Part shown: in pieces, positions 1-64,000 of the stretch | Numbering within the stretch: position 1 is the first letter of the stretch | Layout: every line of letters starts with the position of its first letter | Source of the DNA: Crocosphaera watsonii WH 8501 | GTDB taxonomy: Bacteria > Cyanobacteriota > Cyanobacteriia > Cyanobacteriales > Microcystaceae | Assembly (NCBI RefSeq): GCF_000167195.1 | Contig: NZ_AADV02000001.1 | Coordinates: 248,001-312,000 of the forward strand | Direction: 5' to 3' | Length of the DNA: 64,000 nt | Made by a program: the position numbers and the translations under genes | The notes under the pieces: model-generated | The model's input: only the letters and a program-made list of their open reading frames with translations | What the model was told of the DNA's origin: nothing | Databases searched by the model: none

Positions 1-635
1 AAGGCTGTCCTCACACCAAAAATCACTGGAATCGTGGGAACACCGGCAATACGATCGCCTTGTGTATCTCTGATGTCATTGAGATTGGCAATTGATGCTA
101 TCATGAGACTCTCATAGAGCATTCCTCCGATGATTGGGAAGCTCCAAGGGACACCACTTACTGTCATTGGCACAATAAAGGTAAGAATGACCCAGAGGAC
201 GACTATAAGAGCCGTTTTAACCCCTGGTATTTTTTTAAGACTTCCACCATTGGGAAGAATTGGGAGACTATAGGCAAATGCGAGTCCTATGGTACTCATA
301 ATAGGAAAGATTGCCGCTGGTCGTAACAGCATTGCGATGAAGCTGATAACTACTGCGATCGCACATGAGTAAACCATGAAAGTATAATGCGATCGCAACC
401 AATTAGTCCGTTGTGGCGCATTGATGATATCTGATTCCTCACTTAAATCGTGCATGCGGTCATAACTGTACGTCAAAAACCCTAATAACCCAGTCAGGAG
501 GAGAACCACACTATCCGGCTCACATTCTGCCAAAGAGTAGAATAGCAGAGTGTATAGTACGGCCGAGACTATGACCAACCCATTGCCATATCGTAGAAAA
601 TCCCTAATAAATGTTCCACTGCTTCTAAAATTCAT
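1..635 (-). CDS. UbiA-family prenyltransferase, partial (C-terminus beyond window)
   Basis: Integral membrane prenyltransferase of the UbiA superfamily, which moves an isoprenoid chain onto an aromatic or glyceryl acceptor. I read about 211 codons from the ATG at 635 before the window ends. Two Asp-rich motifs that bind the Mg-diphosphate are visible: YDRMHDLSEESD near residue 60 and NDIRDTQGDRIAGVP near residue 190, separated by several hydrophobic helices. No stop is reached at base 1, so the end is missing. The substrate cannot be told from the sequence; cyanobacterial relatives include homogentisate phytyltransferases and uncharacterised paralogues, and the unusual first motif argues for the latter. 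Confidence 0.8.
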   Translation of the reverse strand, partial: MNFRSSGTFIRDFLRYGNGLVIVSAVLYTLLFYSLAECEPDSVVLLLTGLLGFLTYSYDRMHDLSEESDIINAPQRTNWLRSHYTFMVYSCAIAVVISFIAMLLRPAAIFPIMSTIGLAFAYSLPILPNGGSLKKIPGVKTALIVVLWVILTFIVPMTVSGVPWSFPIIGGMLYESLMIASIANLNDIRDTQGDRIAGVPTIPVIFGVRTA

Positions 636-735
636 AACTCACCGTTCGCTCAAACTTCTGAACTATTTATAATGATAATGGCTAAAAAGCTTCGACGAAA
701 AAATGACCATATCAGTGCGATCGCTAATCTTGTAG

Positions 736-760
736 GTTGGGTTGAGAAACGAAACCCAAC
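736..760. repeat. Stem-loop downstream of DUF2283 copy 1
   Basis: Perfect 8-bp inverted repeat GTTGGGTT/AACCCAAC around a 9-base loop, lying just after the stop of the minus-strand gene at 770. The same stem-loop, with one mismatch, follows the second DUF2283 gene at 1773-1797, so it was duplicated together with the gene. It may act as a transcription terminator, but no clear T-run follows. Confidence 0.6.
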
Positions 761-769
761 ATCGATAAT

Positions 770-1006
770 CTATCGTTTCCTAACATTAAGAATACTTAAC
801 CCAATAATTTCATCTCCTTGATAACGAATAATAATATCATCATCAGTTAACTCGCTATCATCAGCAGATAAAGCAGGTTGATGAAAATTGATATATAAAA
901 CATCTGCTTCTGCATCATAAGCTGTCCAAAAATTTTGTTTCGGAAGATTCTTAATTGTTTTAGCTAAACTAAGATAAGATTGAAGATTAATATGAGTGAT
1001 AGCCAT
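770..1006 (-). CDS. DUF2283 family protein, copy 1 (putative antitoxin)
   Basis: A 78-residue DUF2283 protein, recognised by the core YDAEADVLYINF followed by DDDIIIRY and a final hydrophobic strand GLSILN. Members are commonly found next to small toxin-like genes and are thought to be antitoxins. This copy is almost identical to the one at 1807-2043, and the flanking downstream stem-loop is also duplicated. Unlike copy 2 it has no toxin-like gene overlapping its start, so it looks like an orphan product of a local duplication. It is divergent from parD. ATG start at 1006. Confidence 0.75.
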   Translation of the reverse strand: MAITHINLQSYLSLAKTIKNLPKQNFWTAYDAEADVLYINFHQPALSADDSELTDDDIIIRYQGDEIIGLSILNVRKR

Positions 1007-1065
1007 TTTATTTCCTAAAAGTAAACCTAATACTGATTTTAAAAAAGCTCAAAATTTAGACATTA

Positions 1066-1095
1066 TTGTAGTATATCCTGAAACTTAGCTATAAT
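1066..1095 (+). promoter_or_regulatory. Candidate parDE promoter
   Basis: TTGTAG at 1066-1071 and a consensus TATAAT at 1090-1095, 18 bases apart, 43 bases before the parD start. It lies in the divergent region between DUF2283 copy 1 and parD. Position and match are reasonable, but no start site is known. Confidence 0.5.
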
Positions 1096-1138
1096 TAGAA
1101 AGAATAAAAAAATCAAAAATCAGGAATTTATTTAACCA

Positions 1139-1411
1139 ATGAATATCACTTTAAGTCCAGAACAAGAAAAGTTTATTCAATCACAAATTGCTAGGGGAAA
1201 ATATACAAATATTCAGCAGGTGATTGATTCTGCTTTAAAATTGTTAGAAAAACAAGACCAAAATTATGAACAATGGCTGGATGAAACTCGCCAAAAAGTT
1301 AAGGTAGGTTTAGAACAATTAGAAAGGGGAGATAAGGTTGATGGTGAAGTTGTTATTGCTCAATTAGAAGCAAAATTTAAGCGTATGAGAGAGGAAAATT
1401 TTAATGAGTAA
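1139..1411 (+). CDS. parD: ParD-family antitoxin
   Basis: A 90-residue antitoxin of the ParD (CC2985-like) family: an N-terminal ribbon-helix-helix DNA-binding part (MNITLSPEQEKFIQSQI, then YTNIQQVIDSALKLLE) and a charged C-terminal tail that would wrap the toxin. Its last 8 bases overlap parE, the usual translational coupling. ParD neutralises ParE and autoregulates the operon. The pair sits between two duplicated DUF2283 genes on the other strand and appears intact. Confidence 0.85.
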   Translation: MNITLSPEQEKFIQSQIARGKYTNIQQVIDSALKLLEKQDQNYEQWLDETRQKVKVGLEQLERGDKVDGEVVIAQLEAKFKRMREENFNE

Positions 1412-1709
1412 GTATAGTCTTTCTCAAGAAGCTATTCATGATTTGGATGAGATTTCTAGTTATTTTGCTCAAGTTAGTATAGAAGCAGGAGAACGTTTTG
1501 TTAAACGGTTTGCTGATAAGTGTAGAAATTTAATTAAGTTTCCCAGTATGGGACGCAGTTATTCTGAAATTATGCCTAGTTTACGGGGTGTTCCTCTTGA
1601 TGGTTATATCATTTTATATCAGGTGAAGGGTGAAGAAATTGAAGTTGTTAGGGTTGTTAGTGGATACCGCGATTTAGATTCTCTTTTTTCAAATGAGGAG
1701 GAAAGTTAA
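1404..1709 (+). CDS. parE: ParE/RelE-superfamily toxin
   Basis: A 101-residue toxin of the ParE type. Visible family features are the helical N-terminus SQEAIHDLDEISSYF, the central FPSMGRSYSEI, and the C-terminal strands YIILYQVKGEEIEVVRVVSG. ParE toxins poison DNA gyrase; some relatives act on ribosomes, and sequence alone does not separate the two. It overlaps parD by 8 bases and its frame is intact. Confidence 0.85.
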   Translation: MSKYSLSQEAIHDLDEISSYFAQVSIEAGERFVKRFADKCRNLIKFPSMGRSYSEIMPSLRGVPLDGYIILYQVKGEEIEVVRVVSGYRDLDSLFSNEEES

Positions 1710-1772
1710 GGTGCATTAAATTTCATTAATTGTTTTCTCTTTACTAATGAAGTGCGATCGCTGATCTTGTAG

Positions 1773-1797
1773 GTTGTGTTGAGAAACGAAACCCAAC
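1773..1797. repeat. Stem-loop downstream of DUF2283 copy 2
   Basis: Second copy of the GTTGGGTT/AACCCAAC stem-loop, here GTTGTGTT/AACCCAAC with one unpaired position. It is in the same place relative to its DUF2283 gene as the copy at 736-760. Confidence 0.5.
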
Positions 1798-1806
1798 ACC
1801 GATAAT

Positions 1807-2043
1807 CTATTGTTTCCTAACATTGAGAATACTTAACCCAATAATCTCGTCACCTTGATAACGAATAATAATATCATCGTCGGTTAATTCGCTATCATCA
1901 GCAGATAAAGCAGGTTGATGAAAATTGATATAAAGAATATCTGCTTCTGCATCATAAGCTGTCCAAAAATCTTGTTTAGGAAGATTCTTAATTGTTTTAG
2001 CTAAACTAAGATAAGATTGTAGGTTGATGCTAGTTATGGCCAT
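1807..2043 (-). CDS. DUF2283 family protein, copy 2 (putative antitoxin)
   Basis: A 78-residue DUF2283 protein differing from copy 1 at only a few residues (for example KQDFWTAYDAEADILYI here, KQNFWTAYDAEADVLYI there). Its ATG overlaps the end of the upstream toxin-like gene by 10 bases, which suggests a two-gene toxin-antitoxin operon in toxin-first order. This arrangement probably represents the original locus from which copy 1 was duplicated. Confidence 0.75.
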   Translation of the reverse strand: MAITSINLQSYLSLAKTIKNLPKQDFWTAYDAEADILYINFHQPALSADDSELTDDDIIIRYQGDEIIGLSILNVRKQ

Positions 2044-2336
2044 AATTGTTTTCTCTTTGCTAATGAACGAAGACGACGGGTTAAATAAGCAGTAATAATA
2101 AATCCATCATTCAATAATTCTCGATAAACAACAACCATATATTTACCTGTGATTATCTCTTTGATGGCTAAAAATTCATCCTGACTACCTTCTAATATTT
2201 TATCAGGGTTTTCAATTGTTTTTAAAACTTCTGATTTATAATCAATTAATTCACTATGGTTATTGAGAATATGATTCCATCTTTCTTCTGTTAAACGAAT
2301 TAAAATACCATTTTTAGAAATACTGTTATTTATCAT
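2034..2336 (-). CDS. Small toxin-like protein paired with DUF2283
   Basis: I start this at the ATG at 2336 (MINNSISKNG), giving about 100 residues. An upstream GTG at 2411 is also in frame but would overlap glmS. The body has LTEERWNHILNNH, then ENPDKILEG and KYMVVVYRE, ending with a basic tail RRLRSLAKRKQLWP. This pattern is common in small cyanobacterial proteins beside DUF2283 and resembles BECR-fold (barnase/EndoU/RelE-like) nucleases, but I cannot assign a named family. It overlaps the DUF2283 gene by 10 bases. Role as a toxin is inferred from context. Confidence 0.55.
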   Translation of the reverse strand: MINNSISKNGILIRLTEERWNHILNNHSELIDYKSEVLKTIENPDKILEGSQDEFLAIKEIITGKYMVVVYRELLNDGFIITAYLTRRLRSLAKRKQLWP

Positions 2337-2394
2337 ATTTAAAAAGATAATCTCAGGAGTATTATAAATAACAATAATCCTAAGACTATTAATC

Positions 2395-4281
2395 TTATTC
2401 CACCGTAACACTCTTAGCTAAATTACGAGGTTGGTCAACGTCTAAACCTCTTCTAGCAGCAATATGATAGGCTAACAATTGTAAGGGAATCACGGAAATA
2501 ATAGGTGATAAAAGTTCATCTACATGAGGAACAAATAACAAATCATTAAAGGTTGCTCTCGCTTCATTATCATCAGTAGGAGTAACACCAATTAACCTTG
2601 CATCCCTGGCTTTTGCTTCTTGGGCATTGGATAATACTTTATCATGAACATCCCCTGGCATAGCAATAGCAACCACAGGAACTTTCGCATCTAATAAAGC
2701 AATGGGACCATGTTTCATTTCCCCTGCTGGATAGCCTTCAGCATGAATATAACTTATTTCTTTTAACTTTAATGCTCCTTCTAATGCAATAGGAAAATTA
2801 ATCCCTCTGCCTAAGAAAATAAAGTCTTGAGTATCGATAAATTCGTGTGCTAACTCTTCAATTTGTTTTTCTTGTTGGCTTAAAATTAGTTCGATTTGAT
2901 TGGGTAATTCTCTTAACCCTTTCACCAAACTTTCTAACTTATCTGCACTTAAATGTTGACGACGATAAGCTAAATCTATGGCCAAGCAATAAAAGCCCAT
3001 TAATTGTGCAATAAAACTCTTAGTTGCAGCAACTCCGATCTCGATCCCTGCTTGAGTATTAATAATCCGATCTACCATGTGAGCGAGGGTACTTTCGGGA
3101 CGGTTGGTAATACCTAAAATTTGTGCATTGTATGGAGATTCTAAAGCCATTCTGCGCTGCTTTTCCATCTCTAAGGCAGCTAAAGTATCTGCTGTTTCCC
3201 CTGACTGTGTTACCCCAATAGTTAGGGTATTTCTTAACATTGGTGCAGGAGAATAACGAAACTCTGAAGCATACTGTACCATTGTGGGAATACCTGCTAA
3301 CTGTTCTAGCAAATATTTACCTACCATACTGGCATTCCAACTGGTCCCACAAGCGACAATTTGAATATAATCTACATTGTCACAAAGTTCGCCAGCTAAA
3401 CCTAAATTAATGGGACTTTTTTCTTCTGCTTTTTCCTTACTCCAACTCGCATCTAAATAGGTTTCTAAACAACTTCTCACCACGGAAGGTTGCTCATATA
3501 TTTCTTTGAGCATGAAGTGACGAAACCCTTGTTTTTCAACAGTGGTAACGTTCCAGTCGAGGGTTCTAGGTAGCTTTCTCAGGCGTTTTAGGTCAAAATC
3601 GTAAACTTCTACGCCGAGGGGGGTTAAACGGGCAATTTCGCCGTTTTCCAGGGATAAAACTGCATGGGTATGAGGGACTACCGCCGTTACATCAGACGCA
3701 CAGAAAAATTCCCCTTGGCCAAAGCCAATAATTAAGGGTGCTTGGTGACGTGCCACAATAATTTCATCGGGGTAGTCTGCACAAATAACGGCGATCGCAA
3801 AGGAACCATTGAGACGATGGATCGCTTTTTGGATAGCTTCTAAGAGACCATCATAATCTACAGTTTCGGGGAGATATTGGGCGATTAAATGGGGAATAAC
3901 TTCCGTGTCTGTTTCTGAAGCAAACTCACACCCTTTATTAATTAATTCTTCCCGTAATTCTTGATGATTTTCGATAATACCATTCTGCACAACTGCCAAC
4001 CTCTGACTATTATCCCGATGAGGGTGGGCGTTATGTTCTTCGGGTTTACCGTGGGTGGCCCAACGAGTGTGGCCGATACCCATTTGCGAAGGGTTGACCT
4101 CCCGTTCTAATTTTTCCCGTAGGTTGTAGAGTTTACCTTTTGCTCGGGTACAGTGGATATTACCCTCTAAAACTGTAGCAATACCGGCTGAATCGTATCC
4201 TCTGTATTCTAACCGTTCTAAACCGTCGATTAATACGTCGGTTGCCGTTTTTGTGCCAATATAGCCCACAATTCCACACAT
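2395..4281 (-). CDS. glmS: Glutamine--fructose-6-phosphate aminotransferase (isomerizing)
   Basis: Makes glucosamine-6-phosphate from fructose-6-phosphate and glutamine, the first step to UDP-GlcNAc for peptidoglycan. 628 residues, the normal length. The N-terminal glutaminase domain starts MCGIVGYIG with catalytic Cys2, followed by GIGHTRWATHG. Two SIS sugar-isomerase domains follow (CGTSWNAS and TQSGETADTLAAL in the first; GRGINFPIALEGALKLKE in the second). The C-terminal NLAKSVTVE is the conserved end. Cytoplasmic, intact. No glmS ribozyme is apparent in the short region upstream. Confidence 0.97.
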   Translation of the reverse strand: MCGIVGYIGTKTATDVLIDGLERLEYRGYDSAGIATVLEGNIHCTRAKGKLYNLREKLEREVNPSQMGIGHTRWATHGKPEEHNAHPHRDNSQRLAVVQNGIIENHQELREELINKGCEFASETDTEVIPHLIAQYLPETVDYDGLLEAIQKAIHRLNGSFAIAVICADYPDEIIVARHQAPLIIGFGQGEFFCASDVTAVVPHTHAVLSLENGEIARLTPLGVEVYDFDLKRLRKLPRTLDWNVTTVEKQGFRHFMLKEIYEQPSVVRSCLETYLDASWSKEKAEEKSPINLGLAGELCDNVDYIQIVACGTSWNASMVGKYLLEQLAGIPTMVQYASEFRYSPAPMLRNTLTIGVTQSGETADTLAALEMEKQRRMALESPYNAQILGITNRPESTLAHMVDRIINTQAGIEIGVAATKSFIAQLMGFYCLAIDLAYRRQHLSADKLESLVKGLRELPNQIELILSQQEKQIEELAHEFIDTQDFIFLGRGINFPIALEGALKLKEISYIHAEGYPAGEMKHGPIALLDAKVPVVAIAMPGDVHDKVLSNAQEAKARDARLIGVTPTDDNEARATFNDLLFVPHVDELLSPIISVIPLQLLAYHIAARRGLDVDQPRNLAKSVTVE

Positions 4282-4608
4282 AATTTTATATATAGTTAGA
4301 TGATTAATTTATTAATTGTCTATGATCATGCTCAAAATGACCAGGGTTTTCTGATTGATCAATAAATTATCTGGTGGTCATGGACTACATAGACGTAGTT
4401 TATCTATTTTCTGTTTCAATATCAAAAGGAGGGTAGAGTCCGAGGCAGGTTATATAGCGTTTCTCGGACTCATGAGGCTTCGCCGTGAGCGCGACTCCGA
4501 ACGGTACACCTAATATCGCGCGTCCGAACTCCGAACTCCGAACTCCGAACTCCTAAAACTAGAAAACTGTGTACCTCACAAGTATGGGAACTGCTATAGA
4601 TGGGTATT
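4282..4608. other. Intergenic region with CCGAACT heptamer array
   Basis: About 330 bases between glmS and the broken flavoreductase gene. It holds four perfect tandem copies of CCGAACT at 4524-4551. Upstream of them is a short GC-rich imperfect repeat containing GACTC and CGGACT motifs. I see no gene in it. The same heptamer recurs at 57061-57082 and, inverted, near 61065-61090. Confidence 0.6.
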
Positions 4609-6420
4609 TTAAGCGTCGATAATCACCTTTCCTTGAGGATGAGCGATACAAGCTAAAATATAGCCCTCTTCTGCATCACTCTCATCTAAACCATCGGGAT
4701 CACCCTCATAACGAATGTCTACCTCTAGTTTCTTCACCTTACAACTCCCACATCCCCCACTGCGACAACTAGATTCCACCTCGATCATTTCTTCTTCAGC
4801 TAAATCTAATAAGGACATTTGTTCATTACAAAGAACCTCTTTTCCTGACTCTGCAAAAACCACCGGATAAGATGTATCATTACTCGGAGCCGTAACAGGT
4901 TTTGGTGTAGCAACATGATTATTTTTGGTGATATTATTATTGGGTGCGACAACAGATGAATTATCATTCTTCTCTTGAGAAGATGGGGGGCGTTTTTTCT
5001 TAGGACTTCCAAAACTTTCTTGATTATAGTTTTCCATGGGAAAACCTAATTCTTCTACTAATTTTTTGACCCCTTTCATGAAACTATCAGGACCACAAAC
5101 ATAGATAACTCTATCCTTATAATCGGGACAAATAGCTGGTAATAAAACCTCGTTTAGTCGTCCCTGAAAACCCCACCAAGGGTCTCCGGTTGTCTGACGA
5201 GTCATGGTTAAACCCAGATGAAAATTACTATGATTAGCTGCCATTGCTTCTAGTTCTTTTCGATAGATAATATCTCTCGGACTTCTAGCACTATGGACAA
5301 AAGTAATATATCTCTCAGCTACCGTATCTAAAGCCCAACGCGACATAGACATCATTGGTGTTATTCCACTTCCTGCTGAAATAAATAACAATTTAGTTGC
5401 ATTATTATCAACACAGGTAAACTTCCCTGATGGTCCTGTGAGGGTAATTTCATCCCCTACTTTAACATTATCATGTAACCAATTAGAAACTAACCCAGGT
5501 GGTGCATCTGGAACATCTGCTGGGGCTGGTACTCACTTAACTGTAATTTCTAAGGTATGGGGACGAGAAGGAGTAGAAGAAATTGAATAAGACCTCTTTA
5601 TTATCTTATCATTAATATTGAGATTTAGGGTAACAAATTGCCCTGGCTTATAATTAAATAGAGTGGGTGATGTTCCAGTAAAACGAAAGGTTTTAACATC
5701 CTTGGTGTCTTCAATGATGTTTAGGCAGCGAACTGTTATTTTCCCTTTGTTCCACCAGTTAATTCCTCCTAAAGCCGGAGGTTGTGATTGCACAATATTT
5801 GGAGTAGTTTCCTGTGGTTTTGAAGAGACTTTATTATTTATCTTTCCTGTGGGTAAAGGCGGAGAAATTACAGCCCCGTTAGAACCATTGCCCATAGAAG
5901 ATCCTGATTCTAGTTGATAGTTATCTGCCTTAGTTGTTGGTTCAAGAGTAACTTGATTCGCTGGTTCTGTTTTTTCTGAAGCTTTATCAGTAGAACGGCG
6001 ATTTTTTCTGGTTAATGCTTTAATATTTTGCAGACTCCTTTTATTAGAGGACTTACTCTTCTTAGTATTCTTACTCTTCCTATTTTTCGACTTCTTCTTA
6101 ATTGGTAATCCATCAACAATTAACACAAAGTCACCAATGCGAATAATATCATCCGTCTCTAAAGGATAAGACTTTTCCTTATTAACTCTTTCATCATTGT
6201 ACTGAGTGATTCCTTTCTCCGTTAAATCCTGAAAGTAATACTTACCCTTATCGGTAAACAATTTACCATGAACTTCCTGGACTTTAATACTAGGAAGCAT
6301 TAACCCACAACTGGGAGAATTACCAATCAAACACCCATAGTCCTTCAGACGGTGATCGCTTAATTCTAGTTCCTGATGTTCTAGGGGATGTTGCGGATTA
6401 AATAATTTTATTTTTAGCAT
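4609..6420 (-). pseudogene. FHA domain-flavoreductase-[2Fe-2S] ferredoxin fusion, interrupted by one in-frame TGA
   Basis: A 603-codon gene from the ATG at 6420 (an in-frame TTG lies 6 codons upstream). Order of domains: an FHA phosphothreonine-binding domain (GNSPSCGLMLPS, then VHGKLF), a Lys/Ser-rich linker and Pro/Thr-rich linker, an FNR-type FAD domain (YKPGQFVTL, RSYSIS), an NAD-binding half (AGSGITPMMSMS, CGPDSFMKG), and a plant-type ferredoxin domain with Cys ligands CRSGGCGSC and ILACIA. At 5533-5535 a TGA splits the frame after LEITVK; the downstream sequence VPAPADVPDAPPG continues in the same frame. Relatives have Arg there, so a CGA-to-TGA change is likely. An NADH-dependent electron donor controlled by Ser/Thr phosphorylation is inferred. 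Confidence 0.85.
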
Positions 6421-6536
6421 GGCACTAACTAAAATCAAAAAGGAGGTAAACAGTAAATCCTGATATTTTTAGAATCCCCAGAAAATTGCCAAAGTTAACA
6501 CACTTAAGATATCTTTAGATTGATTAATGAAAATTA

Positions 6537-7232
6537 ATGAAAATTATGCTCTTTCGTCAACTGTTTGATGAAGAATCATCCACGTATACTTATTTAATCG
6601 CCGATCGCAGTCTAAAACAAGCTTTATTGGTTGATCCTGTCTTGGAACAAGTTGAACGGGACCGAAAATTGTTATATGAGCTACAATTAACCTTAAAATA
6701 CTGCTTAGAAACCCATATCCACGCCGACCATATTACAGGAACAGGAAAATTACGGGGTATAACCGGATGTTTGGTGATTGTCCCGGAAAATGCTCCAGTT
6801 AACTGCGCTGACGGGTTTCTCAGGGACAGAGAAGTATTAAAGTTAGGGGATGTTATCATAGAGGCGATCGCTACTCCAGGCCACACGGATAGTCACTCGG
6901 CCTATTTAGTCAATAACAAAGCTGTTTTAACAGGAGATGCTTTATTTATTCGAGGGTGTGGGCGTACAGACTTTCAAGGTGGTAATGCAGGGGTATTATA
7001 CGACTCGGTGACACAACGATTATTTACTTTACCGGACGAAACTTTAGTCTATCCTGCCCATGACTACAATGGTCACAGTGTTTCTACTATTAGGGAAGAA
7101 AAACAATATAATCCTCGTTTTCTGGGACGGGATCGCCCTCAGTTTATCACTTTTATGAATAATCTTAATTTACCTGATCCGAAGAAGATGATCAAAGCAG
7201 TCCCTGCTAATCAAAAATGTGGCAATATTTAA
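6537..7232 (+). CDS. MBL-fold hydrolase, persulfide dioxygenase (ETHE1/Blh)-like
   Basis: A 231-residue metallo-beta-lactamase-fold protein. The metal motif THIHADHITG near residue 60 gives the His-x-His-x-Asp-His ligands, and GHTDSHSAY, TGDALFIRGCGRTDF and YPAHDYNG complete the site. The opening MLFRQLFDEESSTYTYLIAD and the GRTDFQGG segment are typical of the ETHE1 persulfide dioxygenase group, which oxidises glutathione persulfide to sulfite. Length agrees. It is followed at 29 bases by the DUF3122 gene on the same strand. A 10-base duplication (ATTAATGAAA) sits right at the start; I chose the ATG that keeps the family N-terminus. Confidence 0.85.
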   Translation: MKIMLFRQLFDEESSTYTYLIADRSLKQALLVDPVLEQVERDRKLLYELQLTLKYCLETHIHADHITGTGKLRGITGCLVIVPENAPVNCADGFLRDREVLKLGDVIIEAIATPGHTDSHSAYLVNNKAVLTGDALFIRGCGRTDFQGGNAGVLYDSVTQRLFTLPDETLVYPAHDYNGHSVSTIREEKQYNPRFLGRDRPQFITFMNNLNLPDPKKMIKAVPANQKCGNI

Positions 7233-7261
7233 ACAGTGATTAGTTAGGGGTAATATAAAAA

Positions 7262-7753
7262 ATGAGTAAGAAATTTTTTAGGTTAATTTTTGTCTTAGTT
7301 TTGATGTGTTTATTCTTCATAAAACCTGCTTCTGCTGTGATTAGGGAAAGTAAAATACCCCCTGATATTCTGCTTTATAAATCCATACAAACTTGGCGAG
7401 ATAAATCTAAAAATCCTTGGCAACTAATTTTTTACAAAGAGATAAGAGGCAATAATAAACCAACGATAAATCTTCGTTTAGTAGGATTTCCTGAATTATT
7501 TGAATTTGCACACCCTCAACCGTTAACCATCAAAATTAGGGAAGATTTAACCGTTAAAGTTCCTGATATTTTTGCCAGTGATAAAGAGGCCTTTTCCCCT
7601 AGTATGGGTCAGTATGATTTCAATCCTATTATAGAACGATTAGAAACCGATAGTTTTTGGTTGTTACAATTACCTTTAAAAGATGATGAATCAAGTACAA
7701 TTAAAGTACCTTATTTTATTATAGAAGAATGGACAAAAATAATATCAATGTAA
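7262..7753 (+). CDS. DUF3122 protein, secreted
   Basis: A 163-residue member of the cyanobacterial DUF3122 family. There is a signal peptide with a hydrophobic core LIFVLVLMCLFFI ending at PASA. The mature part shows the family landmarks LLYKSIQTWRDKSKNPWQ, LRLVGFPE, GQYDFNPI and the final FIIEEWTKI. Function is unknown; members are predicted periplasmic or lumenal. It lies between the persulfide-dioxygenase-like gene and the intradiol dioxygenase, with gaps of 29 and 39 bases, so the three may form an operon. Confidence 0.85.
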   Translation: MSKKFFRLIFVLVLMCLFFIKPASAVIRESKIPPDILLYKSIQTWRDKSKNPWQLIFYKEIRGNNKPTINLRLVGFPELFEFAHPQPLTIKIREDLTVKVPDIFASDKEAFSPSMGQYDFNPIIERLETDSFWLLQLPLKDDESSTIKVPYFIIEEWTKIISM

Positions 7754-7792
7754 TTATTATGTAGTATTGTTTATGTTAATCAGATTACATCA

Positions 7793-8437
7793 ATGGCATT
7801 AACAAGAAGAAATTTACTCAAACAAATCGAATTTTTTAGTATAGGGTATATAAGCATCCCCTTAAGTCGACAAAAGCCCATATCTGATCTGACCCCAGAA
7901 CAAATAGAGGGACCCTTTTATCCTCTAAAATTTCCTATAGATGATGATAATGATTTAACCTGGATAGGAAACAAAAAAAACCAAGCATTAGGAGAAAAAA
8001 TCATCATCGCAGGTCAAGTTTTAACTAGGAAATATCAACCCATTACCTCAGCAAAAGTTGAAATTTGGCAAGCTTGTTCTTCAGGACGTTATAATCACGA
8101 ATACGACCCTAATAATGCACCGATTGATCCTAACTTTCAAGGTTGGGGGCAGACAAATACCGGGGAAGACGGTTCCTATGTTTTTAAGACTGTTAAACCA
8201 GGGGGATATCCAGTAACTAGGTCTTGGAGAAGACCTCCTCATATTCATTTTAAAGTAACACTTCCTAACCAAGAAGAATTAATTACTCAACTGTATTTTT
8301 CAGAAGAAACAACTTTAAACGAAAGGGATAAAATCTTACAAAGAATTCCGAACAATCAACAATCTTTGGTAATAACTGAATTAACGAGAAGTGAAAAACT
8401 CAAGATAAGAATTGGTCAATTCAACATTATCATATAA
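7793..8437 (+). CDS. Intradiol ring-cleavage dioxygenase (protocatechuate 3,4-dioxygenase-like)
   Basis: A 214-residue non-heme Fe(III) dioxygenase. The four iron ligands can be placed: Tyr100 (in SGRYNHEYD), Tyr139 (in KPGGYPVTR), His150 and His152 (in RPPHIHFKV). The Tyr-Tyr-His-x-His spacing closely matches protocatechuate 3,4-dioxygenase. The N-terminus has a twin-arginine-like MALTRRNLLKQIEFF and a weak hydrophobic stretch, so export by Tat is possible. The substrate is unknown: no other aromatic catabolism gene is nearby, and cyanobacteria often carry such lone dioxygenases. Same strand as DUF3122, 39 bases downstream. Confidence 0.85.
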   Translation: MALTRRNLLKQIEFFSIGYISIPLSRQKPISDLTPEQIEGPFYPLKFPIDDDNDLTWIGNKKNQALGEKIIIAGQVLTRKYQPITSAKVEIWQACSSGRYNHEYDPNNAPIDPNFQGWGQTNTGEDGSYVFKTVKPGGYPVTRSWRRPPHIHFKVTLPNQEELITQLYFSEETTLNERDKILQRIPNNQQSLVITELTRSEKLKIRIGQFNIII

Positions 8438-8471
8438 GAATAATTGAGAATACCAAACCAGTGAACTTAGT

Positions 8472-8840
8472 TTAAGAAACTGTTTGTAAGGGACTTGACT
8501 TAATCTTTTCTAAACTAAGGGTAAGATTATCATCTTGACGATGAGCTTCCCATTTTCCTTGGTTAAAAACCCCTTCCTGCCATTGTCCTGTCATCAATTT
8601 TTCATCAGAAGAAACCGTCCCAAAATAGTCAATACAATGACGGGAACCGCTAAGATAACATTTACGGAAAGTAACCGTGCGGCCACTGATTTCCCCTGTA
8701 ACATTAGCTTCTCCTAGAGAACTATCATCCAAAACGTTCCCACTCAGAGTATTTTTTCCCTGCACTAAAGTCATTTCAAAACGAGTAGGAGAACCATATT
8801 GCCAATAAGTTCCAAGCCATACTCCACTAACATCAGCCAT
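8472..8840 (-). CDS. Conserved hypothetical protein, beta-rich
   Basis: A 122-residue protein without a family I recognise. Alternating short strands and turns (SGVWLGTYWQYG, FEMTLVQGKNTLSGNV, VTGEISGRTVTFRKCYL, KLMTGQWQEG, GKWEAH) suggest a small beta-barrel or lipocalin-like fold. There is no signal peptide. It faces the dioxygenase gene convergently, 34 bases apart. ATG start at 8840. Confidence 0.55.
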   Translation of the reverse strand: MADVSGVWLGTYWQYGSPTRFEMTLVQGKNTLSGNVLDDSSLGEANVTGEISGRTVTFRKCYLSGSRHCIDYFGTVSSDEKLMTGQWQEGVFNQGKWEAHRQDDNLTLSLEKIKSSPLQTVS

Positions 8841-8918
8841 AACTTATATTACTTGGTTTTTCTCAATTGTAGGATATGGTGCGGGTTAATAGTCAAAAAA
8901 CTCTAGTATCAATTCTCA

Positions 8919-9050
8919 TATAGCAATCAGGTTTCAGTTGTGAGAATTAATGTTGAAACTGATCCCCCCACTACCCCCCAACCCCCCTTATTAAGGGGGG
9001 AACTAAAGGGGAGATCTCAATAATCTCATAAATCATTACTGATTGCTATA
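8919..9050. repeat. MITE-like element, family A (132 bp)
   Basis: Bounded by perfect 12-bp inverted repeats TATAGCAATCAG (8919-8930) and CTGATTGCTATA (9039-9050). The centre holds C-rich and G-rich inverted blocks (CCCCCCTTATTAAGGGGGG type) able to form a hairpin. It has no coding capacity. Related copies lie at 49897-50040 (complete) and 35718-35831 (one end lost), with a solo end at 39805-39835. Confidence 0.8.
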
Positions 9051-9458
9051 TGGCCAAAATGGGACGATGCTGGATAATATTTTAAGTAAAAAAACAGAAA
9101 ATTTTGTTAATAATAGGGCTAAAGTCTTTTAAACTGGGATAAACAGCATATTTTTACCATAGTGTTCATAATTAATAGCAATACATAAACAGTAATATAG
9201 TTTTCTAGTAGTGATAAAAAATGGACTTGTACAGGGCTTCTGGAAGTGCTGTTTATGTTATAGTTAGAACAACGCCCATATTAATAGGGCTACAGAATCT
9301 ATTTTATTCTTAGGAATAAGTATAATGACGGTGAGGGGTAGTTGATAAACTATTTGGAAAGATATTTTTCTTAGTCATATATACTTTAACTGATTAAGTT
9401 ATCTCATCTTAATGGGACTTTTCATCTCATTAAAGTAAGTTGTACTAGGACATGAGAA
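9051..9458. other. AT-rich intergenic region
   Basis: About 400 bases between the MITE and the GGDEF/EAL gene. The heptamer ATAGGGC occurs twice, near 9112 and 9283, but I see no gene, RNA or clear promoter. It probably contains the promoter for the downstream signalling gene. Confidence 0.4.
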
Positions 9459-11294
9459 ATGATTTGGAACTCAATTTTTTTTATGACAATAATTGACTTA
9501 ATAATTATTGTTATGTGCTTTTACTCCTTTTATACATTTACTCAGGATTATAAGTTACTCAAAAAGCTGAGATGGCAGAACTCTGTTCTCTACATTATAT
9601 TAGGACTAACTTCTATTGGGATATTCTATAGTATAGACTTATATACAATGTATGTAATGCCCTTGTTTACATCCCGTGAACAAGCAATGAAAGCTATGAT
9701 GGATCTTCATCTAAATGCAAGTTGGGTTACTACTTTATTTGGATTAGGCTTTACCGTAGTAGGGTTATGTAGCCTAGTTAGTAAGTTACTGCCAGAAACC
9801 TATAACAACCTAAGAGATTTACAAGTTAGTGAAGCTCAGATTCGTCAATTTAATTTTCAACTAGGAACTGCAATTAAAGAACGGACTTTAGAGCTAGAAA
9901 CAACTAATAACAAGTTAGCCACAGAAATTGAGCAACGTAAAGTAATAGAACAAAAATTACAACATGATGCACTGCATGATAATTTAACTAAACTACCTAA
10001 TCGTTCTTTCTTGATGACAGAAATCAACGAATCACTCCAGAAGTCTAAAACTGATCAAGATTATCAATTCGTTGTTCTATTCATTGATATTGATAGATTT
10101 AAGGTGATTAACGATAGTTTAGGACATCATGCTGGGGATACTATATTAGTAGAAATTAGTCAGCGTATCTGTCAAACAATAGATAATCTAGGTCGGGTTT
10201 TCCGCCTAACTGGAGATGAATTTGTAGTCTTATTAAAGAACATTAATAGCTCTCAAAAAGTCCTGCAAATAACTAATAAAATTATCGAGCAGATTCAATT
10301 ACCTATATACATCAATAATCTTGATTTTTTTACCACTGTCAGTATTGGGATAGTATTTGGGAGACAGCCTTATTGTTATGATTATGAAGAGGGTATAGAG
10401 ATTCTACGAGATGCAGATAATGCCATGTATAAAGCTAAAGAAAAAGGACGTAATCGTTATTGTGTCTTTGATCAAACTATGCACAAAGAAGCTCTGAAAA
10501 CCTTACTTATACAAACCGATTTAAAGAAAGCATTAATTAAAGAAGAGTTTATACTTTATTATCAACCAATCATCTCCCTTTCTACCCAAGAACTTATTGG
10601 TTTTGAGGCATTGGTAAGATGGAATCATCCCCAAGAAGGATTAATTCCCCCCATCGAATTTATTAGTTTAGCCGAAGAAACAGGATTGATTATAGACTTA
10701 GGAAACTGGGTATTTTTTGAGGCTTGTCGTCAAGCTCAAGTGTGGAAGAAACAATATGAAAAAGCTGCATCTTTAAAAATAAGTATTAATTTATCAGGTC
10801 ATCAGATCAACGAAGTAAATTTAGTAGAAAATATTGATAGAATTTGTAACCTAACTCAATTAGATCCAAAATTCATCAGAATGGAAATAACAGAAAATAT
10901 TTTAATCAAAAATCATCAAATTATTAACGATTTATTTCAACAAATTAAAGAAAGAAAAATACAAATTTGTATCGATGACTTTGGCACTGGTTACTCATCA
11001 TTAAGTTATTTGCATAATTTTGAGCTTGATATACTTAAGATTGATAAGTCTTTTATTCAGCGTAATCTAAACGAGTTGAAAACAATAAAAATCCTCAAAA
11101 CCATTATTGATGTAGCTTATAATTTCGGAATGGATGTAGTAGCAGAAGGAATTGAAACTGAGCAACAATCTAAAATACTTCAAGATTTAGGCTGTAAATT
11201 AGGACAGGGTTACTTTTTTGGACATCCCTTAAATGCGAAAATTTTTGAAAAGACTTGGTTTGAGACTGAGCAAGCATCACTCATTAATTATTAA
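9459..11294 (+). CDS. Membrane GGDEF-EAL protein (cyclic-di-GMP turnover)
   Basis: A 611-residue protein with about three N-terminal membrane segments (residues 7-27, 43-70, 90-110), a coiled coil (residues 125-170), a GGDEF domain (about 170-340) and an EAL domain (about 355-605). The cyclase signature reads LTGDEF, with Thr in place of the first Gly, and I see no RxxD inhibitory site just upstream, so cyclase activity is uncertain. The EAL domain keeps its catalytic set: FEALVRW, SINLSG, EITENIL, DDFGTGYSSL, LKIDKSF and AEGIE. It is therefore most likely a membrane c-di-GMP phosphodiesterase with a degenerate GGDEF domain. ATG at 9459. Confidence 0.9.
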   Translation: MIWNSIFFMTIIDLIIIVMCFYSFYTFTQDYKLLKKLRWQNSVLYIILGLTSIGIFYSIDLYTMYVMPLFTSREQAMKAMMDLHLNASWVTTLFGLGFTVVGLCSLVSKLLPETYNNLRDLQVSEAQIRQFNFQLGTAIKERTLELETTNNKLATEIEQRKVIEQKLQHDALHDNLTKLPNRSFLMTEINESLQKSKTDQDYQFVVLFIDIDRFKVINDSLGHHAGDTILVEISQRICQTIDNLGRVFRLTGDEFVVLLKNINSSQKVLQITNKIIEQIQLPIYINNLDFFTTVSIGIVFGRQPYCYDYEEGIEILRDADNAMYKAKEKGRNRYCVFDQTMHKEALKTLLIQTDLKKALIKEEFILYYQPIISLSTQELIGFEALVRWNHPQEGLIPPIEFISLAEETGLIIDLGNWVFFEACRQAQVWKKQYEKAASLKISINLSGHQINEVNLVENIDRICNLTQLDPKFIRMEITENILIKNHQIINDLFQQIKERKIQICIDDFGTGYSSLSYLHNFELDILKIDKSFIQRNLNELKTIKILKTIIDVAYNFGMDVVAEGIETEQQSKILQDLGCKLGQGYFFGHPLNAKIFEKTWFETEQASLINY

Positions 11295-11328
11295 CAGATG
11301 ATCTTTCTACGAAAATGGGATGCGTCTA

Positions 11329-12429
11329 TTATCCGTAAATCCAAGAATCATCCCAGGGCGATCCACCAATTTCTAAACCCCCCAAACAACTGTTAGCTTT
11401 TAAGAGTATTTTACCCTCATGATTAGCTAATTCTAGGGTTAAATTTCCTTTTACAGTGTCCCGACAAAGGAACTGTAAACCCTCAGCCGTAGGAACCCTA
11501 ACATAAGTCCCTGATTCCTTAGTATTCCCTTCTATTTTAACCAAAAAATCAGCATTTTTTCCCTGCATAATCCAACTTCCCCAAGGCGTTACTTTCCAAG
11601 ATAATTGACTATCATCTCTGAAAAATTTATAGAATTTACCTTGATAGTGTAACCCAATAATTCCAACAGATTCTTGCCAGTTGAAAACTTGTCTTATGCC
11701 CCCAGCAGCAGTTAAAGCTAAGTCTGATTCTTGCTCAAAACTATTACAATTAATCCAAAACCATTTACTAGGGAAAGAATAACCCCAGTTTTTTTCACTG
11801 TATGCCGGAACATTACTAAATTCGTACTTTTTACCATTCCAATCGATATAACCAGTTGCCCATCCATGAGCCATTAAAACTTGCCATCCTGGATCAAAAA
11901 TAGGTAGAAAAGATAACCATCCTGCTGTTGCTTCTTGGGAATAAAAACGATTTCCCCATCCATCCACTGGCCTTATATCATAGCACCAACGACAATAATT
12001 ATTGGTAACAGGATCTTCAATATAACCCTGATTTAAGGTAGCGCTTGCTTGATAACCTTCCTCAACAGCTTCCTCGAAAATAGTTGACTCAATAATTTGC
12101 GGTTTTAAAGTAAGATTCTCTTTTTTCCAATGACACAACGCCAATTGTTGCTCACTAGCCCAAAACTTTTTAACATCAGGAAAAATACGATATAAATATT
12201 CTTCATTTTCCCCTAAGACTTGTGCTGCACCTCCGCTATGAGGTTTTCCACCAATGGGATCATCAATAGAATACATAAAGGCAAAACTTTGACCCCATTG
12301 GGGTAAAGTAACCCGATAATACCAACCTTCAAAAAAACGCCTGAAACTACCATCCCAATGATAACCAGAATGGGGGGTTTTCCAGGGTTTATTAATGTTT
12401 GATGTCTCTTCTCCCAAAAGTTCTCTCAA
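11329..12429 (-). CDS. Tocopherol cyclase (VTE1/slr1737 type)
   Basis: Closes the chromanol ring in vitamin E synthesis, turning methylphytylbenzoquinol into tocopherol. 366 residues, the usual length for cyanobacterial enzymes. Landmarks include TPHSGYHWDG, RFFEGWYYRVTLP, FAFMYSIDDP and EKNWGYSFPSKWFWINCN. No alternative ATG lies near; the start at 12429 is a TTG, and the next Met is well inside the conserved region. It follows the small membrane protein gene by 10 bases, probably in one transcript. Confidence 0.93.
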   Translation of the reverse strand: MRELLGEETSNINKPWKTPHSGYHWDGSFRRFFEGWYYRVTLPQWGQSFAFMYSIDDPIGGKPHSGGAAQVLGENEEYLYRIFPDVKKFWASEQQLALCHWKKENLTLKPQIIESTIFEEAVEEGYQASATLNQGYIEDPVTNNYCRWCYDIRPVDGWGNRFYSQEATAGWLSFLPIFDPGWQVLMAHGWATGYIDWNGKKYEFSNVPAYSEKNWGYSFPSKWFWINCNSFEQESDLALTAAGGIRQVFNWQESVGIIGLHYQGKFYKFFRDDSQLSWKVTPWGSWIMQGKNADFLVKIEGNTKESGTYVRVPTAEGLQFLCRDTVKGNLTLELANHEGKILLKANSCLGGLEIGGSPWDDSWIYG

Positions 12430-12439
12430 TTTTAAACTG

Positions 12440-12646
12440 TTAACTGTTAATGGAATAAGCTTTCAGCACTAATTCCAAATTAGCAAAAGGCAGTACCACA
12501 ACCCACAAACTAGCCCCAACAATCAAGACTACCCAAGAGGATAAATCGTTCCTAGGGGTTGTTTCATCAACCCAAAACAGTTTAAACCACATCGAAAATA
12601 TGAGTAAGGCTACAGCCCAATAATAACTAATAACAATCCCTAGCAT
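12440..12646 (-). CDS. Small membrane protein, two helices
   Basis: About 68 residues from the ATG at 12646 (an in-frame TTG lies five codons upstream). Two hydrophobic helices are visible (MLGIVISYYWAVALLIFSMW and SWVVLIVGASLWVVVLPF) with a short polar loop between them. I do not recognise a named family. It sits 10 bases upstream of tocopherol cyclase on the same strand, so a shared transcript is likely. Confidence 0.6.
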   Translation of the reverse strand: MLGIVISYYWAVALLIFSMWFKLFWVDETTPRNDLSSWVVLIVGASLWVVVLPFANLELVLKAYSINS

Positions 12647-13223
12647 AATATTCAATCCCAATGGGCATTTTAACTCAATTCTATGTTATCCGAAATTGAC
12701 AAAATTGCAACTCCAACCTTATTATTCCTCAATTTTTATAATCTCTATCAACACTTAGATTAGAAAATCTAATATAAATGCTGAGAAAGAATCAGAATTA
12801 TCAGACTTTCCTCCCTAAGGATATTGAAAAGATTACAGCAATTGTTCCGTATAAATACGTAAGTCTTTACCCTATGGCATCTTGGATAGAAAAACTTGTT
12901 GACCTCATGATAATCAAAGGTTTGTAGCTTAATCCTTTCTTAAATATGAATTAGAAGACAATATCTGTGCGGATCGTTTTTGAGGAAATTTAAGTAAATC
13001 TACTATCGTAATCTATGTACTTTTTCCTGTAAACCTTTATTAAGAGATTCAAGGAACACCATTCTGAATCAGAATTCACGAAAACCACACCCCCTGAAAA
13101 ATTCGTGCTACTGTGTAAAGGTTTAAGAAATGTAAAACACAGTTCTGTGAGGAGTCAAAGTTGGAAAACCCATTGAATTAAGGGAATTCCAAGAGGTTAA
13201 ACAACTTACTTAAGACAATATCT
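12647..13223. other. Divergent intergenic region upstream of rlpA
   Basis: About 575 bases between the minus-strand membrane-protein gene and rlpA. It is AT-rich with no convincing ORF on either strand. It must hold both promoters. I could not single out a credible operator or RNA. Confidence 0.4.
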
Positions 13224-14222
13224 ATGAACAATAAATTTTTGACTGGATTAGCAACTGCCTTAATGACCACTGTTGGAACTACCACCTTAATTGGTGTTTC
13301 CTTACAGAGTTCACAAGCCTCTAATACGATAGATCAGGTAGATCAAATAGGAGTAGGGACCCTTGTAGGGCAAGAAATTTCCGATTTTCAGAGGCCAAAT
13401 GTGGTCAGTTTCGGACCCATTCAACCCGATAGCACATCTGAAACTGCTTCAAAGCAGATCGCCACACTCTATGTTCACCCATGGCAATCTCAACTGGCAG
13501 TAACCTTAAGAATTCGTCAAATTCCTGTGTTAACTTTTTTGGGGTCAAAAGCCGAGTTAGCAGCCCTTCGAGAACAAGGAAATGATATAGATCCCACTAA
13601 GATAGAAAGCAAAGCTATTGATCGCGCTAAAGCCTTCGCTAAACGCCTCAATGAACTTGATAACGATAATACTTTTAAAGCAGAAAACCTCAGCGTTACC
13701 TTAAATCCAGATAAAACCCATAGTATTAAATTAAATTCAGAAGAATTAATCAAACTCGATAAAGGGGTTATCTTATCCGATACCACCCGCAACAAAGCCA
13801 TTGACGCTTTACAAGCTACCAACCGTTTACGGCGATTGATGGGAAATGCGCCCCCTCTAACAGCCGTTGTTAACCCAAATCAACCCCGTAACAATGAGTC
13901 CGGTTTAGCTAGTGTTCGCCCTGTCACCAGTCGTCGTAAAGGGATGGCCTCTTGGTACGGGCCAGGTTTTCACGGCCGTTTAACCGCCAATGGCGAGCGA
14001 TACAACCAAAATGGTTTAACCGCAGCACACAAAACTCTACCCTTTGGCACTCAAGTACGGGTAACTAACCTCAGAAATGGTCGTTCTGTCATTGTCCGTA
14101 TTAACGATCGCGGACCCTTTGTAGGTGGACGGGTGATAGACTTATCAAAGGGAGCAGCAAGTGTGATTGGTTTAGTTAGCAGTGGTGTGGCTCCCGTTCA
14201 ACTAGAAATATTAGGGCGTTAA
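13224..14222 (+). CDS. rlpA: RlpA-family septal ring lytic transglycosylase-like protein
   Basis: A 332-residue exported protein. The signal peptide region runs through about residue 33 ([19 protein letters not shown]). The C-terminal third (residues 235-330) is a double-psi beta-barrel with [40 protein letters not shown] and [16 protein letters not shown], the RlpA signature including the conserved His and Asp. RlpA enzymes cleave naked glycan strands at the septum. The middle part is not recognisable and there is no SPOR domain. It ends 14 bases before panC/cmk. Confidence 0.85.
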
Positions 14223-14236
14223 TCAACAGCAAAAAA

Positions 14237-15754
14237 ATGCGTCTGTTTAAAACTGTAGCCGGGTTACGTACTTACTTAGCTTCCGTGAGAGAAAACCAAA
14301 CTATCGGGTTGGTTCCCACTATGGGAGCCTTACATGAAGGTCATATTAGCCTCATTCGTCGTGCTATGTCTGAGGTTGATCGGGTGGTGGTGAGCATTTT
14401 TGTTAACCCCCTCCAGTTTAGCCCCCAGGAAGATTTAGCTAAGTATCCTCGTCAACTAGAAACAGACGCTCAACTGTGCGAACAGCTAGGAGTGGCTGCT
14501 ATATTTGCCCCAACTCCCGACGAAATGGGTATTAATAGCACCTCTGAGCCAAGCACTCAAGTTATTCCCCCGGCACAGATGCTCTCTGTCTTATGTGGGC
14601 CGTTTCGCCCTGGCCACTTTCAAGGGGTGGCCACCATTGTTACTAAATTATTGACCATTGTTGAGCCCAATATGGCCTATTTTGGGGAAAAAGATGGCCA
14701 ACAATTGGCTATTATCCGCCGATTGGTTAAAGATTTAAACCTACCTGTAGTTATTAAAGGTTGTCCCATTATTCGAGAACCCTCTGGACTCGCTTATAGT
14801 TCTCGTAATCAATATCTGACAGCAACACAACAACAAGAAGCGATCGCCTTATATAAAGGGTTACAAGCAGCTAAACAAGCTTTTATCACTGGAGAAAGGG
14901 AAACTCAAGCTTTAATTAGTTGTGTTAAAGAACAATTAACCTCCCATTCTGCTATAGAGGTTCAATATATTGAATGTGTCCATGCTCAAACTCTAGAACC
15001 CTTAGATACCATTGAAGAAACAGGGTTATTAGCGATCGCTGCTTATATAGGATCTACTCGACTGATTGATAATATAATCTTACGGGTTAGACAACCCATT
15101 ATTGCTATTGATGGCCCTGCCGGTGCCGGAAAATCTACCGTTACCCGTCAAGTGGCCCTAGCTCTAAATTTAACCTATTTGGATACAGGGGCTATGTATC
15201 GGGCTATGGCCTGGTTAGTTTTACACTCAGACATAGCAACAGAGGATGAAAGTGCGATCGCTGAATTAGTGTCCCAAGCTACCCTAGAATTTATCCCCCC
15301 CCGTGATCAACAACCTCTCCAAGTGATTATTAACGGGGAAAATGTTAGCCAAGCTATTCGCACACCCGAAGTCACTGCTTTAGTGTCTCCTATTTCTGCC
15401 TATGCTGCGGTTCGTGAAAAATTAGTGACTTATCAACAGGAATTGGGAAAATTAGGGGGTATTGTAGCGGAAGGCCGAGATATTGGTACTAATGTTTTTC
15501 CTGATGCCGAGGTTAAGATTTTCTTGACAGCTTCGGTTGAAGAAAGGGCAAGACGACGGTTAAAGGATTTTCAGGCCCAAGGAGAAGATAATATAAGTCT
15601 GCAACAACTGGAAAAAGATATTCAACAAAGAGATTATCAAGATACTCATCGAACTTTGGCTCCTCTCCGCAAGGCCAGCGATGCGATCGAACTTAATACC
15701 GATGGTTTAACTGTTGAAGAAGTGATTAATAAAATTATTCATTTGGTTCAGTAA
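14237..15754 (+). CDS. panC/cmk: Bifunctional pantothenate synthetase / cytidylate kinase
   Basis: A 505-residue fusion typical of cyanobacteria. Residues 1-275 are pantoate--beta-alanine ligase: VPTMGALHEGH carries the ATP HxGH-type site, with VFVNPLQF-like SIFVNPLQF and FGEKDGQQ. From about residue 288 a cytidylate kinase begins: IAIDGPAGAGKST is the P-loop, then YLDTGAMYRA and VAEGRDIGTNVFPDA. The two activities belong to different pathways (CoA and CTP/dCTP supply). The 3' end overlaps the convergent Uma2 gene by 20 bases. Confidence 0.95.
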   Translation: MRLFKTVAGLRTYLASVRENQTIGLVPTMGALHEGHISLIRRAMSEVDRVVVSIFVNPLQFSPQEDLAKYPRQLETDAQLCEQLGVAAIFAPTPDEMGINSTSEPSTQVIPPAQMLSVLCGPFRPGHFQGVATIVTKLLTIVEPNMAYFGEKDGQQLAIIRRLVKDLNLPVVIKGCPIIREPSGLAYSSRNQYLTATQQQEAIALYKGLQAAKQAFITGERETQALISCVKEQLTSHSAIEVQYIECVHAQTLEPLDTIEETGLLAIAAYIGSTRLIDNIILRVRQPIIAIDGPAGAGKSTVTRQVALALNLTYLDTGAMYRAMAWLVLHSDIATEDESAIAELVSQATLEFIPPRDQQPLQVIINGENVSQAIRTPEVTALVSPISAYAAVREKLVTYQQELGKLGGIVAEGRDIGTNVFPDAEVKIFLTASVEERARRRLKDFQAQGEDNISLQQLEKDIQQRDYQDTHRTLAPLRKASDAIELNTDGLTVEEVINKIIHLVQ

Positions 15755-16307
15755 TATCTTCATAAATATCTGAAACTAAACAAGAAAATTCGAGGGTATT
15801 TAAAGTTAATTGCTCACTTTCTTGATAGGATTGTAATAACCATTGCTCTTGTTCATTCTTAGAGAAAGTATCGACTCTTTTAGTGTTTTGACTAATTAAA
15901 ACATATTCTTTTAAAGATTCTAATCGACGATAATCAGCAAATTTATCTCCTCGATCAAAAGCTTCTGTACTATCGGATAACACTTCAATAATTAAACAAG
16001 GATGACAGATATATTGAGTTAAGTTTCTATCTCTTTCATCACAACTAATAGCTATATCGGGATAATAATAAGTATTGACTGATTCAATTTTAACCTTTGT
16101 GTCAGAAGCATAAACACGACAACCTTTTCCCCGTAAATGATTTCTTAAAAGGGTTATCACGTTAACAGCAATTAACACATGGTTATTGCTTGCACCTGCC
16201 ACAGCATATACTTCTCCTTGACGATATTCGTGTTTAATATCGCTTTTTTCTTCACAAGAGAGATATTCATCAGGGGTTAAATATAAGGTTTCAGGATTAG
16301 CTATCAC
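15735..16307 (-). CDS. Uma2-family (DUF820) protein, putative endonuclease
   Basis: A 190-residue member of the Uma2/DUF820 family, predicted to have a PD-(D/E)XK nuclease fold and greatly expanded in cyanobacteria. It shows YLTPDEYLSCE, HEYRQGEVYAVAG, YYYPDIAISCD and CLIIEVLSDSTEAFDRGDKFADYR, where Asp and Glu-x-Leu would form the active site. The start is a GTG at 16307. The function is unknown. It is convergent with panC/cmk and followed upstream by a second Uma2 gene 42 bases away. Confidence 0.85.
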   Translation of the reverse strand: MIANPETLYLTPDEYLSCEEKSDIKHEYRQGEVYAVAGASNNHVLIAVNVITLLRNHLRGKGCRVYASDTKVKIESVNTYYYPDIAISCDERDRNLTQYICHPCLIIEVLSDSTEAFDRGDKFADYRRLESLKEYVLISQNTKRVDTFSKNEQEQWLLQSYQESEQLTLNTLEFSCLVSDIYEDITEPNE

Positions 16308-16349
16308 AATCTTTTTTACGATTTTGATGATTATTTATTTATTATACTA

Positions 16350-16919
16350 TTATTTCGTTGCATTAAAAATATTTTCAGGGGTTAAACTGAGATCAGGAAA
16401 ATTGGAAGATACAATGGGTTGACTATTTTTTAAAATGGTTTCTTCATAAAAACCATCTACTAAAATTAAGAGGTTAACTTGTTCTTTTTCAGGATCAATA
16501 ATCCAATATTCACTGATTCCTCTCGTTGCATATTCTGAGCGTTTATAACGATAGTCTCGATCTTGATTTCTCTTTCCTGGTGAAACTACTTCTACCACTA
16601 AAACAGGGGATGACATTTCGGGTGTAATGGTGGCTCTTTTTCCACCTATTTGAGTTAATAATTCTTCACTCAATATCATTAAATCAGGTAAACGAACACG
16701 ATTGCTACTAACAACTAATTCTGTATCTTTATGACAAATTAGCTTAAAAGAAATTATCTTAGCAAATTCTGTGAGCAGATAGATAGCAATACGGTTATTT
16801 ATTGGACTTTCCGTTGGCATAGCAATTAATTCTCCGTCGACTAATTCATAACGAGTTTCTGTCCCGTCGTCATAAGCAAGATAGTCTTCTAGGGTAAATT
16901 TTTGAGTAATTACAGTCAT
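16350..16919 (-). CDS. Uma2-family (DUF820) protein, putative endonuclease
   Basis: A 189-residue Uma2/DUF820 protein of a different subgroup from its neighbour. Motifs are [48 protein letters not shown] and YWIIDPEKE, giving the D-ExV-K-like nuclease core. ATG start at 16919. The two neighbours are not a recent duplication since identity is low. Function is unknown. Confidence 0.85.
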
Positions 16920-16994
16920 TGTTTACCTCAATTATGAGTTAACAGTTACTATACTAATTCTAACTAAAACAATTAATTATTAACTATTAATTGT

Positions 16995-17954
16995 TTATTG
17001 CGATAAATGAATACTAGGATCTTGTGCAACCCAACCAACAGGAGATTTAAAACGGACTTCAAAATGTAAATGAGGGTTTAATAAGTCAGGTTGTCCTGTT
17101 GTCCCCACATAACCTAAAACTTCCCCTACTTGCACCGAGCGACCCATACGAGTCTCAAAACGACTAAGATGGCCATAACGGGTTTGTCTTCCATTCCTAT
17201 GATCCACAATCACCAAAAAACCATAACTTCCCTCTTGGCCCACATAAACCACCTCTCCTGAGTCTGCTGCTAATACAGGGGTTCCTACTTCCGCTAAAAT
17301 ATCCATTCCCCCATGAAAAAAAGACTCTCCTGTATTGGGTTCCACGTGCCATCCATAACTTAAGCCAACTTGGGCGATCGCGGGTAAAGGATAACCCCTC
17401 AACCCAGTATAATTATCTTGAGAAGGTCTTTTTCCTGGTTGCCAATTAACCCCAGGAATAAAGACCACTGTTGGGTTTTCCACACAACCATTAAGCTCAA
17501 ACAAAACATCTGCCCTCACACCATAAGCAGTGGCTAAGTCTTGCCAGGTGGCACCATTGGGAACAGTTATTTTAACCCCATTAAAAGGAGGAATTAAAAT
17601 TTCTTGTCCAACCTGTACTCGTCCCCCTTCGAGACTGGGGTTAACACCTACCAAGGTTTGAGGAATTAAATTATACTGTTGCGCAATACTTTCTATGGTT
17701 TCCCCAGAAATAACCTGATGGCGTTGTAAACGGGATAAAATAGGACTTTGACACAACTCAGATAAAGACGTTTGAGCGATCGCAGATAAAGGAGAAAACC
17801 AGGAGACTAGAGAAAAAAAAGCAACAATAAATCTTCCTTTGAAGCCAATTTTTTCTCCATAAAGGTCACTCAGCAAAAAATTCTGCCTTCTCCAAACCCC
17901 ATCTTTGTTTAATCTTTTTTGTTCACTGCTCACTGCTAACTGTTCACTGCTCAC
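16995..17954 (-). CDS. LysM and M23 peptidase domain protein
   Basis: An exported murein hydrolase or activator of the NlpD/EnvC type. After a hydrophobic signal (FIVAFFSLVSWFSPLSAIAQ) there are two LysM-like segments (SGETIESIAQQYN; VPNGATWQDLATAYG) and a C-terminal LytM/M23 domain (HGGMDILAEVGTPVLAADSG, RYGHLS, NPHLHFEVR). The zinc ligands H and D of HGGMD and HLH are present. The apparent GTG start at 17954 lies in a GCAGTGAACAGT simple repeat, so the first 11 residues are repeat-coded; the real start may be later. It follows hom by 11 bases. Confidence 0.85.
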   Translation of the reverse strand: MSSEQLAVSSEQKRLNKDGVWRRQNFLLSDLYGEKIGFKGRFIVAFFSLVSWFSPLSAIAQTSLSELCQSPILSRLQRHQVISGETIESIAQQYNLIPQTLVGVNPSLEGGRVQVGQEILIPPFNGVKITVPNGATWQDLATAYGVRADVLFELNGCVENPTVVFIPGVNWQPGKRPSQDNYTGLRGYPLPAIAQVGLSYGWHVEPNTGESFFHGGMDILAEVGTPVLAADSGEVVYVGQEGSYGFLVIVDHRNGRQTRYGHLSRFETRMGRSVQVGEVLGYVGTTGQPDLLNPHLHFEVRFKSPVGWVAQDPSIHLSQ

Positions 17955-17965
17955 TGTTCACTGTT

Positions 17966-19264
17966 CTACAAAACCCTGACAATACTGGGGATACTATCGA
18001 TCGCTTCTAGATTACGAATTTCATCTAAAGCAGTGTTGAAATTTCCTTCACGGACATAGTGAGTGACGACGACAATCTCAGCAAGTTCCCCTTGAAAACC
18101 AATTTGAACCACCGACTCTAAACTAACCTGATGATCACCAAAGGTTGTCCCTAAATAACCGATTACCCCAGGTAAATCTTTGGTGAGGAAACGGGCATAA
18201 AAACGGGTATTAATGGCTTCTATGGGAGTAATTTGACAAAAATGCTGATGAACACAACTTAATAAGGGATCAAGATTGTTATTTGTACCACTACTCTTGA
18301 GAATTGCCACAATGTTCATAATATCAGAAACCACTGCGCTGGCCGTGGGTCCCGCACCAGCACCTGGTCCAAAAAACATCACTTGTCCCAGGGGTTTTCC
18401 TTCTACCAAAACAGCGTTATAAACGCCGTTAATACTGGCTAAAGGATGATTTTTCGGTACTAAGGTGGGATGAACCCTTAATTCTAGTTGTTGGGAGTTT
18501 TCTCCTTCTGTTCCCTGAGCAATGGCTAATAATTTGATCACAAAACCTAGTTGCTCGGCGTAGGTAATATCCGTTGCACTGATTTCACGGATACCTTCAC
18601 AGTAGATATCTTCTCGTTTAACCCTTCCTGCGAACCCTAAAGAGGCTAAAATAGCGATTTTATCGGCCGCATCTAACCCGTCCACATCGGCAGTGGGATC
18701 GGCTTCAGCATAACCTAATTGTTGCGCTTCGGCTAACACTTCCCCAAAGTCTGCCCCATCTGAGGTCATTTTGGTCAAAATATAGTTGGTAGTGCCGTTG
18801 ATAATACCAATAATACTGACGATCCGATTTGCCCCTAAAGACTGTTTCAGGGGTTTAATGATGGGAATACCACCACCCACGGCAGCTTCTAAGAGAACAT
18901 ATACTCCGGCTTCGTTGGCTGCTTCGTAGATTTCATCGCCATAACGAGCAATTACTGCTTTATTTGCTGTCACTACGTGCTTTTTGTTGGCAATAGCTTG
19001 TAAAATGAGGGATCTGGCAGGTTCGAGTCCTCCCAATAATTCCACGACGATCGCAATTTCTGGATCGTTGACAATACTTTCTAAGTCGGTGGTGATCACC
19101 CCTTCGCTTAATTCCACCTGACGGGGTTTATCGGGCGATCGTACCCCTACTTTGCTGATGGTAATTTCTTCTAACAGGGGGTTTCTACCTGTGGGGTCGA
19201 GTAAAATTTGTGCTGTTCCCGTTCCCACTGTTCCCAAACCCAGTAAACCAATTTTAACGGCCAC
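17966..19264 (-). CDS. hom: Homoserine dehydrogenase
   Basis: Reduces aspartate semialdehyde to homoserine for threonine and methionine. 432 residues, the normal length. The Rossmann motif GLLGLGTVGTG is at residue 6. The catalytic part contains AAVGGGIPIIKPLKQSL, GIINGTTNYIL and GYAEADPTADVDGLDAADK. A C-terminal ACT domain (PGVIGYLGTTFGDHQVSLESV) suggests feedback control by threonine. GTG start at 19264. Confidence 0.96.
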   Translation of the reverse strand: MAVKIGLLGLGTVGTGTAQILLDPTGRNPLLEEITISKVGVRSPDKPRQVELSEGVITTDLESIVNDPEIAIVVELLGGLEPARSLILQAIANKKHVVTANKAVIARYGDEIYEAANEAGVYVLLEAAVGGGIPIIKPLKQSLGANRIVSIIGIINGTTNYILTKMTSDGADFGEVLAEAQQLGYAEADPTADVDGLDAADKIAILASLGFAGRVKREDIYCEGIREISATDITYAEQLGFVIKLLAIAQGTEGENSQQLELRVHPTLVPKNHPLASINGVYNAVLVEGKPLGQVMFFGPGAGAGPTASAVVSDIMNIVAILKSSGTNNNLDPLLSCVHQHFCQITPIEAINTRFYARFLTKDLPGVIGYLGTTFGDHQVSLESVVQIGFQGELAEIVVVTHYVREGNFNTALDEIRNLEAIDSIPSIVRVL

Positions 19265-19299
19265 TTATTCTACTCCTATCTTTTCTAGTATATTTTATC

Positions 19300-19370
19300 A
19301 GTTAACAGTGACCAGTTAGCAGTTACCAGTTAGCAGTTACCAGTTAGCAGTGATCAGTTACCAGTGAGTA
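19300..19370. repeat. CAGTTAxCAGT simple tandem repeat
   Basis: Imperfect tandem units built from CAGTTAGCAG, CAGTTACCAG and CAGTGATCAG upstream of hom. The same type of sequence is seen at 17930-17960, 28503-28543, 42675-42716 and 43180-43196. Confidence 0.7.
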
Positions 19371-19448
19371 GGATGCTACTTTTGCAGCAAGTGAGCAGGA
19401 TGCTCACATTCCTAGCTCATTTTGGCTAAAACATTTCACTACCTACTT

Positions 19449-21109
19449 AGGGTTTGCTGAAAAAGTTTCTCCAAAATTTATGCCACTTTTGACCAAGAAT
19501 TTTCTGACGAATCAATAAGTTTTAGTACATAAAAATTGTTTAAAGTATAATCAAAATTAATGAAAGGCGGTTTGATGAGTTCCCCTGTTCTATTATTAGT
19601 AAATAAGGACAAAAAAAGCGACAAAAACTGCCTCAGAAGTTTAGAAAGATTGACAACTAAAAATGTAATAGCAATAGATGTAATGGAGGTTTCAGGGAGT
19701 TTTGTCTTGTCCAAACTTTCCCTCAATAGCATTACGGAAGCATTCATCGGAGTGGGCTTGTTTCTTTTCTTCTTCACTGACATTTTTCGGAGGTCTTCCT
19801 AACTTCGGACCACTGATTCTTATCCCTCTTTCCTTACACCAATTTCTGTTTTCCCTAGTTCGATAAATTTTATCTACATGGACGGATTCGGGATAATAGC
19901 CAAACGTTTCTTTATACTTTTCTACTTGTTCTTTTAAATGACAAGATTCATTGAAGTTTTCCCAACTTATTTTGTCTAGAAACACATAGTTATCTACACA
20001 GCTTACTGAGAGTTTAGCTCCAAACTCTATTGGTTTTCCTGCTTTTCCCCTCACTATTGGACGAATATGCCGTTGAGTTAAACTTACAATTCTTTGAGGA
20101 ACACTCTGGGTCTTATTCTCCCACATTGACTGTTGTTGTTCATAAACTTTTTTGATAGTCTCTAAACAATTTTTCTGTCTTTTACTCAGATTTTCCAGGG
20201 AAGCCCCAGCTTGAATTAAGTCTTCTATATTTCCTGAATTTTTCTTAAGGTATTTTAACTGTTTCCCGATAGCTTTTCTTCTTTTTTGATAAGATACTTT
20301 TCGTTTTTTAGCTACTTTTAAGTATTCCTTTCTAGCAATTTTTCTAGAAGTTCTCGGCTTTTTTCTCAATTTTACTCTTAATGGTTTATAAAGATTATCT
20401 ATTATTCTTTCTGTCTCAATTCTGGCTTGATTTAATATGCCTAAATCCGTTGGGTATTTGATGTCTGCTGGCGCACAAGTCGCATCTAAAATTAGTTTAC
20501 CTTTATTTTTTATTTTTTCTCCTTTTTCTTGGAGACAATCCTTTTTTTTTACTTCTTTATCACTCTTGTCTATTTCTCTTTTTACTATTTTTTTATTGAT
20601 TTTGTTTATCAATTCTCCATCAATTCTTTTCCTAAAATGAACTAGCATTGAAGATTCCAGTGGTGGCTCTTGTTGATAACAATTTAAACCTATAAAGTAT
20701 TGTAGATAGGGATTTTCTCTAATCTGTTCTATAGTTTCTCTATCACTTGTTCCTAATTTTTCCTTAATAATTAATGTCCCTAATGCCATTCTAAATAGTT
20801 TGGCTGGCGCACCTTTTTCTGCTGAAAAAAGTTTAGCATATTCTTCCTCAAAATCATCCCAAGGTATCAACTCTGCCATGATTACCCAACGATTATTGGG
20901 GGACAATTTGCCCTCGAAAGGTAATTCAAATTTTTTTTGGGGCGGTAAAGGTTGCTCCTCTTTTCGATACATTTGTTCTTGACCAACAACTGGGAGGTGT
21001 TTCTACCAATTATAGCGGTTTGTAGCCGACAAAGCTGATCTTTTTTGCGATCGCGAATATGGGTGTAACCTTTTAAAGAATAGGGTTTTGCTTTTATTCA
21101 GCAAACCCT
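19449..21109 (-). mobile_element. IS1182/IS5-like element, copy 1 (1661 bp, defective)
   Basis: Ends carry the inverted repeat AGGGTTTGCTGAA. A 4-bp direct repeat ACTT flanks it (19445-19448 and 21110-21113), a clean target duplication, so this copy was a simple insertion. It is 32 bp shorter than copies 2 and 3 because of an internal deletion in the transposase gene. Confidence 0.9.
19478..20972 (-). pseudogene. IS1182/IS5-like transposase, frameshifted by 32-bp deletion
   Basis: Compared with the intact copy at 54951-56477, residues 1-418 match nearly exactly, then a 32-bp deletion after EGKFGQ shifts the frame and the product ends in DKTP. The remaining C-terminal coding sequence (PETSITSIAITFL onward) continues out of frame to 19478. 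The DUF772 N-terminal domain and the first two catalytic Asp residues (LDATCAP, HVDKIYRT) are present. The deletion lies right after the catalytic Glu region, so it should be inactive. Confidence 0.9.
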
Positions 21110-21184
21110 ACTTAACCGTTTTTAATGCCATATAATGAACACTAAAAAACAAATTATTCCTACACTGACTATCAAAACTGTTCC

Positions 21185-22246
21185 ATGTTACGTACTCTCT
21201 TCCCCATTGTCCTAACAGTCTCCCTCGTAGCAACTCCCTATGTAGGGATGACACAAAGCATTGAACAGTTATTTCAACAAGGTAATCAAGCTCAAAATGA
21301 AGGTAGATATAGGGAAGCAGAAAGTATTTGGCGACAAATTATCTCAATTGACAGCAATAATGCCATAGCTTACTTCTATATTGGTTTAGCGTTAAGAAAG
21401 CAAGGGAAATTGGAAGAAGCGACCGCCGCCTATAAAAAAGCCATAGAACTTGACCCTAACTATTCTTTTGCTTACAACAACATGGGTAATGCTCTAAGAA
21501 AGCAAGGGAAATTGGAAGAAGCGATCGCCGCCTATAAAAAAGCCATAGAACTTGACCCTAACGATGCTTTTGCTTATAACAACATGGGGTTAGCCCTAGA
21601 TGATCAAGGGAAATTGGAAGAAGCGATCGCCGCCTATAAAAAAGCTATAGAACTTGACCCTAACTATGCTACGGCTTACTACAACATGGGTAATGCCCTA
21701 AATCGTCAAGGGAAATTAGAGGAAGCGATCGCCGCCTATAAAAAAGCCATAGAACTTGACCCTAACTATTCTTTTGCTTACAACAACATGGGGGTAGCCC
21801 TAAGAAAGCAAGGGAAATATGATGAAGCCATTGCTGCCTATAAAAAAGCCATAGAAATTAACCCTAACTATGCTTTTGCTTACAACAACATGGGGGTAGC
21901 CCTAAGAAAGCAAGGGAAATATGATGAAGCCATTGCTGCCTATAAAAAAGCCATAGAAATTAACCCTAACGATGCTTTTGGTTATAACAACATGGGGTTA
22001 GCCCTAGATGATCAAGGGAAATATGATGAAGCCATTGCTGCCCATAAAAAAGCCCTAGAAATTGACCCTAACCTTGTTTTGGCTCAAAATAACCTGAAAG
22101 AAGCTGAACGTCTTTTAGCCATAAATAATAATCCTCCCCTTCCTAATATCGATGATAGAGATTATCTCCCCACAGAAACCCAAGAAGGCCTAGTGCAGCT
22201 TGGCGAAAGTAATCCACCAGATTTTTACAGAAACTTTCGTGACTAG
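21185..22246 (+). CDS. Secreted TPR-repeat protein with IS-coded tail
   Basis: A signal peptide (LFPIVLTVSLVATPYVG) is followed by about eight 34-residue TPR units of the type AxAAYKKAIELDPNYxFAYNNMG. The units are nearly identical in DNA, a 102-bp tandem array from about 21380 to 22080. Earlier units contain the HIP1 octamer in the helix-B codons; the last three carry GAAGCCATTGCTGCC instead, so the array grew in two blocks. The IS630 copy starts at 22193 inside the gene, so the last 17 residues (QLGESNPPDFYRNFRD and one more) are IS sequence. Without the IS the frame would end GLAL. Confidence 0.85.
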   Translation: MLRTLFPIVLTVSLVATPYVGMTQSIEQLFQQGNQAQNEGRYREAESIWRQIISIDSNNAIAYFYIGLALRKQGKLEEATAAYKKAIELDPNYSFAYNNMGNALRKQGKLEEAIAAYKKAIELDPNDAFAYNNMGLALDDQGKLEEAIAAYKKAIELDPNYATAYYNMGNALNRQGKLEEAIAAYKKAIELDPNYSFAYNNMGVALRKQGKYDEAIAAYKKAIEINPNYAFAYNNMGVALRKQGKYDEAIAAYKKAIEINPNDAFGYNNMGLALDDQGKYDEAIAAHKKALEIDPNLVLAQNNLKEAERLLAINNNPPLPNIDDRDYLPTETQEGLVQLGESNPPDFYRNFRD

Positions 22247-23570
22247 CCACGACAATGTGTTTCAATGAAACTAACGGAAGAATCTCGAAGTTGATGTCCA
22301 TGATAAAAGCATTGCCAATTAACCTCTCCAACCTACAGAAAACAGTACTCCAACAAATAGTGAGAGGGACAACAAACCCCTATCGCCTTGTTAGACGAGC
22401 CAAGCTAATCTTAGCCGCAGCATCAGGAGAGAGCAATAGTTCGATTAGTCGAAGATTAGAATTAGACCGAGTACAAGTGCGTCAGTGGCGATCGCGATGG
22501 TTTGAGGAGAGAGAAAAACTGAGTGCCGCCGAAGAACAACAGGTAACGGAGAAAGCATTAATGGTCTTGATCAAAGGAATTTTAAGCGATCGCCCAAGAC
22601 CTGGAACAACAAAATCCTTTACGGTCGAACAAGTAGTCCAGATTGTAGCGATCGCTTGTGAAGAATGTGAAAAATCAGACAGACCAGTGAGCCATTGGAC
22701 ACCTTCAGAGTTGGCGGATGAAGCCATAAAAAGAGGAATTGTCGAAAAGATTTCCCCCCGTAGTGTGGGGCGTTTTTTAAAAAGAAGCGACATTACAACC
22801 ACATCTCGTTCGTTACTGGTTAAATGCCAAAATTGATGATCCCTTAAAATTTAAAAAGCAAGTCAAATATATCTGTGAACTTCATCAAGAAGCTAAAACT
22901 TTGTTAGAACAAGGAATTCATTTAATTAGTACAGATGAAATGACAGGGATTCAAGCTCTTGAGAGATTATTTCCGAACAAAAGAGTCAAGCCTAAACAAG
23001 TAGAAAAAATCAAATTTGAATATGAAAGACACGGAACTTTAAGCTTGATTGCGAACTGGGATGTGGCAAGAGGAAAAGTTGTTAGTCCCTCTATTGGACC
23101 GACAAGAACAGAACAAGATTTTTCTGAACATATCCAGAGAACGATTAAGATTGATGAAAAAGCAGAATGGATTTTTATTGTAGATAAACTCAACACTCAT
23201 AAATCGGAAAGCTTAGTCAAATTAGTAGCAGAAAGCTGTGGAATTACTATTGATTTGGGGAGAAAAGGAAAGGAGGGGATTCTGCAATCTATGGACAGCA
23301 GAGCAGATTTTTTATCAGATGAATCTCATCGAATTCGCTTTGTTTATATTCCCAAACATACATCGTGGCTTAATCAAATTGAGTGTTGGTTTTCGATCTT
23401 AGTCAGGCGTTTACTCAAAAGAATTACTGTCCGTTCAACTGAAGAACTATCCCAAAAAATTCTCAATTTTATTGATTACTTTAATCAACATTTTGCTAAG
23501 CCGTTCGTTTGGAAATTTAAGGGCTTTAAAGATCATAAGTGACTGGTGGATTATTTTTGCTAAGCTGCAC
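22193..23570 (+). mobile_element. IS630-family element, copy 1 (1378 bp)
   Basis: Left end GTGCAGCTTGGCGAAAGTAA and right end its near-inverse pair to about 28 bp. A TA dinucleotide borders each end (22191-22192, 23571-23572), as expected for IS630/Tc1 transposition. The left flank is the TPR gene, the right flank is the tail of a group II intron. Copy 2 at 58553-59930 has exactly the same length. Confidence 0.9.
22294..23542 (+). pseudogene. IS630 transposase in two overlapping frames (copy 1)
   Basis: The first part, from the ATG at 22294, encodes the helix-turn-helix region (SNSSISRRLELDRVQVRQW) and ends at 22836. The catalytic half is read in the +1 frame up to 23542: QPHLVRYWLNAK then ISTDEMTG, IVDKLNTHKS and WLNQIECWFS, the DDE triad. 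The frames join after RFLKRSDI. Both copies carry the same shift, so it is either programmed frameshifting or an ancestral one-base change that was then amplified. Here the second motif reads DKLNTH; copy 2 has DQLNTH, the more usual form. Confidence 0.85.
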
Positions 23571-23572
23571 TA

Positions 23573-23730
23573 GCTCTATGATTGGCACTTATAATGGCTA
23601 TGAATGGAAAGACGATGTGTTAACAGTACCTATGACAAAGGACTAATTGCCGAGAGCCGTGTGAGGTGAAAGTCTCATGCACGGTTCGGACTGGGAGTAG
23701 TGGTAGGTGACTACCACTTCGACCCCTAAT
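23573..23730 (+). ncRNA. Group II intron 3' end (domains V and VI), truncated
   Basis: Bases 23654-23687 form a canonical 34-nt domain V: GAGCCGT pairs with ACGGTTC, an inner GTGAG/CTCAT stem, a GC bulge and a GAAA loop, with AGC at the catalytic triad. A domain VI stem (GTGGTAG/CTACCAC) follows, and the intron ends near 23730 at CCCCTAAT. Domains I-IV and any reverse transcriptase are absent: the sequence stops at the IS630 end at 23570. The downstream exon is a tnpB gene, so the intron had inserted into tnpB. Confidence 0.85.
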
Positions 23731-24045
23731 TAGAAAATAAGCATGTTCCTCAATTAAAGCCGAAAGATTTAGAGCAGGTGCGGAATGCACCGCCGCTTTC
23801 CACTGCCGCGTTCCAGCAGGAGTTGAAATCCTGCTGGAACGCGGCAGCGCATTCGACGCCTTTAATTCAATTCAAGGTGGGTCGGCGGTCAAAACTGCTA
23901 TTGGCTGTGACTTGGGTATCAAGAAACTGTTAGCTTTGAGCAATGGAGAATTGATAAAAAATCCTCAATTTGAGAAACGCTTGTCAAAAAGGAAAACCAT
24001 TAGACAACGCAGATTATCTCGTAAAAAGAGGGGGTCATCTACTTT
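23731..24045 (+). pseudogene. tnpB fragment A
   Basis: Strongly similar in DNA to the intact tnpB at 44400-44600: ENKxVPQ, then DLGIKKLLALSNGELIKNP and FEKRLS. It starts at the group II intron 3' junction and fades out near 24045. A palindromic repeat of about 110 bp interrupts it at 23778-23887. It keeps the first RuvC Asp region (GCDLGIKK) but nothing downstream. Confidence 0.85.
23778..23887. repeat. In-gene palindromic repeat, long form (about 110 bp)
   Basis: Inserted between the DLEQ and KTAIG codons of tnpB fragment A. It starts GTGCGGAATGCACCGCC, contains an internal hairpin (TTCCAGCAGG/CCTGCTGGAA) and ends CCTT...ATTCAATTCAAGGTGGGTCGG. A shorter version without the central hairpin is inserted in tnpB fragment B on the other strand. 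One frame reads RNAPPLSTAAF. Confidence 0.8.
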
Positions 24046-24175
24046 GCTAGGGGTTATCTAGAAAAAGCGATCGCAACCTAAACCCCTAGTAAAAGTTCTA
24101 TCACTTCTTAGTTAACCCATAGTACAACTTTCCAGAATAGATTTAAGCGATCGCTTAATTAGAGGATTAAATATT

Positions 24176-24619
24176 ATGTGTCGCTTTCTATCCTCAAAAA
24201 AGGTGATGAGGTTTTTAAAGGTTATTGTTGTCTTCTTGCTGTTTATCATTATTGTTGGAGTTCCTTGGCTTGATGTCTTAGCAAATAATGCTCCCAAGCA
24301 AGGATCTCAAAATGTATCTGATACCATTAACAATTTTCTGACCATGCTGGGTGGTGGTGGGATCGGAATGGCAGGAAACCAAGTGATAAAAAGGAAAACT
24401 TCCCCCCCTAGTGAACACGCAACCTCTAGCAATACCTCGACCGATTTGATGAGAAATCCTTTGTACAAAGCGTACATAGATCAGCTAAAAACGGACTTGT
24501 TCAAAAAACTTGCCATAGTAGAAAAAAGACAGAAGGCCTTGCACAGCAAGATCAACAATATTGAGTTTTTTCTGGGGAAGAAGTATCAAGAATTTGACCG
24601 TAAAGACACACTTCACTAA
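24176..24619 (+). CDS. Hypothetical single-pass membrane protein
   Basis: 147 residues. One strong N-terminal membrane helix (VIVVFLLFIIIVGVPWLDVLA), then a Ser/Thr-rich linker and a charged, probably coiled-coil C-terminus (DLFKKLAIVEKRQKALHSKINNIEFFL). No family is recognised. It lies between two tnpB fragments in an IS-rich stretch, so it may be cargo or a chance survivor. ATG start. Confidence 0.5.
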   Translation: MCRFLSSKKVMRFLKVIVVFLLFIIIVGVPWLDVLANNAPKQGSQNVSDTINNFLTMLGGGGIGMAGNQVIKRKTSPPSEHATSSNTSTDLMRNPLYKAYIDQLKTDLFKKLAIVEKRQKALHSKINNIEFFLGKKYQEFDRKDTLH

Positions 24620-24635
24620 TTAAGCGATCGCACCG

Positions 24636-24908
24636 TTAACCCCTAATTGACCTAGCTAATTTATGGTTTTTTCCCGCCGACCCACCTTGAATTGAATTCA
24701 AGGCGTGGAACGCGGCAGTGGAAAGTGGCGGTGCATTCCGCACCATATTTCTAATAGCTAAGTCTTCTATCGCAATTAAGTCATTGTCTCGCACAAGTTT
24801 AGTGGTTAACTCGTGGAGAAAGTCGCTACGAGCATCTTTAATTTGAGCGTGTACTTTAGCTACTTCTAGACCAGCTTTATAGCGGTTATTTGAGTCTACT
24901 GTTATCAT
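24636..24908 (-). pseudogene. tnpB fragment B with in-frame palindromic repeat
   Basis: The frame from 24908 reads DSNNRYKAGLEVAKVHAQIK, FLHELTTKLVRDN and IAIEDLAIRNMV, the central TnpB region including the second RuvC Glu. It then enters the palindromic repeat (RNAPPLSTAAFHALNSIQGG) and returns to TnpB as NHKLARSI before a stop. Both ends of the gene are missing. It represents a different tnpB subgroup from fragment A. Confidence 0.8.
24675..24744. repeat. In-gene palindromic repeat, short form (about 69 bp)
   Basis: Reverse-complement copy of the repeat at 23778-23887 without the central hairpin. Its length keeps the host tnpB frame open, adding about 23 residues between NMV and NHKL. It includes the perfect palindrome CCTTGAATTGAATTCAAGG with an off-centre spacer. 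Confidence 0.8.
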
Positions 24909-24948
24909 AATCTTACAGTAAATTTATGGTCGCTTCGGAATTATTGTC

Positions 24949-25041
24949 ATGAAAAGATACAAAATCAAGCCCTGGATAATTTTACCTATATTAAGTCTCA
25001 TCACAGCTATCTGTTTAATCGGTTGGCAAACTCAGGGGTAA
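24949..25041 (+). CDS. Possible 30-residue membrane peptide
   Basis: ATG at 24949, stop at 25039-25041. The peptide begins MKRYKIKPW, then a hydrophobic stretch IILPILSLITAICLIGW and a short polar end. Positive-inside start and single helix fit a small membrane protein. There is no strong ribosome-binding site, and it is next to IS DNA, so it may be fortuitous. Confidence 0.3.
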   Translation: MKRYKIKPWIILPILSLITAICLIGWQTQG

Positions 25042-25085
25042 ATTAAGTCAGGCTACTCACTTGGACTTTGGACAAAAAAAGTTTG

Positions 25086-25106
25086 TTAGCGTATATTTTA
25101 CGCTAA
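25086..25106. promoter_or_regulatory. 21-bp palindrome, left end of IS
   Basis: TTAGCG-N9-CGCTAA. One of three such sites in the element (also 26653-26673 and 27192-27212). Likely a binding site for the transposase or the accessory protein. Confidence 0.6.
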
Positions 25107-25188
25107 ACTAAAATCCCAAAAAATCGGCTCTGTATCAGTCAATAAAATTGGCTGACAAATAGGGCTAATCTATAGATTCTGAGGAAAA

Positions 25189-26628
25189 CTAAGGAGCTTT
25201 TAAGTTTTTAGTTGATTTTTTGCTCCCTTTCTTGATAACATCATGACGAGTTCGTGGGGCTTTTTTGTAACCTTTAATACGTCCGGAAGAAAAACCTCGA
25301 CGTTTGGGAAATTTGGCGAAAGTCCCCAAGGTCGTAATTATTCTTGAAAAGTCTCTTTGAACTAGACTAGGGGTGATTTTGATGGATTTATTAGTCTTCA
25401 AATACTGTTCCCAATCACGGGGTAAAACCACAGCTAATTTTCTGGCAGCCCACGAATTTACGTAAGAAAGAAGTGTTAGTTTAAACCAATTTTCTTCATG
25501 ATGTACATCGGGAGTTAAATAAGATGTCATCAATAATCTTTGTTTACCAAATCGAAAAAGATGTTCCATGTCATAACGTTGTCGATAACACTGATAACAA
25601 TCAACTAAACTTAACTCATCGCGCCGAGAACCAATAACAATAAGCCACATAGGTTTCCAAATACTATTTCTTTCTTGAGCTCTGACAACAATCTGGAGTA
25701 AAGTAAAGGGGTGATTGTTCATTTTATAGTTTTTAGTTCCTCTCATTAACATCTGTTTCCATCCCGAAATAGTCACTGTTAATTGACGACCTTTTTTCGT
25801 TGTAAAGGGAACATGATGAACTTCATCAGGTTCAGTCCAAGTTTGGTCATCTTTAAGGTCAAATTTATCCCCATACCAACGGGGATGTCCCGAAGTTTTG
25901 GCTTGATTTGGGTCCCGAATAAATTGACGATAAAAAACTCGGTCACTTCTAACTCTTGTAATAGTAACTACGTCTTCGTGCTTAACTTGTTCCCCAATAA
26001 AATCCTTTTGGCTGTAGTCACTATCAGCCACTAAGACAGATAATTTATCAGAAAATAAAGAACTTTGCCAGATTTTTTTTAGTTGTTGATTGCCTTGATT
26101 TACTCCTTTATGTTTAGAGGGGACTCACTCTCCTGATAAGGGGACAGCCCAAGGGACTTTTTCTGTGTCTATTTGGTCAGGTAAAGCGCAGACAACGGAA
26201 TAACAATTTCCAATATTAATGGGTTTATTTCCCTTAATTGGATTGGGGTAATGAATAAAGGTTTTATCCGCTAACGTTTCGCCAAACCGTCGTGGACAGG
26301 GAGTTGTGTCAATACCAAATAAGTTATAATGTTTTGAAGTAGGAGGAATTGTTCTCGATACCGCTGAAAATAAAGTCTCAATTCTCTGTTCATAATTAGG
26401 GTCAGTTTGAGTGGGTAAAAACTCTTGAATTCCTCTATATAAACTGTTATAATCTCTTCTAAATAAAGGATTGAGAGACAATTCAACGACTGAGTGAGCT
26501 TGTTGGTTACTGGAGAGGGCATCGAGTAATTCTATAATAGTTTCTTTTCTAGCTTTTAGTCCTTGGAAGAGGTTAGACCTCCACACCAGGAATTCCTCGA
26601 CAGACGTAGCCGTTTCATTTTTGGTCAT
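25189..26628 (-). pseudogene. IS4-like DDE transposase, one in-frame TGA
   Basis: 480 codons from the ATG at 26628. The DDE triad is recognisable: GIDTTPCPRRF, VLVADSDYSQKDF, and YRQRYDMEHLFRFGK, the last matching the IS4 pattern Y-x2-R-x3-E-x6-K exactly. It resembles a cyanobacterial transposase group of roughly this size. At 26125-26127 a TGA follows VPLSGE; the next codons (VPSKHKGVNQGNQQ) continue in the same frame to the second Asp. CGA-to-TGA is the simplest change. Confidence 0.85.
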
Positions 26629-26652
26629 TTTTAAAATTTATTACCTTATAAA

Positions 26653-26673
26653 TTAGCGGAATATATACGCTAA
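26653..26673. promoter_or_regulatory. 21-bp palindrome in the divergent promoter region of the IS
   Basis: TTAGCG-N9-CGCTAA between the divergent transposase (start 26628) and accessory gene (start 26708). The same half-sites occur near both IS ends. The position fits an operator controlling both genes. Confidence 0.65.
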
Positions 26674-26707
26674 CATCAAAAGAGGTTGTTTGTTACAGTT
26701 AAGGCTA

Positions 26708-27103
26708 ATGTCATCACATTCCGAACTTAAGACCAGTCAAGATGTCCACCTGAGAGCCAAACAAATTAAGAGTCTAATTCGCTCTCTTAAACAGAAAATA
26801 AAGAAAATTGAACGGGAAGGGGAAGTAGCACCAGCTAATTGTCATATTATTCGTTATCAGGTTAATGGAAAGGGAACAATCTACTGGTATTATAAACTAC
26901 AGGCTGCTGAATCAATTTTTCCTATGGCCACTAATAATGAGAAAAAAACCAAATATAAATATTTAGGACGAGCCGGAAGTTCTGCTCATATTGATGCTGT
27001 AGAAAAACTCACTAGAAGAAATCTCATTGATGAATGAGAACGAGTCATTCAATCTCTAACTGAAAGCTACTTAGATATCTATATTGGAACCGAAACTGAA
27101 TGA
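26708..27103 (+). pseudogene. IS accessory ORF, probable in-frame TGA at codon 110
   Basis: From the ATG at 26708 (an in-frame TTG lies six codons upstream) the frame runs 109 codons to a TGA at 27035-27037, then stays open for 21 more codons to a TGA at 27101-27103 (ERVIQSLTESYLDIYIG). The helical continuation fits the preceding KLTRRNLIDE, so I think the first TGA is a lesion. The protein has a basic coiled-coil start (KSLIRSLKQKIKKIERE) and a beta part (GTIYWYYKLQ, YKYLGRAGS). No named family; probably a small DNA-binding or regulatory partner of the transposase. Confidence 0.6.
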
Positions 27104-27191
27104 AGCTATTTAATATTTAAAATCCCCTAAAAAGATGGAAAGAGAGTTTTTAAAATCACCTTAATTCTCTATTTTAGCTCTGGAGATATGT

Positions 27192-27212
27192 TTAGCGTAA
27201 AATTTACGCTAA
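27192..27212. promoter_or_regulatory. 21-bp palindrome, right end of IS
   Basis: TTAGCG-N9-CGCTAA, third copy, 25 bases inside the right end of the element. It is placed almost symmetrically with the left copy, which is 25 bases inside the left end. Confidence 0.6.
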
Positions 27213-27334
27213 CAATTGTTTTTTATCCAAAGTCCAATACTCACCTCTAACCCTAGCCACCCCCGCCCCTCCCAGGAGGTGAGCCAGGAGGTTAACTGAA
27301 TTTCTAAGCTATGAATTTTTATCTTTCTTCCAAA

Positions 27335-27689
27335 AGAAGACCCTCGGCAAAGCCGAGGGGATGAATTTTGGGCAAAATACCTCGACTCGTAGTACAATGG
27401 TAGGTAGCGGTAAAGCGCATCGGAATATTAAGGGGATTGGCTTCCCTTACCTCAGATCTTCGGGACAAATATCGCCCTAAGAATTTTAAAGGTGACGCGA
27501 CTGGTAGATTAGGTTTAGCGGTGACGCACAGCCAAAAAATTAAATAGATTTTAGATCCGTTTGCGGTCGGTGCGCCCGTGAAAGTTAAATAATACGGCAC
27601 AGTAATGGCGGTCTGACGGGGACTATTTCGGTAGTCTAGTTAAAAGTCTATATGGGAATCCCTCGCGCCTCTCGCGACGGGAGGTTCAA
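27335..27689 (+). mobile_element. tnpB-less IS200/IS605-type remnant with omega-RNA-like right end
   Basis: Left end hairpin CCCTCGGC-AAA-GCCGAGGG at 27341-27359 followed by GGATGAAT, as in the left end of the TnpB element at 43650-43680. The right end has a GAATCCCTC...GGGAGG hairpin and closes with TTCAA at 27689. Between them are 300 bases without a tnpB gene. This looks like an internal deletion derivative, possibly still making an omega-RNA-like transcript that ends at the right hairpin. Confidence 0.55.
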
Positions 27690-27704
27690 TACAGTGATGA
27701 CAGT

Positions 27705-28508
27705 ATGGAGTTAATCAACCAAAAACCTTTTCTAGACAAAATCATCATCTATCCCATTAAATCTTTAGATGGTTTATCTATTTCGCAAGCAACACTGCTC
27801 AAAGGCGGTGCTTTAAAATATGACAGACAATGGGCAATTTTTACTGAAGGAAAAAAGTTAATTAATGCCAAAAGTAACAACAAAATATATAAACTCAGAG
27901 CAACTTATAATAATAGTTTAAGTCAAGTTACTTTGGAACATAGAGATAATAACTTAAAGCAAACCTTTGATTTACAACGGGAAATGAAACAAATAGAAAT
28001 TTTCTTAAGTGACTATTTTGGTTGTTTGGTGTATTTAAAAGAAAATAAATTCACTGGCTTTCCTGATGATAGTAACGCCTCTGGACCAACTATTATTAGT
28101 AAAGCCACCTTACAAACCATTGCTCAGTGGTTTCCTGACCTAACAATAGAGGAAATAAGAAGAAGATTCAGAGCAAATTTAGAAATTAATGGAGTGTCGG
28201 CTTTTTGGGAAGATCAATTGTTTGCCAATAAAAATGAATGGGTCGATTTTAGGATCGGTAATGTTAATTTTCAAGGTATTCATCCTTGTCAAAGATGTAT
28301 TGTTCCGACAAAAGACTCTTATATAGGAACAATAACAAACAACTTTCAAAAACAACTTATAACCAAAAGAAAAGAAACCTTACCCAGTTGGGTAAACCCT
28401 AGCCAGTTTAATCATTTCTATCGAGTAAGCGTTAACACAAAAATCATCAACCTACAACAAGAAAGCTCCTTAAAAGTTGGAGATGAAGTGGAAATAATGA
28501 ATAATTGA
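27705..28508 (+). CDS. MOSC domain protein
   Basis: A 267-residue protein with an N-terminal MOSC beta-barrel domain (IIIYPIKSLDGLSISQATLL, KYDRQWAIF) and a C-terminal MOSC domain (RRFRANLEI, VDFRIGNVNFQGIHPCQRC, PTKDSYIGT). The Cys of HPCQRC would bind molybdenum cofactor or sulfur, as in mitochondrial amidoxime-reducing proteins. The substrate is unknown. It starts 15 bases after the IS605-type remnant, so its promoter may be within or beyond that remnant. Confidence 0.85.
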   Translation: MELINQKPFLDKIIIYPIKSLDGLSISQATLLKGGALKYDRQWAIFTEGKKLINAKSNNKIYKLRATYNNSLSQVTLEHRDNNLKQTFDLQREMKQIEIFLSDYFGCLVYLKENKFTGFPDDSNASGPTIISKATLQTIAQWFPDLTIEEIRRRFRANLEINGVSAFWEDQLFANKNEWVDFRIGNVNFQGIHPCQRCIVPTKDSYIGTITNNFQKQLITKRKETLPSWVNPSQFNHFYRVSVNTKIINLQQESSLKVGDEVEIMNN

Positions 28509-28543
28509 TAACTGATAACTGGTAACTGATAACCGATAACTGA
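28503..28543. repeat. TGATAACTGATAACTGG tandem repeat
   Basis: Five imperfect copies of a 10-base unit (TGATAACTGG and variants) fill the gap between the MOSC gene and tgt. Same class as the other CAGTTATCAGT arrays in this window. Confidence 0.7.
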
Positions 28544-29659
<1,116 letters not shown>

Positions 29660-29660
29660 T

Positions 29661-29885
29661 TTTTATTTTGATGTCAGAATTGCCTGTTATACAGTTACTA
29701 TTTTCTAAATGTGTTTCCAATATTGTTAGAAAACGGATCGCTATGGGACCATTCTTAACTCTACCACCACCCATGGCATAAATTTCACCATTAATATATT
29801 CATGTTTTTCTTTTTTTTTCCTTTCATAAGAAGTATTCTTCAGGAGTTAATAATGGAAATGAGTCTTTTCTTGCTATTATAATAG
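29661..29885 (-). pseudogene. Uma2 (DUF820) gene fragment
   Basis: On the minus strand the sequence reads LLTPEEYF, then after a frameshift in an A-rich stretch KHEYINGEIYAMGGG, GPIAIRFLTILETHLENSN and ending SDIKIK at the tgt end. This is the first 75 or so residues of a Uma2 protein, without the PDIxxxC and VEVLS motifs. Truncated and frameshifted. Confidence 0.7.
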
Positions 29886-29899
29886 TTGATTGAGAAAAC

Positions 29900-30559
29900 T
29901 TATATCAGTTCAATTTCAAATACTTTGGAAAAGATTTCAATAACTTTTGCTTCTATTTCTTCTAAACTAATTCCAGGTGTAAATTGCTGTAAGCTACCCA
30001 CGGGTTTATCTTCAATACCACAAGGAATAATATTTTGAAAACCTTGTAACTCTGGACAAACATTAATAGAAAATCCGTGCATTGTTACCCAACGTTTAAC
30101 TTTAATCCCAATAGCTGCAACTTTGCAATTATTAACCCAAACCCCTGTTAATCCTGGAATTCTTTCTCCTGTAAGTTGATAATGCTTTAAAACTTGAATA
30201 ATCACTTCTTCTAGTTGTCTTAAATACCAGTGTAAATCCTGTTGATAATATCGTAAATTAAGGATAGGATAACCTACTAATTGACCCGGACAATGGTAGG
30301 TGACTTCTCCTCCTCTTTCTGTGCGATATACTGGAATTTCGCTCTGTTTCGGGTCAAATTTGATAAACTTGGTACTAGAACCTGTTCCTAATGTATAAAC
30401 GGGAGGATGTTCTAACAATAATAGGGTGTCCTCTAAGCTAGGATCGTCTAGACGTTGCTTAACAAGCGATCGCTGTATCTCCCAGGCCGCTTCGTAGGGA
30501 GTTGTACCTAATTTTTGCAGTATACACCGTCTGGGTTTAAATGAAGTTGCAGTATACAT
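29900..30559 (-). CDS. lipB: Octanoyltransferase
   Basis: Transfers octanoyl from acyl carrier protein to the lipoyl domains of 2-oxoacid dehydrogenases and the glycine cleavage H protein. About 219 residues from the ATG at 30559 (a TTG lies four codons upstream). Family motifs: [32 protein letters not shown], the catalytic Lys in [13 protein letters not shown] and Cys in IIPCGI. Complete and cytoplasmic. Confidence 0.95.
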
Positions 30560-31069
30560 AACTATTGACAAAGTTTTGACAGCAAATATTTAAGAAATAT
30601 AAAGAGATGCAAAGGAAAATAAAAAGAAAACAAAGACCTATGTTTAGAACAATACAAAGTGTTAGGCTAAAAGTATACAGAGTTTGTTTTGGAGAAAGGC
30701 ATTGAAAGAAACGCCACCAAAAGAGGTTTTTCTCAGCAGTTCTTCCCCTAGCCAACTAACGAGTGTTTTGGGGTGAAGATTAGGGACTGGGATCAGGGAG
30801 AGAAATAAGACTATTTAAGCTATTATTGAACTCTCGCCCTTCTATCATTAGAATATCTTAATCTAGGTTAAATTAAGCAATCAAGCAAAACCGATTAAGA
30901 GAGTAGAAAAGAGGTCAAGGAATTTATGAATCAACCAAGGTATCCGACTCCATTGTTATTGAATTAATCCGATGATAGGGATTAGTCTATCTCAGCAAAA
31001 AGGAGAGGAATTATCCTCAGTTTTCTCTTTTAATTCTACAACAGCGAAACAACGAATGGAGTATTGAGT
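30560..31069 (+). promoter_or_regulatory. Intergenic region with probable long leader of lrtA/hpf
   Basis: About 500 bases between divergent lipB and lrtA with no convincing gene. In cyanobacteria lrtA transcripts are known to carry a long 5' untranslated leader that makes the mRNA light-repressed and unstable in light. The stretch 30850-31069 could be that leader; a GGAG lies 8 bases before the start. The assignment rests on the family, not on a motif I can see. Confidence 0.4.
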
Positions 31070-31669
31070 ATGAAGCTTTTAATTCAAGGCAATAATATTG
31101 ATGTAACCGAATCGATCAATGATTACGTTAAACAAAAACTAGAAAAGGCAGTCAAACATTATCAAACTTTTACTACAAAAGTTGATGTTCATTTATCTGT
31201 TGCTAAAAATGCTCGTATTACTGATAAGCATAAGGCCGAAGTAACGGTTTATGCTAATGGTACAGTGATTCGGGCCCAAGAAGGTAGTGAAAATCTTTAT
31301 GCAAGTATTGATTTAGTTTCCGATAAAATTTCTCGTCAGCTTCGTAAATATAAAGAGAAAGTAAGTAATCATAAACCCCAATCTTCTGCAAAATTGCCAG
31401 AAGTTTTGCCAGAAAAAGAAGTTTCAGAAGATTTGATCGGCGATCGCCAGGCAGAATTACCTCCCGAAGTAATTCGCATGAAATATTTTGCTATGCCGTC
31501 AATGTCCATTGAAGAAGCAAAACATCAACTAGAATTAGTAGATCATGATTTCTATATGTTTCGTAATCAAGAAACCGAGGAAATTAATGTTATCTACATG
31601 AGAAATCATGGTGGTTTTGGTATCATACAACCCCGTGAAGCTAATGAAAATGATCACACAAGTGCCTAA
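31070..31669 (+). CDS. lrtA: Ribosome hibernation promoting factor, long form (LrtA)
   Basis: Binds 30S subunits and makes inactive 100S ribosome dimers in the dark or on starvation. I start at the ATG at 31070 ([12 protein letters not shown]) rather than the TTG two codons earlier. The N-terminal S30AE domain runs to about residue 105 ([19 protein letters not shown]). The C-terminal dimerisation domain includes [32 protein letters not shown] and a final GGFGIIQPR. Complete. A terminator follows. Confidence 0.94.
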
Positions 31670-31709
31670 TTAATTAGAGCGTTGCAAGATGATCTAGAGC
31701 AAATTTTTT

Positions 31710-31742
31710 AGGGGAGTAAAATCATTTTATTCCCCTTTTTTC
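31710..31742 (+). terminator. Rho-independent terminator of lrtA
   Basis: A 13-bp stem AGGGGAGTAAAAT paired with ATTTTATTCCCCT across a one-base loop, with one G-T pair, followed by six T. It lies 41 bases after the lrtA stop. Confidence 0.85.
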
Positions 31743-31899
31743 TTATTTTTGCTTCAAATGTGAGTCGTAACAGTATTCTAGACTCTACAACTAGGATGGT
31801 TGTAGCTACGGGTATCAGCATTCATTTGCCGAAACGATGTTAATCATTGATTCTCTAAAATGTTAAGATATATTATGAACCGTATCATAAAGGCAATTT

Positions 31900-33090
31900 A
31901 TGAGTGAACAACCATTACGCATTTGCATTGTTGGGGGAGGGTTTGGGGGACTGTACACTGCTTTACGTCTCACCCAGTTTACTTGGGAAGAGGATCAGAC
32001 TCCTGAAATTATCTTAATTGATAAAAGCGATCGCTTCTTATTTACTCCCCTTCTCTATGAGTTAATAACAGAAGAGATGCAAACGTGGGAAATAGCCCCC
32101 CCTTATGAGGAACTTTTAGCAGATACACCGATTCGCTTTCATCAGGGTTGTGTCACTGGTATTAATATCGAAAACAAACAACTAGAATTGGATAATCATA
32201 ATAGTCTACATTATGACCGTTTGGTGTTAGCAATGGGGGGAAAAACTCCCTTAGATAATTTTAGTGGTGTTAAAGATTATGCCATTCCTTTTCGTACTTT
32301 AGAAGATGCTTATCGTATCAAAGAAAGATTACGCTTATTAGAAGATAAAAAAGCAGAGAAAATTCGTATTGCTGTAGTTGGGGGCGGATATAGCGGTGTA
32401 GAGTTGGCTTGTAAATTTGCAGATCGTTTAGGGGATACAGGGCGAATTAGATTGGTTGAAAGAGGAGATAAAATACTCAGCAACTCTCCCGAATTTAACC
32501 GAGAAGTTGCCGAAAATGCCTTAGAGTCTCGAAGAGTTTTTATCGATCTAGAAACAGAAGTCACTCAAGTTAGTTTCGATAGTGTTTCTTTATCTTATAA
32601 AGGAAAGATTGATAGCATTCCTGTTGATTTAGTATTGTGGACTGTGGGAACTCAAGTTATCGAAATGGTCAAAGAATTACCGTTAGAAAAGACAAGTAAT
32701 GGACTATTAAAAATAACCCCTGAATTACAAGCCATTGAGCATCCTGAAATTTTTGCTATTGGTGATTTAGCAGCTTATTATGATGAATCTAAGGAGCCAA
32801 TTCCTGCAACGGCACAGACAGCTTTTCAACAGTCTGATTATTGTGCTTGGAATCTTTGGGCTTCGATTACTGAGCGTCCACTGTTACCTTTTGCTTATCA
32901 ACCATTAGGAGAAATGATGGCTCTGGGAATAGATAATGCTACATTATCAGGATTAGGAGTTAACTTGGATGGCTCGTTAGGTTATATTGCCAGAAGATTA
33001 GTTTATTTATACCGTTTACCAACCCTAAAACATCAAATCAACGTTGGTATTAATTGGATGACTAAACCATTAACTGACTTGTTATTATAA
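31900..33090 (+). CDS. ndbB: Type II NAD(P)H dehydrogenase, NdbB-like
   Basis: A 396-residue flavoprotein with two Rossmann motifs: FAD-binding ICIVGGGFGGLYTAL at the start and NAD-binding IAVVGGGYSGVELACK near residue 155. ATAQTAFQQSDYCAWNL and the amphipathic C-terminus (RRLVYLYRLPTLKHQ) are typical of NDH-2. Length and overall pattern fit Synechocystis Slr1743 (NdbB), which reduces demethylphylloquinone in vitamin K1 synthesis. The role here is by family resemblance. Membrane-associated, on the cytoplasmic side. Confidence 0.82.
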   Translation: MSEQPLRICIVGGGFGGLYTALRLTQFTWEEDQTPEIILIDKSDRFLFTPLLYELITEEMQTWEIAPPYEELLADTPIRFHQGCVTGINIENKQLELDNHNSLHYDRLVLAMGGKTPLDNFSGVKDYAIPFRTLEDAYRIKERLRLLEDKKAEKIRIAVVGGGYSGVELACKFADRLGDTGRIRLVERGDKILSNSPEFNREVAENALESRRVFIDLETEVTQVSFDSVSLSYKGKIDSIPVDLVLWTVGTQVIEMVKELPLEKTSNGLLKITPELQAIEHPEIFAIGDLAAYYDESKEPIPATAQTAFQQSDYCAWNLWASITERPLLPFAYQPLGEMMALGIDNATLSGLGVNLDGSLGYIARRLVYLYRLPTLKHQINVGINWMTKPLTDLLL

Positions 33091-33123
33091 TAGTTAGAAG
33101 GTTAAGAAAAAAATAGAGGGTTT

Positions 33124-33825
33124 ATGAAACAACCAAAAGTCATTTTTTTAGACGCTGTTGGCACTTTATTTGGGGTGAAAGGAAGTGTAGGGGAAGTGTA
33201 TCGTTATCTCGCTGCAGAGGTTGGGGTAGAGTGTGATGCTTCCCTTTTAGAAAAAGTGTTTTATCAACAGTTTAAAAAAGCTCCTCCTTTAGCTTTTCAG
33301 GGGGTGGACATTATGATGGTTCCAGACTTAGAATATCAATGGTGGTATCGGGTGGCTTATGATACTTATACAGAGGCAAATGTCATAGATCAATTTAGTG
33401 ATTTTGATGGCTTTTTTAGACAACTTTATGATTATTTTGCCACCCCTCATCCTTGGTTTCTTTATACGGATGTTTTCCCTGCTTTACAACATTGGCAAAA
33501 GCAGGGCATAACATTAGGGATTATCTCAAATTTTGATAGTAGAATATATGAGGTACTAGATATTTTTGGCTTAACTAATTTTTTCCAAACTATAACCATT
33601 TCTTCTACCACAGGAAAAGCAAAACCTGATTCTCATATCTTTATTAAAGCTTTAGAAAAACATAATTGTAAACCAGAAGAAACTTGGCATATTGGAGATA
33701 GTAGAAAAGAAGATTATGATGGTGCAAAGTCTGTTGGGATTAATCCTTTTCTATTAGAAAGAAATGAGGAAGTATCTAGATCAGATTACACAATTATTGA
33801 TTCAATGGAAAGGTTAACTTTATGA
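33124..33825 (+). CDS. HAD-superfamily hydrolase (HDHD3-like)
   Basis: A 233-residue HAD-IA hydrolase. Motif I is FLDAVGTLF (nucleophile Asp; the usual second Asp is Val, as in the HDHD3 group), motif II ISNFDS, motif III Lys in TGKAKPD and motif IV HIGDSRKEDYDGAK. The long cap domain fits subclass I. Substrate unknown. It starts 33 bases after ndbB and may be cotranscribed. Confidence 0.85.
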   Translation: MKQPKVIFLDAVGTLFGVKGSVGEVYRYLAAEVGVECDASLLEKVFYQQFKKAPPLAFQGVDIMMVPDLEYQWWYRVAYDTYTEANVIDQFSDFDGFFRQLYDYFATPHPWFLYTDVFPALQHWQKQGITLGIISNFDSRIYEVLDIFGLTNFFQTITISSTTGKAKPDSHIFIKALEKHNCKPEETWHIGDSRKEDYDGAKSVGINPFLLERNEEVSRSDYTIIDSMERLTL

Positions 33826-33870
33826 GGAAAACGTCTACGATAGTTAATTTGGTGGTCGTATTATCAACAG

Positions 33871-34016
33871 TTTTAGAAAAGTTAGTAATAGATATTAGTT
33901 TTGCCCACCCTACATTTAAGGATAGAATGAGATCAGGTGGGCAAATTATAAACAATTTTAGAACAGGTAGTAATAGATATTAGTTTTGCCCACCCTACAT
34001 TTAAGGATAGAGTAAG
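33871..34016 (+). repeat. Direct duplication in the upstream region of the sugar reductase
   Basis: A segment of about 61 bases (TTTTAGAA..., TTTTGCCCACCCTACATTTAAGGATAG) occurs twice with an 85-base period, at 33871-33932 and 33956-34016. Each copy includes AAGGATAG, the ribosome-binding site of the next gene, so there is a duplicated false start (ATG at about 33926) that would give an 18-codon peptide. Confidence 0.75.
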
Positions 34017-34523
34017 ATGAAAAAACTTTTAGTTACAGGTGCAAGCGGATTTCTTGGTTATAATCTTTGTCAGTATGCTCAAGAAAATTGGCAAGTTTAT
34101 GGCAGTTATTATAACCATAAACTTGATTCAAAAAATATTAACTTTGTCAAGGTTGATGTTACAAATATTGATGAATTACAGACAATATTTAAGCAGATAA
34201 AACCCGATGCAGTAATTCATTTAGCAGCAGCATCAAAGCCTAATTATTGTCAAAATAATCCAGAAGATTCCTATAAAATAAATGTAACTGCTTCGGGGAA
34301 TATTGCTAAATTATGCGCTGATGTCAATATCCCTTGTGTTTTCACCTCAACTGATTTAGTTTTTGATGGTTTAAATCCTGCTTATAAGGAAAGCGATCCC
34401 GTTTCTCCTATTAGTTACTATGGAGAACAAAAAGTAAAAGCAGAACAAGAAATGTTGATTATTTATCCCAAAACGGTAATCTGTAGAATGCCCTTAATGT
34501 TCGGGTGTGATTCGTTGGGCTAG
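34017..34523 (+). pseudogene. RmlD-like NAD(P)-dependent sugar reductase, 3' truncated
   Basis: 168 codons. The Rossmann motif LLVTGASGFLGYNL, the TDLVFDG and the active-site YYGEQKVKAE are those of dTDP-4-dehydrorhamnose reductases and related short-chain epimerases. The family sequence stops after CRMPLMFG at about 34503; CDSLG and the stop are foreign. About 100 C-terminal residues are missing. A 60-base segment of unknown origin and then an IS701 element follow. Confidence 0.85.
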
Positions 34524-34585
34524 AAAGCTTGTACCAAGTATAAGTGTGTAGCCCGTTCTGTACCTTTATAACAGAATAACTTAGA

Positions 34586-35713
34586 AGTTTCGCATTGACA
34601 GAAAATAAAAATTATGCTGTCAAAGAATTAGTGGGAGATAATTGTTCTAAAATAAACTCCCGTGCCACTTTTAAAGAAAGCTCTCTTTGGAGAGAATACC
34701 AAGACTCTATAGTTGCTTTAATTCTCATCAGTTCCAATTGACAAAATGCTCTTAAAGAACAGAAAATATGAGTAACAATAGCTTTTTTCGTTCTTACTTG
34801 AAACTTAGATAATCCACACAATTGTTTTAAAGCTCTATGATAGCATTCTATTCCCCAATGAATAGTTTGTAACTCTCTAAAATCATCGCGCTTCCAATCC
34901 ATAAGTTTAGATTCATCATATAGAAAAGTAGCATAATAACGACAACTTCCGTGTTTAAAAGTCCTCTTAAATATTTTTACTTTTCCGAATTCTTTGATAA
35001 TTACTATCAATCCATTATTAGGAATTTCCAACTCCTCTACTCTTTGATATTTACCTCCTTCTACTTTTACTTGTCTATTTTTGGCTATTCCTACTTGAAA
35101 ATTCAGTTCTTTGTCTCTAAAAAATCTTAAATTCTCTTTAGAAGAATACCAACAGTCTGTCGTTATAGTAGAAGGTTTTACCCCCCACTTGATTACTTCT
35201 ACGATCATCTCTCTTAAGTAATCATTTTTTGTTTTATTATCTAGAGGATCATAAAGGCGATAATTAATAGGCATTGATTTTCCATCATAGTCAGTATAAT
35301 ACAAAGTAATTAAGTTAATTCCTTTGATGGCTTTTTGATGTTTTCCTGACCAATAATAGTTGATTAAATGAGCTTTTCCTACTTGAGAGTAGTGTTTTTC
35401 AATAACGGTATCATCCCCACTTAACACTCCTCCAATCAAATTAAGGTTTCCTTGAACTTCTCTAAATAAATCTATTGGTTCATATTGCTCTCTTAGTAAG
35501 AATCTATTGGTGCTATGACGAGAAATTTCTAAAATCTCAGCTAAACGGCAGCAACCTGTGTATTTTGGCTCTGAGAGCAAGAAGTATGTATATTGATCTA
35601 GATTACATTGGGCTGTTGATGGTTTACTCCGAAGTCTTATGATTTTTCTCCTTCATTAGCGATCACCTGAAAACATCATCTGCATATTTACGCTCTTTTG
35701 TCAATGCGAAACT
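34586..35713 (-). mobile_element. IS701-family element (1128 bp)
   Basis: Inverted ends AGTTTCGCATTGACA at both termini. I see no matching target duplication. The left neighbour is a short unidentified segment after the truncated reductase, the right neighbour a MITE that has lost this end, so the flanks were rearranged. Confidence 0.8.
34612..35656 (-). pseudogene. IS701-family transposase, N-terminal frameshift
   Basis: The body reads without interruption from 35580 (a TTG) and further upstream in frame as RLRSKPSTAQCNLDQYTYF, with no Met. The ATG at 35656 (MKEKNHKT) is in another frame, so one base has probably been lost or gained near 35635. Catalytic motifs are present: LSGDDTVIEKHYS, TTDCWYSSKENL and IHWGIECYHRALKQ (D, D, E). 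Translation from the TTG could still give a shortened protein. Confidence 0.75.
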
Positions 35714-35717
35714 CCTA

Positions 35718-35831
35718 GATTCATGAAATACTAAATATCCCCCCTTTAGTTCCCCCCTTAATAAGGGGGGTTTGGGGGTTAGGGGGGATCAGCATTCACT
35801 TAATTCTCACAACTGATAACTGATTGCTATA
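35718..35831. repeat. MITE-like element, family A, one end lost
   Basis: Inverted copy of the element at 8919-9050. The right end CTGATTGCTATA (35820-35831) and the central C/G-rich hairpin are present. The left end stops after GATTCATGA, 4 bases from the IS701 end. Confidence 0.75.
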
Positions 35832-35938
35832 GAACTCAGGTTACTAACTATTCCTTCAAAAGGAGGTAGAAACCTTGATATTTTTATATGAAATTTTAAG
35901 GAAAAATTTTTTATTTTCCCCTGACAAAGTATTAACAT

Positions 35939-37783
35939 TTAATAAACATCATGGAATTCTGGATCTTGCATCGGCAGAGTCCGTTTTTTACTCAATTTTC
36001 GTAACCAAAAGCCTCCAATAATAGCAATGGTTAAGGAGACAAATCCAGTGATAGATTGTAGTAGTAAAAATCCGCCGATGGCAAACATACTACCAAACAT
36101 AACTAAAGTAGCTGCTACCACTTTTAAGAGATCATTTTGTAAATTTTGTGCTGGTTCTAAACCGCTTTTGTATTGTTGATATTGCCAACCTATTCCCCCA
36201 GGACGAACCTTCTCGTAGAAATTTAATAAAGTTTGTTCATCTTCGGGAGGGGTTAAATACATAACCGTTATCCATACCAATGCTGTTAACACGGAAATTC
36301 CTAGTAACCGCCAACCAAAGTCAGGAAAAATATTATTAATGGCAGGATTAATAGTTGTAACTAAACCAATTAAAAACCCTGTAACCATGGCTGATAATTC
36401 TGCTGCGGCATTAATTCGCCACCAAAACCAACGTAAAATTAAGACAAGTCCGGGACCAGTTCCAATGGCAATTACTAAACGAAATACTGTCCGAACATCC
36501 GTTGCATAAAAAGCAGCAATTGAACCTAAAACCGTCACTAAAAGAGATGCTAATCTCACCGCATCGGTTAACTCTTGATCCGTCGCATCAGGACGGAAAA
36601 AACGACGATATAAATCATTAGTTAAATAAGAAGCACCCCAATTAATAGATGTGGAAATGGTACTCATAAAAGCAGCGATTAAAGAAGCAACCACTAACCC
36701 CAAAACTACCGAAGGTAAATAGTTTAACATCAAGGTAGGATAAGCTAATTCTGCATCTTCTAAATTAGGTAATAAAACCATTGCAGCTAAAGCAGTAATA
36801 ATCCAAGGCCAAGTTCTAACAATGTAGTGGAGAATGTTAAAAAACCAAGTAGCCTTTTCTGCTTCTTTTTTAGCTGCTTCGTCAGTTTCTCCTTTCACTG
36901 CTAACAATCTTTGCACAAATTCTCCACCCCCATCACTGCGACGAAAAGACCACCATTGCACAAATATATAAGCTGAAAATGTAGTGGCTGTAATACCGGC
37001 AGCATCGTTCCAAGTAAAGTTTAAACCGCCATTATTGGTGATAGGAATAAACGATAAAACATCAAAATCAGTTATTTGTTGAACATTAGGAATTAATTCA
37101 CGCACTCCTCCCGCATCATTCACCGCAATAACTGCCACTAACATCGCCCCAAATAGTCCTAAGAAAAATTGGAAAAAGTCCGTAACAACTACACCCCAAA
37201 GTCCTGAAACTCCGGTATAAATTAAAACAAAAACACTCAAAGCGATCACTGTCCAGAGTTTGGTTGCTTCTCCAGGATCAAAACCCAAACTTTGCCATAA
37301 CTGCAAAGCGTCCACCACCTTAACCATAGCTAACATAGCGTAACCGATACCAATACAATTGATAGGAACCGCGAATAAAAATGCCTTGGTTGCCCGTAAA
37401 ATGGCTGCTGTACGCCCACCGTAGCGTAATTCTGTTAATTCAGCGTCCGTGACCATTTCCGACCGTCTCCACAGCCCTGCAAACACATAAATTAGAACAA
37501 TGTGGGCGATACCAAAACTCCACCATTCCCAGTTTCCTGCAATACCCCGAGTAGCAACCACACCGCAAATATACAAAGGGGTATCGATAGAAAATGTCGT
37601 AGCGGCCATACTGGTACCAGCTAACCACCAAGGGAGGTTTCTTCCAGCTATGAAGTTGTAAACTATACTTGTCGGTTTGTCGTCTTCGTCATCAGTTTTA
37701 GTTTCTTGATGGGACAACAATAACCCCAAGGCCATCGTCCCAAAGAGATAAATTAAAATAATAATCCAATCTATAAGCTGCAT
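35939..37783 (-). CDS. Sodium:solute symporter family protein
   Basis: A 614-residue inner-membrane symporter of the SSS family, with about 13 hydrophobic helices. The start MQLIDWIIILIYLFGTMALG, the NLPWWLAGTSMAATTFSIDTPL sodium-site helix, and SVFVLIYTGVSGLWGVVVTDF match the family. The region YLTNDLYRRFFRPDA is also characteristic. The solute is not predictable. A tail of about 60 residues includes two more helices. It is divergent from the GT39 gene. Confidence 0.88.
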   Translation of the reverse strand: MQLIDWIIILIYLFGTMALGLLLSHQETKTDDEDDKPTSIVYNFIAGRNLPWWLAGTSMAATTFSIDTPLYICGVVATRGIAGNWEWWSFGIAHIVLIYVFAGLWRRSEMVTDAELTELRYGGRTAAILRATKAFLFAVPINCIGIGYAMLAMVKVVDALQLWQSLGFDPGEATKLWTVIALSVFVLIYTGVSGLWGVVVTDFFQFFLGLFGAMLVAVIAVNDAGGVRELIPNVQQITDFDVLSFIPITNNGGLNFTWNDAAGITATTFSAYIFVQWWSFRRSDGGGEFVQRLLAVKGETDEAAKKEAEKATWFFNILHYIVRTWPWIITALAAMVLLPNLEDAELAYPTLMLNYLPSVVLGLVVASLIAAFMSTISTSINWGASYLTNDLYRRFFRPDATDQELTDAVRLASLLVTVLGSIAAFYATDVRTVFRLVIAIGTGPGLVLILRWFWWRINAAAELSAMVTGFLIGLVTTINPAINNIFPDFGWRLLGISVLTALVWITVMYLTPPEDEQTLLNFYEKVRPGGIGWQYQQYKSGLEPAQNLQNDLLKVVAATLVMFGSMFAIGGFLLLQSITGFVSLTIAIIGGFWLRKLSKKRTLPMQDPEFHDVY

Positions 37784-37832
37784 AGTGTAAATTTAGGTTA
37801 TTTTATTTAAAGTTTGGTTGTGAGGATTTTCT

Positions 37833-39674
37833 GTGTTAAAAGTTGAGTCGTCTAAACAGTGGATAAATAAGTTGTCCCAAGTCAATGATTGGGTATTATT
37901 AGGGTTATGGATGGTTATTGGTGGTGTTCTCCGCTTTACAAATTTGGACGCTAAACCCCCTTGGACCGATGAATTTGCCACAATGGTGTTTAGTTTAGGA
38001 AATGATTTCCGGTCGGTTCCTCTGAATCAGGTTATTTCATTGGATACCCTTTTGCAACCACTTCGTGTTAGTGGCGACGTAGGAATAGGTAATGTTGTTT
38101 CTTTATTGCTACAAGAAGATAATCATCCTCCTTTATATTTTGTTTTAGTTCATTTATGGGTTCATTTATGGCAAGATGTGGGGGAATATGTGGATGTGGG
38201 GGTGGTGAGATCGCTTCCTGCTTTGTTGGGAATTTTATCTATTCCTGGGGTTTACTTTTTAGGAAAAATTGCTTTTAATTCTCGGTTAATTGGGCAAATA
38301 AGTGCTAGTTTAATGGCGGTTTCTCCTTTTGGTATTTTCTTGGCACAGGAAGCCCGTCATTACACCTTAAGTATTTTATTTGTGATTGCTTCTTTAATAT
38401 GTTTAATACTCACTCTTAGACATCTTTATCAACAGTCTATTATTCCTTTATGGTTAGTATTTAGCTGGATTTTGGTTAATAGTTTGGGTTTATCGGTTCA
38501 TTATTTCTTTGTTTTAACTCTCATCTCAGAAGTTATAACCTTAGCTGTTCTGATTTATGCTAAATATAGAAACAATTTTTCACAGTTAAGTAAACGAAAT
38601 ATCATCCGTATTTTAGCAGCTATTCTCGGAACATCTGCTACTGGTTTAGTCTGGATGTTGTTAGCCATTTCTCATGGTTACGGTAATAATATGATTACTT
38701 GGATTCATCCCTTAAGTCATATTTTATATGCTATTAGTCCCCCCTTGCAGTTATTAGCAGTTTGGGTTCCCATGATTTCTTTATTACCAGTTGAATCTGA
38801 TTCTATTCCTATTGTTATTCTTTCGGGTTTAATTTTACTGTTATTTTTTATCTGGTTAATTCCTTATAGTATCAGAGGTATAAAAAAAGGATTAAAATTG
38901 AATGAATTTCGTCTTCCACTGTTAATTTTAATGACATTTATTGGTGGGGTTATTGCTTTATTTTTAATCATAACTTATGGTGTTGGCGTTGACTTAACTC
39001 GTGCTGCTCGTTATAGTTTTACTTATTTTCCTGCGGTGATAGTATTAGTGGGTTTTAGTTTAGGTATTTTATGGCACGAAATTAAACAAGAAAATGAACA
39101 ATTACAAGCAAAAGAAACAATTAATCCTTTAATTTTATTGAGGAAATTGTATGATAAGTTGAACTGTAATGGTAAATTAGCCTTTTATGCTGTGTGGTTG
39201 ATGGGATTTCTAGGTGCAGTAACTGTATTGATTAATTTAGGGTATCAAAAATATTATCGTCCTGAACAATTAATATCAGTTATTGAAGAAAATTCATCAC
39301 AACCTGTTCTTATTGCTACCACTCACAAAAGTTTAGTCCAAGTAGGGGAAATGATGGGAATAGGATTAGAATTAAAGAAAGTTAGTAATCCCCCCAAACC
39401 CCCCTTTCTAAAGGTTGATACCCCCAAACCCCCCTTTCTAAAGGGGGGCAATAAGGAAAGAGAAAATCCTGAATTTTTATTCATTCATCAAACCCAAGAT
39501 AATGATCCACAATCAACTATAAAGCTACAAGAAACAGTTAATAATATGTCTAAACCCCTAGAAGTTTGGGCAGTTAATTTTAATGCAGAAATTGAGTTAA
39601 ATAATTGTACCCTTGACACAACAAAATATCCTTATATTGATGGTTACGGATATAAAAGATATATTTGTAATTAA
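37833..39674 (+). CDS. GT39-family membrane glycosyltransferase
   Basis: A 613-residue polytopic protein of the PMT/ArnT type. The first loop contains LDAKPPWTDEFATM, with the catalytic acidic pair, and EDNHPPLYFVLVHLW. About ten membrane helices follow, then a large C-terminal soluble domain. Such enzymes use polyprenyl-phosphate sugars outside the membrane. GTG start at 37833. Near residue 520 two tandem PKPPFLK peptides are coded by the genome's C-rich repeat. Confidence 0.8.
   Translation: MLKVESSKQWINKLSQVNDWVLLGLWMVIGGVLRFTNLDAKPPWTDEFATMVFSLGNDFRSVPLNQVISLDTLLQPLRVSGDVGIGNVVSLLLQEDNHPPLYFVLVHLWVHLWQDVGEYVDVGVVRSLPALLGILSIPGVYFLGKIAFNSRLIGQISASLMAVSPFGIFLAQEARHYTLSILFVIASLICLILTLRHLYQQSIIPLWLVFSWILVNSLGLSVHYFFVLTLISEVITLAVLIYAKYRNNFSQLSKRNIIRILAAILGTSATGLVWMLLAISHGYGNNMITWIHPLSHILYAISPPLQLLAVWVPMISLLPVESDSIPIVILSGLILLLFFIWLIPYSIRGIKKGLKLNEFRLPLLILMTFIGGVIALFLIITYGVGVDLTRAARYSFTYFPAVIVLVGFSLGILWHEIKQENEQLQAKETINPLILLRKLYDKLNCNGKLAFYAVWLMGFLGAVTVLINLGYQKYYRPEQLISVIEENSSQPVLIATTHKSLVQVGEMMGIGLELKKVSNPPKPPFLKVDTPKPPFLKGGNKERENPEFLFIHQTQDNDPQSTIKLQETVNNMSKPLEVWAVNFNAEIELNNCTLDTTKYPYIDGYGYKRYICN
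39387..39448. repeat. C-rich repeat inside the GT39 gene
   Basis: Two tandem 32-base units containing CCCCCAAACCCCCCTTTCTA lie in frame in the coding sequence. The same CCCCCCTTT-type sequence is found in intergenic MITEs, so it was captured into the gene. Confidence 0.7.
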
Positions 39675-39697
39675 ATATAATATAACTACTTTGCCAA

Positions 39698-39835
39698 TTA
39701 TTCCCCCCTTTTTAAGGGGGGTTAGGGGGGATCGTAGGGGATCTCCTTTATCAGAAATAACCTTAATACCGATTTCAAACAAACTAGCAATACTTAATAA
39801 TAAATATAGCAATCAGTAATGATTTATGAGAATTT
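39698..39835. repeat. C-rich hairpin and solo MITE end
   Basis: Bases 39702-39730 hold CCCCCCTTTTTAAGGGGGG, the family A core. Bases 39805-39835 repeat one MITE end (TATAGCAATCAGTAATGATT). The second piece replaces the 3' end of the Phd-type antitoxin gene. Confidence 0.65.
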
Positions 39836-40069
39836 CTCAGGACATAATAATATTATTGGTTCATCAAAATCACTACTAATTGTTATTAAACCCTTTGCAG
39901 TGCCACGATGACGGCGTTTAGAACTTGGTTGATTAATTCTAGTTAGTTTATAAATTGCTTGAGCATTTTTTGTAATAATTATCTCTTGGCTATCTCTAGA
40001 TAAAACTTCTAAGATTTCCGGATTTTCTTTAATTTCTTTTAGTTCTATTTTCACTTTAACTAAGTCCAT
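39824..40069 (-). CDS. Phd/YefM-type antitoxin, C-terminus replaced
   Basis: 81 residues. The N-terminal half (EILEVLSRDSQEIIITKNAQAIYKL) is a Phd/YefM DNA-binding type. The C-terminal toxin-binding part reads AKGLITISSDFDEPI and then LLCPEKFS, where relatives continue with LEDFKxY. The change coincides with the solo MITE end at 39805-39835. It overlaps the 3' end of vapC by 10 bases, in the unusual position after the toxin. Confidence 0.65.
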   Translation of the reverse strand: MDLVKVKIELKEIKENPEILEVLSRDSQEIIITKNAQAIYKLTRINQPSSKRRHRGTAKGLITISSDFDEPIILLCPEKFS

Positions 40070-40449
40070 AAACGTTGAACAGAATAAGAATAAAATGCTA
40101 TATCTCTACTTAAAATAGGAATATTTTCTGTAATCCCTTGAGCGATCAATAACCTATCAAATGGATCATTATGATGAAAGGGTAAAGTAGAAATTAAAGC
40201 TAAATGGTTCAATTTGATTGGTAATAAGTCAAAGTCTTCGAGTTTAATTTTATCATTAATATAGTCTTCTAATGGTAAGGATAGACTTAGTTTACCTTTG
40301 CTTTGTTTTATTCCCATTTCCCATACACTGGCTAAACTAATCAGTTTTTGATGGTTAACATCATCCATGATTTGACGACCCCTATTACTCAAGTTAGGAT
40401 GACCAGAAAAGAACCAAATTAAACTATGAGTATCTAATAATACTTTCAT
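40060..40449 (-). CDS. vapC: PIN-domain toxin (VapC-like)
   Basis: A 129-residue PIN ribonuclease. Acidic active-site residues are visible: LLDTHSLIWF (Asp6), ASVWEMGIK (Glu) and HHNDPFDRLLIAQ (two Asp). VapC toxins cut tRNA or rRNA. Its ATG overlaps the stop of the intended upstream antitoxin as TAATG, the normal coupling. The toxin frame is intact although both neighbouring antitoxins are damaged. Confidence 0.85.
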   Translation of the reverse strand: MKVLLDTHSLIWFFSGHPNLSNRGRQIMDDVNHQKLISLASVWEMGIKQSKGKLSLSLPLEDYINDKIKLEDFDLLPIKLNHLALISTLPFHHNDPFDRLLIAQGITENIPILSRDIAFYSYSVQRLWT

Positions 40450-40675
40450 TACATATAGTCCTTAAAGTCTTCTAAGGGTTCGTCAAAGTCATCACTAATA
40501 GAAATAATATCTTTATCACTTCCAAAAAGAGAAGGACGTTTTTTATCTTTTTTATTGAAACTAATTTTACCATTGGCTGATTATTTTCAGTGATAATGAT
40601 TTCTTCTCCTGTTGATGCTATCTCCAGAAGTTTTTTTATCTGAGGTAATGCTTGATTAATATCTATGGTTTCCAT
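40449..40675 (-). pseudogene. Phd/VapB-type antitoxin, frameshifted
   Basis: From the ATG at 40675 the frame gives METIDINQALPQIKKLL, GEEIIITENNQPMVKLV, then shifts near 40550 in an A-rich run and ends after an unrelated hydrophobic tail. In the other frame the proper C-terminus is still readable: KKRPSLFGSDKD, ISISDDFDEPLEDFKDYM, ending at TAATG on the vapC start. A single base is missing. The DNA-binding half is intact, the toxin-binding half is lost. Confidence 0.8.
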
Positions 40676-40693
40676 TTTTTATCGAAAAATAAT

Positions 40694-40941
40694 GGGTCTA
40701 AAACCCCGCCCTAACAGGCGTAATTGTGTTACAATCAGATTGTAGCAATATTCAGCTACCTACTGGGGGTCCCCCAGAAAGTGACGACTAACCCTGAATT
40801 GGCAGGGTGTCTGGAAACAGATGGATGTATGACCTAGTAAGGTAAGTACCAGTCAGCCTGAGTTACCTCGTATGAGAGTAGGTTTCAACAAGTAATTGTT
40901 GAATCAGAACCCACTCGCCTTTAGGCAGTGGAGTATGTCAA
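40694..40941 (+). mobile_element. tnpB-less element with omega-RNA-like 3' end
   Basis: Left part has AAACCCCGCC-CTAACA-GGCG and TTACAATC. The right part ends in a hairpin CCACTcGCC-TTTA-GGCAGTGG (40911-40931) followed by AGTATGTCAA at 40941, the form of IS200/IS605 right ends where a TnpB omega-RNA scaffold stops. Between lie structured repeats (CCTGAATTGGCAGGG; GAGTTACCTCGTATGAG) but no tnpB. Probably a small non-autonomous derivative. Confidence 0.55.
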
Positions 40942-41084
40942 ATTCCTTTTAAGCTGTTAAGCATCTAAATTACTATACTAGACTTACGGGGAGAGGGTTT
41001 GCTAATTTTTTGCTTAATTTCATGATATGTGGTTTAAATGAAACCTTAACCCAAACCCAACATTAAACCCAATAAAACCTATTT

Positions 41085-41112
41085 GTAGGGGTCAACGGCC
41101 GTTGACCCCTAC
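41085..41112. repeat. 28-bp perfect palindrome, CAACGGCCGTTG core
   Basis: GTAGGGGTCAACGG followed by its exact complement with no spacer. A second palindrome with the same 14-base core but different arms is at 57031-57060. Confidence 0.85.
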
Positions 41113-41228
41113 CGTACTAAATATTTAGTACAAAAAACAATAATAAATAAATCGATCCGGCTGACGGCGGAAACCACAAAGGTAAAAAATGAAAAGGGTA
41201 GAGAACAAGAGGATAAAAGAGTAAAGGG

Positions 41229-41363
41229 TCAAAGATTTCTCCCGAACACACATACTACCCGAAAACCGTAATTGACGTTGCGGACTTCGCGCCTAAGGAC
41301 GTCGTTGCGAAACGCGGAACGGCAGTAAACAGGATTTTCGCCCCAAGAAACGCTCCGCAGCAC
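41229..41363 (-). other. Candidate diversity-generating-retroelement variable repeat (VR)
   Basis: The last 44 codons of the kinase-FGE pseudogene encode NPVYCRSAFRNDVLRREV and then NVNYGFRVVCVFG. In FGE-type DGR targets this is where the variable repeat lies. Most variable positions (GTT, TAC, TTT, GAC, GTC, CTT, GTC, GTC, TAC) are NNY codons that A-specific mutagenesis could make from AAY, while the invariant frame (CRSA, GFRVV) is conserved. The local GC is well above the surroundings. No reverse transcriptase or template repeat is in the window. Confidence 0.6.
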
Positions 41364-42673
41364 TGAATATGATTAATTTTGCTTATTTTTAGCTAAATAT
41401 AAGGTTTCAAATTTCATCCAAGCACTGCCATCATTAGGCGCACCTTCATAGTTAGAATGGAAATCATCTCTAATGGATCAGGTTTAGGTTGAGGGGTTTG
41501 TATTTGAGGAGAGGAAGGAACAAAAGTCTTAGCTATTGGTTTTTCTGAGGAAGAAGAAGGAACAAAAGTCTTAGCAACTTGTTTTTCTGAGGAAGAAGAA
41601 GGAACAAAAGTCTTAGCAACTTGTTTTTCTGAGGAAGAAGAAGGAACAAAAGTCTTAGCAACTTGTTTTTTAACTGGAGGTTGAGGTGTTACTATTGGTG
41701 AACTTGTAACTTGAGATGTATCTAAACTATTTAGGTCATTTAATACTGCCTCTGCTGTTTGATAGCGGTTGCTTATATTCTGTGCCAACATTTTATCTAA
41801 AATATCTGCTAACCCTGGATTAATAGTTATTCCTTGTTCTTGTGCGTATTCTCTCCATCGCCAATCACTATGATTTTCGTCTAATAATTTATCAATAGTA
41901 TTGCCATATTCATCCTCATCATTGGGGAAACATTGAGTTAATAATCTAACTGCTGTTACCCCTAAACTATAAATATCACTAGCAGGTTTTGCTCTCCCTT
42001 GCATTTGTTCCATTGGTGCATAACCTGGAGTATAAATAACACTCCCTGCCATAGATTTCATGGTGGTACTTACTTGTTTAGATGCACCAAAATCTATCAA
42101 TATTAATTCTGCTGTTTTTCCTGATTCATAATTATTAGTCGAAACCCGACGCATGATATTCTCTGGTTTAATATCTCGGTGTAATATTTTTTGTTTATGG
42201 AGATAGTCCAAAACAGGCAATAATTCTCTTAAAAATAGCTTAATTTTTCCTTCACTAAACCGCCCTTTTTGCCAAACCTCATCAAATAATGTATCACCTT
42301 CAATAAATTCTTGAACCAGATAAAAATCATTATTATCTTCAAAATAAGCATAAAGTTTAGGGATTTGGGGATGATTTAATTCATAGAGACGTTTTTTTTC
42401 CCGTTTAAAGAGTTCTTGTGCCTTCTTTAAGTTAGCACCTTGCATTACAGTTACTAACTTCTTAATGACTCTTTTTTCATCCATTAAATGCTGATCTTCA
42501 GCTAAATATGTTCTACCAAAAGCTCCTTGTCCAAGTTTTTTAATGATTTTATAATGAACTTGAAAAATATATTATTGACTGCTTTGAGGTAATTTTTCGC
42601 CACAGCCATGACACTTTCTATTGTTATCGGGATTTTCTGGTTTGTTGCAACTAGGGTTGAGACAATATAGCAT
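41229..42673 (-). pseudogene. Ser/Thr kinase-FGE-sulfatase fusion, decayed
   Basis: The gene can be followed from the ATG at 42673. It opens with a zinc ribbon (MLYCLNPSCNKPENP, CHGCGEKL), then has a TAA at 42572-42574. The kinase domain follows in frame: KKLGQGAFGRTYLAED, HRDIKPENIM, LIDFGASKQ and GYAPMEQMQG. A 14-residue unit KQVAKTFVPSSSSE is repeated three to four times. The frame then shifts at about 41475 into an FGE-sulfatase tail (DDFHSNYEGAPNDGSAW), meaning about 150-200 codons were deleted. A TAA at 41373-41375 precedes the last segment, VLRSVSWGENP to VVCVFGRNL. Confidence 0.85.
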
Positions 42674-42674
42674 T

Positions 42675-42716
42675 TTTTTCAGTTATCAGTTATCAGTGAT
42701 CAGTGATCAGTGATCA
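42675..42716. repeat. CAGTTATCAGTGATCAGTGA tandem repeat
   Basis: Imperfect 7-10-base units (TCAGTTA, TCAGTGA) directly upstream of the kinase pseudogene. Part of the same simple-repeat class seen upstream of hom. Confidence 0.65.
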
Positions 42717-42805
42717 TTAGATTGTAGGCCGATGCACTGCCCACCTTACTAAAAATAGGATAATATATTAGTAACATAAACTATCATTGATTTGAGTCTA
42801 GCATA

Positions 42806-43132
42806 ATGTCAACAGTCACAGAAAACGACCTAAAAGAATTAAAAGAACTGATCATCGATAATAATAAGACATTGGAGATGATCATAAATAATCAGAAAGT
42901 GTTAGAAAAAGGTCAAGCTGATTTAAAAGAACAGTTAACAGGGATTGATAAAAGATTAGCTATTGTAGAAACCCGTTTAGAAGACTGGAAACCTTCTATT
43001 GATAAAATTCCTGACTTAGCAGAAAAAGTAGGAGAGTTAAAGAACTGGAGACAGTTTTTAATTATTACTGTAACTGCTGTTTTTAGTGGGTTTATTGGTT
43101 GGTTTATTCGAGGAGGTACTTTCAAACCTTAA
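42806..43132 (+). CDS. Coiled-coil protein with C-terminal membrane anchor
   Basis: 108 residues. A long predicted coiled coil (NDLKELKELIIDNNKTLEMI through LAIVETRLEDW) and one C-terminal helix FLIITVTAVFSGFIGWFI. Such tail-anchored coiled-coil proteins are common and uncharacterised in cyanobacteria. ATG start; no operon partner. Confidence 0.6.
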   Translation: MSTVTENDLKELKELIIDNNKTLEMIINNQKVLEKGQADLKEQLTGIDKRLAIVETRLEDWKPSIDKIPDLAEKVGELKNWRQFLIITVTAVFSGFIGWFIRGGTFKP

Positions 43133-43196
43133 AGAGATTTGGAGTTCCTCGGAATGACAATTATCCATCATTAAGGAGTGATCAGTTATCAGTTGA

Positions 43197-43469
43197 ATGA
43201 AACCCTTTAACTAGAATAAGGACAAAAACCAACAACTACAACAAGAAAGAGGAATTAGCTTTGATAATATTATCCAAGCTATTGAACAAGGAAACCTCCT
43301 TGATGTTATCAAACACTATAACCCCGATAAATATCCCAACCAAAAGATTTTTATTGTTAAAATGGACGATTATGCTTATCTTGTTCTCTTTATGGAAAAT
43401 GACTTAGAGATATTTCTAAAAACAATTATCCCGAGTCGAAAAATGACAAAAAAATACTTAGGAGGTTAA
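43197..43469 (+). pseudogene. BrnT-like toxin gene with TAG at codon 6
   Basis: The frame from the ATG at 43197 reads MKPFN, then TAG (43212-43214), then NKDKNQQLQQERGISFDNII, KIFIVKMDDYAYLVLFME and IFLKTIIPSRKMTKKYLGG to a TAA at 43467-43469. Relatives begin with Trp-Asn-Lys at this point, so TGG-to-TAG is likely. The rest matches a small cyanobacterial toxin-like family of about 90 residues. It precedes an antitoxin-like gene at 7 bases. Confidence 0.75.
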
Positions 43470-43476
43470 TTAAATC

Positions 43477-43632
43477 ATGAATTCCCTTAATCATGAAGAA
43501 AAAGAACTTTTAGAAAGCGTTAAAAAAGAAGAATGGCAAAGTGTTGACAATGTATCCCAGGAAATTAAGCGTTATCAAACCTATGCTAGTCATCAAATAA
43601 ATCAGCAAAAAATAGAAGTAACTTTATCCTAA
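43477..43632 (+). pseudogene. Antitoxin gene, 5' part, split by TnpB element
   Basis: 51 codons (MNSLNHEEKELLESVKKEEW, then NQQKIEVTLS) up to the TnpB element. The rest of the protein is beyond the element at 45277-45393, in a compatible frame. The beginning is typical of the BrnA/CopG-like partners of this toxin family. Confidence 0.75.
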
Positions 43633-43805
43633 TGTCGGGCAGAATACCCCATCCTTCTACAAGGTGGGGATGAATGACCGACCAAAATATAAACTGACCT
43701 AAGGGAATCCTATTAGAGAAATACAGTGGCAATTCTTTCAATTAACCACTATAATAAGAAAAACAATATGCGATCAGATTCTTGAGTAGAAAAATCTAAC
43801 CAATA

Positions 43806-45233
43806 ATGATCATAGCTCACAAATACAAGTTAAAAGCAAGTCCATCTCAAGAAATAATAATGACCAACTGGTTATCTATGCTCAGAAGTCATTACAATTT
43901 CTGCCTGAGAGACAGGATTGAAGCGTATGAGCAAGTTAAATCTCCCAAACTAGGTAACTATTCGGACTTAAAAACAAAAGCCCCTTGTTGTCCGTTTACC
44001 TGTTCAATTTCTCCACAATCCCAATTAGGAGAACCCTTCAAAAAATCAGGTAAAAAACGTAATGCCTATGAAATGCAATCCTCTGAATTGCCCTTCTTAA
44101 AACAAGCTAGACCCTGGTACAAAAACATTCATTCTACAGTTCTACAGCAAAATTTAAGGCGACTTAAAACGGCTTTTCAAAACTTCTTTGATGGTAGAGG
44201 ATATCCAAAGTTTAAGACTCGTCAAAGATTTAAAAGTTTTAGCTATCCTCCCAATCAAGTTAAATTGGAGTTAAACAAAATCTATCTTCCTTCTATCGGT
44301 TGGATGAGATTTTTTAAGTCTCGAAATATTCCTGATGGATTTCAGTTAAAGACTGTAACGGTTCGCTCATTAGCTGATGATTGGTACGTTTCGATAAGAA
44401 TAGAAAATAAGGATGTTCCTCAATCAAGTCCGAAGGATTTAAAACAGATCAAAACAGCCATTTCGGGAGACTTAGGAATCAAGAAGCTATTAGCTTTGAG
44501 CAATGGAGAATTGATAAAAAATCCTCAATTTGAGAAACGCTTGTCAAACAGAAAAGCCATTAGACAACGTAGAGCATCTCGTAAAAAAAGAGGCTCATCT
44601 AACCAGAAAAAAGCCTATACTAAATTAGCTCGTATTGACCAAAAAATAGTTAATCAAAGAGAGGATTATCAATGGAAAGTCGCTCACCACCTTGTTCGTT
44701 TATCTGATGTAATTATTTTAGAAGACCTAAACATACAAGGAATGATTAAAAAATGTCGTGCTAAACAGGATGAGAACGGCAAATTTCTTAAGAATGGTCA
44801 ATCAGCAAAAAGAGCATTAAATCGATTAATCAGAGATTGTTCTTGGGGAAATCTTATAGAAAAAATTGAGTCGGTAGCTGCAAAGTTTGGGTCGATTTGT
44901 TTAAAGGTTAACCCTAAATTTACATCCCAAAAATGTTCGCATTGTGGACATATTCAAAAAGAAAACCGCAATAAAGAACGCTTTTTGTGTCTTAATTGCG
45001 GTTTTCTGGCTGATGCTGACGTTCAAGCTAGTGTGAATATCGGTACTAAAGGACTTGAAACTCTTGGAATTAGTCAATCTAGGCTACTGATGGTCAATCA
45101 GAAAGTTACGCCCAAACCTGAATTAACAGGTTCTAGTCATAGGGAAACATCAGTCTCGTTGGAGATTGAGCCTGGGAACCCTCAGCAATTAAGTTTGTTT
45201 GAGTGGGTGAATGGGGAAGTGATTCCCTGTTAG
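43806..45233 (+). CDS. tnpB: TnpB RNA-guided endonuclease
   Basis: 475 residues. An N-terminal helix-rich part opens MIIAHKYKLKASPSQE. The RuvC site is complete: Asp near 222 in SGDLGIKKLL, Glu near 306 in IILEDLNIQGM and Asp near 404 in ADADVQASVNI. A zinc ribbon CSHCGH...CLNCG lies between the second and third. TnpB cleaves DNA guided by an omega-RNA from the right end and helps the element persist. The C-terminal extension of about 60 residues is seen in cyanobacterial members. No frame lesions. Confidence 0.93.
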   Translation: MIIAHKYKLKASPSQEIIMTNWLSMLRSHYNFCLRDRIEAYEQVKSPKLGNYSDLKTKAPCCPFTCSISPQSQLGEPFKKSGKKRNAYEMQSSELPFLKQARPWYKNIHSTVLQQNLRRLKTAFQNFFDGRGYPKFKTRQRFKSFSYPPNQVKLELNKIYLPSIGWMRFFKSRNIPDGFQLKTVTVRSLADDWYVSIRIENKDVPQSSPKDLKQIKTAISGDLGIKKLLALSNGELIKNPQFEKRLSNRKAIRQRRASRKKRGSSNQKKAYTKLARIDQKIVNQREDYQWKVAHHLVRLSDVIILEDLNIQGMIKKCRAKQDENGKFLKNGQSAKRALNRLIRDCSWGNLIEKIESVAAKFGSICLKVNPKFTSQKCSHCGHIQKENRNKERFLCLNCGFLADADVQASVNIGTKGLETLGISQSRLLMVNQKVTPKPELTGSSHRETSVSLEIEPGNPQQLSLFEWVNGEVIPC

Positions 45234-45273
45234 AATCCCCAACTTCAGCGCAGCAAGTTGGGGTACTTCAACC
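45100..45273 (+). ncRNA. Predicted omega-RNA scaffold region of the TnpB element
   Basis: In characterised IS200/IS605 systems the omega-RNA overlaps the tnpB 3' end and closes with the right-end hairpin. Here that hairpin is CCCCAACTT/AAGTTGGGG at 45236-45265. The following bases, CGTAGAAGATAGTC, would be the guide, which is the antitoxin gene sequence. The 5' boundary is a guess. Confidence 0.45.
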
Positions 45274-45393
45274 GTAGAAGATAGTCAAAAAATTCAAAAT
45301 CTCTCTCATAAGCTTGGTCAATCTATTAGTAATTTAAGTCAAGACATTTTACATAAATATTTACAAGGTGAATTAATTGAAAGAGAACGATAG
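45274..45393 (+). pseudogene. Antitoxin gene, 3' part
   Basis: Reads VEDSQKIQNLSHKLGQSISN, then DILHKYLQGELIERER and TAG at 45391-45393. This is the C-terminal half of the antitoxin that starts at 43477. Joining TTATCC to GTAGAAGAT restores VTLSVEDSQK. Confidence 0.75.
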
Positions 45394-45405
45394 AGAAAAA
45401 TTGAT

Positions 45406-45431
45406 AAAAAAACCCTAGTGCTAGGGTTTTT
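45406..45431. terminator. Bidirectional terminator between antitoxin remnant and dxs
   Basis: AAAAAACCCTAG-TG-CTAGGGTTTTT, with A-run on one side and T-run on the other, so it could work for both strands. It lies 13 bases after the antitoxin stop and 49 bases before the dxs stop. Confidence 0.85.
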
Positions 45432-45479
45432 GAATAAGTAGGAGGAATTAATAAATTCCCCCATAAATATAATTTAAGG

Positions 45480-47390
45480 TTAAGCCACCACAGAGGGTTG
45501 TGCTACCTTAAAGAAAAGTTGTCGAATTTGTTCAGCAATTTGAGGACTGGTTAAACCTAAATCAGCCTTTGACTGATCTGGTTTAGCATGATCAACTAAT
45601 TTATCAGGAACCCCAAACCGTTTAATGGGAACCACCACATCATTATCCATTAATGCTTCAGCAACTGCCGAACCAAAACCACCCATTAAACAACCTTCTT
45701 CCAAAGTAACTACCTTACCAATGCGTTGCGCTAAAGGTAAGATTAACTCCGTATCCAAAGGTTTAACAAAACGGGCATTAATTACCGTTGCTTCAATACC
45801 GTGTTCCTTGAGAAGTTCCGCCACTTGTAAAGATTGATGAACCATAGTTCCGTAAGCAACGAGGAGTACATCATCACCGCTACGTAAAATCTCTCCTTTA
45901 CCCACAGGAATCGGTTCCCAACCTTCTTCCATCAAAGGAACACCTACACCATTACCACGGGGATAACGCATAGCAATGGGACCATCTGTATAGTTAATTC
46001 CCGTTACCACCATACGCTGTAACTCCGCTTCATCTTTGGGAGCCATAATGGTTAAATTAGGAATACAACGCAGATAGGCTATGTCGTATAAACCTTGGTG
46101 AGTAGGTCCATCGGCCCCCACAATACCGGCCCTGTCTAAACAGAGGAAAACGGGAAGATTTTGGATACAAACATCGTGTAACACCTGATCGTAAGCCCGT
46201 TGTAAGAAGGTGGAGTAAATAGCCGTTACTGGACGTATGCCTTCACAAGCTAACCCGGCAGCCAATGTTACAGCGTGTTGTTCAGCAATACCCACATCGA
46301 TGTATTGTTTAGGCAGTTTTGCCTGTAGTTTATCTAAACCCGTTCCCGTAGCCATAGCAGCAGTGATACCAATAATCTTGGGGTTATTTTGTGCCAGGGT
46401 TGTCAGAGTATGGGCGAAAACCTTGGAATAACTGGGGGGTTTAGGTTTATTGGAGGGAATAGCCTTACCCGTAGCCAAATTAAAGGGACTTTGAGCATGG
46501 TAGCCCACCTGATCCTTTTCTGCCAGTTCATAGCCTTTACCTTTGACAGTAGCTACATGAACAAATACGGGGCCAGGGGTTTTATGGGCCTGTTTAAAAG
46601 TAGAAATGAGTTCCTCTAAATTATGACCATCAATGGGGCCAAAATACTTAAAGCCCAATTCTTCAATTACCGCCCCAACTTTAGGCATGGCCAGGCGTTT
46701 CATCCCTTCTTTAACCCGTTCCATGTCTGGGGTTAAAGACTCTCCAAAGAAGGGTAAATGTTTGAATTGTTCTTCCAGGTTATCAGAAAGAAACTGTACT
46801 GGATCACTCAAACGAACTTTATTGAGGTAGCGAGAAATAGCCCCAACATTGGGAGAAATAGACATTTCGTTATCATTCAACACCACCATTAAATTAGTGT
46901 GGGGTAAATGTCCAGCGTGGTTAATAGCTTCCAGAGCCATACCACCAGTTAAGGCACCATCACCAATGATAGAGACAACCTTATAATCTTCTCCCTTTGC
47001 GTCCCTGGCCAATGCCATCCCTAAGCCAGCAGAAATACTGGTAGAAGCGTGTCCAGCACCAAAATGGTCAAATTTGCTCTCGCAGCGTTTTAGGTAGCCA
47101 GCAATGCCATCCTTTTGCCGTAGGGTATGAAAATCATGATAACGACCAGTTAACATTTTATGGGGATAGGCTTGGTGGCCCACATCCCAAATCACTTTGT
47201 CGCGATCGAGATCGAGGGTTTGATAGAGGGCAACGGTTAATTCTACCACCCCTAAACCAGGGCCGAGGTGTCCTCCACTAGCAGCAATGGTCTGTAAATG
47301 CTTTTCTCGAATTTGACGGGTAACGTCTTCTAATTGTCGAATTGATAAACCATGTAGCTGATTAGGATGAGTAATATCGCTTAAATTCAT
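45480..47390 (-). CDS. dxs: 1-deoxy-D-xylulose-5-phosphate synthase
   Basis: First step of the MEP isoprenoid pathway: pyruvate and glyceraldehyde-3-phosphate to DXP, with thiamine diphosphate. 636 residues, the normal length. Motifs: HPHKMLTGR-type [14 protein letters not shown], the TPP site [18 protein letters not shown] with NDNEMSI, the catalytic Glu in [15 protein letters not shown], and [16 protein letters not shown]-terminal transketolase domain present. ATG at 47390. Complete and probably essential. Confidence 0.97.
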
Positions 47391-47405
47391 CGAAAATTTT
47401 TGTTC

Positions 47406-47462
47406 CCAAACCCCGTCCCTTCAGCAAGCCAAGGGACGGCTTTACAATCCCCTAACGGGGGC
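47406..47462. repeat. Hairpin resembling an IS605/IS607-type left end
   Basis: AAACCCCGTCCCTT...AAGGGACGG followed by TTACAATC, the same pattern as the left part of the remnant at 40694. No tnpB or right end follows; the IS1380 element begins 140 bases later. It lies directly upstream of dxs. Confidence 0.45.
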
Positions 47463-47604
47463 GAGTTTTGAAACACCGACAAGGCCGAGACTCGCAAACT
47501 CCTATCGTTGTATACTATTTTGACATCTTAGGCTCGGCTTTTTCATGGTGAGGCTGGGGAACAAGAAAAAAATTAGGTGCAGCCGTTGATTGTCAAGCAG
47601 GTTT

Positions 47605-49600
47605 CCCGAATTTCTCACAAAATCTGCGATCGCCAAACACAGAAGCCTTACAGGAAGTGGGTTTGAACAGAGCGATCGCAGATTTCCCCAACCAACAGTC
47701 TGTTGTCAGATTTTAAGTTAAAATCAACCCGAATTAGACAAAGATGAAAAGATAAATCAATCACTCATTTTTCCAAAAAAATTATTAATAAAATCTCTAA
47801 TAGTACTAGATTGTTAGAATAAAATATGCTATAATTTAATTATTAAAGCAATTTATCTTAAACTGATTTAATGAGTCCCAGTCATCCCCGAACCCCTCGT
47901 CAAGTAATCAACTTTAGTAAACAGAAAGGAAAAGAAATAATCGCTAATTTTGATGGGGGACTAATCACTTCAGATGCGGGGATTGTCTGGATAGCTGAGT
48001 TGGATAAAAAACTGGGAATTACGGAGAAGTTTGGTAACTGTTTTCAAGATCATCGTCATCAATCTTATGTAGATCATTCCGTTCATGAGTTATTAGCACA
48101 AAGGCTTTATGGAATTATTTTAGGCTATGAAGATGTCAATGACCATGATAAATTACGTCACGATCCTGCCCTTAAGATCGCTTTAGAAAAGCTTAATGAA
48201 CTTGAAGATAAAAAGGGATGGTTAGCTGGAAAAAGTACAATTAATAGATTGGAATATTGTCCTGAGACTATTCTCGACCAAAAAACGAGTCGTTATCATA
48301 AAATAGAACCCAACTTTGAAGCCATTGAAAAATCTTTTGTCGAATTTTGTTTAGAGTCTTATAAAAAACCTCCCTTAAGTATTATATTAGATATGGATGT
48401 CACGGATGACCAAGTACATGGTAATCAAGAAGGGGCATTTTTTAATAGTTATTATCACGGAGTATGTTATGCTCCTTTATATATTTTCTGTGGGCATCAT
48501 TTATTAGTGGCTAAACTTCGTTCATCTAATGTAGATCCAGCCGATGGAGCCTTAGACGAATTACAAAGAATTATCGGACTAATTAGAGAAAAATGGTCAG
48601 AGACTCATATCCTAGTTAGGGGTGATAGTGCCTATGCCCGTGAAGAAATCTTCTATTTTTGTGAAAATCAGCCTTTAGTTGATTATGTTATAGCTATGGG
48701 AACAAATGGCGTTCTTAAGTTACGAGCGGATGATGTAATTGAAAAAGCCAAACATGAATATGAAAAAAAACTAGCTCCAATAACTGAATTAATGGATAGT
48801 TTATTTCAGAAAAAAGAAGATTTAGAAGAAGTTAAAAAATTAGTACCAATTTCTACTTGGTATCGCTCTATTCGTTATAAAACAGAAAAGTCATGGAGTT
48901 GTCAAAGAAGAGTAGTGACAAAAGTTTGTTATGGAAGTGATGGCTTAAAAATGCGCCATGTGGTGACATCTTTGCCCGCTTCAAAAATTCCACCCTCAAA
49001 ACTTTATACAAAAAAATACTGTCCGAGAGGCGAGATGGAAAATCGGATTAAAGAACAACAATTAGACTTGTTAGCTGATAGAACTTCAACTCAAACATTT
49101 CAAAGTAATCAACTAAGATTATGGATACATTCCTGGGCTTATGTTCTCATAAATGCTTTTCGTCAACACTGTTTAAAAAAAACTTCATTGGCTAAAGCAA
49201 CTGTGGGAAGAATACGTCTAAATCTTCTTAAGTTGGGAGCCAGAATAAAGATTAGTTGTAGAAGAATTATTATCGCTATAGCTAGTGCTTGTCCTTATCA
49301 AGATATTTTGTCTATTGCTAACAAAAGAATTAAAACTATTCCTAATACTGGATAAGTAGAATAAGTTGTTTTCTAAAAAAGATATCTATCATAAGTTGTT
49401 GACTGACTGATACTTTCATTTAGTCTTATTTATCGTGGAGAAAATCAAAAGTTAATATAATTATTCCCTCTTAAACTCAATTTTTGGATAATCAAAGTCA
49501 ATTTTTTTATTCATCTATATTCAAAATTTCTATTAGTCCTAAAAATTATCATTTTTCATCTCTGGATTGGGCTTTCAAATTAATTTGTGAGAAATCCGGG
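47605..49600 (+). mobile_element. IS1380-family element, copy A (about 1996 bp, intact)
   Basis: Ends are CCCGAATTTCTCACAAAA (left) and the inverse of CCCGGATTTCTCACAAA (right). The 5' noncoding part contains two GCGATCGC-centred repeats (TCTGCGATCGC) facing each other at about 47630 and 47675. Flanking bases GTTT and GTTA do not match perfectly, so a target duplication is not certain. Confidence 0.88.
47871..49355 (+). CDS. IS1380-family transposase, intact
   Basis: 494 residues, uninterrupted. It begins MSPSHPRTPRQVINFS. Catalytic DDE positions are likely in LDMDVTDDQVHGNQEG, LVRGDSAYAREEIF and GEMENRIKEQQLDLL. The N-terminal FDGGLITSDAG and HSVHELLAQRLYG are the IS1380 signature. The second copy at 52348-53061 is identical over its length except for one Cys-to-Phe change. 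Confidence 0.93.
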   Translation: MSPSHPRTPRQVINFSKQKGKEIIANFDGGLITSDAGIVWIAELDKKLGITEKFGNCFQDHRHQSYVDHSVHELLAQRLYGIILGYEDVNDHDKLRHDPALKIALEKLNELEDKKGWLAGKSTINRLEYCPETILDQKTSRYHKIEPNFEAIEKSFVEFCLESYKKPPLSIILDMDVTDDQVHGNQEGAFFNSYYHGVCYAPLYIFCGHHLLVAKLRSSNVDPADGALDELQRIIGLIREKWSETHILVRGDSAYAREEIFYFCENQPLVDYVIAMGTNGVLKLRADDVIEKAKHEYEKKLAPITELMDSLFQKKEDLEEVKKLVPISTWYRSIRYKTEKSWSCQRRVVTKVCYGSDGLKMRHVVTSLPASKIPPSKLYTKKYCPRGEMENRIKEQQLDLLADRTSTQTFQSNQLRLWIHSWAYVLINAFRQHCLKKTSLAKATVGRIRLNLLKLGARIKISCRRIIIAIASACPYQDILSIANKRIKTIPNTG

Positions 49601-49832
49601 GTTACCATTAGTCCCTTGTCTATTAGCACTTTTTACAGCAGCAATTATCCTCTGGTTTATCGATAATAAGCAACGAGATAAAATGGTTTTTAAACTAACA
49701 TTAGATTCATTATTAAAGACACTTACAGATAAACCAACGGTGGGACGTATTGCGATCGAATACCTTAAACAGTCAGAAAACCGAGAAAATAAAGCTTTGA
49801 TTACAGAAAAGTTGTTGAAAAAAACTCAATAA
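49601..49832 (+). pseudogene. Membrane protein fragment after IS1380
   Basis: Reads LPLVPCLLALFTAAIILWFI then NKQRDKMVFKLTLDSLLKTL and ends ENKALITEKLLKKTQ. The apparent Met start at 49587 is in the IS. The true N-terminus may be before the IS, where one frame reads GEQEKKLGAAVDCQAG, but the join is not certain. One hydrophobic helix; no family recognised. Confidence 0.5.
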
Positions 49833-49896
49833 TTGACTTCTCCTGACTCCAAAGCAATTAATAATTAACAATTAATAATTAAGGTTCTCCAGGACA

Positions 49897-50040
49897 TATA
49901 GCAATCAGTTATCAGTTGTGAGAATTAAGTGAATTGTGATCCCCCCACTACCCCCCAACCCCCCTTATTAAGGGGGGATCATAAGGGGGGAACTGAACGG
50001 GGGATCTTGATGTTCTCATGAATCATTCCTGATTGCTATA
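49897..50040. repeat. MITE-like element, family A (144 bp)
   Basis: TATAGCAATCAG at 49897-49908 and CTGATTGCTATA at 50029-50040. Core with CCCCCCTTATTAAGGGGGG. Closest to the 8919 copy, with a longer G-rich arm. Confidence 0.8.
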
Positions 50041-50160
50041 CTATGCTAAAAAACAGTTTTAAATCCGTGAAAGCAAAGAGTGGGCAAGCAATTGAGATTC
50101 AAAAATCTGTTAAAAACCCAAAGCCTTGCCCTATCTGGCTTTTTGATGATTTAGCATAGT
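50040..50160. repeat. MITE-like element, family B (121 bp)
   Basis: Perfect inverted ends ACTATGCTAA (50040-50049) and TTAGCATAGT (50151-50160), directly abutting the family A element. No coding capacity. Internal arms AAAAACAG and the complementary side are only weakly paired. Confidence 0.65.
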
Positions 50161-50249
50161 TCATACTGTAGAACCGTCTAGGTAGCTAAAACCTATCTAT
50201 ATCTTCTAAAATAATATAAATATTAGTAGATATATAGGAGTCAGTAACA

Positions 50250-50654
50250 ATGGCACTGTTCAACCTGAATATTGCCCAGGCAAGAACTGTAAATAATACT
50301 CAGACTTTTTCTGATACATATAGTCGAATGTTTCCCTGTATTAGTGCTTTAAGTGCCGATGAAAAGGCTTTAGTTCATTTGGGAACAGCAATGATTCAAT
50401 CAAAGGCCCAAAGTCTTGATAAAACCTTAGACAATAAAACAATTCCCGCAGGCTATACCTATTTAGGGCAATTTATTAACCATGACCTTGAATTTGATAT
50501 TATCTCTGTGGGTTCAAAATTAGTGGAACCTGAACAACAAAAAAACTTTCGTACTCCTCTGTTAGATTTAGATAGTGTTTATGGACAAGGACCCAAAATT
50601 CAACCCTATCTTTATCAACCAGAAGATCCCGATCTACTAATGATTGGATTAACT
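50250..50654 (+). pseudogene. Animal-type heme peroxidase, N-terminal fragment
   Basis: 135 codons before the IS. YTYLGQFINHDLEFDI holds the distal His and the Asp that esterifies heme in the animal (peroxidase-cyclooxygenase) superfamily; NFRTPLLDLDSVYGQGP is also diagnostic. The gene ends at the IS1182/IS5-like end, which adds RVC and a stop. The remaining several hundred residues, including the proximal His, are not in the window. Confidence 0.85.
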
Positions 50655-52347
50655 AGGGTTTGCTGAATAAAAGCAAAAGCCTATTCTTTAAAAGGTTACA
50701 CCCATATTCGCGATCGCAAAAAAGATCAGCTTTGTCGGCTACAAACCGCTATAATTGGTAGAAACACCTCCCAGTTGTTGGTCAAGAATAAATGTATCGA
50801 AAAGAGGAGCAACCTTTACCGCCCCCAGAAAAATTTGAATTACCTTTCGAGGGCAAATTGTCCCCCAATAATCGTTGGGTAATCATGGCAGAGTTGATAC
50901 CTTGGGATGATTTTGAGGAAGAATATGCTAAACTTTTTTCAGCAGAAAAAGGTGCGCCAGCCAAACTATTTAGAATGGCATTAGGGACATTAATTATTAA
51001 GGAAAAATTAGGAACAAGTGATAGAGAAACTATAGAACAGATTAGAGAAAATCCCTATCTACAATACTTTATAGGTTTAAATTGTTATCAACAAGAGCCA
51101 CCACTGGAATCTTCAATGCTAGTTCATTTTAGGAAAAGAATTGATGGAGAATTGATAAACAAAATCAATAAAAAAATAGTAAAAAGAGAAATAGACAAGA
51201 GTGATAAAGAAGTAAAAAAAAAGGATTGTCTCCAAGAAAAAGGAGGAAAAATAAAAAATAAAGGTAAACTAATTTTAGATGCGACTTGTGCGCCAGCAGA
51301 CATCAAATACCCAACGGATTTAGGCATATTAAATCAAGCCAGAATTGAGACAGAAAGAATAATAGATAATCTTTATAAACCATTAAGAGTAAAATTGAGA
51401 AAAAAGCCGAGAACTTCTAGAAAAATTGCTAGAAAGGAATACTTAAAAGTAGCTAAAAAACGAAAAGTATCTTATCAAGAAAGAAGAAAAGCTATCGGGA
51501 AACAGTTAAAATACCTTAAGAAAAATTTAGGAAATATAGAAGACTTAATTCAAGCTGGGGCTTCCCTGGAAAATCTGAGTAAAAGACAGAAAAATTGTCT
51601 AGAGACTATCAAAAAAGTTTATGAACAACAACAGTCAATGTGGGAGAATAAGACCCAGAGTGTTCCTCAAAGAATTGTAAGTTTAACTCAACGGCATATT
51701 CGTCCAATAGTGAGGGGAAAAGCAGGAAAACCAATAGAGTTTGGAGCTAAACTCTCAGTAAGCTGTGTAGATAACTATGTGTTTCTAGATAAAATAAGTT
51801 GGGAAAACTTCAATGAATCTTGTCATTTAAAAGAACAAGTAGAAAAGTATAAAGAAACGTTTGGCTATTATCCCGAATCCGTCCATGTAGATAAAATTTA
51901 TCGAACTAGGGAAAACAGAAATTGGTGTAAGGAAAGAGGGATAAGAATCAGTGGTCCGAAGTTAGGAAGACCTCCGAAAAATGTCAGTGAAGAAGAAAAG
52001 AAACAAGCCCACTCCGATTAATGCTTCCGTAATGCTATTGAGGGAAAGTTTGGACAAGCTAAACGAAGATTTAGCCTAAATCTCGTGATGACAAAACTCC
52101 CTGAAACCTCCATTACATCTATTGCTATTACATTTTTAGTTGTCAATCTTTCTAAACTTCTGAGGCAGTTTTTGTCGCTTTTTTTGTCCTTATTTACTAA
52201 TAATAGAACAGGGAAACTCATCAAACCGCCTTTCATTAATTTTGATTATACTTTAAACAATTTTTATGTACTAAAACTTATTGATTTGTCAGAAAATTCT
52301 TGGTCAAAAGTGGCATAAATTTTGGAGAAACTTTTTCAGCAAACCCT
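50655..52347 (+). mobile_element. IS1182/IS5-like element, copy 2 (1693 bp, defective)
   Basis: Same ends as copy 1 (AGGGTTTGCTGAA). Left flank AACT and right flank AATT do not match, and the flanks belong to unrelated sequences (heme peroxidase and a truncated IS1380), so this is not a simple insertion. Confidence 0.88.
50792..52318 (+). pseudogene. IS1182/IS5-like transposase, TAA at codon 410
   Basis: Identical to the intact copy except for a few changes. A TAA at 52019-52021 replaces the GAA of HSDECFRN, just before the catalytic Glu region RNAIEGKFGQAKRR. The frame continues open to 52318. The truncated protein lacks the third DDE residue. Confidence 0.9.
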
Positions 52348-53061
52348 AATTAGTCCGATAATTCTTTGTAATTCGTCTAAGGCTCCATCGGCTGGATCTA
52401 CATTAGATGAACGAAGTTTAGCAACTAATAAATGATGCCCACAGAAAATATATAAAGGAGCATAACATACTCCGTGATAATAACTATTAAAAAATGCCCC
52501 TTCTTGATTACCATGTACTTGGTCATCCGTGACATCCATATCTAATATAATACTTAAGGGAGGTTTTTTATAAGACTCTAAAAAAAATTCGACAAAAGAT
52601 TTTTCAATGGCTTCAAAGTTGGGTTCTATTTTATGATAACGACTCGTTTTTTGGTCGAGAATAGTCTCAGGACAATATTCCAATCTATTAATTGTACTTT
52701 TTCCAGCTAACCATCCCTTTTTATCTTCAAGTTCATTAAGCTTTTCTAAAGCGATCTTAAGGGCAGGATCGTGACGTAATTTATCATGGTCATTGACATC
52801 TTCATAGCCTAAAATAATTCCATAAAGCCTTTGTGCTAATAACTCATGAACGGAATGATCTACATAAGATTGATGACGATGATCTTGAAAACAGTTACCA
52901 AACTTCTCCGTAATTCCCAGTTTTTTATCCAACTCAGCTATCCAGACAATCCCCGCATCTGAAGTGATTAGTCCCCCATCAAAATTAGCGATTATTTCTT
53001 TTCCTTTCTGTTTACTAAAGTTGATTACTTGACGAGGGGTTCGGGGATGACTGGGACTCAT
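52348..53061 (-). pseudogene. IS1380 transposase, truncated
   Basis: The first 238 codons of the copy A transposase, ending at the IS boundary where RVC and a stop are added. It retains LDMDVTDDQ but not the later catalytic residues. Residue 168 is Phe instead of Cys. Confidence 0.9.
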
Positions 53062-53327
53062 TAAATCAGTTTAAGGTAAATTGCTTTAATAATTAAATTA
53101 TAGCATATTTTATTCTAACAATCTAGTACTATTAGAGATTTTATTAATAATTTTTTTGGAAAAATGAGTGATTGATTTATCTTTTCATCTTTGTCTAATT
53201 CGGGTTGATTTTAACTTAAAATCTGACAACAGACTGTTGGTTGGGGAAATCTGCGATCGCTCTGTTCAAACCCACTTCCTGTAAGGCTTCTGTGTTTGGC
53301 GATCGCAGATTTTGTGAGAAATTCGGG
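52348..53327 (-). mobile_element. IS1380-family element, copy B, 3' half missing
   Basis: The outer end (CCCGAATTTCTCAC on the minus strand) is at 53327, inserted in the beta-helix gene. The inner end is cut off at 52348 by IS1182/IS5-like copy 2 after RIIGLI of the transposase (52348-53061). The other half is nowhere next to the IS, so it was lost. Confidence 0.88.
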
Positions 53328-54672
53328 TATAAGTCCCTCCAGCAACCCAAATTTTATCCCCACTGCGGGATGCAGCTAAAGCATCTTGTAGATCGGTAAA
53401 CGCATTACTCCAAGAAGTCCCATTATTATCCCCTAAAGCAGTTGCTCGGACATAAAGAATGCGAGAAGCAGCAGGAGTGGGTGCAGGAGAGAGTTCTGCC
53501 CCTTCATAAGCTCCTAACTCCACGTTTGGTCCGAGAACACGGGAATTACCGGATAAATCTAAGGGTATGGGTTCTGTGGTATTACCATCCCCATCTAAGT
53601 CTTGATCATCAGAAGGTAATAAGGTTTGATTCCCTGCATTTAAACCAGGAGAACCAGATTTTAAGCGTAAATCATCCCCTTTCGCATTAACAAATAAGGG
53701 GTTAGCATCTGTAGCATTAAACTCACCATTTTGGACAATAGTGCTACTAACATTAATGGTTCCCCCATCATTTAAAATCTGTGTCCCAGTATCGCTACTA
53801 TCTTGGTTATTCCAAACAATACTATTCCGTAATGTGGTGGTACTAGATAAGTTGTAAACGCCTCCACCTTCAACGGCTGAGTTATTGCTTAGGGTACTAT
53901 TAGTGAGGGTACTATTACTAAAGTCATTAAAAATACCTCCTCCCTCTCCTGTGTTAGCAGAGTTTCGACTGAAAATAGCATTAACAAAATCAGGATTACT
54001 GCTGCTGGTATTATAAATTGCACCACCATCATTCAGGGCAGCATTGAGACGAAAGGTACCATTAACAATTTCAGGACTACTGAAATCATTGTAAATACCA
54101 GCCCCTCTGGTTGCCGTATTATATTCAAATAAGACATTAGTGAGAATGGGATCACTATTATTTTCGTTATATAATGCCCCACCATTGATAGCATTATTCT
54201 CTCGGAAAGTAATATTATTGAGAGTGGGACTTCCTGCCGAAACATAGACTCCCCCACCGTTTCCGAGACTTCCTGCACCGTCTGCATTACCCCCAGTAAT
54301 AGTAAACCCATCGAGGATCGCACTGGTGTTTAAGGGACTAGCAATAGAACCCACAGCACTAACAACATGATAGGAATTATCTGCAATCCCTGCACTACCA
54401 ATTTCACCGCTTAAAATGGTGACATTATTATTAATATTTCGTTGATTTAACCCGGTTTCTGTACCTGCGAAACCTCCATAAATTTCTACATCATTTTTCA
54501 GAGAAAAAGTAGTATTGCGATCGAGTCCTGTGGTTGGGGTATAAGTCCCCGCAGCAACCCAAATTTGATCCCCTGCTTGTGCAGCAGCGATCGCACTTTG
54601 TAAAGTACCAAAAGCACTATTCCATGAGGAACCATTGCCAGTCGAACCAGATTTTACGTAAATAATAGCCAT
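53328..54672 (-). pseudogene. Right-handed beta-helix protein, 3' truncated by IS1380
   Basis: 448 codons from the ATG at 54672. The N-terminus MAIIYVKSGSTGNGSSWNSA and VAAGTYTPTTG, and rows of SxPxLxNxxFxxNxAxxGG repeats (GGGVYVSAGSPTLNNITF, GGAIYNTSSSNPDF) form a parallel beta-helix of the choice-of-anchor/polymorphic outer membrane type. A second module begins at ILYVRATALGDNNGTSWSNA and stops at VAGGTYT, where IS1380 copy B enters. The protein is probably exported or surface-bound. The rest of the second module is lost. Confidence 0.85.
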
Positions 54673-54921
54673 GAAAATCTCTTTGGTATAAAGTCGTTAG
54701 TGAGAAATAAAACAAATTACTTTTGGTTAGGGAACAACAAATCTTTTAATATTGAATCCAATTATTAAAAGATAAAATATAGGTTATTTATGATGGAAAA
54801 GCTCTAAAATTATCAGTGTTTATTTAGATACAAGAACTACTAAAAAACACTGAGCTATACTTAATTTATCTTATGTACTTGAAACAATCTTCTCTATATC
54901 TACTGAAAATAACTTATATTT

Positions 54922-56614
54922 AGGGTTTGCTGAAAAAGTTTCTCCAAAATTTATGCCACTTTTGACCAAGAATTTTCTGACAAATCAATAAGTTTTAGTA
55001 CATAAAAATTGTTTAAAGTATAATCAAAATTAATGAAAAGCGGTTTGATGAGTTCCCCTGTTCTATTATTAGTAAATAAGGACAAAAAAAGCGACAAAAA
55101 CTGCCTCAGAAGTTTAGAAAGATTGACAACTAAAAATGTAATAGCAATAGATGTAATGGAGGTTTCAGGGAGTTTTGTCATCACGAGATTTAGGCTAAAT
55201 CTTCGTTTAGCTTGTCCAAACTTTCCCTCAATAGCATTACGGAAGCATTCATCGGAGTGGGCTTGTTTCTTTTCTTCTTCACTGACATTTTTCGGAGGTC
55301 TTCCTAACTTCGGACCACTGATTCTTATCCCTCTTTCCTTACACCAATTTCTGTTTTCCCTAGTTCGATAAATTTTATCTACATGGACGGATTCGGGATA
55401 ATAGCCAAACGTTTCTTTATACTTTTCTACTTGTTCTTTTAAATGACAAGATTCATTGAAGTTTTCCCAACTTATTTTTTCTAGAAACACATAGTTATCT
55501 ACACAGCTTACTGAGAGTTTAGCTCCAAACTCTATTGGTTTTCCTGCTTTTCCCCTCACTATTGGACGAATATGCCGTTGAGTTAAACTTACAATTCTTT
55601 GAGGAACACTCTGGGTCTTATTCTCCCACATTGACTGTTGTTGTTCATAAACTTTTTTGATAGTCTCTAGACAATTTTTCTGTCTTTTACTCAGATTTTC
55701 CAGGGAAGCCCCAGCTTGAATTAAGTCTTCTATATTTCCTAAATTTTTCTTAAGGTATTTTAACTGTTTCCCGATAGCTTTTCTTCTTTCTTGATAAGAT
55801 ACTTTTCGTTTTTTAGCTACTTTTAAGTATTCCTTTCTAGCGATTATTCTAGAAGTTCTCGGCTTTTTTCTCAATTTTACTCTTAATGGTTTATAAAGAT
55901 TATCTATTATTCTTTCTGTCTCAATTCTGTCTTGATTTAATATGCCTAAATCCGTTGGGTATTTGATGTCTGTTGGCGCACAAGTCGCATCTAAAATTAG
56001 TTTACCTTTATTTTTTATTTTTTCTCCTTTTTCTTGGAGACAATCCTTTTTTTTTACTTCTTTATCACTCTTGTCTATTTCTCTTTTTACTATTTTTTTA
56101 TTGATTTTGTTTATCAATTCTCCATCAATTCTTTTCCTAAAATGAACTAGCATTGAAGATTCCAGTGGTGGCTCTTGTTGATAACAATTTAAACCTATAA
56201 AGTATTGTAGATAGGGATTTTCTCTAATCTGTTCTATAGTTTCTCTATCACTTGTTCCTAATTTTTCCTTAATAATTAATGTCCCTAATGCCATTCTAAA
56301 TAGTTTGGCTGGCGCACCTTTTTCTGCTGAAAAAAGTTTAGCATATTCTTCCTCAAAATCATCCCAAGGTATCAACTCTGCCATGATTACCCAACGATTA
56401 TTGGGGGACAATTTACCCTCGAAAGGTAATTCAAATTTTTCTGGGGGCGGTAAAGGTTGCTCCTCTTTTCGATACATTTGTTCTTGACCAACAACTGGGA
56501 GGTGTTTCTACCAATTATAGCGGTTTGTAGCCGACAAAGCTGATCTTTTTTGCGATCGCGAATATGGGTGTAACCTTTTAAAGAATAGGGTTTTGCTTTT
56601 ATTCAGCAAACCCT
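54922..56614 (-). mobile_element. IS1182/IS5-like element, copy 3 (1693 bp, intact)
   Basis: Ends AGGGTTTGCTGAA at both sides. Flanks ATTT (left) and ATCT (right) differ. The right flank is the tail of a PEP-CTERM gene whose body is not on the left, so this copy too lies at a rearrangement junction. It carries the only intact transposase of the three copies and could drive the others. Confidence 0.9.
54951..56477 (-). CDS. IS1182/IS5-like transposase, intact
   Basis: 508 residues. The N-terminal DUF772 domain includes APAKLFRMALGTLIIKE and LQYFIGLNCYQQEPPLESS. The DDE residues are in LDATCAPTDIKYPTD, SVHVDKIYRTRENR and FRNAIEGKFGQAKRR. The central region is basic and helical (KKRKVSYQERRKAIGKQ). 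The C-terminal part ends LSENSWSKVA. Antisense frames in this gene are long but are only mirrors of the AT-rich code. Confidence 0.92.
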   Translation of the reverse strand: MYRKEEQPLPPPEKFELPFEGKLSPNNRWVIMAELIPWDDFEEEYAKLFSAEKGAPAKLFRMALGTLIIKEKLGTSDRETIEQIRENPYLQYFIGLNCYQQEPPLESSMLVHFRKRIDGELINKINKKIVKREIDKSDKEVKKKDCLQEKGEKIKNKGKLILDATCAPTDIKYPTDLGILNQDRIETERIIDNLYKPLRVKLRKKPRTSRIIARKEYLKVAKKRKVSYQERRKAIGKQLKYLKKNLGNIEDLIQAGASLENLSKRQKNCLETIKKVYEQQQSMWENKTQSVPQRIVSLTQRHIRPIVRGKAGKPIEFGAKLSVSCVDNYVFLEKISWENFNESCHLKEQVEKYKETFGYYPESVHVDKIYRTRENRNWCKERGIRISGPKLGRPPKNVSEEEKKQAHSDECFRNAIEGKFGQAKRRFSLNLVMTKLPETSITSIAITFLVVNLSKLLRQFLSLFLSLFTNNRTGELIKPLFINFDYTLNNFYVLKLIDLSENSWSKVA

Positions 56615-56689
56615 ATCTTAGGTGCTGGTGCCGCTATCGGTTTTGGAAGTGCTTTCAAACGTAAATTAGCTCAAGCTAAAAAGAAATAG
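56615..56689 (+). pseudogene. PEP-CTERM sorting tail, orphaned
   Basis: The 24 codons after the IS read ILGAGAAIGFGSAFKRKL and AQAKKK then TAG. This is the hydrophobic helix and basic tail of a PEP-CTERM exosortase signal; the Pro-Glu-Pro just before it would have been at the IS junction. The protein body is absent. Confidence 0.7.
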
Positions 56690-56755
56690 AAGATTAGACT
56701 GACTACATTTGTCCATTCTAACTTTAACGCTATAACAAAGATATAACTATCCGTC

Positions 56756-56790
56756 GTAACGCACCAAAAAAGTATATTTTGGTACGTTAC
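56756..56790. repeat. Inverted repeat GTAACGCACCAAAA
   Basis: GTAACGCACCAAAA and TTTTGGTACGTTAC around a 7-base loop, one mismatch. Similar GTAACGCACC repeats are common in cyanobacterial intergenic DNA. It might act as the terminator of the lost PEP-CTERM gene, but there is no T-run. Confidence 0.6.
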
Positions 56791-56904
56791 GCTGCTCTAA
56801 TACACCCTACAATTTTCTTGACATTAACTTTACAAAAAGTCTCCTATAATATTTTTTTGTCCTCAAAATTACATTATCAAAAAAATGACCAAAATGATAT
56901 AATT

Positions 56905-57030
56905 ATGAGAATTCTGTTGGTAGAAGACGAAGAAGACTTAGGACTAGCTATTAAACAGGTTTTAGTTAGTAAAAAGTATATCGTTGATTGGATTAAGGAA
57001 ATGGATACATTGATGCTTTGGTTAACAAAA
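56905..57030 (+). pseudogene. Response regulator receiver domain, N-terminal fragment
   Basis: From the ATG at 56905: MRILLVEDEEDLGLAIKQVL then KKYIVDWI, the start of an OmpR-family receiver domain with its acidic pair. The frame loses similarity after about 40 codons and runs into the palindrome at 57031. The phosphorylated Asp and the DNA-binding domain are missing. Confidence 0.75.
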
Positions 57031-57082
57031 AGTAGAAATCAACGGCCGTTGATTTCTACTCCGAACTCCGAACTCCGAACTC
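57031..57082. repeat. 30-bp perfect palindrome plus CCGAACT heptamers
   Basis: AGTAGAAATCAACGG followed by its exact complement (57031-57060), then three CCGAACT units (57061-57082). The core TCAACGGCCGTTGA is shared with 41085-41112; the arms differ. It lies at the 3' end of prfB. Confidence 0.85.
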
Positions 57083-57085
57083 AGA

Positions 57086-58199
57086 CTACCCTTTAGGGGC
57101 AGTATCAAAACGTAAATAAGCTTCGATAAACTCATCTAAACTACCATCCATCACCCCATTAACATCAGTTGTTTCTATATTAGTTCGTAAATCTTTCACC
57201 ATTTGATAGGGATGAAAAACATAATTACGAATTTGGGTTCCCCAAGCTGCTTCTACAATATCCCCACGAATTTCAGCAATTTCTTGGGCCCGTTGTTCTT
57301 CGGCAATAATTAATAGTTTTGCCTTCAATAATGCCAAGGCTTTTTCTTTATTTTGGAGTTGGGAACGTTCTTGGGTACAACGAACGGCAATACCCGTAGG
57401 AACATGGACAACACGCACGGCAGTTTCCACTTTATTAACATTTTGTCCCCCTTTTCCCCCAGAACGAGAGGTACTAATGTCTAAGTCTTTATCGGGAATA
57501 TCTACCTTAAGATCATCTTCTTCTAATGCTGGCATGATTTCTATTCCAGCGAAGCTAGTTTGACGTTTGCCATTAGCATTAAACGGAGAAATTCTTACCA
57601 GTCGATGGGTTCCTTTTTCCCCTTTTAAATAACCAAAAGCATAACGGCCTTCTATTTCCAAAGTAGCGGATTTAATACCAGCTTCATCCCCTTCCGAGAG
57701 TTCAGTTAAATGGACCTTATAACCCTGTTGTTCTCCCCAACGGGTGTACATTCGTAATAGCATTTGCGCCCAGTCTTGAGCATCCGTTCCCCCGGCACCA
57801 GCATTAATAGTTAATACGGCCCCCTTTGTATCATAAATGCCGGATAATAACTGCTGTAATTCCCAGCGATCGAGATTATGGTTAAGTTGAATGATGTTAT
57901 CTTCGGCCTCTTGACGTAAAGTGGCATCATCTTCCAATTCCAATAATTCAGCGATCGCCTTGGTATCGTCTAATTGAAGACACCATTGTTGATACTGTTC
58001 TAATTGGGATTTAAGATCATTTAACTCTTGTAGGGTGGTTTGTGCCGTTTCTGGTTGATCCCAAAACTGCGGTTGTGCGGAGGTATTTTCCAGATCTTTA
58101 ATAACTGCTTTGAGTGCAGGTAAGTCAAAGATAGTCCTGGGTTTGCCCCAGGCGCGAACCAATCAATTCAATTTCTCGTTTCAGTTCTGTTGTTTCCAT
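57086..58199 (-). CDS. prfB: Peptide chain release factor 2 with programmed +1 frameshift
   Basis: Recognises UAA and UGA stop codons. The real start is the ATG at 58199 ([18 protein letters not shown]). After 24 codons there is a TGA at 58125-58127 in CTT-TGA-C, the classical RF2 autoregulatory shift site, with AGGA a few bases upstream. In the +1 frame the protein continues [13 protein letters not shown] to 57086. The GGQ catalytic loop is [17 protein letters not shown]. The anticodon-like tripeptide region for UGA recognition is in RISPFNAN. Total about 371 residues, complete. Confidence 0.95.
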
Positions 58200-58233
58200 A
58201 AACTACAAACTATCTAAAATCTAAAAGTTATTG

Positions 58234-58552
58234 TTAGTTACCACCAAAGAGACGATTATTAGGTAAATCAACGATAAAGTTGCTAAAGCCTAACACATCT
58301 CGAATCGGTTGAGTAATGATTCGGAAAGCAGCTAACACTTTACCTAACAATGTCCGACTAACAACAATAACATCTTCATTTTGTAGGGTAACATATTGAG
58401 TTACATCTAAATTTTCTACCGTTTTAATGGGATTTAATCCCTGTCTAACTACCTTACCCTGTTCACGATCAAATCTCAGCAAAGTCACTTCTTCCCTGTT
58501 GATTAAAGGAATAGTACGAGGTAAGGAAGCTACCGCATCTAAAAAGGTACTA
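58234..58552 (-). pseudogene. Polysaccharide export protein (Wza/SLBB type), C-terminal fragment
   Basis: Reads in one frame from the IS630 end: TFLDAVASLPRTIPLINRE then VTLLRFDREQGKVV, LQNEDVIVVSRTLLGK and LGFSNFIVDL, ending FGGN. This is the last part of an outer-membrane polysaccharide export protein with an SLBB domain. The N-terminal part is absent on the other side of the IS. It is followed 34 bases later by prfB on the same strand. Confidence 0.7.
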
Positions 58553-59930
58553 CTGCAGCTTAGCGAAAGTAATCCACCAGATTTTTACAGAAACTTTCGT
58601 GACTAGCCACGACAATGTGTTTCAATGAAACTAACGGAAGAATCTCGAAGTTGATGTCCATGATAAAAGCATTGCCAATTAACCTCTCCAACCTACAGAA
58701 AACAGTACTCCAACAAATAGTGAGAGGGACAACAAACCCCTATCGCCTTGTTAGACGAGCCAAGCTAATCTTAGCCGCAGCATCAGGAGAGAGCAATAGT
58801 TCGATTAGTCGAAGATTAGAATTAGACCGAGTACAAGTGCGTCAGTGGCGATCGCGATGGTTTGAGGAGAGAGAAAAACTGAGTGCCGCCGAAGAACAAC
58901 AGGTAACGGAGAAAGCATTAATGGTCTTGATCAAAGGAATTTTAAGCGATCGCCCAAGACCTGGAACAACAAAATCCTTTACGGTCGAACAAGTAGTCCA
59001 GATTGTAGAGATCGCTTGTGAAGAATGTGAAAAATCAGACAGACCAGTGAGCCATTGGACACCTTCAGAGTTGGCGGATGAAGCCATAAAAAGAGGAATT
59101 GTCGAAAAGATTTCCCCCCGTAGTGTGGGGCGTTTTTTAAAAAGAAGCGACATTACAACCACATCTCGTTCGTTACTGGTTAAATGCCAAAATTGATGAT
59201 CCCTTAAAATTTAAAAAGCAAGTCAAATATATCTGTGAACTTCATCAAGAAGCTAAAACTTTGTTAGAACAAGGAATTCATTTAATTAGTACAGACGAAA
59301 TGACAGGGATTCAAGCTCTTGAGAGATTATTTCCGACCAAAAGAATCAAGCCTAAACAAGTAGAAAAAATCGAATTTGAATATGAAAGACACGGAACTTT
59401 AAGCTTGATTGCGAACTGGGATGTGGCAAGAGGAAAAGTTGTTAGTCCCTCTATTGGACCGACAAGAACAGAACAAGATTTTTCTGAACATATCCAGAGA
59501 ACGATTAAGATTGATGAAAAAGCAGAATGGATTTTTATTGTAGATCAACTCAACACTCATAAATCGGAAAGCTTAGTCAAATTAGTAGCAGAAAGCTGTG
59601 GAATTACTATTGATTTGGGGAGAAAAGGAAAGGAGGGGATTTTGCAATCTATGGACAGCAGAGCAGATTTTTTATCAGATGAATCTCATCGAATTCGCTT
59701 TGTTTATATTCCCAAACATACATCGTGGCTTAATCAAATTGAGTGTTGGTTTTCGATCTTAGTCAGGCGTTTACTCAAAAGAATTACTGTCCGTTCAACT
59801 GAAGAACTATCCCAAAAAATTCTCAATTTTATTGATTACTTTAATCAACATTTTGCTAAGCCGTTCGTTTGGAAATTTAAGGGCTTTAAAGATCATAAGT
59901 GACTGGTGGATTATTTTTGCTAAGCTGCAC
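58553..59930 (+). mobile_element. IS630-family element, copy 2 (1378 bp)
   Basis: Same length and ends as copy 1, with TA at 58551-58552 and 59931-59932. The left flank is an antisense polysaccharide export gene, the right flank the middle of a sense SpoIIE phosphatase gene, so the two sides were not originally neighbours. Confidence 0.9.
58654..59902 (+). pseudogene. IS630 transposase in two overlapping frames (copy 2)
   Basis: First frame from the ATG at 58654 to 59196, second (+1) frame to 59902, with the same junction after RFLKRSDI as in copy 1. Catalytic motifs ISTDEMTG, IVDQLNTHKS and WLNQIECWFS are all present. It differs from copy 1 at a few residues only. If the +1 shift is programmed, this copy may be active. 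Confidence 0.85.
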
Positions 59931-60576
59931 TAGTCAGTTGGGAGGAGATGGGTTTGACTATTTTTGGTTGGATAATGATCATTTAGCTCTTTATCTTTTG
60001 GATGTTTCAGACCACGGACTTCGGGCTGCTTTACCTGCTTTAGCTGTTATTAATTTACTCCGTTCTCAAAACTTGAGTCAAGTCGACTATTATCAGCCTA
60101 ATCAGGTTTTAACCGGACTCAATAAAACCTTTCAAATGACCGATACTAATGATAAATATTTTACTATTTGGTATGGGGTTTATAATTGCAAAAGTCGTCA
60201 ACTTTCCTATGCTAGTGCTGGCCATCCTCCTGCTATTTTATTAACTCCAAACTCGGAACAAGAACTAATAGAAACTCAACTGAAAACTCCTGGACTACCG
60301 GTGGGAATGTTTCCTGAAGCAAAATATGTGAATAAGTCTTTATTGATTGATAGTTTATCTAAATTATATGTTTTTAGCGATGGTATCTATGAAATTGAAC
60401 AGGAAGACGGAACTATGATCGGATTAAGTCATTTTTTGTCTATGCTTCGAGACTGTCAAAAAGATAATTTACCTAGTTTAGATTGGTTAATTAACCGACT
60501 GCAATCTTCTAACATTAGAGAAAAGTTCGACGACGATTTATCTATTGTTGAAGTTACTTTCAAGGAGAGTTTTTAG
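59931..60576 (+). pseudogene. SpoIIE/RsbU-type PP2C phosphatase, N-terminus lost
   Basis: About 214 codons after the IS. SQLGGDGFDYFWLDNDHLAL and DVSDHGLRAALPALAVIN carry the metal-binding Asp residues, and YASAGHPPAILL and VFSDGIYEI the later ones; the end EKFDDDLSIVEV is typical. The upstream sensor domain has been replaced by IS630. It lies next to a STAS gene, its natural partner in RsbU-RsbV partner switching. Confidence 0.85.
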
Positions 60577-60596
60577 ATAGCTAATTTATACATTTC

Positions 60597-60920
60597 CTAC
60601 ATCATCTTCATCATCTTCTCAAACTCCTCTCGACTTTCATAAATTTTCAAAATCTTGTCCATATCTGTTAACTGAAGTAGCATCATTACCTGCTCATTTA
60701 CAGAACATAAAAATAGTTTAGCTCCTGCAGCACGAACTGTTTTTAAGGATAAAACTAACGCCCCTAAACCGGAACTATCCATAAAACTAACATTCTTGAA
60801 GTCAATCACAATAACTTTGGGCTTACCTTCTAATAGTTTTTGGATATGCTGACGAAACTGAATAGCTTTTGTTCAATCAACCATCCCAGAGGGTTCATAA
60901 ACTTGGAAAGAGTCTGCCAT
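60597..60920 (-). pseudogene. STAS anti-sigma factor antagonist, TGA at codon 16
   Basis: From the ATG at 60920: MADSFQVYEPSGMVD, then TGA (60873-60875), then TKAIQFRQHIQKLLEGKPKV and IDFKNVSFMDSSGLGALV, where Ser of DSSG is the phosphorylation site. The rest of the STAS domain is intact to 60597. GGA-to-TGA is the simplest change. The downstream part has no good internal start. Convergent with the truncated SpoIIE phosphatase, 20 bases apart. Confidence 0.85.
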
Positions 60921-61064
60921 TGAGAATAAAACTAAAAAATTTAGAATATAAAGTTCACAAGACTAACATATCCTATCCTACCATAGAAAATAATAAAACC
61001 AAAGTAGAGAATTTTTAAGTATATGTTCTCAAGGACATAAAATCAAAAGAACTTAAAACACCGT

Positions 61065-61090
61065 GAGTTCGGAGTTGGGAGTTCGGAGTT
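61065..61090. repeat. AGTTCGG heptamer array (inverse of CCGAACT)
   Basis: About three and a half units of AGTTCGG with one variant AGTTGGG. Complement of the heptamer seen at 4524-4551 and 57061-57082. Confidence 0.6.
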
Positions 61091-61181
61091 AGAATCTATG
61101 ATTTTTTTTGACGAGACAATGAGGGTTTAATACTTCAGATTTGAGTCAGTTTTCTACAAATCTCCTTATATCGAACTGAGG

Positions 61182-61325
61182 TTAGAACAGATAACTGATA
61201 TCATCTATGGGGGCAGGGGCTGATAAATCTGATGGCAAGAAGGCACGGGCTGTAACTGCAACCAAAGCTACTAAAAACATTAAAACAATTAATAGGGGAG
61301 CGATATATTGACGGAAAAATGCCAT
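61182..61325 (-). CDS. 47-residue single-helix membrane protein
   Basis: ATG at 61325, TAA at 61182-61184. MAFFRQYIAPLLIVLMFLVA starts a hydrophobic helix, then RAFLPSDLSAPAPIDD. A short basic N-terminus, one helix and a Pro/Ala-rich acidic tail fit a conserved cyanobacterial small membrane protein. It is divergent from rnhB by 52 bases. I do not know its function. Confidence 0.55.
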   Translation of the reverse strand: MAFFRQYIAPLLIVLMFLVALVAVTARAFLPSDLSAPAPIDDISYLF

Positions 61326-61377
61326 AATAAAACTTCTAAAATTTATCTATACTCTCTGATTATATCAAATTAGGTTG

Positions 61378-61968
61378 ATGTCTGCTCAATTATTTTCTGA
61401 TTCACAAATTTTAATCGCCGGGGTTGATGAAGTGGGGCGAGGTTGTTTATTTGGCCCTGTGGTTGCTGCTGCGGTTGTATTTGAAAAAGCAGCTATTTCT
61501 CAACTTCCGGAAATAGGGGTTAAAGATAGTAAACAACTTTCGGCTAAACGTCGGGAAATTTTGGCTACAGAGATTAAAAATAGGGCTATTTCTTATTATA
61601 TTAGTTATGCTTCTGCTAGAGAAATTGATCGCTTAAATATCCTCAATGCTTCCTTATTAGCGATGCAACGCTCTGTAACTAAACTCTCGGTTACTCCTGA
61701 ACTTTGTTTAGTGGATGGGAATAAAAAAATCCCTAATATTACTATTCCTCAAGAAACAATTATTGGAGGCGATCGCACTTCTCCTATTATTGCTGCTGCC
61801 AGTATTTTAGCTAAGGTTTGGCGAGATAAATTAATTATTCGTTTAGCTACTAAATATCCTCATTATGATTTAGAAAACAATAAAGGTTATGGCACTAAAA
61901 AACATCGCCTTGCTTTACAAGAATATGCTCCTTGTTTTCATCATCGTCACTCTTTCAAACTAAAATGA
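61378..61968 (+). CDS. rnhB: Ribonuclease HII
   Basis: Cleaves RNA in RNA-DNA hybrids and removes single ribonucleotides. About 196 residues from the ATG at 61378 (a TTG one codon earlier is also possible). Active-site residues are in GVDEVGRGCLFGPVVAAAVV (Asp-Glu), LVDGNKKIP and AASILAKVWRD. C-terminal CFHHRHSFK is the usual end. Complete. Confidence 0.95.
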   Translation: MSAQLFSDSQILIAGVDEVGRGCLFGPVVAAAVVFEKAAISQLPEIGVKDSKQLSAKRREILATEIKNRAISYYISYASAREIDRLNILNASLLAMQRSVTKLSVTPELCLVDGNKKIPNITIPQETIIGGDRTSPIIAAASILAKVWRDKLIIRLATKYPHYDLENNKGYGTKKHRLALQEYAPCFHHRHSFKLK

Positions 61969-62000
61969 ATAAATGTCATTCTGAGGTAATTAAATATAAA

Positions 62001-62067
62001 ACTTCGTAGTCAAGGCTTTAGCCTTGATCATGACTAGCTTTATCCTCCTAAAGGACTCACTACGAAC
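62001..62067. repeat. Nested inverted repeat, TTCGTAGT outer arms
   Basis: Outer arms TTCGTAGT and ACTACGAA, inner perfect hairpin TCAAGGC-TTTA-GCCTTGA at 62010-62027. Lies between convergent rnhB and the pseudouridine synthase gene. Resembles a palindromic interspersed repeat common in cyanobacteria and may also terminate transcription. Confidence 0.65.
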
Positions 62068-62117
62068 TTATACTTCTTGATTAAGTTTAAGGTGATCTAG
62101 AATGAATATATAATTAA

Positions 62118-63059
62118 TTATTGTTTCTGTCGTAAATAATTCAATAATTTAATAAACTCATCGGGTAAAGGTGCGATCGCTTCTATTTTTTCTGAGGTGA
62201 TAGGATGGGTTAATGTTAGTTTATGAGCGTGTAATGCTTGACCTGATAAATTCATTTTCAAAGAACGGTTATTACTATATAAAGGATCGCCAACAATAGG
62301 ATTACCAAAATAACTACTATGGACTCTTATTTGATGGGTTCTACCAGTTTCTAAGATAAATTTAACTAAACTATAATTACCCAATCTTTCTATTATTTCC
62401 CAATAAGTAACCGCCTCTCGTCCTGGTTTTTCTCTGGGCACAACTGCCATTCTTTTCCTATCCACAGGATGACGACCAATAGGTAAATTAATCATCCCTT
62501 TATCCCTGTTGTTTTCATCTTCTTCATTATTTAAAACACCATATATTATACCTAAATATTCTCTTTTTGCTGTTCTATTTTTAATTTGAAATTGTAAGTT
62601 TTGATGAGCAAAATCTGTCTTAGCAACTACAATTGCTCCGGTGGTATCTTTATCTAAACGGTGAACAATTCCTGGTCTTTGTACCCCACCAATTCCTGCT
62701 AAATTAGAACAGTGATATAAGAGGGCATGAACTAGGGTTCCTGTTTCGTGACCGGGTGCTGGATGAACCACTAAATTAGCCGATTTATTAATAATAATTA
62801 ACTGTTCATCTTCGTATAAAATATCTAGGGGTATGGGTTCTGGTTGTAGTTCTAAAGGTTGAGGTTCGGGGATATTAACTTGTAAGCGATCGCCTATTTT
62901 TAATTTAATTTTTTTATTGGGACAAACTTCATTATTTAAGGTAATATTACCCTGTTCTATGAGTTTTTGGATACGGGAACGAGAAATATCTGTAAGCTGA
63001 TTAGATAACCAAATATCCAAGCGATCGCCTTGATTTTCTACAGTTAAATTAATGGTCAT
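62118..63059 (-). CDS. RluD-family 23S rRNA pseudouridine synthase
   Basis: 313 residues. An N-terminal S4 RNA-binding domain (RLDIWLSNQLTDISRSRIQKL) and a pseudouridine synthase domain with the catalytic Asp in GIVHRLDKDTTGAIVVAKT. Other landmarks are VVHPAPGHETGTLVHALL and LETGRTHQIRVH. It matches the RluA/RluC/RluD group, most like RluD, which modifies helix 69 of 23S rRNA. ATG at 63059. Complete. Confidence 0.92.
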   Translation of the reverse strand: MTINLTVENQGDRLDIWLSNQLTDISRSRIQKLIEQGNITLNNEVCPNKKIKLKIGDRLQVNIPEPQPLELQPEPIPLDILYEDEQLIIINKSANLVVHPAPGHETGTLVHALLYHCSNLAGIGGVQRPGIVHRLDKDTTGAIVVAKTDFAHQNLQFQIKNRTAKREYLGIIYGVLNNEEDENNRDKGMINLPIGRHPVDRKRMAVVPREKPGREAVTYWEIIERLGNYSLVKFILETGRTHQIRVHSSYFGNPIVGDPLYSNNRSLKMNLSGQALHAHKLTLTHPITSEKIEAIAPLPDEFIKLLNYLRQKQ

Positions 63060-63349
63060 ATAACACTATATTACAGTAGGGTGGTTTAGACAGCTATAAT
63101 TTAGGTTACCATAGGAACATAAAAATCCGTCATAAAACACCACACCATCTTATTTAAAAAGGAAATAATGGCATAAATCTTGATATTGCTATAATTAAGC
63201 ACAAAGTTATCAATTAAAAAATATAAGTAATCATGATAATTATTATATGAATATTGAGACATAATAATTCTTGTTTCTGGTGGGTTACGGTGGATAGTTA
63301 GGGAATCAATTAATCTCAGAAAATATGGCCACCTAACCCACCCTACAGA
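63060..63349. other. Intergenic region with GGTGGGTTAC repeats
   Basis: About 290 bases, AT-rich. Contains GGTGGGTTACGG near 63280 and the partly complementary CCTAACCCACCCTAC near 63335, able to pair. No gene seen. Confidence 0.4.
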
Positions 63350-64000
63350 CTACAGACTTTTTTCAGAACTTGTTCCGATTAAAAATAATAAAGCCATTCT
63401 CACAGCAATACCACTGGTAACCTGTTGTTGAATTAAACTAAAATTAGGATCATCCATTAATTCTGAGCTAATTTCTACCCCACGATTAACTGGTCCAGGA
63501 TGCAATATTTTAACGTCAGGATGACATAATTCTAAGCGACTGTGAGTAATACCATACTGTTGATTATATTCCCGTAAACTAGGTAATAAATAATCAGTCA
63601 TTCTTTCCTTTTGTAAGCGCAAAGTCATGACAAAATCAGCCTTTTCCAAAGCAGGTTTTAACTCCCAATGTAAAAATAATTTGCCTTCATGGGACTCATT
63701 TTGCATCTCCTTAAACCATTCAGGAACTAAAGTAGGAGGCCCCACTAAATGAACATCAGCACCAGAGGCCGTTAAACTCCAAATATTAGAACGAGCTACC
63801 CTAGAATGTAAAATATCCCCAACAATAGCAATTTTTTTACCCTTTAATAAAGCGAATCTAGGATTATCAAAATCCAATAAACAACACAAAGTAAATAAAT
63901 CTAATAAACCTTGAGAGGGATGTTCATGTTGACCATCTCCTGCATTGAGGACACCAACCCCAGTTTGCAGACGATCCATTTCTTGTGCGATCGCATGGGG
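63350..64000 (-). CDS. pyrB: Aspartate carbamoyltransferase catalytic subunit, partial (N-terminus beyond window)
   Basis: Second step of pyrimidine synthesis: carbamoyl phosphate plus aspartate to carbamoylaspartate. The last 216 codons are present. The frame is open at base 64000, reading [14 protein letters not shown], so the Met at 63979 is internal. Landmarks are [44 protein letters not shown] and [14 protein letters not shown], holding carbamoyl-phosphate and aspartate ligands. It lies convergent to no neighbour; the RluD gene follows on the same strand after 290 bases. Confidence 0.95.

Follow-up and report, generated by a model that had tools for sequence, protein, structure and literature searches.

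A probable retired target of a diversity-generating retroelement at the end of a kinase-FGE pseudogene of Crocosphaera watsonii WH 8501

The end of a kinase-FGE pseudogene of Crocosphaera watsonii WH 8501 (41360-41234, minus strand) is read from its sequence as a variable repeat (VR) of a diversity-generating retroelement (DGR), and the gene appears to be a retired target of such an element. Very probably the VR was written by mutagenic retrohoming, the DGR was then lost from the lineage, and the target gene is dead. The original prediction, that a dead kinase-FGE gene ends in a former DGR VR, was borne out by intact cassettes with matching A-rich templates in genomes of the same genus, and by the syntenic orthologue, which is itself a VR gene.

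Genomes compared

The window, which is the whole 64,000-nt stretch analysed, corresponds to G000:C323:248001-312000 of the WH 8501 genome, a 6.24-Mb draft of 323 contigs with 99.95% completeness. The genus comparison set consisted of nine genomes (G000-G008), one genome per species and WH 8501 (G000) included. Among the relatives are unicellular cyanobacterium SU3 (G001), Cyanothece sp. BG0011 (G002), Crocosphaera sp. MO_202.B2 (G003), and Crocosphaera sp. MO_188.B44 (G006). MO_202.B2 is a metagenome-assembled genome, and mis-assembly is therefore possible; its contig C155, used below for synteny, is 108 kb long. Three template types (1, 2, and 3) were distinguished. The features of the window locus are listed in Table 1.

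Table 1. Features of the kinase-FGE pseudogene and its 3' end in the window
Feature	Position	Strand	Basis
Pseudogene N-terminal part: short Cys-rich N-terminus, Ser/Thr kinase, linker with 42-bp repeats	41469..42673	-	Pkinase, translation, repeats
In-frame TAA, codon 34	42572..42574	-	Sense codon in BG0011 and MO_202.B2 orthologues
FGE-core deletion junction, frameshift	41468..41469	-	About 691 bp present in BG0011 orthologue missing
In-frame TAA just before VR, in the VR's frame	41373..41375	-	DNA sequence
Predicted DGR VR (type 1), end of FGE-type domain	41234..41360	-	Template-A versus other-site differences
VR-type 3' end (IMH-like)	41232..41243	-	VR-type G kept; three type-1 templates have A or T
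Pyrimidine-rich tract 3' of VR	41172..41228	-	60 nt, 82% pyrimidine
Decayed hairpin behind the VR (6-bp stem, one pair mismatched; 4-nt loop)	41156..41171	-	Position and sequence

Variable repeat in the window

Minus-strand positions 41363-41229 encode the FGE-type tail VLRSVSWGENPVYCRSAFRNDVLRREVRNVNYGFRVVCVFGRNL followed by a stop. On a 114-site core, the window VR differs from the template of MO_188.B44 at 18 of 34 A sites and 7 of 80 other sites (p = 7.6e-7), and from that of SU3 at 17/33 and 9/81, respectively (p = 1.0e-5), the templates coming from sister genomes only and the non-A sites themselves varying by species. In a like cross-species comparison, the SU3 VRs differ from the MO_188.B44 template at 5/80 non-A sites. 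Confinement of the mismatches to A, on which the DGR reading had been made to depend, is thus strong but incomplete. The comparison on this core excluded VRs of MO_202.B2 versus their own template (3 nt longer), as well as VR-like hits of G005 and G008. When seven VRs were taken as reference instead of templates, the A contrast was weaker (p = 2.4e-3 to 3.0e-2). The NNY pattern of codons pointed out earlier is real. Across the 14 AAY codons of the relative's template, the window VR is changed at 16 of 28 first and second positions, but at only one of 14 third positions with the MO_188.B44 template (p = 1.8e-3) or two of 14 with that of SU3 (p = 8.7e-3).

The non-A differences from the MO_188.B44 template at core positions 50, 74, 101, and 110 are common to a second VR of the WH 8501 genome, at C321:51005, as is expected from one lost common template, and they are best read as features of such a template in this lineage. 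Those at core positions 6, 10, and 23 are absent from the C321:51005 VR and look like drift. Since all templates are from other species, the split of the 7-9 non-A differences between template divergence and drift is not certain. At its 3' end, the segment keeps the VR-type G and is distinct from the template ends, as IMH is from IMH*. Its G+C content is 0.45-0.46 in 150-base windows and mostly 0.30-0.39 nearby, yet 0.41-0.47 at 40650-40949; the segment is indeed higher in GC than its surroundings, but the enrichment is moderate and matched close by.

Intact cassettes in the genus

All nine genomes, WH 8501 included, were matched by a probe designed to detect an A-rich template, and three clustered matches were located in SU3, MO_188.B44, and contig C177 of MO_202.B2. 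The SU3 cassette (L090) has the order VR gene, Avd, reverse transcriptase (RT), template, VR gene. The MO_188.B44 cassette (L091) contains the same parts on the opposite strand, and the C177 cassette (L092) also has the same parts, with the RT match split in two pieces. The Avd of SU3 scores 136.2 bits, while the NCBIfam DGR Avd cut-off is 80. The SU3 RT carries the motifs IGNLTSQ and YVDD; SQ replacing SP is a mark of DGR RTs. The two VRs of SU3 differ from their own template at 11/33 and 19/33 A sites and 0/81 others, and those of MO_188.B44 at 13/34 and 18/34 A sites and 0/80 others, i.e., all four differ only at A. MO_202.B2 has further cassettes on contigs C39 (type 2) and C34 (type 3). 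Four VRs of these cassettes, and one type-2 VR of G005, differ from the templates at 8-16 A sites and one non-A site each. As a side observation, the stretch between the two RT pieces of the C177 cassette (L092:9721-10877) is missing from the match, possibly an early step of DGR decay.

Whole DGR RTs with 65-100% identity are present among the nine genomes in SU3, MO_188.B44, and MO_202.B2, and Avd is present in three of the nine. In G005, a C-terminal RT piece (54%) lies close to where a contig ends, and another place matches at 30%. No DGR RT match above 31% identity was found in G000, G002, G004, G007, and G008, where G004 and G007 are 89% and 79% complete, respectively. VRs without such a match also occur in G002, G004, G007, and G008.

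DGR components and other VRs in the WH 8501 genome

No DGR RT was found among all 40 RVT_1 places of the WH 8501 genome. The idea of a DGR RT hidden among these genes was rejected, as 32 of 40 carry QGGV[IV]SP, which we take to be the group II intron form of RT, and the other eight are fragmentary, degenerate, or the second part of one gene. The sister DGR RT gave 23 matches in the genome, the best with E 2.8e-12 at 27% and none above 30% identity. For Avd, there were no matches in this genome. Probes of template types 1, 2, and 3 gave VRs, chance-level matches of 14-18 nt, or no match at all, and a template present as a distant match was rejected on this basis, one scan of the template search having scored 40 of 71 first-look candidates. 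A phage-borne DGR copy was rejected too, on one scan of viral contigs that gave 14 loci with 28-46% RT identity, below the 65-100% of the whole DGR RTs of the genus. One group-II-like RT ORF (L060, C321:286000-289500) lies beside a 322-aa frame which, by eye, resembles a ribonucleotide reductase small subunit.

RT, template, and Avd of a working DGR were each looked for in this genome and not found. The template and DGR RT that the original prediction proposed to search for were thus missing from the draft assembly, while both are present in relatives, and absence here together with presence in relatives is what is predicted for a retired target. A genome with neither had been named as a refutation; this is literally the state of the draft, yet such a demand is too strict for a former target. 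In a draft of 323 contigs, failure to find a single cassette does not prove that it was lost.

The genome holds four VRs, i.e., that of the window and those at C321:51005, on C211, and at C321:178377. DNA paralogues of the window segment are C321:51005-51169 (80% identity) and C211:4231-4388 (78%). Both end FGE genes, and homology among the three continues beyond the stop codon. The FGE gene on C211 is broken by an in-frame stop. The C321:178377 VR (type 3) ends an intact 673-aa ORF and differs from the C34 template of MO_202.B2 at 16/32 A and 3/88 non-A sites (p = 1.2e-8). Among 11 FGE places of the genome, the tail was located by the tail motif in six (L033 overlaps L031). Three FGE tails of this genome that have no close template also show some A bias (L026, p = 0.047; L027, p = 0.15; L031, p = 0.0057); the alignments behind these figures are short or contain gaps, and they have 10 to 21 differences at sites other than A.

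Pseudogene and its orthologues

The gene ending in the window VR was called dead from the outset, and its lesions confirm it: two nonsense codons, 42574-42572 and one just before the VR, and about 691 bp of FGE core missing with a frameshift. The junction was placed by blastn blocks, in which window 41469-41544 corresponds to 6423-6498, and window 41243-41468 to 5506-5731, of the BG0011 orthologue locus (L131). The pseudogene retains a Ser/Thr kinase domain (Pfam Pkinase, 6e-45), and its Cys-rich N-terminus is, on reading of the translation, zinc-ribbon-like. Head-to-tail 42-bp repeats at 41510-41670 in the linker coincide with several gaps against the MO_202.B2 orthologue.

The locus is syntenic with contig C155 of MO_202.B2, where dxs and the kinase-FGE gene are followed by homologues of window genes 37833-39674 and 35939-37783, with DNA about 90% identical. 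The segment stands at the end of a kinase-FGE pseudogene whose orthologues are intact, as a 665-aa ORF in MO_202.B2 and a 672-aa ORF in BG0011, both with FGE-type ends. The tail of the BG0011 orthologue is 71% identical in DNA over window 41243-41468. The tail of the MO_202.B2 orthologue differs from the type-2 template on C39 of the same genome at 15/25 A and 5/85 non-A sites (p = 2.5e-8, with uncertain alignment gaps), which makes the orthologue a remote target of a DGR with a different template family. About 2.2 kb of the window with a TnpB-family gene (43160-45402, gene at 43806-45233) are absent from the syntenic MO_202.B2 locus, where the flanks are adjacent, and a transposase-like region at 47604-48904 (ORF 47871-49355, by reading) is 99.6% identical to a copy at about 44-45 kb of C321.

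Between the window and MO_202.B2, the flanks at 41417-41468 and 41039-41173 match at about 90%, but the span between them has no blastn match at E 1e-8. Matching flanks around an unmatched span indicate that one of the two lineages has exchanged its VR family here. One locus would thus be served by two DGR templates, with a type-2 VR in MO_202.B2 and a type-1 VR in the window lineage. The exchange may have happened through retrohoming, or a paralogue may have recombined with the locus.

Elements downstream of the VR

A pyrimidine-rich tract follows the window VR. The next 60 nt are 77-92% pyrimidine behind all nine type-1 VRs measured (WH 8501, SU3, MO_202.B2, and MO_188.B44), versus 42-43% behind three templates. 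Beyond this tract, six VRs of the three type-1 cassettes have a 6-bp hairpin. Its pattern YCCGCC-N3/4-GGCGGRTSG has eight matches in the nine genomes, all behind a VR, one of them behind the MO_202.B2 orthologue of the window gene; the reversed-pattern control gave none, and a general genomic repeat was rejected on these counts. In the window, the inverted repeat downstream of the VR is in the expected place with one mismatch, and its fold does not differ from shuffles (z -0.04; C211, z -4.15; MO_202.B2 orthologue, z -4.52). The hairpin was absent behind all five VRs of G002 (two), G007 (two), and G004 (one), and by eye also behind the VR-like tail of the BG0011 orthologue. In a scan of five type-2/3 cassette VRs (MO_202.B2 and G005), four were without it and one has a 5-bp stem with a 5-nt loop. 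These cases speak against a general role of the hairpin. It may be regarded as a candidate cis-element, its matches being seen only behind VRs; it may also be a terminator.

The hairpin loops at L090, L092, L091, and L037 form complementary pairs (GAA/TTC, TTT/AAA) on a near-constant stem, as though its centre had been flipped. A perfect 14+14 nt palindrome, GTAGGGGTCAACGG/CCGTTGACCCCTAC, lies at window 41085-41112 and is also present behind one MO_188.B44 VR and behind the MO_202.B2 orthologue.

Origin of the VR and alternative explanations

In the course of events that we favour, the RNA of an AAY-rich template, of the kind that sister genomes still have, would have given a cDNA with bases inserted at random opposite A. 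This mutagenized cDNA would then have taken the place of the final part of the FGE (C-type-lectin-like) domain, presumably with a role in sensing, in the kinase-FGE gene. RT, Avd, and templates would later have been lost from the window lineage, and, presumably in this order, the target would have become a pseudogene through loss of the FGE core and new stop codons, with a decaying post-VR hairpin. It is improbable that the DGR was not lost, with RT and template in an assembly gap or an unsequenced replicon and VRs perhaps still written in trans. Such a gap could exist in a draft of 323 contigs with many repeats, e.g., the 40 RVT_1 places, a high completeness score says little on one accessory cassette, and the VR of the intact gene at C321:178377 is only 3/88 non-A sites from the template of another species; against it, none of RT, Avd, and template types 1-3 was found in the genome, two of its four VR genes (window and C211) are broken, and G002, G004 (89% complete), G007 (79% complete), and G008 hold VRs without a DGR RT match above 31% as well. 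An ordinary FGE tail, diverging by selection or drift with NNY codons from Asn-rich loops and with no DGR ever acting, is more improbable still. The mild A bias of FGE tails without a close template and the distance of the window gene from any DGR-type RT would suit it, but the DNA-level match to DGR templates with its differences at A, the kept third positions of AAY codons, the shared post-VR tract, and the orthologue that is a VR gene all argue the other way.

Gene conversion with a paralogous target, instead of retrohoming into the window copy, is a possible though doubtful source of the VR. It would agree with the MO_202.B2 orthologue, which shares flanks of about 90% yet has another VR family between them, and with the window tail, which aligns with C211 of the same genome over 41139-41468, past the VR on both sides. 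On the other hand, at sites that are A in both templates, the window VR differs from C321:51005 at 17/33 and from C211 at 20/33; by these differences, neither would be the direct donor, unless rewriting followed. Conversion is compatible with the favoured retrohoming and loss of the DGR, as it could bring the VR, with rewriting afterwards.

The exchange at the kinase-FGE locus led us to a tentative proposal that DGR targets may change hands, the hairpin and pyrimidine tract serving as a shared landing site through which one DGR takes over the target of another; we hold it less probable than not. The exchanged span would begin only a little ahead of the VR and extend no farther than the post-VR hairpin, the flanks being about 90% identical. 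If true, orphan VR genes would persist as a reservoir open to a newly acquired DGR. As a rule, loss of a DGR is deduced from how patchily such elements are distributed. In the present case, a single genus has intact cassettes (SU3 and MO_188.B44), a cassette with split RT (C177 of MO_202.B2), and a genome of four VRs in which no machinery was found. The sequence of an orphan VR may be the last one that the DGR wrote before it disappeared, so that the time since retirement could be estimated from drift outside the A sites. A candidate cis-element, found behind VRs only, and a locus with different VR families in different species are further features of this genus.

Comparison with known systems

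Cyanothece sp. CCY0110 belongs near Crocosphaera. The DiGReF list (PMC3521204) credits this unicellular cyanobacterium with two DGR RTs and with two VRs for each RT; these DGRs are intact, and the available part of that source contains no comparison with a DGR-less relative. DGR1 of Nodularia spumigena has an FGE-sulfatase target (PMC3610870, in the part available) and is like the window in having an FGE-sulfatase-type gene as target, but it belongs to a filamentous species with RT and many copies of the template element. Among open-licence papers, this one was the only match for Crocosphaera and DGR together, and its available passages do not treat a Crocosphaera DGR; the mention of C. watsonii WH0003 was rejected as a DGR record, as it stands in a passage on a PsbC-PsaL fusion protein. 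In the accessible parts of the open-licence literature, including PMC4372165 and PMC10907252, we found no account of a genome in which VRs of several template families occur without a DGR.

The post-VR hairpin/cruciform of the BPP-1 DGR has 7-10 bp stems and GRNA loops and lies 4-34 bp from the VR (Guo et al. 2011, PMC3240598, in the part available), while hairpins of archaeal DGRs have trinucleotide loops (PMC4372165, likewise in part). The genus hairpin resembles that of BPP-1 as a GC-rich inverted repeat downstream of the VR, and its 3-nt loops resemble the archaeal ones; unlike BPP-1, it has 6-bp stems and 3-4-nt loops that are mostly not GRNA, and it lies past a pyrimidine tract of about 60 nt. 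Measured against the BPP-1 dimensions, it would be a variant placed farther from the VR.

The available part of Vallota-Eastman et al. 2020 (PMC7517822) describes DGRs of cyanobacteria whose targets join a kinase or an orthocaspase to a C-type-lectin-like domain; Crocosphaera is not mentioned in its main text. Some of its systems are like the window in having a kinase fused to a C-terminal VR-bearing lectin-like domain, and remote VRs. The same passages report a degraded DGR cassette in Anabaena sp. 90 and, at all3226 of Nostoc PCC 7120, a remnant VR without nearby RT. The Nostoc genome still has DGRs, whereas no RT, Avd, or template was found in that of WH 8501. As far as these passages go, targets with kinase and lectin-like parts, VRs at remote sites, and one remnant VR have been described before for cyanobacterial DGRs (PMC7517822), and the window segment would be a fossil member of this group.
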